Source of the DNA: Candidatus Poribacteria bacterium
GTDB taxonomy: Bacteria > Poribacteria > WGA-4E > WGA-3G
Length of the DNA stretch: 45,031 nt
Direction: 5' to 3'
NCBI GenBank assembly: GCA_012271015.1
Contig: JAAXHD010000188.1
Coordinates: 1-45,031 of the forward strand
Shown: piece after piece, positions 1 through 45,031 of the stretch
How positions within the stretch are numbered: the stretch's first letter is position 1
How the letters are laid out: each line of letters begins with the position of its first letter
Translations under genes and position numbers: made by a program
The notes under the pieces: generated by a model
Databases searched by the model: none
Seen by the model: the letters and a program-made list of their open reading frames with translations, nothing else
What the model was told of the DNA's origin: nothing

Positions 1-1395
1 TACGATGAGTGTCGCTACGAAGGCGATATTCCACAGGGATGGGGAAATATCACCGCGGAAGAGATGGTCCAGCACTTTTGGGCAGGCACTGTTTCCGGTT
101 GCTATGTCGGACACGGAGAAACATACAAACACCCAGAAGATCTACTGTGGTGGGCGAAAGGTGGCGTGCTACGCGGTAAGAGCCCACCGCGGATCGCGTA
201 TCTCAAAGACTTCATAGCAAGCGCGCCAGCCTTTGATACGCTTGAGCCGATTGGCGATGAAACAGGACGATATATCCTTGCCAAACAGGGGGAGTATTAT
301 CTCGCATACACAACCGAACCACAAACAATAACACTGGACTTGGAAGGAGAACAACCCTATAAAGTCGATCGCGTGGATACATGGAACATGAAGATTGTCC
401 CTGTTGGGACGGCACACCCCGGAGAACATACATTCGCTTCGCCGTATAACGGTGTTGCGTATCGCTTCACACCATACTCGCCAGGTGAGAAACTCCGTCC
501 GGAGGCGAAAGCGTCCGCCGATGTCCTTCAAGGCAGTGCCCCGCTTACAGTGAATTTCTCAGCGGCAGGGGATCTGGCGCACCACTGGACTTTCGGAGAC
601 GGAACAACGTCCACTGAATCGAATCCGACGCATGTCTACGAAAGTCTCGGACAATACATCGTAACACTCACGGTGATGGATCCGGAGGGAGACACAGCAA
701 CGACATCCCTCGCAATCCATGTATCACCGGGGGCACCGGCTGATATCGGAACGCACACGGAATTTCCCGGCTCGCGTGATGGACTCGTTTTTCTCTGGCA
801 TGGCGCGCTTGAAGATAGCGGGGAGATTGAACCGCGTGGTAATGCGAAAGTCGGTGAAGATGGACAGATGGATCTGACCGGTGGTGCATTTCTCACCAGA
901 AACGTGAACGACAAACTTCTGGAAGCATGTCAAGAGAGTAATCAATTGACGCTTGAGTGTCTCGTTACGATGGATAACTTGGATCAGGACGGTCCCGCGC
1001 GGATTATTTCGTTCTCGAATGACGCTACCCATCGGAACTTTACTTTTGGGCAAGATGGCAGCCGTTTCGCAGTGAGAATCCGTACACCGCGGACCGGGAC
1101 GAATGCGTTAGGCGGTGAGTTTCATTTCGGTAAGATTGAATCGGGAAAACCGATCCATGTCATCGTCAGTTATTTTGACCGGAACGTCTACTGCTACATC
1201 AATGGTGAACTTGTCCATGTTAGCAACGGAGTCCAAGGGAATTTCAGCAATTGGGAACTCTATCCATTGCTTTTTGGTGATGAGGCGAGTGGCGGTAGGA
1301 ACTGGGAAGGCACGCTGAGCCGTGTTGCGATTTACAGCCGATTCGTCGGAGTAGAGGAAGTGGCGCATAAATTCAAGTTGATTCAAGACAAATAA
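1..1395 (+). CDS. Secreted glycoside-hydrolase-like protein, C-terminal part (PKD and LamG domains)
   Basis: The frame is open at the left edge, so only the last 464 codons are present and the true start lies outside. The first residues (YDECRYEGDIPQGWGN, then AEEMVQHFW and GHGETY) resemble the end of the TIM barrel of DUF4038/DUF5605-type putative glycoside hydrolases, followed by the small beta domain usual in that family (RYILAKQGEYYLAYTT). A PKD domain follows at about residues 170-241 (HHWTFGDG, then YIVTLTV). Residues from about 255 to the end look like a LamG/concanavalin-type jelly roll (CYINGELVHVS, LSRVAIYSR). The role would be extracellular polysaccharide binding or cleavage; the catalytic residues are outside the window, so activity is inferred. 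A Met at position 64 is not the true start because homology continues upstream of it. Confidence 0.8.
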   Translation, partial: YDECRYEGDIPQGWGNITAEEMVQHFWAGTVSGCYVGHGETYKHPEDLLWWAKGGVLRGKSPPRIAYLKDFIASAPAFDTLEPIGDETGRYILAKQGEYYLAYTTEPQTITLDLEGEQPYKVDRVDTWNMKIVPVGTAHPGEHTFASPYNGVAYRFTPYSPGEKLRPEAKASADVLQGSAPLTVNFSAAGDLAHHWTFGDGTTSTESNPTHVYESLGQYIVTLTVMDPEGDTATTSLAIHVSPGAPADIGTHTEFPGSRDGLVFLWHGALEDSGEIEPRGNAKVGEDGQMDLTGGAFLTRNVNDKLLEACQESNQLTLECLVTMDNLDQDGPARIISFSNDATHRNFTFGQDGSRFAVRIRTPRTGTNALGGEFHFGKIESGKPIHVIVSYFDRNVYCYINGELVHVSNGVQGNFSNWELYPLLFGDEASGGRNWEGTLSRVAIYSRFVGVEEVAHKFKLIQDK

Positions 1396-1424
1396 AAAGG
1401 ATCACGCAAATTCAAACGTCTATG

Positions 1425-1454
1425 TTGGACATCAAATAGGTTTTGTGGTATACT
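1425..1454 (+). promoter_or_regulatory. Candidate sigma-70 promoter for the toxin-antitoxin pair
   Basis: TTGGAC at 1425-1430 and TATACT at 1449-1454 are separated by 18 bp. The -10 matches consensus at five of six positions, the -35 only at three. The implied transcription start near 1461 supports translation from the ATG at 1490 rather than from the TTG at 1460. Seen by eye only. Confidence 0.45.
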
Positions 1455-1489
1455 AAGCATTGAGAATTTTAACGCACACGGAGAGAATC

Positions 1490-2185
1490 ATGCCAAACAT
1501 TATGGAGATGAACCCTACCGAATTCCGCGAGTTGCTCCACACACTCGTCAACGAGGAGTTGTTTAAATCTCGGGAACGTCTTGCTGCGTTACTCGCGACA
1601 GGTAGTCCTCAAGAAGCATTAGAGGCAGAGTTCTTTCATTTTCACGGTGACTATGTGGATTTCGCCTATTGGTTAGAGGACTACGAGGAAGATCCGCTTG
1701 AAGGACTTAAACCTGATACACCGCTCGCCAAAAAACTCAAACGACAACGCGAATATGTTCTCACACATCGGAAAACAACGCTCAAAGAGCGGAACTTCAG
1801 ACGGATGGGGGTTTACCTAAACAGCGATCCGATGCCAGAGAAGAAAATCGCTGAGTTGCCACCGGACAAATACCGAACACTACTTCGCTCTCTCGTCGCC
1901 GAAGAGATCTTCCCGGTACGGGAGCGGCTCGTCGCCTTGTGCAAACAGAATCCATCAGATCAGGAGTTAGATCTTGCATTTCGAGAACTTTACGTTGCTT
2001 ATGAACTTTTGGAAGTCGCCTTTGAAGACTACCATTACGACCCAGACGAAGGCTTGGAGTTGCGCCCAGAGCTTGTCGAAGAACTGGATCAACGTATAGC
2101 AGATCATGAAGCTGGCACAGCAGAGACAATTTCACTTGAGGAGGTTGCTAAAGAATTCGGAGTGAAATTGAAGTGTACACGTTAG
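1490..2185 (+). CDS. Putative antitoxin with internally duplicated domain
   Basis: A 231-residue acidic, probably helical protein with no family I can name. The start is the ATG at 1490, preceded by GGAGAG. It contains two related halves: residues about 6-85 (EFRELLHTLVNEELFKSRERL, then DYVDFAYWLEDY, DPLEGL) and about 120-200 (YRTLLRSLVAEEIFPVRERL, then YELLEVAFEDY, DPDEGL). The C-terminus (ETISLEEVAKEFGVKL) resembles the toxin-binding tail of many RelB/Phd-type antitoxins. Its last 13 bases overlap the following RelE/ParE-like gene, typical for antitoxin-toxin order. Function is inferred from context and tail; the double N-terminal domain is unusual for an antitoxin. Confidence 0.6.
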   Translation: MPNIMEMNPTEFRELLHTLVNEELFKSRERLAALLATGSPQEALEAEFFHFHGDYVDFAYWLEDYEEDPLEGLKPDTPLAKKLKRQREYVLTHRKTTLKERNFRRMGVYLNSDPMPEKKIAELPPDKYRTLLRSLVAEEIFPVRERLVALCKQNPSDQELDLAFRELYVAYELLEVAFEDYHYDPDEGLELRPELVEELDQRIADHEAGTAETISLEEVAKEFGVKLKCTR

Positions 2186-2430
2186 AATTAGACACGCGTG
2201 CCGAATCGGATATGCAGCGTTTTCATCCCATTTTCAAAGCCCGAATCCTTGAAAAATTGGAACGGTTATGCGCAAATTGTGATAATCAGCGGCACAAGGC
2301 ACTAAAAGGTAAATACCGGGGTAAATTTAGCCTAACGGTCGCTAAAGATTATAGAATAATTTATTCTTTTAACACGCGCATCCGGGAGGTGACTGTTCAC
2401 CAAATTGGACACCGTAGCGGTGTCTATTAG
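2173..2430 (+). CDS. RelE/ParE-family toxin
   Basis: An 85-residue basic protein with the layout of the RelE/ParE toxin fold: N-terminal strand (YTLELDTRAE), two helices (DMQRFHPIFKARILEKLERL), then LKGKYRGKFSLTVAKDYRII and a C-terminal VHQIGHRSGVY strand. Such toxins cleave ribosome-bound mRNA (RelE) or poison gyrase (ParE); the sequence alone does not decide between them. The start is a GTG at 2173 inside the end of the antitoxin gene, with 13 bp of overlap, so translation is probably coupled. The arginine in DYRIIY and the terminal histidine and tyrosine fit a RelE-like nuclease but this is not proof. Confidence 0.8.
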   Translation: MYTLELDTRAESDMQRFHPIFKARILEKLERLCANCDNQRHKALKGKYRGKFSLTVAKDYRIIYSFNTRIREVTVHQIGHRSGVY

Positions 2431-2471
2431 CTATCCATCCAAATCGGAGATTTTCGGGATTAAATGCTTCC

Positions 2472-3497
2472 TCAGGCACCTATCCGATACACACGAGCGG
2501 CGGTGTCGTGGAATAGCGCGGCGCGTTCATCGTCCGAATACCCAGATGACAGTCGTTTGAAGGCATTATACATTACGTTGTAGGAGAACGACACCTTGTC
2601 GACTGGAAAGTTGCTTTCAAACATACATCGCTCCGGACCGAACTGCTCAATACAGTAATTCATGAAAGGTGCCATAGACTCGGCTAACTCTTCAGAACCA
2701 ATCGGTTGTTCCCGTTCATGCCAATCGAAACCTGTGCGCGGCATTCCAATACCTCCGAGTTTCATGTGAACATTGGGACAAGTGGCTATCGCAGCGATAC
2801 CGTTCCGCCAATTCGCCAACACTTCATCATCTCTGCCCCCATAGGGACCATCCCGCAGCAAACCACCGATATGGTTTGAAATAATCGTCAGATCGGGAGT
2901 GGCTCTCGCGAAATCAGCGAGTTCCGATAGTTGTGGCGCGTACATCCATGCTTCAAAAGACATTCCCATGCTTGCCAGCACGCGTGCCCCAGCCCGGAAA
3001 TCCTCACGCGCGAGTTGTCTTTCCGTTCTGTAAGCGGAAGCCCCTGCTATTTCCGGGTGTGGATCCCAAGTAACAGAATGGCGGATACCTCGAAACCGAT
3101 TCGGACTCGCGGCTTGTAAGGCTTCCAGAACCGGCTCGACGCGTTCACCCAAGTTCAGGTTCGCATGTCCGACGATAGCGGCGGCGGCACGACTTTCGCC
3201 ATATAACCCACTCGCGCTCGCAGCTGCGAGTCCTTGCACAAATTCAACTTCACCGACGGGACGCATCTCTTCGGGTCCATCGGCGCGGTACATGGCTCTC
3301 GCCTCAACGAACACAGTAGAACGCACGTTGTGGCCACTATTAATATCTGCGATCAACTCGTGGAGTAGATACCGTTGGTAAGGGATACGCTCGGTTCGGA
3401 AATCCCAAAAATGGTGGTGTGGGTCGCAGATTGGTAACTCTGGTTCCAGTGTGGGTTCTTCGGTTAAAGCGAGCCAGTCATTGTCTCCAAATGGCAT
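2472..3497 (-). CDS. Amidohydrolase 2 family protein (COG3618, lactonase-like)
   Basis: A 341-residue TIM-barrel metal-dependent hydrolase. Residues 24-32 read CDPHHHFWD, the metal-binding entry motif of the COG3618 amidohydrolases, a group that includes sugar lactonases such as fuconolactonase. Later features fit: RGIRHSV, ISNHIGG, VHMKLGGIGM and near the end MFESNFPVDK, carrying the conserved Asp. The start at 3497 is chosen because GGAG lies about nine bases upstream; a TTG nine codons earlier lacks this. The likely substrate is a sugar lactone or related carboxylic ester, but it cannot be told from sequence. It stands alone, convergent with the toxin gene. Confidence 0.85.
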   Translation of the reverse strand: MPFGDNDWLALTEEPTLEPELPICDPHHHFWDFRTERIPYQRYLLHELIADINSGHNVRSTVFVEARAMYRADGPEEMRPVGEVEFVQGLAAASASGLYGESRAAAAIVGHANLNLGERVEPVLEALQAASPNRFRGIRHSVTWDPHPEIAGASAYRTERQLAREDFRAGARVLASMGMSFEAWMYAPQLSELADFARATPDLTIISNHIGGLLRDGPYGGRDDEVLANWRNGIAAIATCPNVHMKLGGIGMPRTGFDWHEREQPIGSEELAESMAPFMNYCIEQFGPERCMFESNFPVDKVSFSYNVMYNAFKRLSSGYSDDERAALFHDTAARVYRIGA

Positions 3498-4137
3498 TAT
3501 GAATATCTCCATCTCTACAATCAAGTCAGTGGATTGATCATTGATTTTTTACTTACACTATAGGACCTCAAAGGATTTTTGTCAAACACTTTTTGGTTCC
3601 GTTGAGGACTTAAAATAACGTGGATTCGATAACAAGGAATTGAAAGGGAACAATGTTCTCGCACCTATGACGTTTAGGTTGTTGGATTTCACTATACCTA
3701 ATCCCCGAGAATGGGTCATCAAAAATCTGAAATTTCATACCTCAAGAGTCGGGAATCGGAGTTCCCTCCTACCTGTGGCTATTGGCGGTCAGGAATCGGG
3801 AATCGGAGTTCCCTCCTACAGAAGAGGGTTGGGATCCAGATATCCCTTCTACAGAGAATTGTTGTAAAGAGGACATTAGACTTGTGTAACTTTTTTAAGG
3901 GATGCTCCGATGATATACGTCATATAGTCATAGGTACTTGTGCGTTGTTTTATGAGAAATCAGTGATGATGGGTAGAGGTGACCGTTGAACGGCGATGTT
4001 GACAACTGAATGAATCTATCTATAAATTATGCTTTTCTTGCTTATGCAGTGTTTTAATGGCATAATAATACAAACTAACGAAAACGGTCTTGAGATTGCG
4101 AGATTTACACTTGGGTGAAAGGGAAACGGTGGAAACA
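3498..4137. other. Long intergenic region with repeats
   Basis: No convincing gene in 640 bases. Positions 3752-3857 hold three copies of a palindromic repeat (separate entry). A weak promoter-like pair, TTGCTT at 4038 and an AT-rich TAATAA near 4063, lies upstream of the propeller lipoprotein, with a 19 bp spacer. Short open frames here are made of repeat sequence and lack ribosome binding sites. Confidence 0.5.
3752..3857. repeat. Three copies of a short palindrome followed by a CTACA-type tail
   Basis: GGAATCGGAGTTCC occurs at 3752-3765 and 3799-3812, each followed by CTCCTAC. A third unit at 3831-3846 (GGGAT, loop, ATCCC) is followed by TTCTACA. The first type recurs at 26899-26912. The units form small hairpins and resemble REP-type dispersed repeats. 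Confidence 0.75.
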
Positions 4138-7100
4138 ATGAAGCGAGCAGATAGAAGTAAGTCTTGGATTGCTGAATTCAAATGCCAACCTTTGTGCGTT
4201 GCTTCGATAGCATGTACCTTATTGCTGCCCTTCTTTATGATTGTCGGGTGCGGTCCATTGGTAACCAGCGATCCACAATCTGGTCTTCCTCATGATGGCT
4301 CCAAAACAGGCACGGAGCTTGCGAAGGCGTGGCCCATAGAACGAACGCTCGTCAGCAACGAGGTCAATTGTATTGCAGCAGATTTAGACAATGTATGGAT
4401 TGCAACGGCGCGGGGTGTTTCTCGCTGGGACCGCCAGCAGGATAAATGGATCCATTATACGATGGAAGATGGGTTGTCGAACGATATGGTGAATGCCGTC
4501 GCGGTTGATGGGCAATGGGTCTGGTTTGCCACGGATGAAGGTGTAAGCCGCTACGATATGCAAACAAACACCTTTACGACCTTCCGAACCATCGATGGGT
4601 TAGCGAGTGACCAAGTTTCCTCAATTGCGGTGGACGGGAACTACGTGTGGTTTGGGACATCCGAGGGATTGAATCGTTACGATAAAACGATTGACAGTTG
4701 GGCGGTGCGTACTCGGAAGGACGGCTTAGTCAGCAAAGTAATTACAACCATCGCTGTTGAGCCGGAGTACGTCTGGGTCGGCACCGGTAGAGAAATAAAC
4801 CCAGATCCACATGGATGGGATGAAGATCCGAGGTTCAGCAGAGGTGGGGTAAGTCGTTACCATCGAGATACTGATTCTTGGAATAACTATACGAAATCAG
4901 ATGGTTTGATAGACAGTGAAATCGCTACGATTGCGGTGGACGACGATAGTGTTTGGTTTGGCACGCAGAAGGAGGGTGTCAGTCAGTACAATCAAGTTGA
5001 CCAGACGTTCATCAAAACATATACGAAAACAGATCTGTTGAAAAGCAATATTATCTCCTGTATTCGTGCAGACGGGTTCCAGGTCTGGTTCGGAACTGCC
5101 AATGCGGGTGTCCATCGATTCATTAAGCCTGTCAACACATGGGTGCATTATACCAAGGCAGATGGATTGGCGAGTAATCATATCAGTTGGATTACCACAC
5201 AAGGTAATGATGTCTGGTTTGCGAGCAAAGAGGATGGTGTGAGCCGATTTGATAAAGTGAGCGGCGAGTGGACAATATATAAACAAGCCGATTTTCTCGC
5301 CGATAACGATGTTCGCTATCTAACACGTGATCCCGATGGAAACCTTTGGTTAGCAACAGTTGCCGGAATTTCGGTTTACTCTCCTCAAACACGTAACTGG
5401 GAAATCATTTCCAAGAAAGATGGGCTGCCGACTCCCTATATTACGTCAATCAATTTTAGGTCTCAACCTTCTGAATCGGAACAGGACACCACTGACGAAA
5501 TCCTAAACAATGGCAATGCCCAGGTCTGGATTGGGAGCGATCGAGGGCTTGGCAGGCGAGCATATTTAGAGGAAGAGTGGACATTTCATGTCCCACCTCG
5601 AACACAGGCACAAGGCGAAACTTTTGTGACATCAGTTGATACTGGCACTGCATCACAGAATCACCGGGTCTGGGTTGGTACAAGTTTCGGTCCTGCCGTG
5701 TACGATACAACAGCTCAGGAATGGACACAACTGACACCACCGGACACGCCGAAAAATCCGCTTATATTAGCCGTGCTTGCTCACGATGAGAAAGTCTGGT
5801 TTGGCGGCGCGGAAGGTGTTTTGCAATACGCAATCGTCGATAAGCAGATGCACCGTGTTGCCGATGGTCTTCCGAATCCGTACGTTAATGTGCTACTTTC
5901 CACTGATTCAGAGTTACAAACCGATCCCAGAGAACAGACACTTTGGGCGGGAACACGCCGCGGTCTTGCAAGATATGACAAGACCCGTCAACGTTGGGTC
6001 CCACTGTCCTTTAATGACCAATTGCCGTCGCCGAATGTCACCGCACTTGCCTTTCAAGGTGGGATTCTCTGGATCGGCACCCCACAGGGGCTGGGAAGTT
6101 ACACGATTGCTTCTGATTCTTGGAATTCTCTCTCAAATGTGCCGTATAACATTCGCGACATTCTGTGTGATGCAGACGGAACCCTTTGGTTGGCGACAGA
6201 TACAGGACTCGTCGAATATGACTCACAAAATGGAAGAGAGGTTCTACATCAATCTCGGCCGGTACGGGAGCCGTTCCTTGAAACATTGGTCTCAAACATC
6301 AAGTTTGATGGGGATTACATCTGGCTCAATAGCTGGGGGGCTTCGCCGAACGGTGCTCTTGTCCGGTTTCATCGTTCAACAGAGACATGGCGGCGTTTCA
6401 CGCGCGTAGACATTCTGCAGTCTACGCAGAAAAGAGCCATGACGCTTATCCGTTGGACGCATATTGACACGGATGCAGTCTGGTTCACAACGGACTATGG
6501 GGTTCTCCGTTACGATAAAACTTCGGATACATGGCAACATTTTACAACAGAGGATGGTCTTTCTACAAACGATGTGGACAAGATTGCTGTGAGTGAACAG
6601 AGTGTTTGGGTCATCCCGATGATAGGTTTGGAATTGAGCCATTATAGTAAAGCGACTGGGACATGGGATGTGGTCGCTCCTGATGAAGGGACTCAGATTG
6701 AGCGATTGAACGCACTTGGGGTCGATGGACCGAACGTCTGGTTTGGATCCGGGCGGACCCTGACTCAGTACAATGAAATCACGGGTGAATGGAAAGATTT
6801 TGGACCGAGAGACGGATTGGCAGGTAGAGGCGCGGAGTGGATTACTGTAGATGATGATTTCATCTGGGTTGCGCGCTCGGAATGGGATAGAGATAGCAAC
6901 CGTCCGTTGTCGCGATACGATAAAAAGACAAAGAAATGGACGACATTTTCGACGAATGACGTGCTGGCTTCAAGGACGATTAGACGTATTATCGCTACAG
7001 AAAAAGATGTATGGATACTCTACAGACCTTGGGAGGATGCAGGTGTTACCCGATACGACAGGCGCACAAAGGAATGGACGACGATCAGATCCGGACGTGG

Positions 7101-8364
7101 AACGCTTGAGCTGGCAGCCGATGACGATTATCTGTGGTTAGCTGCCCCCAACGATGGGCTTCGACGCTTTCATTTTGCCTCTGGGACTTGGGCAAGGTTT
7201 AGAGATATTAAAGGGCTGCTCCATAACCATGTGGGTGAGTATGGGCTCGCAGTGGATGAGGACTATGTATGGGTGGGTACGTTGCGTGGACTTTCCCGTT
7301 ATGACAAACAGAAAGAATCTTGGACCCCGTTGACGGCACTGCCGACCCTCGTTGGACGCACTATTCGGACGGTAGATACAGATGAGCGTTTCGTATGGGT
7401 CGGTACGGATAAAGGTATGTCCCGCTACGACAAGATTCTGGGGACATGGAAGAATTATCGGCAGGAAGGTGGCTCCGAAAACATAGAAACCCATGGAGGG
7501 CACTGGCACCGACATAGACGGAAAAAGAAAGACTGTCTCTCCGATGACGTTGTGAGTTCTATTATGGTCGATGACCAATACGTCTGGGTTGGGACACGCG
7601 ACGGGGCGAATCGCTTTGATAAGATAGCACTGCGGTGGGATCAGTACAAAACTGAGCATGGACTGCCCGCCAACAATATAACTTCTGTGAGTAGCGATGC
7701 CGATAGTATCTGGGTTGGCACTAATTCTGGGATCGGAAAGTACCCCCGCACAGCGGATGATCGCAATGCATGGATTACCTACACATCAGGTACTGAAATC
7801 CAGCCTTCTGCTGTGTCTAAAGAGTTTGCTGAATCGTTGGTTACCGATCAAATTTGGTGTATCACGGCAAGTAAGAAACACGTCTGGGTCGGGACACGCA
7901 GGGGTGTCAGTCAATATGACATCGGTCGGGATATCTGGAAGACGATTACAGTGGAAGATGGACTTGCGAGTGATGAAGTGAGTTGTATCGTGATTGCTGG
8001 CGACAATGTCTGGTTTGGCAGCGACCGCGGTGTGACACTCTACAACGAAAAGACAGAGGTTTGGGCTGACTATACGACAGCAGATGGACTTGCCAGCAAT
8101 AAAGTTACCTCTATAGGTGTTGATGGCACTGAAGTCTGGATTGGCACCTACAATGCTGGGGTCAGTCGGTTTGATCAGTTGACGAATAGTTGGACGACTT
8201 ACACCCGAGAGGACGGCTTAGCACATAACGGTATCCTTTCGATGGCTGTAGATAGTCCGTTCGTCTGGTTCGGAACCTATCGTGGATTGAGCCGTTACGA
8301 TAAACGCACAGGTATCTGGACAACCTTCACAGAATCCTATGGACCTGAGGATATTTTGAGGTGA
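4138..8364 (+). CDS. Giant two-component-regulator-propeller lipoprotein
   Basis: A 1,408-residue exported protein. The start at 4138 gives a basic N-terminus, a hydrophobic stretch and a lipobox (IVGC at about residues 37-40), so it should be a lipoprotein. The rest consists of roughly 25-30 repeats of about 45 residues with the pattern VW.GT..GVSRYDK....W..YT..DGLAS, matching the Reg_prop repeat that forms beta-propellers in the sensor part of hybrid two-component systems. Two to four complete propellers would fit. Unlike those systems there is no transmembrane segment after the propellers, no histidine kinase and no DNA-binding domain. Function is unknown; surface binding or scaffolding is inferred. 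The next gene encodes an outer-membrane-type protein, which may be a partner. Confidence 0.88.
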   Translation: MKRADRSKSWIAEFKCQPLCVASIACTLLLPFFMIVGCGPLVTSDPQSGLPHDGSKTGTELAKAWPIERTLVSNEVNCIAADLDNVWIATARGVSRWDRQQDKWIHYTMEDGLSNDMVNAVAVDGQWVWFATDEGVSRYDMQTNTFTTFRTIDGLASDQVSSIAVDGNYVWFGTSEGLNRYDKTIDSWAVRTRKDGLVSKVITTIAVEPEYVWVGTGREINPDPHGWDEDPRFSRGGVSRYHRDTDSWNNYTKSDGLIDSEIATIAVDDDSVWFGTQKEGVSQYNQVDQTFIKTYTKTDLLKSNIISCIRADGFQVWFGTANAGVHRFIKPVNTWVHYTKADGLASNHISWITTQGNDVWFASKEDGVSRFDKVSGEWTIYKQADFLADNDVRYLTRDPDGNLWLATVAGISVYSPQTRNWEIISKKDGLPTPYITSINFRSQPSESEQDTTDEILNNGNAQVWIGSDRGLGRRAYLEEEWTFHVPPRTQAQGETFVTSVDTGTASQNHRVWVGTSFGPAVYDTTAQEWTQLTPPDTPKNPLILAVLAHDEKVWFGGAEGVLQYAIVDKQMHRVADGLPNPYVNVLLSTDSELQTDPREQTLWAGTRRGLARYDKTRQRWVPLSFNDQLPSPNVTALAFQGGILWIGTPQGLGSYTIASDSWNSLSNVPYNIRDILCDADGTLWLATDTGLVEYDSQNGREVLHQSRPVREPFLETLVSNIKFDGDYIWLNSWGASPNGALVRFHRSTETWRRFTRVDILQSTQKRAMTLIRWTHIDTDAVWFTTDYGVLRYDKTSDTWQHFTTEDGLSTNDVDKIAVSEQSVWVIPMIGLELSHYSKATGTWDVVAPDEGTQIERLNALGVDGPNVWFGSGRTLTQYNEITGEWKDFGPRDGLAGRGAEWITVDDDFIWVARSEWDRDSNRPLSRYDKKTKKWTTFSTNDVLASRTIRRIIATEKDVWILYRPWEDAGVTRYDRRTKEWTTIRSGRGTLELAADDDYLWLAAPNDGLRRFHFASGTWARFRDIKGLLHNHVGEYGLAVDEDYVWVGTLRGLSRYDKQKESWTPLTALPTLVGRTIRTVDTDERFVWVGTDKGMSRYDKILGTWKNYRQEGGSENIETHGGHWHRHRRKKKDCLSDDVVSSIMVDDQYVWVGTRDGANRFDKIALRWDQYKTEHGLPANNITSVSSDADSIWVGTNSGIGKYPRTADDRNAWITYTSGTEIQPSAVSKEFAESLVTDQIWCITASKKHVWVGTRRGVSQYDIGRDIWKTITVEDGLASDEVSCIVIAGDNVWFGSDRGVTLYNEKTEVWADYTTADGLASNKVTSIGVDGTEVWIGTYNAGVSRFDQLTNSWTTYTREDGLAHNGILSMAVDSPFVWFGTYRGLSRYDKRTGIWTTFTESYGPEDILR

Positions 8365-8370
8365 AGGATG

Positions 8371-8405
8371 GTTATCAGTTTTCAGTTATCGGTTTTCAGT
8401 TAAGA
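8371..8405. repeat. TCAGTTATC-type dispersed repeat, two units
   Basis: GTTATCAGTTTTCAGTTATC is followed by GGTTTTCAGTTAAGAG. This matches the tail motif seen at 13849-13874 and 31832-31851. It lies between the propeller gene and the outer-membrane protein gene and has no coding content. Confidence 0.6.
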
Positions 8406-8473
8406 GATTATCATTTTAGGGATGTTTTTGGTCACTGATGGCTGGCAATTGGCAACTATGTGAAAGCGAATTT

Positions 8474-10453
8474 ATGGAAACAAATACAGATAACCAAAAG
8501 TCCCGAACCCGTGCCCGTTTTCCTGTTAAAAGTCTGCTTTTGCTGTTGAAGGTCTTACTCTGTTGCTCTCTCGCATTCCGCGCTGAGGCAGAGGATGCGT
8601 ACAGCCTATTTGGTAAGTTATTCCTATCCGGACGTGTTGAATACGATTTCACAAATAGACGGAACTTCCTCGCGGATACAGAGGAGGAGCGTGTTAGGCA
8701 AGACAGTTTCGATTTTGATCGTCTCTTTCGGCGCGGCTTCCATAGTGTCATGGTAATTGAGGAAACCGCAGGCAGTGTCAAAAATATTTTGAGTCTCGGA
8801 GAGGTCCCGACGACCTTCACGAAATTCACCTTCGATCAGATCGACCTAAGCGGTGTTCGTTGGGAGGTCCGCTCGAATCGCACCGATTGGACAATCCTAA
8901 TGGTGCCCGGTTTGCTCAATCGACTGAATGGACGTGAAGGAAGAGGCGAAAAATCTGGTATCGGTTTGCGTGAAGTTACAAAGTTTGGTAGATCCCAATT
9001 AGGACTCTCCTGGTACTTCCGAGAGACACCGGTATGGGCGGTAGATCTGGAAACCAATTTCACCAACTACGGTGTAAAAGCAGAAGTGGCTGTTACACCG
9101 AAGAGTGCGTTGCAGAAAAACTTAAGTTCACGTTTCGATGCAACGACAACAGTTCTCAAAGCATTCCAAACCGTTGGGGATACGATCTTTCAGGCGGAAG
9201 CGTATCGCGTTGGTCCACGGTTTGATGCCTCCCGATCCGTCGGCGATAACGATGACCAGGATCGCTACTCCGATAATACACCGCTCGACCCACCCTCCCT
9301 AATTATTCCCGGCGACCTTGATAAAAATAACAACGGTATCTTCGACTACGAGGATGACATTCTACTTTTCGATGTCGATGAGGATTTCTTAGACGAAAGC
9401 GATCTAAACAACAACGGCATCCGGGATGAGGAAGAGAACGATCAGGATCCGAATTACGAATTCGATGTTGGACTGCAAGGGATACGACTTTTCATGAACC
9501 GTAAACTGACTCATCAGGCAAGTGTCGTTGATTTAGATTTTGGATTGCAGATCGAAGAAAATCTCAGACTTAGGAATACGCCATCTTCAACAAAAGCGTT
9601 TACCAATCTGATTTATCGGAAAGAACTTGCCCGTGCCTCTTCACTTGTTTTCGAGAACGAATTGAAATTGGTGAAAGATCGGATTCCTGATGAGACGTGG
9701 TATTATGCTGGATTTCTGAGTGGAACGGAGGAAGCATTGTATCGGGCGCAGCCGGAGGTCCGGAAACTGGAGAGGGATGGGGGAGTGCAGTTTTTCTATA
9801 TTGATGGCGGCACCGAAGTTGAAAAACGGCGCAGAGATCCATTGCTGATGCAGAACGACCTGATTAACACTGCCAAGCTCACGTATGAATATTTGGGAAT
9901 TGAACGGATGGTCACGACAGCTCGCGCCAAAATTCAATACGACTACGATTTCGAAAAGGACAATAAACATTACGAGGTCGGGATCTTCAAAACCCTGTAC
10001 CGTTTGCGTCCCTCCAAGTCGCTGGAAATCAGTCCGATGTTCAAAACCACCGTTCGCAACGGCTTCCGAATGGCGGAGGATCGGCTTGAATATCTGTCCT
10101 TAGCTGGAGAAATTGAGGGTAGGGATGTCTCTCGTCGATTTCGATTACGCGAAATTGAACGTGCGAATGTACGGGATATGGCTTCGGCTCTTATCCTGAA
10201 GGTCGTCTATCAATTCACGAAAACCATCAAACTCACCGGTGGTGGTCAAATTCTCCTGTTCAACGATATGCTTGACAATGATAACGATTTTGTTCGTCAG
10301 GCGTTGTTGGCTGAAATGGAAAAGAGTTTTGTCGCTTACGAGAAGCGAATGTTTCTGCATATCGGCGCACGCTATATAGATCAGCGCGCCATCGGGGATG
10401 TGAACGATCAGAACTACATGGAAATTTTTGTGCGTGTCTTTGGGAAATTTTAA
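8474..10453 (+). CDS. Putative outer-membrane beta-barrel protein with calcium-binding loops
   Basis: A 659-residue protein read from the ATG at 8474. The N-terminus has basic residues, a leucine-rich core (KSLLLLLKVLLCCSLAF) and an AEA cleavage site before EDAYS, so it is a Sec substrate. About 260-320 residues in there is an Asp/Asn-rich stretch with two dockerin or EF-hand-like calcium loops (DLDKNNNGIFDYEDD and DLNNNGIRDEEEND). The remainder alternates polar and hydrophobic residues, and the last residue is Phe (VRVFGKF), the usual sorting signal of Gram-negative outer-membrane barrels. No named family is recognised. It follows the propeller lipoprotein by 109 bp and may act with it at the cell surface. 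Confidence 0.7.
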   Translation: METNTDNQKSRTRARFPVKSLLLLLKVLLCCSLAFRAEAEDAYSLFGKLFLSGRVEYDFTNRRNFLADTEEERVRQDSFDFDRLFRRGFHSVMVIEETAGSVKNILSLGEVPTTFTKFTFDQIDLSGVRWEVRSNRTDWTILMVPGLLNRLNGREGRGEKSGIGLREVTKFGRSQLGLSWYFRETPVWAVDLETNFTNYGVKAEVAVTPKSALQKNLSSRFDATTTVLKAFQTVGDTIFQAEAYRVGPRFDASRSVGDNDDQDRYSDNTPLDPPSLIIPGDLDKNNNGIFDYEDDILLFDVDEDFLDESDLNNNGIRDEEENDQDPNYEFDVGLQGIRLFMNRKLTHQASVVDLDFGLQIEENLRLRNTPSSTKAFTNLIYRKELARASSLVFENELKLVKDRIPDETWYYAGFLSGTEEALYRAQPEVRKLERDGGVQFFYIDGGTEVEKRRRDPLLMQNDLINTAKLTYEYLGIERMVTTARAKIQYDYDFEKDNKHYEVGIFKTLYRLRPSKSLEISPMFKTTVRNGFRMAEDRLEYLSLAGEIEGRDVSRRFRLREIERANVRDMASALILKVVYQFTKTIKLTGGGQILLFNDMLDNDNDFVRQALLAEMEKSFVAYEKRMFLHIGARYIDQRAIGDVNDQNYMEIFVRVFGKF

Positions 10454-10534
10454 ATCTTAAAACAGATATGGAAGGATGAAGGGATAGAACTCTCCCCGAC
10501 GTTTCAAAGCTGAAGAGCCTCTCAAGCAAACGAA

Positions 10535-10644
10535 TGAATCTTGCGTAAGTCCCATACAATTTCTTCGTGAGTCAAGTTCACGACGCAATTACATCCCACC
10601 ATGGGTTGATAACCCCTCGATTTCTATGAATCTTGCGTAAGCCC
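10535..10644. repeat. Two copies of a TGAATCTTGCGTAAG motif
   Basis: TGAATCTTGCGTAAG followed by TCCC or CCC is present at 10535-10553 and 10627-10644, 92 bp apart in the same orientation. The core CTTGCGTAAG is a small palindrome. Its role is unknown; it lies in the non-coding gap after the barrel gene. Confidence 0.5.
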
Positions 10645-10674
10645 TAAATAATCATCAACCTGAAGAAGAAGCCG

Positions 10675-10764
10675 ATGAGCAAACATAATAGAATCTATTG
10701 GAACCTTGCTGCATTTACTCTTATCTTTATCGGTTTAGGTGCTTCGATCTACCTCAGGAGATGA
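10675..10764 (+). CDS. Possible 29-residue single-pass membrane peptide
   Basis: ATG at 10675 opens a 29-codon frame (MSKHNRIYWN, then a hydrophobic run with TLIFIGLGASIY, ending LRR). It has one predicted transmembrane helix with basic ends, a purine-rich GAAGAAG upstream, and stops four bases before the TTG start of the next gene. The frame carries the AGGAG that serves that gene. Small membrane peptides of this shape are often real but can be chance; support is position and composition only. Confidence 0.45.
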   Translation: MSKHNRIYWNLAAFTLIFIGLGASIYLRR

Positions 10765-10767
10765 AAA

Positions 10768-11820
10768 TTGGTTATGAGAAAATTAATATACAGTCTGTTG
10801 ATCGGGATTGTCTTAGCGGGTTGTGGTGAAGATGAGACGGTTGAAGAACAACCTGAGATAAACCAAACCGAAGTCATTGATGGGACGCCGTTTCGCGTGA
10901 TTATTTCGGAGAAGGATGGTGCCTCGATGGTTTTGCTCCCCGCAGGTTCTTTTGAAATGGGGGACCATTTCGATGAAGGCACGGCAGATGAACTCCCTGT
11001 CCACCAAGTGGAGTTGGACGCTTTTTATATCGATCGATATGAAGTGACAATTGGACAATATAAACGTTTTCTAAAAGAGACAGTCCACGGAACTTTACCG
11101 GACCAAACACCTAATTGGATAGCAGAAAAGGCGATTGTACTCGCACAAAAAGGCGTGCAGCAGTTGGTCGATTTCACCACACCCACCGACAATCACCCCG
11201 TAGTAGGTATCACGTTTAACGAGGCCGAAGCCTATGCTCAGTGGGCGGGAAAACGGCTACCCACTGAAGCTGAATGGGAGTACGCAGCACGAGGCGGGTT
11301 AGTCGGGAAACGGTACGTTTGGGGAAATCAGCCTCCCGAAGGAACAGACTGCAATTTTACCGGTTCCGTTGGCGGAAAACAGGCTGATGACGGTTATTTA
11401 TATACAGCACCGGTCGGGAGTTATAACGCTAACGGCTACGGATTATATGATATGACGGGGAACGTCTGGGAATGGTGTGCGGATTGGTATAGTGACAGTT
11501 ATTATGCAGATTCTGCTCCGGACAATCCAAAGGGTCCAGAAACGGGAACCGAACGAGTATTAAGAGGCAGCGGATGGTCAAGTTATCTTCAGCACCTACG
11601 ACTGTCCCGCCGTCTAAAACTCTCTCCTACAGCGACTGGATTTCCGCAGTCAGTCGAATATTCAGGCTTGAAGAAACCAGTTTTGGATAAGAACATCCCT
11701 ATAGAGAAGAAAAAACAAAATCAGGAACAGAAACCACAAGTGAAACCAACTTTGAAAAAATCGGTGCCCGACAATACCGTCTGGATCGGCTTTCGGTGTG
11801 TGGCAGATCTGATTCAATGA
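10768..11820 (+). CDS. SUMF1/FGE-fold lipoprotein, catalytic cysteines absent
   Basis: A 350-residue lipoprotein: short basic start, hydrophobic segment and lipobox VLAGC near residue 19. The body is the formylglycine-generating-enzyme (SUMF1) fold: LLPAGSFEMGD, FYIDRYEVTIGQYKRFL, AGKRLPTEAEWEYAARGG, YDMTGNVWEWCADWY, RVLRGSGW and the closing WIGFRCV. In true sulfatase-activating FGE two cysteines follow the RGGSW motif; here that stretch is RGSGWSSYLQHLRLSRR without cysteine, so it is probably not a formylglycine generator. A Lys/Pro/Gln-rich insertion of about 40 residues precedes the final strand. The TTG at 10768 has AGGAG at ideal spacing; the ATG at 10774 is the alternative. Confidence 0.85.
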   Translation: MVMRKLIYSLLIGIVLAGCGEDETVEEQPEINQTEVIDGTPFRVIISEKDGASMVLLPAGSFEMGDHFDEGTADELPVHQVELDAFYIDRYEVTIGQYKRFLKETVHGTLPDQTPNWIAEKAIVLAQKGVQQLVDFTTPTDNHPVVGITFNEAEAYAQWAGKRLPTEAEWEYAARGGLVGKRYVWGNQPPEGTDCNFTGSVGGKQADDGYLYTAPVGSYNANGYGLYDMTGNVWEWCADWYSDSYYADSAPDNPKGPETGTERVLRGSGWSSYLQHLRLSRRLKLSPTATGFPQSVEYSGLKKPVLDKNIPIEKKKQNQEQKPQVKPTLKKSVPDNTVWIGFRCVADLIQ

Positions 11821-11901
11821 AACGAAAAACGTCCGTTGGAAAACACGCATCCACGATAAAGGATATGCATCGCAGTGGTTTGGGAAAATCAGGCAAGTTT
11901 C

Positions 11902-13806
11902 ATGCTAAGTCCGTTTTTTGCAATTTTACTTGCGCTCAGCTGCTTGGTCTTTATTGCCCACACACAAGAGGAAATTATGCATAATCAAGGAACCTCCAAA
12001 GCGTTGATTGTAGATATGGTGCGTGCAGTGGGCAGCGACTCAGAGATCAATGTCAATCCATTGTCGGATAGCCAGAAAACATCCAGATTCACTGGAGCGA
12101 ACGAAGTGATTCAAGAGTGGATTAAGGAGAACGGGGAATCGATTATCGACACTCGCGGCGGTCCCTTTGAACCTACCGACCAATACGTCACAACCTACAA
12201 GGATAGCAGAGTCTACGTTCATGTGCTTTCTTGGGAGGGAAAGAACAATATCACCCTTCCAGCCATCACCGATCGGGTGGTGAAGAACGCGTGGATTCTG
12301 GAACATCCTACAGCAGATGGTGCTTCGTGGGGCATTGTGAGACAGCATCCATGGGGACTTTTGATCGTGGTCCCGGAGGAATACCAAAACGGTGTTGACG
12401 ACATCGTCGTTCTTGATATTGAAGGGGATCCCGCTACGCTTAAGAAACCGCAGTTGGTTGAAGCAGATCCTTCGTCGGTTATTTATCTTTTTGGGGACAG
12501 CGCCAAGACAGATGGCGGTCTTGCACATTTGCAGGCACAGGACTGGATTGAGGGTTGGAACAAACCATCCGCTTCACTTTCATGGAAGGTGAAACTCCCG
12601 GTGCCTTCTGATTATGAAATTGCGCTAACCTACACTGCTGATGTTGATGCAATAGGTTCAACGTTCGAGATTACCACAGGACAAGGCAAAATTACTTGGA
12701 CAGTCCGCCAAACGACAGGATGGGCAGGGGATTCGCAGAATTTTGAACGGGTACCGCTTCAGGAGACATTGCACGTTCCCCAAGGTGAAAGTCCAATTAC
12801 ACTGCGTCTCATCGGAGAGGCGAACTCTACAGAAAACGTAAAAATCCATTCGCTTGAGCTGATTTCACCCACAGCGGCAAAGGCAACGATTGCTTCAAGG
12901 AAAAAGGCTCAAAAGATACGAGCGAGTACCGATTGGTTCGTCAAGGCGAAATATGGCGTGATGTTCCATTGGTCAACAACGACACAGCCGCTACGTGGTC
13001 CACAAAAATCCTATCCAGAAGCGGTGAACGCTTTTGATATCGATATTTTCGCCGATATGGTGCGTGAAACTGGGGCGGGCTACGTCATTTTCACTGCTGT
13101 CCACGGAATTATGCATTTCCCTGCTCCACTGAAATCGATCGAAGCGGTTATACCGGAACGCATTTGTGAACGCGATCTAATTGGAGAGATGGCTGACGCG
13201 CTGCAAAAACATGATATACCCCTTATTCTCTATTTCCATCATGGCGTTGGAGATACAGAGTGGATGAAAGCCACTGGGTTTTTAAGTCCAGACAAGTCGG
13301 AATTTTTCAGAATTGAACGCGATATTCTTACCGAGATCGGACACCGATACGGCAAAAAGGTTGCGGGATACTGGTTTGATGATCGGTATCCCCTCCAACC
13401 GTTTGAAGAATTATATGAAGCGACCAAAGTTGGGAATCCTGACCGTATTGTCGCTTGGAACAGTTGGATTCTCCCTAAAACGACTGAATTTCAAGAGTAC
13501 TACGGTGGTGAGTTTGGCGGTGCTCTCGTAAATCCACCAGCAAGTTTCTTTGCCGAAGATGGCAGCGCAAGTGGATTACAACCACACGGTATGATCTTTC
13601 TTGATGATCCTTGGCAGCATGGATATCCAGAGACCGATATTGCGCCACCCGTATTTGCCACTCAGCGGCTTATTGATTATGTGCAGATCTGTATTGCCCA
13701 GAAGTTGGTAATTACAATGAACATGGGGATTACTCAGGATGGAAAAGTCTCACCTGCAACACTTGAGCAGATAAGAACCTTACGACAAGCGATTCGAGGG
13801 GAATAG
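11902..13806 (+). CDS. GH29 (alpha-L-fucosidase)-like protein with permuted domain order
   Basis: About 634 residues, beginning with a hydrophobic signal-like segment (MLSPFFAILLALSCLVFI). A GTG at 11875 is an alternative start and the N-terminus is uncertain. Residues about 70-170 resemble the C-terminal beta domain of GH29 fucosidases (EWIKENGESIIDTRGGPF, YVHVLSW, ITLPAI). A second beta-sandwich follows, and the TIM barrel comes last (KYGVMFHWS, then DIFADMVRETGAGYVIFTA, and KKVAGYWFDDR, where the Asp after Phe is the likely nucleophile position). In ordinary GH29 enzymes the barrel is first. The role is probably extracellular fucose or related deoxysugar cleavage; substrate specificity is not readable. 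Confidence 0.72.
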   Translation: MLSPFFAILLALSCLVFIAHTQEEIMHNQGTSKALIVDMVRAVGSDSEINVNPLSDSQKTSRFTGANEVIQEWIKENGESIIDTRGGPFEPTDQYVTTYKDSRVYVHVLSWEGKNNITLPAITDRVVKNAWILEHPTADGASWGIVRQHPWGLLIVVPEEYQNGVDDIVVLDIEGDPATLKKPQLVEADPSSVIYLFGDSAKTDGGLAHLQAQDWIEGWNKPSASLSWKVKLPVPSDYEIALTYTADVDAIGSTFEITTGQGKITWTVRQTTGWAGDSQNFERVPLQETLHVPQGESPITLRLIGEANSTENVKIHSLELISPTAAKATIASRKKAQKIRASTDWFVKAKYGVMFHWSTTTQPLRGPQKSYPEAVNAFDIDIFADMVRETGAGYVIFTAVHGIMHFPAPLKSIEAVIPERICERDLIGEMADALQKHDIPLILYFHHGVGDTEWMKATGFLSPDKSEFFRIERDILTEIGHRYGKKVAGYWFDDRYPLQPFEELYEATKVGNPDRIVAWNSWILPKTTEFQEYYGGEFGGALVNPPASFFAEDGSASGLQPHGMIFLDDPWQHGYPETDIAPPVFATQRLIDYVQICIAQKLVITMNMGITQDGKVSPATLEQIRTLRQAIRGE

Positions 13807-13831
13807 TCATTGGAAGAATGGTTCTCGGTAT

Positions 13832-13874
13832 GGATTTCTGCGAAATCCTTTCAGTTATCAGTTATTGGTTAAAG
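13832..13874. repeat. Hairpin plus TTTCAGTTATCAGTTA tail
   Basis: GGATTT, loop CTGC, GAAATCC (13832-13848) is followed by TTTCAGTTATCAGTTATTGG. The same architecture with an unrelated stem sequence occurs at 31815-31851. The stem and T run could also act as a weak terminator for the fucosidase-like gene. Confidence 0.6.
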
Positions 13875-13962
13875 ACGCGAGCGTAACGAAGTCGTTTCTG
13901 TTACCACACAACTCTTGTTCGATAATCGAGAAGTGGCAATTTGAACCAAGGTAGTCTCTCCG

Positions 13963-14931
13963 CTACGATTCCTCCGACGTTTCTGACGCGTTCTGTTGCA
14001 CACGCAAGGCTTCGAGTTCGGTCCGAAAAGTCGACATATCATTGATTCTCACTGCCCCGATAGCACTAATGACAGGATCATAAGCACTTGCCCCGCTCCC
14101 TCCAACAAACAGTGCAACACCCTCTTGGATTCCACGTCGAAGTTTGCGCAATTCATTTACCAAGTGTGGATCATCTGTGGGATAAACGATACTCAACCCA
14201 ATTGCTTTTGCCCCATTTTGCACTGCACATCCTACAATTTCTTCAACTGGCAGATTGGGACCGAGATAGGTGACTTGCCATCCTTGCGAGGCTGCAGTCG
14301 TTCCTGCAATTAATGCGCCGATTTCGTGGAGCTGCCCCCGAGGTGTCGCGACCACTAAGTTTGGCATTGAGGTGGATATATCATATCCTTGGCAAATATT
14401 GCCCAACAGTGTCCGGACAACCGCCGCGGTAAGATGTTCGTGGGCAATCCGCAAAGTTCCTGCCTTCCACTGTTCACCAACTTCCTGCATCAACGGTGTA
14501 ATCAACTTTTCCAAAAAAATAGGCTGGCTAAAGGCGACTGATGCCGCGAAGAGTGTTGACTCAAGTGCTTGTGCTTCAAACTGCTTAACCGCTGCGATGC
14601 ACGAAGCGATGTAAAAACGAAGCGATGTTTCTTGTGGGACTACCTCTTTCGCAATCTGAGGAAGCTGAGCGACCGTTCCACCTATTGCAATGAGCTCCAG
14701 AGGTTCTTCACTCGACAACTTTGCTATTCGTCCAATGTTATGCCCCGCCTCAGTCGCCAGACGAAGCAACGTGAGACGCAGTATATCCGCATCGGAATAG
14801 AGACGGCGATTCGTTTCAGTTCGCAGCGGTGTGACCACATCGTACCGTTTCTCCCACGCCCGAATGATAAATTGTGTTAATCCTGTCTGACTGGCAACGG
14901 TTTTAATACCGTGTTTGTGTTCATCCACCAT
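13963..14931 (-). CDS. MerR-family B12-binding photoregulator (CarH/LitR type)
   Basis: A 322-residue regulator. Residues 1-70 form a MerR winged helix (IKTVASQTGLTQFIIRAWEKRY, RLYSDADILRL). The middle is the four-helix cap of cobalamin sensors with the Trp and Glu-His positions seen in CarH (EQWKAGTLRIAHEH). The C-terminal Rossmann-like domain carries the B12-ligand His in GQLHEIGAL, then GWQVTYLGPNLP and VGGSGAS. CarH proteins bind adenosylcobalamin in the dark, repress carotenoid genes and release DNA in light. It is divergent from a carotenoid operon, so it is the obvious regulator of that operon and probably of itself. The ATG at 14931 has GAGGG eight bases upstream. Confidence 0.88.
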   Translation of the reverse strand: MVDEHKHGIKTVASQTGLTQFIIRAWEKRYDVVTPLRTETNRRLYSDADILRLTLLRLATEAGHNIGRIAKLSSEEPLELIAIGGTVAQLPQIAKEVVPQETSLRFYIASCIAAVKQFEAQALESTLFAASVAFSQPIFLEKLITPLMQEVGEQWKAGTLRIAHEHLTAAVVRTLLGNICQGYDISTSMPNLVVATPRGQLHEIGALIAGTTAASQGWQVTYLGPNLPVEEIVGCAVQNGAKAIGLSIVYPTDDPHLVNELRKLRRGIQEGVALFVGGSGASAYDPVISAIGAVRINDMSTFRTELEALRVQQNASETSEES

Positions 14932-15120
14932 CAACTTTTCCCTCTTTTATTTTTCTTATTGTTTTACATTCCTTCGGCACCGCTGAGTCAACAGCAAGAG
15001 CAGCATATCAAATATAATTTCAGTTAAATGAGAATGGTTCATAAATAATGACAATTGCGACGATAATCACTAACACCTCAGTTTATATCGGCATCGTGGG
15101 ATAGAGCCTCTTTTGTAGCA

Positions 15121-15167
15121 CAATCTGTTAGATTGGGTCTTTGCCGGATGTGATGTGTTAGATCGCC
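15121..15167. promoter_or_regulatory. Candidate regulator-binding repeats upstream of the crt operon
   Basis: CAATCTGTTAGATTG at 15121-15135 is a perfect palindrome with a three-base centre. Its right part, TGTTAGATTG, recurs as TGTTAGATCG at 15156-15165, 30 bp downstream and so close to three helical turns. A tetrameric B12-MerR regulator could use such sites. It may instead be a dispersed genomic repeat. Confidence 0.3.
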
Positions 15168-15176
15168 CCTATCAGT

Positions 15177-15316
15177 CCGCAAACTAAATGAAGTTTAAAA
15201 AAAAATAAATCGGTAATTTGGCGAGGTTAGAAACCTCGCCAGCGGCGCGGGGGACACCCGCCTCGTGAGGACAGGAAATTACCAAATTAAAAAATTAATC
15301 TTCATACAGTTTGCGG
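15177..15316. mobile_element. MITE-like element with imperfect terminal inverted repeats
   Basis: About 140 bp bounded by CCGCAAACT at 15177 and AGTTTGCGG ending at 15316. The inverted repeats extend imperfectly for some 44 bp through ATGAAG and GGTAATTT. The centre contains the GGCGAGGTT palindrome (15220-15240) also found at 26965 and 41103. No transposase is encoded. I see no clear target-site duplication. It sits just upstream of the truncated idi remnant. Confidence 0.6.
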
Positions 15317-15358
15317 TACAAAGATGCATGAATAATGAATCACTCTCAGTTAAATTGA

Positions 15359-15613
15359 ATCCCATCATACAGATTCACTATCCAACTCGACAATAGCTTA
15401 TTTGAGCACGAGCTCGACCATGTCTTTGTTGGACATTATAGCGGTCAACCTATTCCGAATCCGGACGAAGTTGATGATTGGAAGTGGATGGACATACGGG
15501 TGTTGAAGCAGGATGTTCGGGAGAACCCCAAAAATTACACATACTGGTTCAAACTGGCGTTAGATCGCGTTGTTGAACACTCCCAAAAAATTAGTTTTTG
15601 CGATGAAACTTAA
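15359..15613 (+). pseudogene. idi: 5'-truncated isopentenyl-diphosphate isomerase (type I, Nudix) remnant
   Basis: A frame without a start codon encodes the last third of a type I IPP isomerase: IQLDNSLFEHELDHVFVGHY, then PNPDEVDDWKWMDI, ENPKNYTYWFKLALDRV. The EHE-DHVF motif holds metal ligands of the enzyme. The N-terminal two thirds, including the Nudix box, is missing; upstream sequence is repeat and MITE-like. No ATG, GTG or TTG precedes the conserved part in frame. Its stop codon overlaps the next gene's start (15603) by 11 bases, like the other junctions in this operon, so idi was probably once its first gene. IPP isomerase makes DMAPP for carotenoid precursors; another copy or idi2 would be needed unless the MEP pathway suffices. 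Confidence 0.82.
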
Positions 15614-16178
15614 CCGATGTGTTTATATAAGTTTGATATTAGCATTGATTTTCTCGTTGCGAGTTGACGGTGCTGCGTCCGAGAAATTGGTAGAAGAAAT
15701 GCTGGAAGTTGCACGAAAGCAATTCTACACCGCGATCGAAGACGAGAAACGGATTGAACCGACAATTTCGTTGCTTAAACGAATTGGACAAGTGGAACCG
15801 AAGTACACTGGACGGACACAGGTCTATATTGGTTCACTTATTGCGCTGAGAGGCAAACACGCATTTCTTCCGCACACTAAACTCAAGTGGGCGAAGCGCG
15901 GTTTAGCAATCATGGATAGCGGCTTGCAGAAAAGTTCAAACGATATTGAAGCTCTTTTCATCCACGGTACGACCTGCTATTATCTTCCATTCTTTTTCAG
16001 ACGTGGTGATGACGCTCAGCGCGATTTCAGGGAAATTATCAAATTGATGCCACAGCAGATGGATATCTATAACCCGAAGTTAATGACACAGGTCGTTGTG
16101 TTCTTACTTGAAAATGCAAAATTGACGGATGACGAGAAAGTATACCTCCAAACGTTGAAAGACAGATTACAACCGTAG
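15603..16178 (+). CDS. Exported helical-repeat protein of unknown function in the crt operon
   Basis: A 191-residue protein from the ATG at 15603. It begins with a signal peptide (MKLNRCVYISLILALIFSLRVDGAAS). The mature part is helical and TPR-like: KLVEEMLEVARKQFYTAIED, LLKRIGQVEPKYTGR, then KLKWAKRGLAIMDSGLQKS and EALFIHGTTCYYLPFFFRRGDDAQRDF as fragments of a repeated helix-turn-helix pattern. I do not recognise a named family. It is the first intact gene of the carotenoid operon, 17 bp upstream of the lycopene cyclase, so a periplasmic role linked to pigment handling is possible but unproven. Confidence 0.7.
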   Translation: MKLNRCVYISLILALIFSLRVDGAASEKLVEEMLEVARKQFYTAIEDEKRIEPTISLLKRIGQVEPKYTGRTQVYIGSLIALRGKHAFLPHTKLKWAKRGLAIMDSGLQKSSNDIEALFIHGTTCYYLPFFFRRGDDAQRDFREIIKLMPQQMDIYNPKLMTQVVVFLLENAKLTDDEKVYLQTLKDRLQP

Positions 16179-16195
16179 CACCGAGCCGCATATCA

Positions 16196-16888
16196 ATGAA
16201 ATTTGAATATCTCTTGTTTAATCTCATTGTGATTGTTGGACCGATAGTATCGCAATTCAACCAGCAAATTAGGCATATATCACATTGGCGATTGAAGTTG
16301 CTCACGACGATGTTCGTCATGATTCCGTATATTATATGGGACGTTCTTGTCACTGGTTCACATTGGTGGTTCAACGAGACGTATACGCTTGACTTTCGAT
16401 TGCTCGGTTTGCCGATTGGAGAATGGTTCTTTTTCATCACTGCCCCTTATGGATGTCTGTTGGTATGGGAAACATTGTCGGATGCGAAACTATCAACACG
16501 ATTGAGACCTCTTCGGCATGTCGGAACAGTTTTATACGTAGCACTGCCGATCGGTGTATGGGTTTTCAGCACGGGCAAACAGTACACAGGGTTAGTTCTG
16601 GTTTGTGTTGGGCTTGTTGGACTGACAGACACGTTGTTACGGACCGAGTTGCTTATGCAACCGAAGATCTATATCTATATTGGAATTGTTTTTGGTTTAA
16701 TTCTGATATTCAACGGTTATCTCACGGCGCGACCTGTGGTTTTATATGGTGAGGCGTATCGGATAGGTTACCGAATTTTGACAATTCCCATTGAGGATTT
16801 CGGATACGGATTTACATTGATGCTCTTTAATGCAATGCTTTACGAAAAAGTTTTTAATTTTACCTTACGGAGAAACAACGGGCGTTAG
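16196..16888 (+). CDS. crtYcd: Lycopene cyclase, fused CrtYc-CrtYd type
   Basis: A 230-residue membrane protein with about seven hydrophobic helices, the size of the fused CrtYcd lycopene cyclases of Bacteroidetes and archaea. Each half carries the domain signature: PYIIWD and NETYTLDFRLLGLPIGEWFF in the first, IPIEDFGYGF in the second. These correspond to the conserved P-x-E-E/D motifs of the cyclase domain; the first reads PIGE where PIEE is common. The reaction closes one or both psi ends of lycopene into beta rings; CruF and CrtD downstream imply a monocyclic gamma-carotene product. Its stop codon lies inside the first unit of an 84 bp tandem duplication. Confidence 0.85.
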   Translation: MKFEYLLFNLIVIVGPIVSQFNQQIRHISHWRLKLLTTMFVMIPYIIWDVLVTGSHWWFNETYTLDFRLLGLPIGEWFFFITAPYGCLLVWETLSDAKLSTRLRPLRHVGTVLYVALPIGVWVFSTGKQYTGLVLVCVGLVGLTDTLLRTELLMQPKIYIYIGIVFGLILIFNGYLTARPVVLYGEAYRIGYRILTIPIEDFGYGFTLMLFNAMLYEKVFNFTLRRNNGR

Positions 16889-17017
16889 GACTGTTGCGTG
16901 CGTTTCTCAAATCCGCCTGCGCCGATGTTGCAGGTTTTTAATTTTACCTTGCGGAGAAACAACGGACGTTTGGACTTTGATATGCGTTTCCCAAATCCGC
17001 CTGCGCCGATGTTGCAG
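16850..17017 (+). repeat. 84 bp tandem duplication over the crtYcd 3' end
   Basis: Units at 16850-16933 and 16934-17017 are about 90% identical, starting GTTTTTAATTTTACCTT and ending GCGCCGATGTTGCAG. The period is a multiple of three. The first unit holds the TAG of crtYcd (GGGCGTTAGG); in the second this reads GGACGTTTGG, so the frame runs on toward crtD without a stop. Confidence 0.88.
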
Positions 17018-17063
17018 GCTGCTGTCTTGGGTAAACTAAAGCGCGTAGCCCGTAATGTAATGA

Positions 17064-17106
17064 AGGGCGGTTTTACGTCGAGGAGCGTTATTTACTTAAC
17101 CGCCCT
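17064..17106. repeat. Hairpin upstream of the crtD-like gene
   Basis: AGGGCGGTT at 17064-17072 pairs with AACCGCCCT at 17098-17106 around a 25-base loop. There is no T run after it, so it is not a clear terminator; it may be a dispersed repeat or an mRNA processing hairpin. Confidence 0.5.
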
Positions 17107-17134
17107 GAACGAACCGATAGGAATAATTAAAGAT

Positions 17135-18631
17135 ATGAAAAATAAAACAGTAGCGGTCATTGGTAGCGGACTTGGAGCACTGAGTGGTGCGATTCGCCTT
17201 GCACGCTTAGGATTCTCTGTCCAACTATTTGAGAAGAATTCGCAACTCGGCGGAAAGGTGAACGAGGTGGTTTTGTCGGGTTATCGGTTTGACACCGGTG
17301 CCACACTGTTGACAATGCCATCTGTCATCGATGACCTCTTTAATTTCGCCGGATTCAAGAGGTCGGATTATCTCGATTTCGTGCCAATTGACCCGATATG
17401 TCGATACTTTTTCCCTGACGGTTCTGTGATGGATGCAAGTGCGGATAAGACAAAAATGAAAGCCGCTATTGCCCTGTTATCGCCGAGTGATGTGAAGGCG
17501 TATGAACGGTTCTTGAAGTATGCAGAACGTATTCACAACCTAACAGCCGAAATCTTTATGTTCACACCGATCCATGAATTTGGGAAGCTTATGCGACATC
17601 GGCACTTTCGGACGCTATTCTGGCTTCATCAAATTGATCCGTTTCGGACGGTACACCAAAGTGTGTCACGTTTTTTCTCTGACTCGCGGCTCATTCAACT
17701 CTTTGACCGCTACGCGACTTACAACGGCTCCGATCCATTTCAAGCCCCAGCTACCCTTAACATAATTCCGTATATTGAATACGGATTAGGAGGGTACTAT
17801 ATCAAAGGCGGAATATACCGTTTGATCGATGCTTTGAAAGCGGTGGCATGTGAGTTAGGTGTTCAGATTCATACATCGGCGAAAGTCGAAAAAATCTGTC
17901 ATGATGACAAACGGGTGAGTGGGGTGCAAGTTAATGGCGAGAAAGTTGAGGCGAATTATGTACTCTGTGGTGCGGATGCAGTCGTAGCACATGACGAATT
18001 GATTGATGGACATCAGACTCGCAAAAAAAGGCTAAATCGCTTGGAACCGTCGTTGTCTGGAATGGTATTCCTGTGGGGCGTTAGGGCGAAACAGCCAGCG
18101 TTAGCACACCATAACATTATCTTCTCCAACGACTATAATGCAGAATTCAAGCAGCTTTTCAAACATCGAAAAATACCGGATGAACCGACTATCTATATTG
18201 CCATAACAAGTAAGACTGATACGGCACATGCCCCAGTTGATAGCGAGAATTGGTTCGTGTTGTTGAATATGCCGTACTTGGTTCCCGGACAGATGTGGGA
18301 GCAAGAAAAAACTCGGATGCGGCAGGTTGTGCTGGATAGATTAAAGCAGCTGGGTTTCGACATCGCAGATCGGATTGAGGTGGAACAGATTTACACACCA
18401 GAGGACTTCTCTGAACTTTATGCCAGTAACCAAGGGAGCATCTACGGTGTATCGTCGAATAGCAAAGCCACAGCATTCAAGCGTCTACCGAATCGAAGCC
18501 GTCTCCTTGACGGGCTTTACTTCGCAGGTGGCTCAGTGCATCCGGGGGGCGGAATTCCGTTGGTAATATTGTCTGGGAAAATGGCGTCGACATTAATCAC
18601 TGAAAATCACGACAGGAGCAAGGACGTATGA
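17135..18631 (+). CDS. crtD: CrtD-like carotenoid 3,4-desaturase
   Basis: A 498-residue FAD-dependent desaturase of the CrtI/CrtD/CrtN family. The dinucleotide fold is at the N-terminus (VAVIGSGLGALSGAIRLA, then LFEKNSQLGGKV). FDTGATLLTMPSV and DPICRYFFPDGS are closer to 1-hydroxycarotenoid 3,4-desaturases than to phytoene desaturase. The C-terminal FAD motif is YFAGGSVHPGGGIPLVILSG. It would introduce the 3',4' double bond into the hydrated psi end made by CruF. The ATG at 17135 is the start because homology begins there, although the frame stays open 237 bases further upstream through the duplicated repeat. It overlaps crtI by ATGA. Exact specificity versus other CrtI paralogues is inferred. 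Confidence 0.8.
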   Translation: MKNKTVAVIGSGLGALSGAIRLARLGFSVQLFEKNSQLGGKVNEVVLSGYRFDTGATLLTMPSVIDDLFNFAGFKRSDYLDFVPIDPICRYFFPDGSVMDASADKTKMKAAIALLSPSDVKAYERFLKYAERIHNLTAEIFMFTPIHEFGKLMRHRHFRTLFWLHQIDPFRTVHQSVSRFFSDSRLIQLFDRYATYNGSDPFQAPATLNIIPYIEYGLGGYYIKGGIYRLIDALKAVACELGVQIHTSAKVEKICHDDKRVSGVQVNGEKVEANYVLCGADAVVAHDELIDGHQTRKKRLNRLEPSLSGMVFLWGVRAKQPALAHHNIIFSNDYNAEFKQLFKHRKIPDEPTIYIAITSKTDTAHAPVDSENWFVLLNMPYLVPGQMWEQEKTRMRQVVLDRLKQLGFDIADRIEVEQIYTPEDFSELYASNQGSIYGVSSNSKATAFKRLPNRSRLLDGLYFAGGSVHPGGGIPLVILSGKMASTLITENHDRSKDV

Positions 18632-20121
18632 AGCGGAAGATTGTCGTCATCGGCTCAGGATTCGGCGGACTCGCAGCAGCGATCCGACTCCAAGCCAGAG
18701 GCATGCAAGTCACGCTTCTGGAGAAGAATGCGAAAGTTGGTGGTCATGCTTATCAACTGGTTAAGGAGGGCTATACCTTCGACATGGGACCGTCGATTAT
18801 CACCGCGCCTGACTTGATTCAACGCGTGTTTGAATGTGCTGGGGTAGGGATGGAAGATTACCTTGACTTGGTGAAACTCGACCCATTTTATCGTATCTAC
18901 TTCCATGATGGGACATTGATCGATTATACGGACGATGGCGAACAGATGAAACAGCAAATGATACAGTTCAGCACAGCAGACGCTGATAACTGCGAGCATT
19001 TCATGGCGCATACCCGTCAACTTTACGATGCTGTTATCACAGACGGGTTAGGCGCGACCGCATTTGATTTGCCGACGATGCTCGGTTTTCTGCCGCGTGC
19101 CCTGCGACTTCAGGCATTGATGCCCGCCTACGATTTTGTTAAGAGGTATTTTGAGGATCCGCGTCATCGCTTCACCTTCTCATTTCATCCGCTGTTTATT
19201 GGTGGCAACCCTTTTCGGGCACCCGCGGTCTACTCGATGATCCCTTATCTTGAAAAAACTGGAGGGATCTGGTTCTGTAAAGGTGGTATGTACAAATTTG
19301 TTCAGGCATTAGAGAACGTCTTCAAAAGACTCGGTGGCACCGTTGAGACCGACACAGAAGTTGAAGAAATCGTTGTTAAAAATCGAAAAGCAGAGGGAAT
19401 TTTAGCGAATGGTCAATTTTATGAAGCAGACGCGGTTATTTCGAATGCCGATCTGTTCCACACCTATGGTGAACTTATTAAGTCCGAACATCGTAGGAAA
19501 TGGTCTGACAAGAAACTCCGAAAGATCCAATATTCGATGAGTGCCTTCCTGCTCTATCTCGGTGTCCGTAAGAAATATCCCCAACTGAAGCACCACACAC
19601 TCATTCTTTCCGAGCGGTATAAAGGGTTGATAGATGACATCTTTGATAATAAGGTGCTTCCAAACGATTTTTCAATGTATCTCCACATCCCGTCTCAAAC
19701 CGACCCGTCAATGGCACCGGAAGGCTGCGAGAGTATGTATGTCCTGATCCCAGTGCCGAATCTGGAGAGTGGGATCAACTGGGAAAAGACGAAGGTGGCA
19801 TATACGGACAAAGTGCTAACGTTCTTGGAAAATGATTTTGGACTGACGGACCTAAAGTGTTCAATTGAAGTGCTTGAAACGTTTACTCCGTCAGATTTCA
19901 GGCGGGAACGGAACAACCATCTGGGTAGTGCATGGGGAGTTGAGCCAAAACTAACACAAACAGCGTATTTTCGACCGCATAACCGAAGTGAAGATATACA
20001 GAAACTCTACTTTGTCGGCGCAAGCACACATCCCGGAGCAGGCGTACCGGGTGTTCTGCTGACAGCAGAGACGACTACGAAACTTATCGTTAAAGACTTG
20101 ATCCAGGAGGGTTTATCATGA
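18628..20121 (+). CDS. crtI: Phytoene desaturase (CrtI)
   Basis: A 497-residue FAD enzyme converting phytoene to lycopene by four desaturations. It has the N-terminal Rossmann motif (VVIGSGFGGLAAAIRL, LLEKNAKVGGHA), FDMGPSIITAPDL, and the CrtI-specific block around residues 185-225 (FHPLFIGGNPFRAPAVYSMI, GGIWFCKGGMYK). The C-terminus is YFVGASTHPGAGVPGVLL, the bacterial phytoene dehydrogenase signature. It overlaps the genes on both sides by ATGA, so translation is coupled. Supplies lycopene to the CrtYcd cyclase. Confidence 0.93.
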   Translation: MKRKIVVIGSGFGGLAAAIRLQARGMQVTLLEKNAKVGGHAYQLVKEGYTFDMGPSIITAPDLIQRVFECAGVGMEDYLDLVKLDPFYRIYFHDGTLIDYTDDGEQMKQQMIQFSTADADNCEHFMAHTRQLYDAVITDGLGATAFDLPTMLGFLPRALRLQALMPAYDFVKRYFEDPRHRFTFSFHPLFIGGNPFRAPAVYSMIPYLEKTGGIWFCKGGMYKFVQALENVFKRLGGTVETDTEVEEIVVKNRKAEGILANGQFYEADAVISNADLFHTYGELIKSEHRRKWSDKKLRKIQYSMSAFLLYLGVRKKYPQLKHHTLILSERYKGLIDDIFDNKVLPNDFSMYLHIPSQTDPSMAPEGCESMYVLIPVPNLESGINWEKTKVAYTDKVLTFLENDFGLTDLKCSIEVLETFTPSDFRRERNNHLGSAWGVEPKLTQTAYFRPHNRSEDIQKLYFVGASTHPGAGVPGVLLTAETTTKLIVKDLIQEGLS

Positions 20122-21044
20122 AGAAAATGTGGAAAGTAGAAGAAAATCGGGTTGCCTTTGAATATGCTCGTAGGATAACCGCCTACTATTCAAAAAGTTT
20201 TTACTTCTCAACACGGATGCTGCCCAAAGAGCGACGTTGGGCGACATACGCCCTATACGGTTTCTGTCGACACTGCGACAATTTGATTGATACACCGCGT
20301 CAACGGACTGAAATAGAAATCGTTAGAGAGATACAACTCTTGACAGAAGAATTACAGGTTGCTTACAATACAGGTGAGTCTCAACATCCAATTATTCGTG
20401 CGTTCATTCTCGTTGCCAAGGCGTATGGTATCCCTATTGAATATCCATTCGATTTGCTCAAGGGTGTTGCCATGGATGTCCAGCAGACGCGGTATAAAAC
20501 ATTCGATGAACTCTCTCTTTTCTGTTATCGGGTTGCGGCTGTTGTTGGACTGATGATGACTCACGTCCTCGGCTATAAGGACGAACGTGCCTTTGATTAC
20601 GCCCAACAACTCGGCATTGCCATGCAACTCACCAATATCCTGCGGGACATCAAGGAGGATAAGGACATGGGACGTATCTATCTACCACAGAAGGATTTGG
20701 TGAGGTTCGGCGTAGCGGAGCAAGACATCTTAAAAAAAATAACACCCCAATTGAAAGCCCTGATGAAATTTCAAATTGAACGAGCAGATCACTATTATGC
20801 TGAAGCCATGCCTGGTATCTCTTTACTCGAAACGGAATCGCAGTATGCGATTTATTCGGCGGCTAAAATTTACCGCGGTATCTTAAGAAAGATCGAAGAT
20901 CAGGACTACAACCCATTCTTAAGTCGAGTCTTTGTACCGTCGAGTCAGAAAATCGGGATTCTATTACACGAGGGACTTCGGGCAAAATTTCTATCGGCAC
21001 AGGAGAAACTATTTCCTGTACACTCAGGAATAATCAATAGATGA
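20118..21044 (+). CDS. crtB: Phytoene synthase (CrtB)
   Basis: A 308-residue trans-isoprenyl diphosphate synthase fold enzyme that joins two GGPP molecules head to head to make phytoene. Both aspartate-rich motifs are present: DNLID near residue 55 in FCRHCDNLIDTP and the second in LTNILRDIKEDKDMGRIYLP. The flanking YYSKSFYFSTRMLP and RRWATYALYGF blocks are typical. It overlaps crtI and the acyltransferase gene by ATGA. No GGPP synthase (crtE) is in the window, so that must be encoded elsewhere. Confidence 0.95.
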   Translation: MKKMWKVEENRVAFEYARRITAYYSKSFYFSTRMLPKERRWATYALYGFCRHCDNLIDTPRQRTEIEIVREIQLLTEELQVAYNTGESQHPIIRAFILVAKAYGIPIEYPFDLLKGVAMDVQQTRYKTFDELSLFCYRVAAVVGLMMTHVLGYKDERAFDYAQQLGIAMQLTNILRDIKEDKDMGRIYLPQKDLVRFGVAEQDILKKITPQLKALMKFQIERADHYYAEAMPGISLLETESQYAIYSAAKIYRGILRKIEDQDYNPFLSRVFVPSSQKIGILLHEGLRAKFLSAQEKLFPVHSGIINR

Positions 21045-21700
21045 TTCGTGCACAGCACCGCCTTTGGGCGGACATCATCTTTCAACCGTATCTGACTTGG
21101 TTGTTCAAGCGGAATTTTCACGAGATTCAGTTGTTAGGGATATTACCGAAAATACCTGACGATCTACCGGTGCTACTCCTACCAAACCACAGTACTTGGT
21201 GGGACGGGTTCTTCGTTTATCTGCTTAACAAAAAGATCTTTCATCGGACTGCCTATTTAATGATGTTAGAAAAGCAACTATCGAAATATAAATTCTTTAC
21301 GAAAATAGGTGCTTATTCAATTGAACCGGAGAATAGACGCAGTATTATTGAATCCCTTGAATACACCGTAGAATTACTGAATCAAGAGATGCCGCTCGTC
21401 TCCATTTTCCCACAAGGGCAACTGTTGCCGTGGGATACGCGACCCCTCGGATACAAACGAGGTGTCGAATGGATTTTACGGAAATATCGGAAATCCGTCA
21501 CTGTGCTGCCCTTGGCAATTCGCACCGAGTTTCTCGGTGAAAAGCGTCCACGTGTATCCTTTCTGTTGGGCACTGTCCACTCGCTTGATGCGGGCACATT
21601 TCAAGGGATGGATTGGCTCGAACAGACTGAAACTGCATTATTAGACGATCTCACTTTGCGGATTCTTCGCCAAGAAAAGGGACAAAATCTGTTGGATTGA
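21041..21700 (+). CDS. PlsC-type acyltransferase, probably acylating the carotenoid glycoside
   Basis: A 219-residue membrane-associated acyltransferase of the LPLAT/PlsC superfamily. The catalytic H(x4)D motif is NHSTWWD at about residues 51-57. The acceptor-site motif appears as FPQGQL near residue 126 instead of the common FPEGT. In carotenoid clusters such enzymes esterify the sugar of glycosyl carotenoids with a fatty acid. Position directly before a family 2 glycosyltransferase and the four-base overlap with crtB support this role. A general phospholipid role cannot be excluded but is less likely in this operon. Confidence 0.82.
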   Translation: MIRAQHRLWADIIFQPYLTWLFKRNFHEIQLLGILPKIPDDLPVLLLPNHSTWWDGFFVYLLNKKIFHRTAYLMMLEKQLSKYKFFTKIGAYSIEPENRRSIIESLEYTVELLNQEMPLVSIFPQGQLLPWDTRPLGYKRGVEWILRKYRKSVTVLPLAIRTEFLGEKRPRVSFLLGTVHSLDAGTFQGMDWLEQTETALLDDLTLRILRQEKGQNLLD

Positions 21701-21709
21701 AAGGTTGGT

Positions 21710-22840
21710 ATGGTTTCCTTGTTTATCCTGATGCTTATTTCGATAATTCTGTTGACGGTTATTTTAGCAGTCGCGTGGTTTAATACTGTAACTGCGCCGA
21801 TGCTGAAGAAATTCGTTGGTCTCCAGAACTATCCACGCGTCTCGGTGTTGATCCCGGCGCGTAACGAAGAAACTAACATCGGTGCCTGTATCAACGGATT
21901 CCTGTCTCAAAACTACAATAACTTTGAAATTCACGTTCTCAATGACCAATCGACGGATCGCACGGGTACGATTATTGAAAAACTCGGCGAACAGTATCCT
22001 GCAGTTCAGGCGATTCAGGGTAAACCGTTGCCAGCAGGCTGGACTGGAAAAAACTGGGCGTGCCACCAACTGAGCCAACACGCAGATGGAGAAATACTCA
22101 TTTTCACAGATGCGGATAACCGTCCTGCCCCGAACGCGATTGCAAACACTGTTGCTTACATGCAGAAGTTGGAACTCGGCTTGCTCTCGGCGTTTCCAGA
22201 GAAAGTGACTGGCACCTTGGCAGAAAAACTCGTCGTTCCGGTAGTGGACCTGTTCGTTTATGCCGGACTTCCGTTATGGCTTACCTACTTTAGTCGTTTC
22301 CCGTCGCTTGCGGCGGCGAGCGGTCTCTGGATTGCCTTTACTCGCGAGGCATACCAACGGGTTGGTGGGCATCAAGCGGTATCAAATCAGATTGTTGAAG
22401 ACGTTGAACTCAGCCGATTGGCGAAAAAGAGAGGTATCAAAATCTTGACATCGGCGGGAACGTGTGTGGTATCTTGCCGGATGTATCATTCGTTCAGCGA
22501 GGTCTGGAACGGATTTTCCAAAAATCTTTTTGGATTGGTCCGCTACAAAATGATACCGTTTTTTATTTTAATGCTCGGTCTGTTGACAATGTGTGTGCTA
22601 CCCTACATTACTGTCTGGTTTGCGACGCTTAGAGGATTGGCAATCGTTGCTATCGTTATAAACATCGTTATGCGGATGGTGCTGGCACTCAAATATAGGC
22701 ACCCCTTCGTTACAAGCGTAATTTTACATCCATTTGGCGTTTTATTGACTTTGCTGATTGGTGTTAATTCATTCTGGCAGGTCAAACACGGTCGTCTGCA
22801 GTGGAAGGGTCGACAGATTGACCTACAGATGAGTGAGTAA
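21710..22840 (+). CDS. Family 2 glycosyltransferase, probable carotenoid glycosyltransferase
   Basis: A 376-residue inner-membrane GT2 enzyme. An N-terminal membrane helix is followed by the GT-A core: VSVLIPARNEETNIGACI, HVLNDQSTDRTG, LIFTDADNRPAP with the metal-binding DAD, and IVEDVELSRLAKKRG as the acceptor-site motif. Two to three C-terminal membrane helices follow residue 280. Related enzymes include CruC-like and CrtQ-like carotenoid glycosyltransferases. In this operon it would transfer a sugar to the 1' or 2' hydroxyl made by CruF or another oxygenase. It begins nine bases after the acyltransferase stop codon. Confidence 0.83.
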   Translation: MVSLFILMLISIILLTVILAVAWFNTVTAPMLKKFVGLQNYPRVSVLIPARNEETNIGACINGFLSQNYNNFEIHVLNDQSTDRTGTIIEKLGEQYPAVQAIQGKPLPAGWTGKNWACHQLSQHADGEILIFTDADNRPAPNAIANTVAYMQKLELGLLSAFPEKVTGTLAEKLVVPVVDLFVYAGLPLWLTYFSRFPSLAAASGLWIAFTREAYQRVGGHQAVSNQIVEDVELSRLAKKRGIKILTSAGTCVVSCRMYHSFSEVWNGFSKNLFGLVRYKMIPFFILMLGLLTMCVLPYITVWFATLRGLAIVAIVINIVMRMVLALKYRHPFVTSVILHPFGVLLTLLIGVNSFWQVKHGRLQWKGRQIDLQMSE

Positions 22841-23515
22841 GTGAATATATTCGTGAAAAAAGTAAAAATAGGGATGCTTTATCTACTTTTAGGCGCGGGT
22901 GGCTTGTGGCATGTGCTTGGCGTGTTCCAAGAAGTTATGCAAGTTCTCGCTTCGCCAATCATGATTGGTTTGGGCGTATGGCTATTTTGGGAATGCTGGC
23001 GGATATATCCACGGCATGAACAATCGAAGTTTGCCATCACAAGTATAGGGATCGTTGTCGTCAGTTTTGGGATTGAATGGCTCGGTGTTCGGACGGGACA
23101 GATTTTCGGTTCATACCTGTATGGACAGACACTGCAGCCGTCGATTGATGGCATCCCAATTAGTATTGGGTCTGCTTGGTTTGTGATGCTTATCGCCTCG
23201 ACTGCTGTTGCTCAGAAGGTCGCACCGAAATCCTTAGCAAACGATTTCCGTTTCAAAATGGCGTTTTTAGTGGCTTTGTTAATGGTCTGCTTCGACCTGC
23301 TTATGGAACCGGCAGCAGTGAAATTGGGTTATTGGACATGGATGAACGACCATATCCCTTTACAGAACTATTTAGTATGGCTCGGATTGAGTTTCATCTT
23401 TGCGGGGATCGGTTTTCAAGTCGGCGTGTTTCGTCAACAATTGCCTCGAATCGCCTTTCACTGCTATTTTGCGCAACTCCTATATTTTGGATTGGTTAGT
23501 CTAAGCAACTTATGA
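22841..23515 (+). CDS. cruF: Carotenoid 1',2'-hydratase (CruF, DUF422)
   Basis: A 224-residue polytopic membrane protein of the DUF422/CruF family, which hydrates the terminal psi-end double bond of gamma-carotene-like or bisanhydrobacterioruberin substrates. Visible family features: FGIEWLGVRTGQIFGSYLYG around residues 66-90 with conserved Glu, and DLLMEPAAVKLGYWTW around 148-163. It starts with GTG immediately after the glycosyltransferase stop codon, so translation is probably coupled. The product gives the tertiary hydroxyl that the glycosyltransferase can use. It overlaps crtW by ATGA. Confidence 0.9.
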   Translation: MNIFVKKVKIGMLYLLLGAGGLWHVLGVFQEVMQVLASPIMIGLGVWLFWECWRIYPRHEQSKFAITSIGIVVVSFGIEWLGVRTGQIFGSYLYGQTLQPSIDGIPISIGSAWFVMLIASTAVAQKVAPKSLANDFRFKMAFLVALLMVCFDLLMEPAAVKLGYWTWMNDHIPLQNYLVWLGLSFIFAGIGFQVGVFRQQLPRIAFHCYFAQLLYFGLVSLSNL

Positions 23516-24228
23516 AATCAAAAAATAAAGGCTTATTCATTGCATTAGGGATTATCGGTTTATGGGGAGTGAGTCTCTCAATACTCCTCACACTTGATGT
23601 GAGCCGCGTTTACCTTGTGGTGATGCCTTTGGGCATGCTCTGTCAGATGTTCCTATACACGGGCCTATTCATCACAGCGCACGACGCGATGCACGGTTCA
23701 GTTTGTCCTACGCATCCGCGTATCAACAATGTAATTGGGGCAATCACTTTCAGACTATACGCCCTATTTTCATACCGTAAATTATTAAAAAAACACTGGG
23801 AGCATCACCGAACACCCGCGAGCGATACGGATCCAGATTTTCACGATGGACACCATACGGGCTTCTTGGCGTGGTATTTCCATTTCATGAAAGAATACTT
23901 GAGTTGGAAGCAGATAGTCGGTATGGCGATTGTATTTCAAATCATGGAGTATATTTTGGCAATTTCCACTGTCAATCTTGTACTGTTTTGGGTTTCTCCA
24001 GTATTGCTTAGCACGTTGCAACTGTTCTATTTCGGGACCTATCTACCACATCGAATACCAGAAAGTGGGTATGATAACCCTCACCGCGCGCAGAGCAATG
24101 CCTATTCAACGCTCTGGTCGTTTATCACTTGTTACCACTTCGGGTATCATTGGGAACACCACGAGTATCCATACATCGCATGGTGGCGTTTGCCAGTCAT
24201 ACGGAGAATGAGAGCGCGCCTTCAATGA
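23512..24228 (+). CDS. crtW: Beta-carotene ketolase (CrtW)
   Basis: A 238-residue membrane di-iron enzyme of the fatty-acid-hydroxylase-like ketolase family. The histidine clusters are complete: HDAMHGS, HWEHHRTPASDTDPDFHDG, FGTYLPHR and CYHFGYHWEHHEYP. This set matches CrtW, which installs a 4-keto group on beta rings, rather than CrtZ or CrtR hydroxylases. On a monocyclic backbone it gives a 4-keto-gamma-carotene derivative. Overlaps with cruF and the deacetylase gene are four bases each. Confidence 0.92.
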   Translation: MKSKNKGLFIALGIIGLWGVSLSILLTLDVSRVYLVVMPLGMLCQMFLYTGLFITAHDAMHGSVCPTHPRINNVIGAITFRLYALFSYRKLLKKHWEHHRTPASDTDPDFHDGHHTGFLAWYFHFMKEYLSWKQIVGMAIVFQIMEYILAISTVNLVLFWVSPVLLSTLQLFYFGTYLPHRIPESGYDNPHRAQSNAYSTLWSFITCYHFGYHWEHHEYPYIAWWRLPVIRRMRARLQ

Positions 24229-24935
24229 ACCCTATCATCATAGTTGCTGGAACATTTGCCGCGGTGACACTGCTATGGTTGTTCTTTAGACCACCTTTCG
24301 GAAAGAATATTGTTCGCCTGAACACGGACCAGCGGATTGTCGCCCTCACCTATGACGATGGACCGAATCCACCTTATACCGATCGATTACTTGATGTCCT
24401 TGCGAAACACGATGTTAAAGCCACTTTCTTCCTGATCGGAAATCGGACCGAAAAGCATCCCGAAACAGTAAATCGAATTATTGTCGAGGAACACCAAATC
24501 GGCAATCATTCTTATAGCCACCCACTCCTTGGTTTCCTGCCGCCAGCCTATGTCCAACGGGAAATTGAACGCACAGACACCCTCCTACAGAGATGTGACC
24601 CCGACGGGGTTTTCAAGGAAGGTGAAATCGAGTTTCGCGCGCCGGTGCTGACAAGGTTTTTGCCAGTGGCATGGGTGCTCGCGAAAGGGAATCGCGCCCA
24701 CATTAGCTGCAACGTGTGGAGTTGGGATTGGACGACCCAAAAACCTGATAAGATCACTAAAACGGTATTGAAGAAGACAAAGCCGGGTTCGATTATTGTT
24801 CTACACGATGGGAAAGCAGAGAATAAGGATGCGAATCGTTCGGGAACAGTCGAAGCAACAGATCGCATTATTGCAGCACTTAAACAGGATGGGTACGGGT
24901 TTGTACGATTATCGGATGTCAACAATCAGTTATGA
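24225..24935 (+). CDS. Polysaccharide deacetylase (CE4, NodB domain), membrane anchored
   Basis: A 236-residue protein starting at the ATG at 24225, which overlaps the crtW stop (ATGA). The N-terminus is a membrane anchor (IIIVAGTFAAVTLLWLFF). The NodB domain is well kept: TYDDGPN with catalytic Asp and metal Asp, GNHSYSHP with both metal histidines, FRAPVL, WDWTT, and IIVLHDG. CE4 enzymes remove N- or O-acetyl groups from sugars. Its translational coupling to the carotenoid genes suggests a role on the carotenoid-linked sugar or in cell-wall changes made with pigmentation; both are inference. It overlaps the convergent selenoprotein-like gene by six bases. Confidence 0.88.
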   Translation: MNPIIIVAGTFAAVTLLWLFFRPPFGKNIVRLNTDQRIVALTYDDGPNPPYTDRLLDVLAKHDVKATFFLIGNRTEKHPETVNRIIVEEHQIGNHSYSHPLLGFLPPAYVQREIERTDTLLQRCDPDGVFKEGEIEFRAPVLTRFLPVAWVLAKGNRAHISCNVWSWDWTTQKPDKITKTVLKKTKPGSIIVLHDGKAENKDANRSGTVEATDRIIAALKQDGYGFVRLSDVNNQL

Positions 24936-26510
24936 GTCTGCCGGTCCCACAGAGATTTGAGCGACAAAAGCGTTTACAGAGGCTTCACCTTCGTTAGAAT
25001 GTCCAATAGCACCTAACTTAAAGAACTGACCTCGATCGAAACGATGCGTAATTTGTCCTGTCTCGCCCGATTCACTCCATGCCCAACCAAGTAGGTCTTC
25101 TTGAGGTATTCCTTCTGTTGTGGGGAGTTCCGTATCGCCATTGACGAGAATAAAAGTGCCATCACTGTTCCCTCTGCCCACTTCAATATCAATAGTGAGC
25201 GTGCCACCGTTCTCAAAGGCTGTGGCATCAATCATAGCGATGGTGTAATCGTGACGACCACATGTTGGTGTCCGAAAAGCGTCCAACACCGACTGCGAAG
25301 AATTCTCACTCGTGAGGATAAGGTTGCCCAGTCCGGGTTGTTTGCCTTCTAAAGCTTCCTTGAGAAATGCAAGATAATACGCATGCTCCCGAAGTTCCCT
25401 GCGTTTACTGTCTTTTTCAAGGTCATTGACCATTTGCCGCCCCATCAGTTCAAACGCTGACGACATAACCAAGCAATCTACCGGTGAGCGTTTTTTGGAT
25501 CCGGTTTTCCAACCTCTAATAATTGCTTGTGCTAAGGGGTGGGCTGTATCAAAGCTCTTACCCTCGCGTTCGCGTCTTTTGGCAATCGGTTCCCGCAAAC
25601 TCTGGATACGTCCCAATTCACAGTTAGGGACCCATGTATTGATGAAATTTTCGTTCAAAAATTCAATAACTTCGTCTTTTGAGAGGACACCTGCCCTCAA
25701 TCCTTTGCCACTCCCTCAGCAGGATTCATCCAAGAGCGATCCATTTATTGAGATAGCATGGATCGGTTTCTGTTGTGCAGGAGCCGTCTCCAACGCTTCT
25801 TCGAGTGATACCCAGTTAATGTGCTGCGATTTGTAGAAGCAGAGAGCCAATTTATGTGCCACTTTTTCTGTTGTAATGGATACAACGAATTGAGTGTTCC
25901 GCAGAACGTTTTCCATTCCAGCGCGGAGTTCCATTTTCGGGCAGAATCCACAATCCGTAATATGACCCTCCGCGTTAGGATCGGTTTTCCTCCAAGTGTC
26001 AAAATTTATAGTGCCGTTAGGAACGAACATCTGAAAGAAGGCAACTGCTCCTTTAATTCTATCAATAACAAGATGTCCCATAAACTGGGAGGGCGTGAAC
26101 CAACCACCCTTTAGGGCAAATTGCGCGTGGATGCGGAACACGATGTCAGCGAATTCAGCGTCATAGGCGCGAAGGCATGCCCACAGTCCTTGAGATTCGG
26201 TTTTATGGTGATGCAGATCCCAACGCATACCCAGAGATGGATTCGGATGAAATTGCTTCAGCAACTCCAGAGCACCCGCGTGCGCAATCTCCCAAGGTGT
26301 ACCAACAGAAACGGCTTCCTTCGGAAGAAAGTCGCAGAAGATTGAGGTGGGATGCTGTTTTTCTGGTTCAGCGACGCGCAGGTTTGCCAGCGTGTCCCAG
26401 TCTACATGAAAGTTGTATTGTGTGTATTCAATCGGCGCGATGAAGCCTTTGAGGGATACTTCTGCATCACCGTCAAGATTAAGTGCAATTTTGTTGTTGA
26501 AAACTTTCAT
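24930..26510 (-). CDS. Candidate selenoprotein, copy 1: N-terminal domain, thioredoxin-like Cys-Sec motif, beta-sandwich
   Basis: Read as one 526-residue protein with an in-frame TGA at 25716-25718 decoded as selenocysteine (residue 265). Residues 1-230 are a conserved domain I cannot name (FIAPIEY, GLWACLRAYDAEFADIVFRI, WFTPSQFMGHLVIDR), with a CPKMEL motif. From about 235 a thioredoxin-like fold begins: INWVSLEEALETA, KPIHAISI, then DESC-Sec-GSGKGLRAGVL, VIEFLNENFINTWV, and SPVDCLV as the likely cis-Pro strand. A C-terminal beta-sandwich follows (GGTLTIDIEV, RGQFFKLGAIG). Two separate genes is the alternative, but the second half has only a TTG and no ribosome binding site, and the same arrangement recurs in two paralogues. 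The ATG at 26510 has GGGAG upstream. It converges with the CE4 gene. Confidence 0.8.
25683..25718 (-). promoter_or_regulatory. Sec codon and SECIS-like hairpin, copy 1
   Basis: The TGA is at 25716-25718. After a 17-base spacer, GAGG-GCAGGTGT-CCTC (25698 down to 25683) can fold into a short stem with GGU in the loop. Bacterial SECIS elements lie in this range and carry G-U in the apical loop; the loop resembles the GCAGGU of E. coli fdhF. The stem is short, so a folding calculation is needed. Confidence 0.55.
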
Positions 26511-27050
26511 TTTGGTTGTGAACTCCCTTTTCTATAGGAATATTATTTCTATCAGAATGGGTCAATGATTCGCTTATACCCGTTTTTGGATGCACCTTTT
26601 CCAGTTATGTAGTATCCATAAAGTATCGCAAATGCTTCATTGGTTTGGGACTTCTCTGTGTTATTTTTCGCTCTTTTCTGCCAGGACTATCCAGTTTTCG
26701 GTTTTTTTACCCATTCTTATACCAATTCTGATTGATAACTTCTCTTAAAAGCGTCTAATGTTTTTGGTCACGCCCAGTGCGGTTAGGAAACCGCACCTAC
26801 CGGGTCTGAGTGAACGGGGCAGTTAATGCAATATAAACTTTTAGAAATGATATTATAACAAATCGCGACCAGGAGGTCGCTCCTACACGGAGGCATCGGG
26901 AATCGGAGTTCCCTCCTACAGGAGAATTATGGTAGGTTTTAGAATTACTTAAACACTCTAAAAAGGCGAGGTTAGGAAACCTCGCCAGCGGAGATGGGTC
27001 GTTGTTCCTTTAAGAGGTCTATTTATTTTTACGATTCACCATAAATGACC
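26511..27050. other. Repeat-filled intergenic region between selenoprotein-like copies 1 and 2
   Basis: No gene in 540 bases. Four different palindromic units occur: GTGCGGTT with AACCGCAC (26777-26796), GCGACCAGGAGGTCGC (26865-26880), GGAATCGGAGTTCC (26899-26912), and GGCGAGGTT with AACCTCGCC (26965-26986). This separates copy 1 from the otherwise tight IMPDH, copy 3, copy 2 series. Confidence 0.7.
26777..26986. repeat. Cluster of four modular palindromic repeats
   Basis: Each unit has a different 5-9 bp stem and a purine-rich AGGA- or CGGAG-like loop. Three are followed by ACCTAC or TCCTACA; the last by AGCGG. Related units lie at 3752, 15220, 32823 and 41103. Changes in the stems are matched on both arms, so pairing is kept. 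Confidence 0.75.
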
Positions 27051-28595
27051 CTACTTTTCTGCTAACTCTATAGAAATCCTTGCTTGGAAAGCATTGATGC
27101 TTCCTTTCTCGTTAGATGCCCATCCCAGAGCGACCAATTTAAAGATCTGTCCTCGCTCAAAACGATGTGTCATCTGTCCCGTTTCATTGGGACCCAACCA
27201 ACCTATGCCGTGCGATGCCTCAAGAAGGACTCCCGTGGGACGTTTATGAGCCGCATCAAAGGTAAGCTTGTGATCAGCATCCAACAGATGAAATGCTCCA
27301 TACGCCTTTTCATCACCCACTTCAATATCAACAACGAGTGTACCGCCTTTTGCAAACGCTGTGGTATGAATTACAATAACCGTGTAGTCTTGGTGTCCAT
27401 ATTCTGGGGTGCGAAAAACGTCTAATATCCGTCGTGAGGGCTGTTCGGGTGTGAGAACAGTGTTCCCGAATCCAGGGAGTTTTCCGTCTAAGGAATCAGC
27501 GAGAAAGAGGAGGTAATTCACACTCTCCAAAGTCCCATCCTCACGTCGATTGTTGTCAAGATAATCATTAACCGCTACATGCCCTACCGCTTCAAGTTCA
27601 GGAGATATAACCCATGTATCTACTGGACCCCTGCGCCATTTGTGACCAATGATTGTGCGTGCCAAGGGAGGCATACCCTCAAATCCTTGGGAATCACGCA
27701 TGCGTCTAAGCTCGGCATTACGCGTCCATGTATTGATAAAATTTTCGTTCAGGAACTCGATGATTCGATCGTCGGAAAGGACAACTGCCCTCAAGTTTTT
27801 GCCGCTCCCTCAGCATGCCTCATCGGCGAGCGGTCCATCGACTGAAATGGCGTGGATGGGTTTCTGTTGTGCTTGTGATATTTCTGCTGCCTCTTCAAAT
27901 GGCACCCAGTTGATTTGCTGCGACTTATAGAAACGTTGTATCAGTATGCGTTCAGCCTCTTCTGGCGTGATTAATGTTGTGAACTCGGTTTCCTGAGTAC
28001 CATCCCGCATTTCCCCAAGAAGTTCAATTTTCGGACAGACGCCACCACCTGCGCTATAATAGTAGTTAGGTTCGTCTTTCTGTTTTCTCCAATTAACATC
28101 GAACAGTGTCCCATCAGGAACGCGCATCTGGAAAAAGGCTACACTCTTTTTGATGCGATCAATAACCAGATGTCCAGCAAATTGAGAAGGTGTGAACCAA
28201 CCGTCCTCTAATGCCAAGGTCGCATGGATGCGAAAGATAATATCTGCGAATTCATCGTTGTAAGCGCGTAGACATGCCCATAAACCACGGGAATCTCCTG
28301 CGTTAATGTGCATATCCAGATTCGGATTAGGCTGTAGCTGGTTCAGCAAGGTAAACGCGCCTTGGTCGTCAATCTGCCAATAGTCCCCAACGGCGACAGA
28401 TTTGTCTGGAAGGAACGCTCGGAAAACCGAAGTAGCATACGCCTTCTCTGGTTCAGCAACGCGCATATTTGCTAACGCATCCCATTCTTCATGGAAGTTG
28501 GGGTTCATGTGTTCAATCGGTGCGATGAACCCTGTGACGGGCACTTCTGCGTCGCCATCAAGATTAAGTGTAATTGTGTTTGGTAGTGTTTTCAT
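27051..28595 (-). CDS. Candidate selenoprotein, copy 2
   Basis: A 514-residue protein if TGA at 27810-27812 is selenocysteine (residue 262). It has the same three-part layout as its neighbours: N-terminal domain (FIAPIEHM, GLWACLRAYNDEFADIIFRI, WFTPSQFAGHLVIDR, CPKIEL), thioredoxin-like centre (INWVPFEEAAE, KPIHAISV, DEAC-Sec-GSGKNLRAVVL, IIEFLNENFINTW, GPVDTWV) and C-terminal beta-sandwich (GGTLVVDIEV, RGQIFKLVALG). It starts one base after the stop of copy 3 (TAATATG), with GGAAAG upstream, so the two are translationally coupled. Here the residue after the hairpin Ala is Val instead of Gly. It lacks the roughly 30-residue insertion seen in copy 3. Confidence 0.8.
27777..27812 (-). promoter_or_regulatory. 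Sec codon and SECIS-like hairpin, copy 2
   Basis: TGA at 27810-27812, 17-base spacer, then GAGG-GCAGTTGT-CCTT. The outer C-to-T change relative to the other copies leaves a G-U pair, and the loop still contains G-U. The stem is therefore kept although the codons differ. Confidence 0.5.
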
Positions 28596-28596
28596 A

Positions 28597-30264
28597 TTAA
28601 CTTTCCGCTACAGAGATTCTTGCTTGAAAGGCGTTGACATGCTCTTTCTTCTCCATCAGTTCAGAAGAAGCAATTGCGAGCTTAAAAACTTGACCTCGAT
28701 AGAAAGGATACGTAATTTGTGCCGTTCCATTGGGCGGAACATCCGTAGCACTGGCGATAGACGTGTCGTAACGCTGCCCGCGTTCTGTTGGGAATTCGAT
28801 ATCGCTATCGTACAAATAAAATGAACCTGCGAGTTCGGCACTTCCGACACGTATATCAATAGTGAGTATCCCACCTTTTTCAAAGGCAGTGGCATCAGTT
28901 GTTACAATAGTGGACTCCTGATAACCAACCTCCAGCGTTCGGATTACATCTAATACTTCCAACATAGGCTGCATAGGGTTGAGTACCACTTCCAAACCTG
29001 TTAAGAAAGGTCTGAAAGGGCTTTCTTGCTCCGGGATATTCTCCTCCTCGCCTAATAGATATGCGAAAGAGTTGTCGGCACTAAACCCGGGATATTTTCC
29101 TTCTAAGGCCTCAATAAGAAAGAGACGGTAATTTTCTGCCCGCGTCCTACTGCCATCCCAGTCGTGACCGCTGTAGAGGTATTTATTTAAAGCGAGTTTA
29201 CCTTTCAATTCAAAGTCAGGCGATATAACAAAACAGTCCACAGGTGAGCGTTCGTGCCAACCGTTCTTGATTGCTTGGGCTAACGGATGGGTAGTGTCAA
29301 ACGACTTAGATTCGTGTGCGTATCTTTTGGCAAGATATTCTCGCACACTCGGCTTCCTGCCTAATTCAAAATTAGACACCCATGTGTTGATAAAATTTTC
29401 ATTCAAGAATTGAATGACGCGTTCATTGGCGAGGACACCTGCCCTCAAGTCTTTACCGCTCCCTCAGCATGCCTCATCGGTAAGCGGTCCATCGAGTGAA
29501 ATGACATGAACGGGCTTCTGTTGCGCTGGTGCCATTTCCAATGCTTCTTCCAGCGATACCCAGTTAATTCGTTGTGATTCGTAGAATCGCAGTATTAGCG
29601 AACGCTCTGCTTCTTCCTGTGTGATTGCTTCTGTGAATTCGGTGTCTTGTAGAACATCTTGTGTTCCGGCACAGAGTTCCATTTGCGAGCAGTAACCTCC
29701 ATCCGTAATCCATCTCGGAGCGTCCCAACCTTCTAATGTCGTTTCCCAATGAACATCAAAGTTGAGTGTGCTTGTAGGGACGTGCATCTGAAAAAACACT
29801 ACAGTCTCTTGGTTACGATCAATAACAAGATGTCCAGCGAATTGTGAGGGTGTAAACCAACCATCAGTTAAGGCAAATTCTGCATGAATACGAAACACGA
29901 TGTGTTCCAATTGATTGTTGTAAGCGCGCAGACATGCCCAGAGACCTTTAGCCTCTTCTATGCCATACATTTCCACGCGCATCTCCAGTGAGGGATTCGG
30001 ATGAAGTTGTTTCAGCAATTGCTGGACACTGGTTTGTTTTATCTGCCAGCACTCACCCACCGAAACTGCTTCGGATGGAAGAAAATCACGAAAAACAGCG
30101 GTGGAATACTGATTTTCTGATTCCGCAGCACGCAGATTCGCCAATGCATCCCATCTCTTATGAAAGTTGCCTGCGGTATGCTCAATCGGTGCGATGAAGG
30201 CTTTGATGGAGATTTTTGCATCATCGTCAAGGTTAATCATTATTTTGTTGTCGAAAGTTTTCAT
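28597..30264 (-). CDS. Candidate selenoprotein, copy 3
   Basis: The longest copy, 555 residues with TGA at 29464-29466 as selenocysteine (residue 267). Domains: N-terminal (FIAPIEHT, GLWACLRAYNNQLEHIVFRI, WFTPSQFAGHLVIDR, CSQMEL), thioredoxin-like (INWVSLEEALEMA, KPVHVISL, DEAC-Sec-GSGKDLRAGVL, VIQFLNENFINTWV, SPVDCFV) and beta-sandwich (GGILTIDIRV, RGQVFKLAIAS). It has an insertion of about 30 residues near 410-440 absent from copy 2. The ATG at 30264 follows AGGATGG and lies three bases after the IMP dehydrogenase stop, so the genes probably share an mRNA. Predicted cytosolic: no signal peptide is visible. A thiol or selenol redox role is inferred from the fold and motif. Confidence 0.8.
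29431..29466 (-). promoter_or_regulatory. Sec codon and SECIS-like hairpin, copy 3
   Basis: TGA at 29464-29466, 17-base spacer, then GAGG-GCAGGTGT-CCTC at 29446 down to 29431, identical in the hairpin to copy 1 although the neighbouring codons differ. Confidence 0.55.
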
Positions 30265-30267
30265 TTT

Positions 30268-31767
30268 TTAACCATCCTGCGTCGTTCTTGGAATGATATC
30301 GTGGACACCGCCTTCACGAATACTTGCTGAAGAGACTAACACGAATCTCGCTTTTTGACGGAATTCCGGTAGGGATATCGCCCCACAATTGCATAAAAGC
30401 GATCGGATTTTTGCGAGGGTCGTTTTCAAACTATCGTTCATCTTTCCGGCATAAGGAACATAAGCGTCAGCCCCTTCCTCGAACAACAATTCTGGACCGC
30501 CGCCCTCGTGGTAACGTTGCCAATTGGCGGCTCGCTTTGTTCCTTCTCCCCAATATTCCTTCACTGTATTCATACCCAATTTTCTTATTTTACTTGGACT
30601 TTCATCAAATCTTGCGAAATATCTGCCCATCATTACGAAATCCGCACCCATAGCAAGTGCCAAACCGATATGATAATCTTGGAATATACCCCCATCCGAG
30701 CAAATTGGCACGTAAACACCGGTTTCCTTCAAATACAGGTCCCTTTGCCGAGCAACTTCAATGACAGCAGTCGCTTGCCCACGACCGATTCCTTTCTGTT
30801 CCCTCGTTATACAAATAGCCCCTCCACCGATACCTACTTTTATAAAATCAGCACCGGCTTCTACCAAATACATAAACGCATCTCCGTGAACTACATTCCC
30901 GCCGCCCACTTTCACAGTATCATTGTACTTATCTTTAATGAATCGAATGGTGTCCGACTGCCATTCTGTATACCCTTCAGAGGAATCAACACAAATAATA
31001 TCGACACCTGCATCTACTAAGACGGGTACTCTTTCTTTATAATCTCTTGTATTGATGCCAGCACCGACGACGAGCCTTTTCTGAGAATCTACGGATTCAA
31101 GGGGATTTTTCTTATGGTCGTCGTAATCTTTTCTGAAAACCAAGTGTAGCAGCCTACGACTTTCGTCAACAATCGGCAAACAATTTATCTTGTGTTCCCA
31201 AATGAGGTCGTTGGCATCTTCAATCGCAATTCCCTTTTGACCCACAATTAGCTGGGGAAAGGGAGTCATCAATTTGCTGACTTTCGTACTTAAATCTACT
31301 CGACTCAATCTATAATCCTTATCCGTTATCAGCCCGAGTAACTCTCCTGAAGACGAACCATCTTCGGTTATGGGAATCGTCGAATGCTCTGTTTCTTGGG
31401 TTAACCTTACTACGTCTTCTATGGTGCTATTACACTTTAAATTTGAGTCGCTGACAACAAAACCTGCTTTGTGGTTTTTAACTGCCCGGACCATTGCTGC
31501 TTGCTCTTCAATATCTTGGGATCCATAAATAAAGGATATCCCGCCCTGTCTCGCCAGTGCGATCGCCAAGTTGTGATCCGAAACGGCTTGCATGATTGCA
31601 GAAGCAAACGGAATATTCACTTCCATAGGCGGCTGTTGTCCCTTCTTAAACTTCACGAGAGGGGTTCTCAGGATGACGTTTTCAGGGATACACTCCTTCG
31701 TCGTTAAGTTAGGTAAAAGCAAGTATTCGCTGAAAGTCCGGCTTGCTTCAGGAAAAAAGTGAGCCAT
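30268..31767 (-). CDS. guaB: IMP dehydrogenase
   Basis: A 499-residue enzyme of the IMPDH/GMP reductase family, converting IMP to XMP with NAD. Residues about 100-220 hold two CBS domains ([28 protein letters not shown]). The barrel contains [19 protein letters not shown], and the catalytic loop [13 protein letters not shown] with Cys at about residue 319; the usual Ser next to it is Ala here. ICSDGGI and [16 protein letters not shown] [16 protein letters not shown] follow. GMP reductase is unlikely because CBS domains and this length fit IMPDH. An AGGAGG lies eight bases before the ATG. The selenoprotein-like genes follow after only three bases. Confidence 0.87.
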
Positions 31768-31794
31768 CGTTCATTCCTCCTGTCAAAAGAAAAA

Positions 31795-31915
31795 TGGTTG
31801 TCGGTTGTCAGTACGGTTTGCTCCGCAAACCTTTCGGTTGTCGGTTAAGAGAGGATTTGGTTCAATAAGATCCCTCTTTAACTGAAGACCCATAACTGAT
31901 AACCCCTCTTCCGCT
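31795..31915. repeat. Hairpin plus TTTCGGTTGTCGGTTAAGAG repeat
   Basis: GGTTTGC-TCC-GCAAACC (31815-31831) is followed by TTTCGGTTGTCGGTTAAGAG (31832-31851). An inverted, partial copy (CTTTAACTGAAGACC, AACTGATAACC) follows to about 31908. This is the same design as 13832-13874 with a different stem. Confidence 0.65.
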
Positions 31916-31949
31916 CATTTTGAGATTCTCAATTTGGGCCAACACATAA

Positions 31950-32648
31950 TTACACCAATTTGGAAACAATGGTGCATAATTCCGAGATTTCATCAATAGC
32001 ATGACCTTGCCAGTTTTCTACATCCGATCTGTGTGGGTCGTAGACATCCGTTAAATCGGCACGTTTCAGTATAGGTAGCATGCCGACCGCTGCCGCACCC
32101 GTCAATTCCTCACCACTCCGGTCCCCAACGTAGACACATTCTTGCGGTTGGACCCTCAGGCGTTTACACGTTATCTCGTAGATACGACGTGAAGGTCTCT
32201 TAACACGTTCTTCACATGAGAAAACAGAGGCATCAATGTATTGAGCCAATGGAGACTGCGAGAAAGCAGATGGGATAGGCGGTCTGCAATTAGTGATAAG
32301 CCCTAACAGTAAGTTGTCCCGCTTCAGTGTCCCTAATGCCTTTAAGACCTTAAACTCTACTACAAGTGTATTTTTCGAGAATTCATAATGTGGGATGGCA
32401 GCCTGCTCAATCTGTGTCGTATCTACCTTAAGGTTTAAACGACGACATATCTCAAGTATATTTTCTTCGACAGAATGGTAGCCACCTGAGGATTTATCAT
32501 TGATCGTTTCCAGCATGAGTTGCCGGAATTTTGGGTATGGAATATCAAGGGATTTTGCCATTTGAACTTGAACTTGGTCGTACGCTTGACCGCTAAAATT
32601 TTCAACTAAAGTACCAAATAGATCGAATACAATAGCCCTATATGGCAT
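31950..32648 (-). CDS. HAD-superfamily hydrolase
   Basis: A 232-residue haloacid-dehalogenase-like phosphatase. Motif I is VFDLFGTLV at residues 7-15, with the nucleophile Asp; the second Asp of the phosphatase motif is Phe here, as in several HAD subgroups. A helical cap domain follows. Motif II is LITNC, motif III the Lys in ERVKRPSRRIYE, motif IV YVGDRSGEELTGA. The substrate is unknown, probably a small phosphorylated metabolite. GGAGG lies close before the ATG. It stands between repeats and is not clearly in an operon. Confidence 0.82.
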   Translation of the reverse strand: MPYRAIVFDLFGTLVENFSGQAYDQVQVQMAKSLDIPYPKFRQLMLETINDKSSGGYHSVEENILEICRRLNLKVDTTQIEQAAIPHYEFSKNTLVVEFKVLKALGTLKRDNLLLGLITNCRPPIPSAFSQSPLAQYIDASVFSCEERVKRPSRRIYEITCKRLRVQPQECVYVGDRSGEELTGAAAVGMLPILKRADLTDVYDPHRSDVENWQGHAIDEISELCTIVSKLV

Positions 32649-32822
32649 TTTTCCTCCATCTAAGGCTGGACAGTTGATTCAAGGTAGCAACAAATATAAG
32701 ATGGTTAACCCATAAACAACAAGTTTCTTCAAAGCGTTTTAGGGACGTTCAGAGAGGTTAGAAAGTTCGTAGGTTGGGTTAAACACACTGAAACTCAATT
32801 TATTCACTGAAACGGAAAGCTG

Positions 32823-32848
32823 GTGCGGTTGGGAAACCGCACCTACCT
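32823..32848. repeat. Palindromic repeat downstream of leuD
   Basis: GTGCGGTT-GGGA-AACCGCAC at 32823-32842 followed by CTACC. It matches the unit at 26777 except for one loop base. It may also help end the leu transcript but has no T run. Confidence 0.65.
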
Positions 32849-32902
32849 GGAGTTGGAAGATAGGACAATTAAATCAGTGCTACGGACAGGAGGGTAGTGG
32901 AA

Positions 32903-33493
32903 CTATGAAGCATGCTGATTTTCATACGCCGCAATGTCCGCTTCATACTGCAAGGTCCAGCCAATTTCGTCAAGTCCGTTCAGCAGGCAGTATTTCTCAA
33001 AATCACCGATTTCAAAGGTGTGGGCGGTGCCATCAGAACAGATGACCGATTGCTCCTCCAAGTCTATCATCAATTGGTAGCCCTCGGTGGCGTGTGCTGC
33101 TTGACTGAGTGAGGTGATAACGTCTGCAGGCAGGACTATCGGGAGGATGCCGTTCTTGTAACAGTTGTTGCGGAAGATGTCTGCAAATGAGGGCGCGAGG
33201 ATCGCCTTGAAGCCGTATTGTTGGAGTGCCCACGGCGCGTGTTCGCGGGAGCTGCCGCAACCGAAGTTCACGCCTGCGATGAGAATACTGACCCCCGCGT
33301 AACGTGGAAGATTTAGTACGAAATCTGGATTCGGATCGCCATTTTCAAGGTAGCGCCAATCGTTAAAGAGAAATTCACCGAAACCTGTCCGTTCAATGCG
33401 TTTGAGGAATTGTTTCGGGATAATCTGGTCGGTATCAACATTAATCCGGTCAAGTGGGACGACACGTCCAACATGTTCTTTAAACGCTTCCAT
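32903..33493 (-). CDS. leuD: 3-isopropylmalate dehydratase small subunit
   Basis: A 196-residue swivel-domain subunit of isopropylmalate isomerase in leucine synthesis. Typical features: [24 protein letters not shown], the substrate-recognition loop [14 protein letters not shown] and [11 protein letters not shown]. Length is normal. Its ATG overlaps the stop of the upstream PIN toxin gene as TAATG, so leuD translation now depends on, or is coupled to, a toxin-antitoxin module lying between it and leuC. Confidence 0.95.
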
Positions 33494-33885
33494 TATAACA
33501 CCTCAATGGGTTCCTTTCGTTTCCTTTCAGTTCGATCAAAGTCTGTATCGAAACTAATAAGTTGCATCTCATATTTCGCAGCGACAGGGTATTGGTATGC
33601 ATCGTCAAAATCAAGGTTAAATTTATCGGCTGTCATATCCAGCCTCTTAAGATCTTCTGGTGGTAATGAGAGGATGCCGATTCCGTCAACAATTATATCC
33701 TCAACGAAGGAATTAAAGAGTGCAAAATTTTTCAACCGATACAGAATAATACCTATAGAACGAAGCGACAAATCTGTTATGAAGATTGTGCTCAAGTCAA
33801 TAGTCTGTAAGAATGATTGGACATCGTCCTTTTTGTCTTGTTCTAACAAGGCTTCAAGGAAAATATTGGTATCCGCGAGATACAC
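33493..33885 (-). CDS. PIN-domain toxin (VapC-like)
   Basis: A 130-residue PIN-domain ribonuclease. The start is the GTG at 33885 (GGAGG five bases upstream), sharing one base with the antitoxin stop (TAGTG). The acidic active-site residues are visible: the first Asp in [13 protein letters not shown], Asp near [21 protein letters not shown] and the last in LISFDTDFD. VapC-like toxins cut tRNA or rRNA and are blocked by the upstream-encoded partner. The longer open frame extends into the antitoxin gene and is not used here. Confidence 0.87.
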
Positions 33886-34091
33886 TAATCCCTCCAATCT
33901 GATGCTTTTTCCTGAAGTTCGCGGGCTGTAAACTGGTCCCGATACGCTTTTAATCCGCCAATCCATTCCAAATTTGGCTTTTTCTTGCATCTTGAATTTT
34001 TTTTTGTTCGTAAGAAATCAATGAAATTGATGACTTCTTCTTGGAGTTCCGGAGGAAGTTCCCTGATTTTTTCAATGATGGTAGATTCCAT
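33885..34091 (-). CDS. Antitoxin, DUF2281/VapB-like
   Basis: A 68-residue protein of the DUF2281 type: the N-terminus IIEKIRELPPELQEEVINFIDFL is the family signature, and the C-terminal tail (KAYRDQFTARELQEKASDWRD) is the toxin-binding part. GGGAGG lies six bases before the ATG. It directly precedes and overlaps the PIN toxin. The pair lies between leuC and leuD, 74 bp after leuC. Confidence 0.87.
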   Translation of the reverse strand: MESTIIEKIRELPPELQEEVINFIDFLRTKKNSRCKKKPNLEWIGGLKAYRDQFTARELQEKASDWRD

Positions 34092-34165
34092 TGTTACCTC
34101 CCTATTTTCCTAATATTGGGGTTGAAAAAATATCCATCTTCCAATCTTCCAGTCTTCCACACTTC

Positions 34166-35566
34166 CTATCCAAACGTTCGGATATCCACGAAATGTCCCG
34201 TTACCGCAGTCGCCGCCGCCATCTGTGGACTCACCAAGTGCGTGCGTCCGCCTTTGCCCTGTCTGCCTTCAAAATTCCGGTTCGATGTGCTCGCACAGCG
34301 TTGTCCGGGCATCAGGATATCGGGATTCATACCGAGGCACATGCTACAACCGGCTTCACGCCATTCAAAGCCTGCGGCACGGAAAATCTCGTCAAGTCCC
34401 TCCGTCTCTGCTTGGCGTTTAACAGCCTGCGATCCGGGAACGACCATTGCCCTGACAGTGTCTGCGACTTTCCTACCTTTTGCGATTTCAGCGGCAACTC
34501 GTAGATCGCTGATACGGGAGTTGGTACAGCTGCCGATGAAAACTCTATCTACGGGAATATCTGTTATCGGTGTGCCGGGTTGGAGGTCCATGTATTCCAA
34601 GGCGTGTTCGGTGGCGCGTTTCTCATCGGTTGTTGCCATGTCAGCCGGATCCGGCACGCGACTTGTCACATCGGTCACCATACCGGGATTTGTGCCCCAT
34701 GTCACCTGCGGTGCGATTTCTGCCGCGTCGAGCTGCAGGGTCCGATCGTAGGTTGCCCCGTCGTCAGTTGGAAGTTGCTTCCAGCGTTCAACCGCCGCAT
34801 CAAAATCTTCACCTTTCGGTGCGAAACGTCTGCCAGCGATGTATTCGTAGGTGGTATCGTCGGGGGCAATCATACCGGCGCGGGCACCTGCCTCAATGGA
34901 CATATTACAAACAGTCATCCGTTCCTCAATGCTGAGGGCGCGGATGGCAGTGCCTGTATATTCAACCACGGCACCGTTGCCGCCGTCAATGCCGATATGT
35001 CCGATAATAGAGAGAATAATGTCTTTCGCAGTTACACCGTAAGGGAGTGTGCCATCAATCCGAATCTCAAAGGTTTCCGATTTCTGTTGCAAGAGGCATT
35101 GCGTGGCGAGAACATGCTCAATCTCGCTTGTGCCGATGCCGAAAGCGAGCGCGCCGAGGGCACCGTGCGTTGAGGTGTGGCTGTCACCACAAACAAGCGT
35201 CTGACCGGGTTGCGTGATGCCGAGTTCGGGTCCGATGACATGCACAATGCCTTGCTCAGGACTATCAATGTCGTAGAGCGGGATGTCAAACTCGGTGCAG
35301 TTTTGCGCGAGCGTTTCCATCTGCTTTGCGGCAATCAGATCTGTGATGGGCAGCGATCTATCGGTTGTCGGCACGTTGTGGTCCATCGTGGCGAACGTCA
35401 GATCCGGACGGCGTACCTTTCGGTTGTTGAGCCTTAATCCCTCAAATGCCTGTGGGGATGTGACTTCGTGGACGAGGTGCGTATCAATATAGAGGATTGG
35501 GACCTCGTCCATGGCGGCGCGAACGAGATGCGCCTCCCATATCTTTTCATACATCGTTTTTTTCAT
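34166..35566 (-). CDS. leuC: 3-isopropylmalate dehydratase large subunit
   Basis: A 466-residue aconitase-superfamily subunit that, with LeuD, isomerises 2- to 3-isopropylmalate. Iron-sulfur ligands are present: Cys in [14 protein letters not shown] and the pair in GCSMCLGMN. Other signatures: [24 protein letters not shown] and [18 protein letters not shown]. Length is normal. The ribosome binding site is weak (GGTAAAAG). It is separated from leuD by a toxin-antitoxin pair on the same strand. Confidence 0.96.
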
Positions 35567-35583
35567 AGTTTTCTTTTACCTTA

Positions 35584-36363
35584 TTAGAAATAACCTCTCA
35601 TAATTACATCATTCTCAGGGCTCTCATCAACAACATTATGCACATGATCCAAAAATCTGAGGAACATCTCCGCCGAAAAAGGATTGTGTTCTAAATGTTG
35701 AGCAAATTTCCTTCTATTTTTTTTTCTCCCTTCAACACTACTGAACGCACGACGAACCTCAGAAGAGAGCCTTTTTGCTTTACGTAATATAAGAATTTCG
35801 TCAATAGCTGTAGTGTTAGTATTTATAGGCGACATATCAAGCCATTCACACAATAAATAATATTTCGCCCCCGGGACAGCAAGTTTAACATCTAAAGCAG
35901 TCGCGGCCGCTTCTTGAAACATTGTTTTATCAAGGTTTGTTTTGCACTCCGCCGCAACATAAGCAATATTAGTTTCTTTTGTGACATTGTCATGAAAGTC
36001 CTCATGGTGCGACGAACGAATAAATAACCTCCGACTTATAGCAAAATCATGATCTTTATTTCTTAATTGCATACCTCCACCTACTCTATCTTCCCTAATG
36101 TTTGACTCAAATCTAATTCCCGAAAAACAAGTCATTGGACCAAAATCTAAATCATAGTCCTGAAATAAATCAGAAAAAGTTGAAGTTAATAATATGGGAA
36201 GAAATTCTTCAATGATGGTATTATCAAGCTTAAGTTGACCTTTCTGCCGGTAAAGGAAATTGTTGTTGCTATCAAATATTACATTTAACTCAATATATCG
36301 TTTGTATTCATTGAGTATGTCAACCATATCAACGACAATTTTTCGATGTTCACCCGAAACCAA
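35584..36363 (-). CDS. Type II restriction endonuclease (Bpu10I-like), main readable part
   Basis: A 259-residue frame encoding a probable PD-(D/E)xK nuclease: SGIRFESNIREDRVGGGMQL, KDHDFAISR, and the catalytic-looking AECKTNLDKTMFQEA, then YYLLCEWLDM and IDEILILRKAKR. I associate this pattern with the Bpu10I family from memory; the match should be checked. It follows a DNA methyltransferase gene, giving a restriction-modification pair. The only in-frame start is a TTG at 36363 without a good ribosome binding site. The same frame continues upstream past one TAG at 36388-36390 to the methyltransferase stop, so the real gene seems to be interrupted (see next entry). Confidence 0.75.
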   Translation of the reverse strand: MVSGEHRKIVVDMVDILNEYKRYIELNVIFDSNNNFLYRQKGQLKLDNTIIEEFLPILLTSTFSDLFQDYDLDFGPMTCFSGIRFESNIREDRVGGGMQLRNKDHDFAISRRLFIRSSHHEDFHDNVTKETNIAYVAAECKTNLDKTMFQEAAATALDVKLAVPGAKYYLLCEWLDMSPINTNTTAIDEILILRKAKRLSSEVRRAFSSVEGRKKNRRKFAQHLEHNPFSAEMFLRFLDHVHNVVDESPENDVIMRGYF

Positions 36364-36387
36364 CTTTAGATTCTCTAACCATTTTTT

Positions 36388-36495
36388 CTACAGTATCACT
36401 GCCTCCAAGATACGCGGACGGTCAGTTTCAGGCAATTTTTCGTTTTCAAGCAATGCGTTTAATTTATCACCATGAGGGGTGGGTAGAATAGACAC
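36388..36495 (-). pseudogene. N-terminal piece of the restriction endonuclease, ended by an amber codon
   Basis: From a GTG at 36495, two bases after the methyltransferase stop, 35 codons read LPTPHGDKLNALLENEKLP, ETDRPRILEAVIL and then TAG. The same frame goes on as KKWLENLKLV directly into the nuclease. In Bpu10I-like proteins, as I remember them, a Tyr fits this place, so one base change from TAT or TAC would explain it. A sequencing error is possible. Confidence 0.6.
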
Positions 36496-36497
36496 AC

Positions 36498-37745
36498 TTA
36501 AATTCCTTGCGTAGTCTTAGCATTGAACAAAGGTGATGGATGAACGTCGTAAATATTCTTGATGGCTAATTTCATGTCTTTTTTCGATTTTTCGGGAACT
36601 GTTGAATATGAAGTTTCCAATGTTTCTTGAGCTACCTTCCGTGCCTTCTTTAAATATGTTTCAGGTAGTGGACGTTCAAAAGGCGGGGAAAAATGGAGAA
36701 TATCTTCAAAAATACTTTGCCCAAAATTATTACGAAATACCCTCTGTTGCTTGAGAATTAAGTTAAATCCTAAAGATCTATGGCAAACTTCGGTCACAAT
36801 CTCACCGTTAAAGAACCGTGTTCCTTTTACCTTCGACTCTCTACCTACGACAAAAATTAATCTTGCCCCGGAACAACATACTCTTGCTAACTCACTGAGT
36901 GCTTGAACCATATCAAGACAAAACTGTACAACCGTCAGAAATCTATTGGCTCTGTGTTTTCTATTAGCACCGAACTCTGATCTTGATACCTTTAGCAAAT
37001 TCCAGTTTAAGGCTTCCATTGATGCCCGATATTGCTGGTGGTAATTAAAAACATTAATATATGGGGGTGAGGTAATCACAAGATCGACCGATTCATCGCA
37101 TAAAGGGACTTCACGGGCATCTGAAAGAAAAACCTCAATGTGTTGGTGTGAAAACGGTAGTTCAACCACAAGTTTCCCAAGATTTCCCCAAACTTTAAAA
37201 ACTTTCTGCACCGATATATCGGTTTGATAAAAATCCAGTAAAGTAATCAAAGTTTCCAACAATCCGCTTTGGAAACAGTCATTCACCTTTGACAGCAATC
37301 TAACAAGTTTAAGTTTAACGACCTCAAAGTTTGTTTCATTATGATCTCGTTTAGTATTCTGAAAAAGCGGCAATTCGGGCAAAAATTCATCATGAAGAAG
37401 ATTCGACACTGCCTGTAAATGTGAACGGCGTAAATCAATAGGGATGTTTATAAGGTGGTAAGTCCGTGCTAGTATAGCAGCAGCAGGATTAATTTCAGTG
37501 CCACTGGCTTTCAATCTAGCCATACCGGCTTCCAAAAGAACAGTTCCACTCCCAAGAAAAGGATCAAACATAATAGAATCACGATCAGAATAATTATCCA
37601 AGAATACTTGAACTAATTGAGGTGAAAATTGTCCTTTCCAACGTAAAGGATTACTCCGATACTTATTCTCAATATTGAGATCCGCTTGCAGTATCTCTTT
37701 GGTGTCAAAAGGTGTATCTGCATAAATCCCATTCAAAATTGGCAT
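36498..37745 (-). CDS. DNA methyltransferase, probably cytosine-N4
   Basis: A 415-residue SAM-dependent amino-methyltransferase. The SAM motif DPFLGSGTVLLEAG is at residues 61-74 and the catalytic TSPPY at 225-229; SPPY rather than DPPY or NPPY favours N4-cytosine. The 155 residues between them are long for a simple enzyme and may include recognition functions. It protects host DNA against the nuclease encoded directly downstream. AGGT lies seven bases before the ATG. The AT-rich composition of both genes differs from the leu genes beside them, which fits horizontal gain. Confidence 0.87.
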   Translation of the reverse strand: MPILNGIYADTPFDTKEILQADLNIENKYRSNPLRWKGQFSPQLVQVFLDNYSDRDSIMFDPFLGSGTVLLEAGMARLKASGTEINPAAAILARTYHLINIPIDLRRSHLQAVSNLLHDEFLPELPLFQNTKRDHNETNFEVVKLKLVRLLSKVNDCFQSGLLETLITLLDFYQTDISVQKVFKVWGNLGKLVVELPFSHQHIEVFLSDAREVPLCDESVDLVITSPPYINVFNYHQQYRASMEALNWNLLKVSRSEFGANRKHRANRFLTVVQFCLDMVQALSELARVCCSGARLIFVVGRESKVKGTRFFNGEIVTEVCHRSLGFNLILKQQRVFRNNFGQSIFEDILHFSPPFERPLPETYLKKARKVAQETLETSYSTVPEKSKKDMKLAIKNIYDVHPSPLFNAKTTQGI

Positions 37746-37878
37746 TATAATACCTACTAAAGTTTGGTCGTTCTCTACTGTGCGCCTAGTCCAAATAACT
37801 CATTTTGCTTCTATCAATATTCGTTTTACCCTTGTAAGTGGGGATGACAGATAAGAAAACTAAATGTCCATATTAGAG

Positions 37879-39033
37879 TTACTCAAAGGGTTGCAATGTA
37901 CCGTCTTTTACTATCAGTGCCTTCCCTTCATAAATAGCATCCCCATCCGCATTGAAAGAGAACTTGCCAAAAACTGTGTCAAAGTCCCTGATATTTGCCA
38001 GTGCGTTCCGGATTGAGATTGCATCGGTTGCTTGAGCATTTTTAATCGCCTCTGCTAAAATATAGACAGAGGTATACGATGCTACAGCAAAGATATCTGG
38101 TGTCGTACCGTAGGTCATATTGTAATTCTGAACGAAGGCTTGATTTCCGGGTGTGTCATCGGTGCTAAGCCAACCGATAAAAGTGATTGCGCCTTCAGCG
38201 GCGGCACCTGCGGCTTCTACATCAATACTGGTTAGCGAACTCATAATAACAGGAACGGATATACCGAGTTCGCGGGCTTGAATCAGTATCCCTGGTTTTT
38301 CCGGTGGCAACACAGAGACAAAGATAGCATCGGGTTCCAACGTTTTTATCCGAGTCAGTTGCGCCGAGAAATCAGTATCACCGCTCTGGAAAACTTCCGT
38401 GGTTAGCACCTCAACACCGATCGCAGTAAATGTTTCCCGCAATGCCGTGTCCCGATCCATAGAGAAAAAATCGGTCTCGTTATACATTGTAGCCACCCGT
38501 TGATAGTTGAGTTTCGCGTATGTTGTCTCGACACCTTGAAGTGTCACAATATTTGTCGCGCGTGGGACACGAAAAACGAAATCACCGATCGCGCTAAGAC
38601 CACGAGCACTCGATGTCGGGCTAATCGCCACAACCTGATTTTCTTGTGCGACCGGAAACGCCGCCCGCGTCGCACTTGAGGTCGCGGGACCGATAATAAG
38701 AGAAACGCCATGTTCGTGAATCAGTTTATTGAAAGCAACAACCGCACCCTCTGGGGTACTCGTATCGTCCTCAATGATAAACTTGAGTCTTGTATCGCCG
38801 GGTTGTGCGTTGTTAATTTCATCAAGAGCGAATTCCATACCTTGCTTCATGCGTTCACCTGTAAAAGGCAAGTGTCCTGTTCCTGTTACAGGCAAAACAA
38901 CACCGATGGAAATCTTTTGACTCTTATCTTCTGTACCTGGAGTGGCAGGTTGGATAATTTGTGACGCTCGCTCACAGGCGGAGAAGCCTACTACCGAGAT
39001 AACAATTGTTAGGATAAGTGCAAATGTTCTCAA
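37879..39033 (-). CDS. ABC-type branched-chain amino-acid-like substrate-binding lipoprotein
   Basis: A 384-residue periplasmic binding protein of the Peripla_BP_6/LivK type. The TTG at 39033 is chosen because AGGCAGGT lies six bases upstream and it yields a standard lipoprotein signal (RTFALILTIVISVVGFSAC); an ATG at 39084 would add 17 unneeded residues. Signatures: IGVVLPVTGTG, GMEFALDEINNA, VSLIIGPATSSATRA, AISPTSSA and the C-terminal ALANIRDFDTVFGKFSF. The ligand may be an amino acid, amide or urea-type compound. No permease or ATPase genes are adjacent, so its transporter is encoded elsewhere. Confidence 0.87.
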   Translation of the reverse strand: MRTFALILTIVISVVGFSACERASQIIQPATPGTEDKSQKISIGVVLPVTGTGHLPFTGERMKQGMEFALDEINNAQPGDTRLKFIIEDDTSTPEGAVVAFNKLIHEHGVSLIIGPATSSATRAAFPVAQENQVVAISPTSSARGLSAIGDFVFRVPRATNIVTLQGVETTYAKLNYQRVATMYNETDFFSMDRDTALRETFTAIGVEVLTTEVFQSGDTDFSAQLTRIKTLEPDAIFVSVLPPEKPGILIQARELGISVPVIMSSLTSIDVEAAGAAAEGAITFIGWLSTDDTPGNQAFVQNYNMTYGTTPDIFAVASYTSVYILAEAIKNAQATDAISIRNALANIRDFDTVFGKFSFNADGDAIYEGKALIVKDGTLQPFE

Positions 39034-39087
39034 TTTAATACCTGCCTTTCTACAGTTTATGCTACAAATAACTGCTATAAACATGCC

Positions 39088-39150
39088 GCCCCTACGGGGC
39101 TTTTAAAATTTTGGACAACGGATTCTACAAAGATACCACCCCTACGGGGT
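39088..39150. repeat. Two CCCCTACGGGG palindromes
   Basis: GCCCCTACGGGGC (39088-39100) and ACCCCTACGGGGT (39138-39150), 50 bp apart. The outer pair changes from G-C to A-T on both arms together, so the stem is kept. The flanks are also similar (CTATAAACATGCC and CTACAAAGATACC). They lie between rnj and the binding-protein gene. Confidence 0.75.
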
Positions 39151-39210
39151 TGATTTGATGCTTGCGACACTTCGGTTCCATGCAATCTATGACACGCGAG
39201 TTCGATCGTG

Positions 39211-40998
39211 TTAAACCCGCATAACGACGGGGAAGATGAGCGGTGTTCGTTGCATCTGTTTCGAGAAAAACCGGCGGAGCGCGCCTCGGACTTCGTCTTG
39301 GACGACCTCCGTTTCGTGTTTCTGTTCATCGCTCAGGTTTTCAATGACACGCCGCGTAATCTCTTTCGCTGTTTCTATGAGATCCTCCGACTTGTCCATG
39401 TAGACAAACCCACGTGAGATGATTTCTATCTCTCCGGCGTTCAGCCCTGTTTTAGCGTCGGTATCGGCTGTCGGAGTGTCGGCAGTTGCTGATGTTTCGT
39501 CTGCCGCAATGTCCTCCTCTTGCTGGCTGCCATCACCTGTATCGCTGTGTAGGACAATAACAGGGATGACGATGCCGTCCTCTGAAAGTTGGATGCGATC
39601 GCGTAGGACGATATCTTCAAGCTCAATTTCTGGTTTGCCATCAACAAGCACACGTCCGGAACGTCCCTCGCGCCCAAAAACTTCACACGTCTCAGGTGTC
39701 AGATAAATCAGTTCCCCATCCTCAGCAACTGTGATGTTTTCACTCGGAATGCCGACAGATTCGGCGAGTTCGGCGTGTCGCACGAGGTTTTGGTATTCAC
39801 CGTGCATCGGCATAAAAAACTGAGGCTGCAGAAGATTAAGCATCAATTTCAGGTCTTCACTGGACCCATGTCCCGAAACGTGGACATCCGCATTCCGTTC
39901 GTGGTATATCTTCGCACCACGTCTGAGTAGATGGTTCACGATATTCCCGATAGCCTTTTCGTTACCCGGAATAATTCGGGCAGAGATGACGACGGTATCC
40001 CCCTGTTCTACCTTTAAAAACGGATGATTGTCGAGTGCCATCAATGACATCGCAGAGCGAGGTTCACCTTGGCTGCCGGTACTCAAAATCATGACCTCGT
40101 CCGGTTTGAACATAGACGCATCGCGGGCATCAATGAGATAATCTGGGTTCAGGTTGAGGTAACCGAGTTCTGAAGCGGTACGGACATTGTTTATGAGAGA
40201 ACGTCCGGTAACGGCAACGAGCCGCCGATGTATATTTGCCAGTTCGACGAATTGTTGGATACGGTGCAGACTCGAAGAAAAGGTGCAAAGGAACAACTTC
40301 TGTTCTGTTTTCTGAAATATATTGTCTATCGTCCCATAGATGCTTCGCTCAGAAGGGGTCTGCCCGGGTCGCTCAGCGTTTGTGCTGTCGGAGACCAACA
40401 TTAGCACGCCTTCCGAGCCTAAACGCGCCAGCGTCTGAACGTCACTCAGTTTGCCGTCAACAGGTGTCATGTCAAACTTAAAATCACCGGTATGAACAAT
40501 AACACCGACCGGTGTGCGCAGCGCAATTGCCACTGTATCTGGAATACTGTGTGTAACATGGATGAATTCGGCTGAAAAATCACCCAATTCGACCGTATCG
40601 CCGGGGGCAATTGTATTGAGCTGTGCCTTGCTGAGAACATTGTATTCGCGCAATCTTCCGCTGGCAATCGCGAGCGTGAGTTGTGTACCATAGACCGGCA
40701 CATTCAACTGCCGTAGAACGTAGAATAAGGCACCAATATGATCCTCATGTCCATGAGTTAGAAGGATTCCGCGAACTTTCTCTTGTCGTTCCACCAGATA
40801 ATGGATATCCGGGAATATCAGATCGACACCGGGCATGTCTGCATTCGGTAGCATGAAACCTGTGTCAACGACGATAATGTCGTCCTCGGTCTCATACACC
40901 ATCATGTTGAGCCCAAATTCACCTAAGCCTCCTAATGGAATGATCGAAACGTTTTTCTCAGCTATCTGTTCACTCTTAACTGGTGTAGAATTTGTCAT
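39211..40998 (-). CDS. rnj: Ribonuclease J
   Basis: A 595-residue metallo-beta-lactamase/beta-CASP ribonuclease for mRNA decay and rRNA maturation. Motifs: PLGGLGEFGLNMM, the zinc site THGHEDHIGA at residues 81-90, VTHSIPD, HTGDFKFD, SDSTNAERPG, VAVTGRSL, STGSQGEPRSA, VHVSGHGSSEDLKLM and MPMHGEY. The C-terminal region carries a Thr/Ala/Asp-rich insertion (about residues 495-525) that splits the usual C-terminal domain; the conserved end (RRFFSKQMQRTPLIFPVV) is intact. A sigma-70-like promoter lies upstream. Confidence 0.95.
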   Translation of the reverse strand: MTNSTPVKSEQIAEKNVSIIPLGGLGEFGLNMMVYETEDDIIVVDTGFMLPNADMPGVDLIFPDIHYLVERQEKVRGILLTHGHEDHIGALFYVLRQLNVPVYGTQLTLAIASGRLREYNVLSKAQLNTIAPGDTVELGDFSAEFIHVTHSIPDTVAIALRTPVGVIVHTGDFKFDMTPVDGKLSDVQTLARLGSEGVLMLVSDSTNAERPGQTPSERSIYGTIDNIFQKTEQKLFLCTFSSSLHRIQQFVELANIHRRLVAVTGRSLINNVRTASELGYLNLNPDYLIDARDASMFKPDEVMILSTGSQGEPRSAMSLMALDNHPFLKVEQGDTVVISARIIPGNEKAIGNIVNHLLRRGAKIYHERNADVHVSGHGSSEDLKLMLNLLQPQFFMPMHGEYQNLVRHAELAESVGIPSENITVAEDGELIYLTPETCEVFGREGRSGRVLVDGKPEIELEDIVLRDRIQLSEDGIVIPVIVLHSDTGDGSQQEEDIAADETSATADTPTADTDAKTGLNAGEIEIISRGFVYMDKSEDLIETAKEITRRVIENLSDEQKHETEVVQDEVRGALRRFFSKQMQRTPLIFPVVMRV

Positions 40999-41054
40999 AA
41001 AAAGTTATTCAGCCAACTACTGACTGCCGTTTAGGTTTACCAATACTTTCGGCA

Positions 41055-41082
41055 ATTATAGTTATTATAGTAGATTTTACAA
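41055..41082 (-). promoter_or_regulatory. Candidate promoter of rnj
   Basis: On the minus strand TTGTAA (41082-41077) and a perfect TATAAT (41060-41055) are 16 bp apart. This places transcription start about 50 bases upstream of the rnj ATG. The -35 matches four of six bases. Confidence 0.5.
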
Positions 41083-41136
41083 TTACTTAGACGTTCTAAA
41101 GAGGCGAGGTTAGAAACCTCGTCAGCGGCGGTGGAG
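41071..41136. repeat. Extended GGCGAGGTT palindrome repeat
   Basis: GGCGAGGTT at 41103 pairs with AACCTCGTC. The flank is also shared with 26937-26998: a run like AATTACTTA, then AC..TCTAAA, then the palindrome and CAGCGG. The shared unit is therefore about 65 bp long. It overlaps the upstream edge of the rnj promoter. Confidence 0.7.
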
Positions 41137-41157
41137 GTTTTCGCTGCTATGGTTTGC

Positions 41158-42183
41158 TTATCGCCAATGCAAATCAAGATAATCGTAAGCAGTTGAGGTA
41201 ATCTGCTGCATTTTGGCGGTTTCAACATCTAAGGTGAAGATTTCGCTGGTGCGTCGCCCGTCCAAATCTGCCCCGATAAATGCGACCTGACTTCCGTTTG
41301 GGGACCATGTCGCGTTACGCCCCTTGTACAAGCTCAGATTCAGATAGTTCTTAAATCGTCCGCGTTCTACAGTGACAACGCAGATCTCGCCTGACACATA
41401 AAACAGGAGCTGTTTACCATCTGGGGACCATTCTTCAATCTTTTGACACGGTGGCTCGTCGCGTTGTAGAAACCATTTCCTATTTATACTGACGACCTCC
41501 GGTTCAGCAAGTGCGAGGAGTCCATCGGTCATAAACGCGATCCATTTACGGTCTGGCGACCACTCGGGCCATGTTGCTCCATTCGGTAACGCCTCAAGCA
41601 ATCTTCGTTTCGGTTCTTTAACGGTTTCACCTTTCGCATCCCAATATAGCCATCCCTTTGCCCACTGCTGGGTCCGCCAGCGTTTTATTTTTCCATCAAC
41701 CGTTACCACCCAATTTTCCAACGGATCTTTCGGACGGTCAATCTCGACGACAACCAGAAGGGCGTGACTTAACGGAGACCACCAGAAATCGTGAATGTCA
41801 TATTCTCTTTTGATGAGTCGCTTTTTTTCGGTACCATCTGCCCACATTACATATAGCGATTTTGTGCCGTCCACTCCGGATAGGTAGGCAATTCGTTCCC
41901 CATCTGGTGACCATCGTGGGTTGCGCGAAAACCCGTCATCGGTGAGTCGGCGGAAATCCGTACCGTCCGGATTCATCGTACAGATGTTATACTGATAGAA
42001 CTCCCACCACTTTTCTGTATCTCTGCCCCTCTCCAACATCCGCGTCGAGGCTCGAAAACCGTCTTCATGCAGAAACGGTTCGCGAATGGTAAAGACGAAT
42101 TTCCCCGCACCATCCTCTGCAAACACACCTCCACCTAACGTGACAACTAATATGAGTACACCTATCAGACATTTGATAGGCAT
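41158..42183 (-). CDS. Exported TolB-like (PD40) beta-propeller protein
   Basis: A 341-residue protein with a signal peptide (MPIKCLIGVLILVVTLGGGVFAE cut after Ala; shown in part as CLIGVLILVV). The mature part is a six-bladed type propeller with WD40-like PD40 repeats: NPRWSPDGERIAYLS, WPEWSPDRKWIAFMT, IEEWSPDGKQLLFYV, NATWSPNGSQVAFIG. Such repeats occur in TolB and in many secreted proteins of unknown role. There are no tol or pal genes nearby, so it should not be called TolB. It lies 57 bp downstream of leuS on the same strand and may be read from the leuS promoter. Confidence 0.83.
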   Translation of the reverse strand: MPIKCLIGVLILVVTLGGGVFAEDGAGKFVFTIREPFLHEDGFRASTRMLERGRDTEKWWEFYQYNICTMNPDGTDFRRLTDDGFSRNPRWSPDGERIAYLSGVDGTKSLYVMWADGTEKKRLIKREYDIHDFWWSPLSHALLVVVEIDRPKDPLENWVVTVDGKIKRWRTQQWAKGWLYWDAKGETVKEPKRRLLEALPNGATWPEWSPDRKWIAFMTDGLLALAEPEVVSINRKWFLQRDEPPCQKIEEWSPDGKQLLFYVSGEICVVTVERGRFKNYLNLSLYKGRNATWSPNGSQVAFIGADLDGRRTSEIFTLDVETAKMQQITSTAYDYLDLHWR

Positions 42184-42240
42184 AAGTCTACCTTCTTTGG
42201 ACGCTTTTGTTCTGATGTTCTACCTATTTCAAGGTGATTT

Positions 42241-44796
42241 CTAAACAACGATGTTAATAAGGTTACGCTTCGGCACGACAATAACCTTCCGAACCGGCTT
42301 CCCTTCAACGAAACGTTGAACCCGTTCATCTGCAAGGGCTGCTTCCTCAATTTCCTTATCAGTTGCATCGGCAGAAAGTTCGAGACGGCTGCGAAGTTTT
42401 CCGTTAACCTGTGCGATTATGGTTACGGTAGCACTTTCAAGCACTGATTCGTCGTATGTGGGCCACTGCTCGTGTGCGATGAACCCTGTTTCACCGAGAC
42501 GCTGCCACAATTCCTGCGCAATATGCGGTGCATAAGGCGAGAGCAGATGCAGAAAGATTTTCAAGGTCTCCTTCGGTAGCGATTTCACCTGTGTAGCGGT
42601 ATTAACGAAAATCATCATCTGGCTAATCGCTGTATTCATCTTATCAATCGACTCTGTATCCTCCGTTACTTGCTTGATAGTTTTGTGGAGTTCGCGCCAG
42701 AGATCAGACGCTGTTGTGCCGGCAGCGTCAGTCAACTTCTGACTGAGTTCACCGCTCTCTTCATCAATAACAAGCCGCCAGACGCGTTGAAGGAACCGAT
42801 AGACGCCTTCTACACCCGCGTCCTGCCATGGCGTGCTGGCTGTGAATGGACCGATAAAGAGTAGATAGAGGCGAAGGGAATCCGCACCGTATTTGTCAAT
42901 GACATCGTCGGAGTTGATAACATTGAAGCGGGATTTGGACATTTTCTCTATCTGCGTTTGGAGAGGCACACCAGAGGCTTTCTCAACGAATTTACCATCT
43001 GTCTCCTCGGCTTCGTGCGGATAGTAGTATTTGCCTTTCGCATCTTGGTAAGATTGCGCGAGGATCGTCCCTTGGTTGAGCAGTCCTTGGAACGGCTCTT
43101 TTGTAGAGACTAATCCACAGTCGTAAAGCACCTTATGCCAAAAACGTGCGTAGAGCAGATGCAAAACGGCGTGCTCAGCCCCTCCCATGTAGGTATCAAC
43201 CGGCATCCAGTATTGTTCAAGTTCAGGATCAAAAGGGGTCTCGGTATTGTGCGCATCAAGGAAACGGAGGTAATACCAACAGGAACCTGCCCATTGCGGC
43301 ATGATATTCGTTTCTCGCGTCCCTACTCGCCCATCTGATAGCGTCACATCCAACCATTCGGATCCGGCGCGAGCAAGGGGAGGCTGCCCATCCTCTGTCG
43401 GCTTATAGGCATCAATAGGCGGTAGTTCAACTGGCAGTTCCGCGTCTGGCAGTTGAACAATAGTTCCGTCGTCAAGATGCGCAAGCGGGAAGGGTTCACC
43501 CCAATAGCGTTGCCGTGAGAAGAGCCAGTCTCGTAAGCGATATTGGACTTGGCGCGATCCCCTTTGTTCGCCTTCAAGCCAAGCGATCATTTTCTCCTTC
43601 GCCTCAGCAACACGCAAACCGTTGAGAAAATCGGAGTTGATGCAAACACCATCACCTTCAAAAGGTGCTTCTTCAATTGGCTGATCACCGCCCTTGATGA
43701 CTTCAACGATAGGAATACCGAAAGCTGTAGCGAATTGATGGTCGCGTTCATCATGTCCGGGAACAGCCATGATGGCACCGGTGCCGTACGTCATCAGGAC
43801 ATAATCCGCAACCCAGATCGGGATAGGAGCGTTGTTGCACGGGTTGATAGCATAGGCACCCGTGAAAACGCCTGTCTTTTCTGTAGCGAGGTCTGTCCGT
43901 TGGAGATCGGATTTGTTGACGGCTTCTTTTACATAGGTATTAACAACAGATGCTGCATCAGGGTGTGTTATCTCGGAGACGAGTGGATGTTCAGGAGCAA
44001 GTACGCAATAGGTTGCACCGAAGAGTGTGTCTGGACGCGTTGTGAAAACGGTGAACGTCTTATCGCTATCCTTAATCTTGAAGGTGATGTCTGCCCCCTC
44101 CGATTTACCGATCCAGTTTCGTTGCATCTCCTTGAGACCATCGGGCCAGTCCAATAAATCCAAGTCTTCCAGCAACCGGTCGGCATAGGCAGTAATTTTA
44201 AGCATCCATTGCCGCATCAGACGGCGCTCAACCGGATCGCCAGTTTCAACATACTTTCCGTCCTTTACCTCTTCATTTGAGAGGACAGTGCCTAACGCTG
44301 GACACCAGTTGACAGGTACGTCAGCGAGATATGCCAAACCTTTTTCATAGAGTCGGAGGAAAATCCACTGCGTCCATCTATAATATTCTGGCACAGAGGT
44401 ATCAATTTTACGGGACCAGTCGTAAGAGAAGCCGATGCGTTGCATCTGTTGCTGAAAGGTTTCGGTATTCCGTTTTGTAATGTGTGCTGGGTGTTCGTTT
44501 TCACGCACCGCCGTTCGTTCGGTCGGGAGTCCGAAAGCATCCCATCCCATTGGGTGCATCACGTGATACCCCTGCATCCTCCGAAAATTAGCAAATACAT
44601 CGGACGGTACATAGTTCTTCGCGTGTCCGACGTGCAGTCCGGCCCCAGAGGTATAGGGAAACATTCCAAGCACATAAAATTTGGGCTTAGTCTTGAGTGT
44701 CTCAATATCGTTTGGGATTTTAAATGCGTCTTTTTTTTGCCACTCGGCTTGCCAATAGGGTTCTATTTCTGCCGGGGCGTAAGGATGGTTCTCCAT
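42241..44796 (-). CDS. leuS: Leucyl-tRNA synthetase
   Basis: An 851-residue class I synthetase charging tRNA-Leu, of normal bacterial length. The HIGH-type motif is [15 protein letters not shown] near residue 55, the editing domain contains [16 protein letters not shown] and [16 protein letters not shown], and the KMSKS motif appears as [10 protein letters not shown] near residue 630. The anticodon-binding domain and the C-terminal region ([27 protein letters not shown]) are complete. The start follows a 150-base leader with a consensus promoter upstream. It lies at the right edge of the window, transcribed leftward. Confidence 0.97.
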
Positions 44797-44819
44797 ATTT
44801 TAAATTATGGCCTCCTGGA

Positions 44820-44895
44820 CCAAAGAAATGTCCAAGCAAAAACCCCTCCATTTCTTTTTGGGCAGGTTTTCGGTGAATCGGCGTCCACTTTGGAC
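44820..44895 (-). promoter_or_regulatory. Structured leader of leuS mRNA
   Basis: On the minus strand AAAGAAATG (44857-44849) pairs with CATTTCTTT (44830-44822), extended by CC/GG outside, around an 18-base loop. A second small hairpin, GTCC-AAAGT-GGAC, is at 44895-44883. It could affect leuS expression. I find no T-box sequence and no leucine-codon run in a leader peptide. Confidence 0.45.
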
Positions 44896-44956
44896 CCCTG
44901 TGGGGTTTCTGTTTTCCATTTTTTTCATCTTATTCATAGTGGCTCTATGAGAATAA

Positions 44957-44985
44957 ATTTTAACACAACTTCGCTGCATTGTCAA
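44957..44985 (-). promoter_or_regulatory. Consensus sigma-70 promoter of leuS
   Basis: On the minus strand TTGACA (44985-44980) and TAAAAT (44962-44957) are exactly 17 bp apart. The -35 is perfect and the -10 has five of six consensus bases. Transcription would begin near 44950, about 150 bases before the leuS ATG. Confidence 0.75.
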
Positions 44986-45031
44986 GCGGGCTATTCTCAG
45001 ACGTTTCTATAAACACATCTAAACAAAAAAA

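Follow-up and report, generated by a model that had tools for sequence, protein, structure and literature searches.

A stretch of DNA of 45,031 nucleotides from a Candidatus Poribacteria bacterium, hereafter called the window, carries on its minus strand three pairs of open reading frames in which the two members of each pair are separated by an in-frame TGA. This raises the question whether each pair encodes two proteins or one, which amino acid the TGA would specify in the latter case, and to which family the product belongs. We consider it highly probable that each pair is one gene in which TGA encodes selenocysteine (Sec), and that its product is a Poribacteria homologue of animal selenoprotein N, a predicted thiol/selenol redox enzyme.

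Three interrupted genes and the codon between their halves

The first-pass annotation had described three minus-strand gene pairs sharing one TGA motif and joined proteins of 526, 514 and 555 residues. All three pairs were found as described, and single frames with the TGA counted as a residue return the same lengths:

28597..30264, minus strand: selenoprotein N-like gene, copy 1 (P0001), 555 residues with the TGA read through
29464..29466, minus strand: predicted Sec codon, in-frame TGA of copy 1, residue 267
27051..28595, minus strand: selenoprotein N-like gene, copy 2 (P0002), 514 residues with the TGA read through
27810..27812, minus strand: predicted Sec codon, in-frame TGA of copy 2, residue 262
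24930..26510, minus strand: selenoprotein N-like gene, copy 3 (P0003), 526 residues with the TGA read through
25716..25718, minus strand: predicted Sec codon, in-frame TGA of copy 3, residue 265
30268..31767, minus strand: IMP dehydrogenase-like gene, named by reading of its sequence

Each copy contains one in-frame TGA in the context Cys-TGA-Gly-Ser-Gly-Lys; the first halves end in DE(A/S)C and the second halves run on as GSGK, LRA(G/V)VL and FLNENFINTW. The ATG of copy 2 lies one base past the stop of copy 1. The IMP dehydrogenase-like gene ends 3 bases before copy 1, and such a gene also adjoins the array in relatives.

With P0001 as query, the window's own genome proved to contain ten members of the family, all with a single TGA, and relatives turned up at E <= 1e-10 in 64/84 genomes of Poribacteria, so that the pattern of gene and TGA is not a product of chance. 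A copy in another genome, 88% identical to copy 1, likewise has one TGA, and one relative carries eight copies in tandem. The family had been described as triplicated; its multi-copy, tandem character stands, but the number does not. A motif pattern allowing any codon at the site gave 357 matches in 64/84 genomes (summed from the table of matches), while the reversed-pattern control gave 0. From the genome collection 123 loci were confirmed, of which 80 (72 distinct) were kept; all of these 80 are titled Poribacteria.

If the TGA were a true stop, each pair would yield two proteins, the second being translated by coupling from a TTG with GGGAG as ribosome binding site. These elements are present, since GGGAG lies directly 3' of the TGA and an in-frame TTG follows six codons on in all three window copies, and to this extent the earlier statement that the second halves lack a ribosome binding site is not quite accurate. 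Public gene callers split the genes in the same way: in one tally of 169 fetched proteins, 78 stop at the Cys that precedes the site, and a further 13 do so with slightly different tails. However, the TTG is CTG in 38/96 copies and is therefore not a conserved start. A free stop would moreover drift among TGA, TAA and TAG, whereas all 239 stop-bearing sites at the fetched loci are TGA (TAA 0, TAG 0; Gly at 4 loci and Ser at 1). The site is also TGA in all 150 matches listed of the 357, and the homologues that had been sought with Sec or Cys at this position carry the TGA itself. Where relatives have Gly, Ser, Trp, Thr or Cys instead, the protein is one uninterrupted chain, and a split would part the Cys from its helix within the thioredoxin-like domain. 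Two separate proteins per pair are thus very unlikely.

Fetched relatives without a stop have Gly at the site in 14 cases, Trp in two (P0017 and P0018), and Thr and Cys in one each; at the level of genomes, Gly occurs in 5/84, and Ser was found in one gene copy in the genome G036. Some copies therefore live without the selenol. No Cys-for-Sec relative appeared among the 120 matches listed of 863 in the first homologue search; in those of full length the site is occupied by Gly, Trp or Thr. The sole Cys case among the fetched relatives is P0125, a fusion to a sigma factor, and its close relatives in four genomes have TGA at the site.

The changed sites in a few copies (Ser in G036, Gly in 5/84 genomes) and one listed copy in the genome G016, which has an extra TAG elsewhere in frame besides the TGA and may be broken, could suggest decaying pseudogenes or TGAs that are sequencing errors. 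This explanation is scarcely credible, as it is contradicted by purifying selection on both halves and by the recurrence of the motif in 64/84 assemblies, with TGA in every listed match. The median dN/dS is 0.172 before and 0.172 after the TGA, showing equally strong protein-level selection. A conserved in-frame UGA with coding selection on both sides, one mark of a bacterial selenoprotein gene, is thus found in this family.

The hairpin after the TGA and the selenocysteine machinery

A SECIS-type hairpin follows each of the three TGAs:

29431..29446, minus strand: SECIS-type hairpin, copy 1, GAGGGC-AGGU-GUCCUC, 7 pairs including one further outer pair, -8.6 kcal/mol
27777..27792, minus strand: SECIS-type hairpin, copy 2, GAGGGC-AGUU-GUCCUU, -6.1 kcal/mol; the surrounding 52-nt stretch has another minimum-energy fold
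25683..25698, minus strand: SECIS-type hairpin, copy 3, GAGGGC-AGGU-GUCCUC, -7.7 kcal/mol; the surrounding 52-nt stretch has another minimum-energy fold

Bacterial SECIS rules were applied as a loop of 3-9 nt that has a G among its first two nucleotides and lies 16-37 nt from the UGA. A hairpin fitting them occurs after the TGA in 94/94 distinct stretches across the family, compared with 22% of shuffles (perfect stems only), and the loop lies 23 nt past the TGA in 85 of the 94. Across copies the hairpin resists synonymous-codon shuffling. None of the three 52-nt stretches of the window folds better than its shuffles by z-score; the constraint is visible only in the comparison of copies with synonymous-codon shuffles and not in the folding energies of the window copies. 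Among loci with Gly at the site, the hairpin survives as a good relic in three with GGA, two of which have the same sequence here, and is decayed in two with GGC; the copy with Ser keeps its hairpin. Such relics fit descent from a Sec-containing ancestor and are too few to prove it.

The first-pass annotation had proposed to look for selA, selB, selC and selD alongside the family. A complete selD was detected, as was selA, in two fragments that lie at contig ends, but neither selB nor a tRNA-Sec (selC) over the cut-off was found in this draft genome, which is 84% complete. Across the genus and phylum the Sec machinery is present, with SelB above the family cut-off in 75/84 genomes and tRNA-Sec in 73/84. 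SelA and SelB are named in sponge symbionts in an earlier study (PMC5649159).

The two halves would also be joined if a recoding signal or an altered genetic code caused the UGA to be read as tryptophan or some other selenium-free amino acid; the hairpin could serve any readthrough, and Trp stands at the site in the two relatives named above. Several observations make this very unlikely. A polysaccharide-deacetylase-like gene in the same window ends at TGA, and its extension would add only a 27-residue tail overlapping copy 3 on the other strand. The hairpin obeys bacterial SECIS rules, Sec machinery is widespread in the phylum, and the animal homologue has Sec at the site according to PMC12839072. 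The earlier proposal that the TGA specifies Sec is supported by the TGA in homologues, the hairpin and the phylum-wide machinery, and Sec is, as far as sequence can tell, very likely the residue encoded. Counting against this reading are the failure to find selB and tRNA-Sec in the draft genome, the folding results for the window stretches, the sites with other residues and the doubtful copy in G016.

Domains and relation to animal selenoprotein N

The domains, given here for copy 3, are as follows:

25911..26510, minus strand: N-terminal domain, residues 1-200, with sequence homology to the domain that precedes the thioredoxin-like part in animal selenoprotein N
25335..25835, minus strand: thioredoxin-like domain, residues 226-392, predicted model, holds Cys264-Sec265
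24933..25331, minus strand: C-terminal beta-sandwich, residues 394-526, predicted model, outside the match to animal selenoprotein N

The structure model agrees with both folds that had been suggested from the sequence, the thioredoxin-like fold around the redox site and the C-terminal beta-sandwich. The view that no described selenoprotein has such an architecture must be abandoned, because the N-terminal and thioredoxin-like domains are those of animal selenoprotein N (SELENON, SEPN1), to which they are homologous in sequence (E 2e-30, 30% over 318 residues), and the Cys-Sec site is aligned with that of the animal protein. The animal protein has the motif SCUG with a basic residue four positions after Sec (PMC12839072); the bacterial family has the corresponding Cys-Sec-Gly motif, likewise followed at +4 by a basic residue, and Ala replaces the Gly in 8/96 copies. 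Since the Sec codon is garbled or skipped in many animal records, Sec in the animal protein rests on that source. Unlike animal selenoprotein N, which is located in the ER, the window proteins lack an EF-hand and a single transmembrane anchor and carry the additional beta-sandwich, the SECIS-type hairpin of their genes is of the bacterial kind and lies within the coding sequence, and the bacterial family is multi-copy and tandem. No EF-hand appeared when the three window proteins and 43 relatives were scanned against Pfam, and the window proteins start directly with the conserved domain; the family is therefore filed as selenoprotein N-like and not as SELENON.

The best fold matches of the thioredoxin-like domain are DsbH and anterior gradient proteins, which could mean that the family is a selenoprotein of this type and resembles selenoprotein N by convergence around the Cys-Sec-Gly motif. 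We judge this highly improbable: the matches to animal selenoprotein N span about 240-370 alignment columns, mostly before the motif, and P0129, a sigma-factor fusion that stops at the site, nevertheless matches 121/121 animal records. Compared with DsbH (Thioredox_DsbH, DUF255) and anterior gradient/ERp19 proteins, the window proteins stay below the Pfam cut-off, have CUGSG instead of a CxxC pair, and add N- and C-terminal domains. PF03190 scores 12.3 bits in P0001 against a cut-off of 27 and has no match in P0002 or P0003; NCBIfam selenoprotein models have none in P0001-P0003 at E <= 1. Sequence searches returned no solved structure among relatives of the bacterial family.

Two further selenoproteins share features of the motif. 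Mammalian thioredoxin reductase, compared by motif alone, also has neighbouring Cys and Sec; it is a different protein with its Cys-Sec pair placed elsewhere. Its vicinal pair stands in GCUG (PMC12839072). The UGSC-containing family (NF041046; Table 1 of PMC13188914) has Sec followed by Gly-Ser as in the window proteins, in which, however, Cys precedes Sec, whereas UGSC has it after. No report of a bacterial selenoprotein N was found in the literature searched, preprints and most subscription journals lying outside the search; PMC7474598 contains neither 'bacteri' nor 'homolog', and PMC4807772 is not about a bacterial homologue of selenoprotein N.

Predicted reaction, possible origin and significance

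For the reading as a selenoprotein N homologue we infer a role as thiol/selenol redox enzyme. SelB and tRNA-Sec would read the TGA by way of the hairpin, placing Sec265 of copy 3 next to Cys264 where the first helix begins in a thioredoxin fold resembling those of DsbH and anterior gradient proteins. As Cys and Sec adjoin, like in mammalian thioredoxin reductase, a selenenylsulfide that forms and breaks between them is chemically plausible. The selenol may reduce a partner disulfide or, less likely, a peroxide, with the partner gripped by the N-terminal domain, and the beta-sandwich may add protein or ligand contacts. By reading of the sequences, P0001-P0003 have no obvious hydrophobic N-terminal stretch, signal peptide or membrane anchor, and the window copies would have their role in the cytoplasm. 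A number of paralogues, by contrast, look as if they were exported or tethered to a membrane. Among the relatives, L114 and L186 have a signal-like start, and P0129 combines a sigma factor with a hydrophobic stretch. The tandem copies could be partner-specific versions of one reductase.

Poribacteria are sponge symbionts, and a sponge genome carries selenoprotein N. It is possible, though we hold it with considerable doubt, that animals obtained selenoprotein N from bacteria; the gene would have moved from a Poribacteria-like donor into an early animal, kept its selenocysteine, exchanged the in-frame SECIS for one in the 3'-UTR and gained the EF-hand. In a tree of 50 rows the animals form one long branch between two bacterial clades; the tree gives no direction of transfer because it is unrooted, includes a single non-vertebrate animal, and came with a warning from the tool that long branches may group together. 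If the bacterial origin were true, the large bacterial family would show the ancestral reaction, and membrane-tethered sigma factors would carry the selenoprotein, probably to sense redox state.

Among human selenoproteins, selenoprotein N, whose loss causes congenital myopathy, is poorly understood, and with this family it gains a likely bacterial counterpart. The bacterial selenoproteome gains a group, with up to eight copies per tandem array, that is absent from Table 1 of a 2026 review (PMC13188914). The family raises the testable question of gene transfer between animals and sponge-symbiont bacteria, and its soluble-looking, EF-hand-free proteins, with the natural site variants Sec, Gly, Ser, Trp, Thr and Cys, offer a tractable route to reaction, partner and structure.

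The selenoprotein N-like array and its in-frame TGA

Three selenoprotein N-like genes lie in the window, each with one in-frame TGA as predicted selenocysteine (Sec, U) codon:

Copy 1: 30264-28597, minus strand, joined product P0001 (555 residues)
Copy 2: 28595-27051, minus strand, joined product P0002 (514 residues)
Copy 3: 26510-24930, minus strand, joined product P0003 (526 residues)

Reading of the window sequence bore out the three minus-strand gene pairs described in the first-pass annotation, with a single TGA per pair located within Cys-TGA-Gly-Ser-Gly-Lys. An IMP dehydrogenase-like gene (named, as other neighbors, from sequence reading) and copies 1 and 2 look like one operon, because only 3 bases separate the stop of the former from the start of copy 1 and one base separates the stop of copy 1 from the start of copy 2; copy 3 lies 540 bases beyond copy 2. 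Several short imperfect palindromes between copies 2 and 3 (26780-26990, minus strand), e.g., GGCGAGGTTTCCTAACCTCGCC, are possibly dispersed repeats. The array is adjoined by a carotenoid-type gene run (16196-24228, plus strand) with desaturases and phytoene synthase-like, glycosyltransferase-like, and ketolase-like genes.

The median dN/dS was 0.172 upstream and 0.172 downstream of the TGA in 115 copy pairs of 75-97% identity (114 usable upstream; 15 codons after the TGA excluded). Fetched loci yielded 244 distinct sites, scanned with TGA, TAA, and TAG as separate letters and a Cys required before the site: 239 are TGA, none TAA or TAG, four Gly (in loci fetched deliberately), and one Ser. 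A pattern allowing any codon at the site matched in 64 of 84 Poribacteria genomes, 357 times when summed over the table, and the same pattern read backwards as a control gave no match in the 84 genomes. TGA occupies the site in all 150 matches listed of these 357, and five of the remaining 207 are Gly, since Gly copies are known in five of the 84 genomes. Because both halves evolve alike and the site is never TAA or TAG, the TGA is, on these comparisons, a coding codon that does not behave like a stop. An internal start within the second half is unlikely, as 38 of 96 copies have CTG in place of the nearest candidate, the sixth-codon TTG.

SECIS-type hairpin and selenocysteine machinery

While third positions vary in most codons upstream of the TGA, several of the codons +6 to +11 after it are near-invariant there (GCA in 87/96, CTC in 91/96). 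These near-fixed codons fold as GAGGGC-AGGU-GUCCUC, beginning 17 nt after the TGA. The consensus fold of 88 distinct 45-nt windows reached -5.05 kcal/mol; 200 synonymous-codon redraws of these windows gave a mean of 0.0 kcal/mol and none as low, and in nine windows one pair is altered on both sides from G-C to A-U. Under hairpin rules taken from PMC13188914 and simplified to perfect stems, a conforming hairpin at -4 kcal/mol or better was present in all 94 distinct windows (shuffles, mean 22%) and at -7.5 kcal/mol or better in 86 (shuffles, mean 4.5%); in 85 of the 94, the loop lies 23 nt downstream of the TGA. Folded singly, copies 1-3 show no remarkable hairpin stretch, and that of copy 2 alone (-6.1 kcal/mol) is weaker than -7.5.

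The draft genome containing the window (4.94 Mb, 438 contigs, 84% complete) holds a complete selD (L033:5337-6380, G000:C133) that is likely itself a selenoprotein gene, its CAGU motif containing an in-frame TGA, and two selA stretches, each cut by a contig end. Neither selB nor tRNA-Sec was found over cut-off in this draft; the best selB match reads as elongation factor Tu, and 8 of 10 weaker tRNA matches checked are other tRNAs. We infer that selB and selC were lost in assembly gaps. Across the phylum, SelB exceeds the cut-off in 75 of 84 genomes and tRNA-Sec in 73, their genes being adjacent in many. tRNA-Sec occurs in 57 of 64 family-bearing genomes versus 16 of 20 without the family, so that the Sec machinery is not retained solely for it.

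Spread, site variants, and divergent branches

With P0001 as query, ten copies with one TGA each were found across seven contigs of the window's draft genome, besides five matches that are C-terminal pieces. A second array locus there (L034, G000:C146) has two copies and a further IMP dehydrogenase-like gene of its own (92% identity), and would reflect either a segmental duplication or a second strain within the assembly. Relatives of P0001 at E <= 1e-10 occur in 64 of 84 phylum genomes; in the genome collection, the best 80 of 123 matches gave 72 distinct loci, all labeled Poribacteria. The largest array comprises eight same-strand copies in about 11 kb (L096), and several relatives' arrays adjoin, like that of the window, IMP dehydrogenase-like, leuCD-like, and polysaccharide-deacetylase-like genes.

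Among 18 stop-free fetched homologues with a residue at the site, 14 have Gly (one with Ser replacing the preceding Cys), two Trp, one Thr, and one, the sigma-factor fusion P0125, Cys. The Ser at the site belongs to one gene copy, in G036. The Gly-for-Sec copies are:

Loci: L217-L221
Proteins: P0004-P0014, P0016, P0019

The five loci, all read, retain a relic or decayed hairpin, and both Gly proteins in the tree nest within a Sec-bearing clade. The Gly copies are thus apparent losses of Sec to a residue other than Cys, and Sec was most likely ancestral at the site.

In 23 of 51 matches (P0125, P0127-P0148), an ECF sigma factor and a selenoprotein N-like domain are linked by a hydrophobic stretch resembling a membrane helix; four genomes (G076, G063, G064, G073) carry intact fusions with one TGA (L222-L225). 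These are possibly membrane-tethered, redox-sensing sigma factors. Their sigma-factor part comes from a strongly amplified Poribacteria family, with many matches per genome and varying frame lengths among the 84 genomes. Signal-like starts were seen in the divergent members L114 and L186, and some divergent branches suggest putative redox sensing outside the cytoplasm. At L008:1312-3003 (G000:C130) of the window's genome, a TlpA-like thioredoxin domain comes after a selenoprotein N-like domain that bears CUGTGK (both named from sequence reading). P0172 (775 aa) combines caspase-like PF00656 with the N-terminal portion alone of a selenoprotein N-like sequence, the redox site being absent.

Relation to animal selenoprotein N

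No Pfam or NCBIfam model exceeded the cut-off for the window proteins, nor did any Pfam model for the 43 relatives scanned. A divergent family member, used in a region search, retrieved EF-hand proteins of a wombat (P0170, E 2.1e-30) and of an annelid (2.1e-9); many of the 120 listed of 315 P0170 relatives are named selenoprotein N, across vertebrates. P0170 aligns with P0001 (E 2e-30, 30% over 318 columns), P0003 (3e-28), and the L194 protein (3e-37), and a coelacanth record named Selenoprotein N matches P0001 at 1e-34. At 1e-5 or better, P0001, P0002, and P0003 matched 120, 120, and 121 of 121 fetched animal records, in alignments that extend across the N-terminal domain and include the redox site. 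The motif region was located in 78 of these records: 37 read QSC-SGRTL, lacking two residues just behind the Cys, and others have a corrupted sequence there, as expected if the TGA was left unread.

According to PMC12839072, the Sec of human selenoprotein N lies within SCUG, and disease changes include p.Sec462Arg and p.Arg466Gln; by that account the human protein has a basic residue at +4 from Sec, as does the Poribacteria family (C-U-G-S-G-[K/R]). Since the EF-hand and membrane anchor of the animal protein are missing, the window proteins are filed as selenoprotein N-like rather than SELENON itself. None of the 119 prokaryotic selenoprotein families and subfamilies in Table 1 of a 2026 review is selenoprotein N-like (PMC13188914), and no bacterial selenoprotein N was found in the literature searched, whose scope left out preprints and most subscription journals. 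As a sponge selenoprotein N, Aq.SelN, is listed in PMC3473315 and Poribacteria have selenoprotein N-like genes, the family is present in both partners of sponge symbioses.
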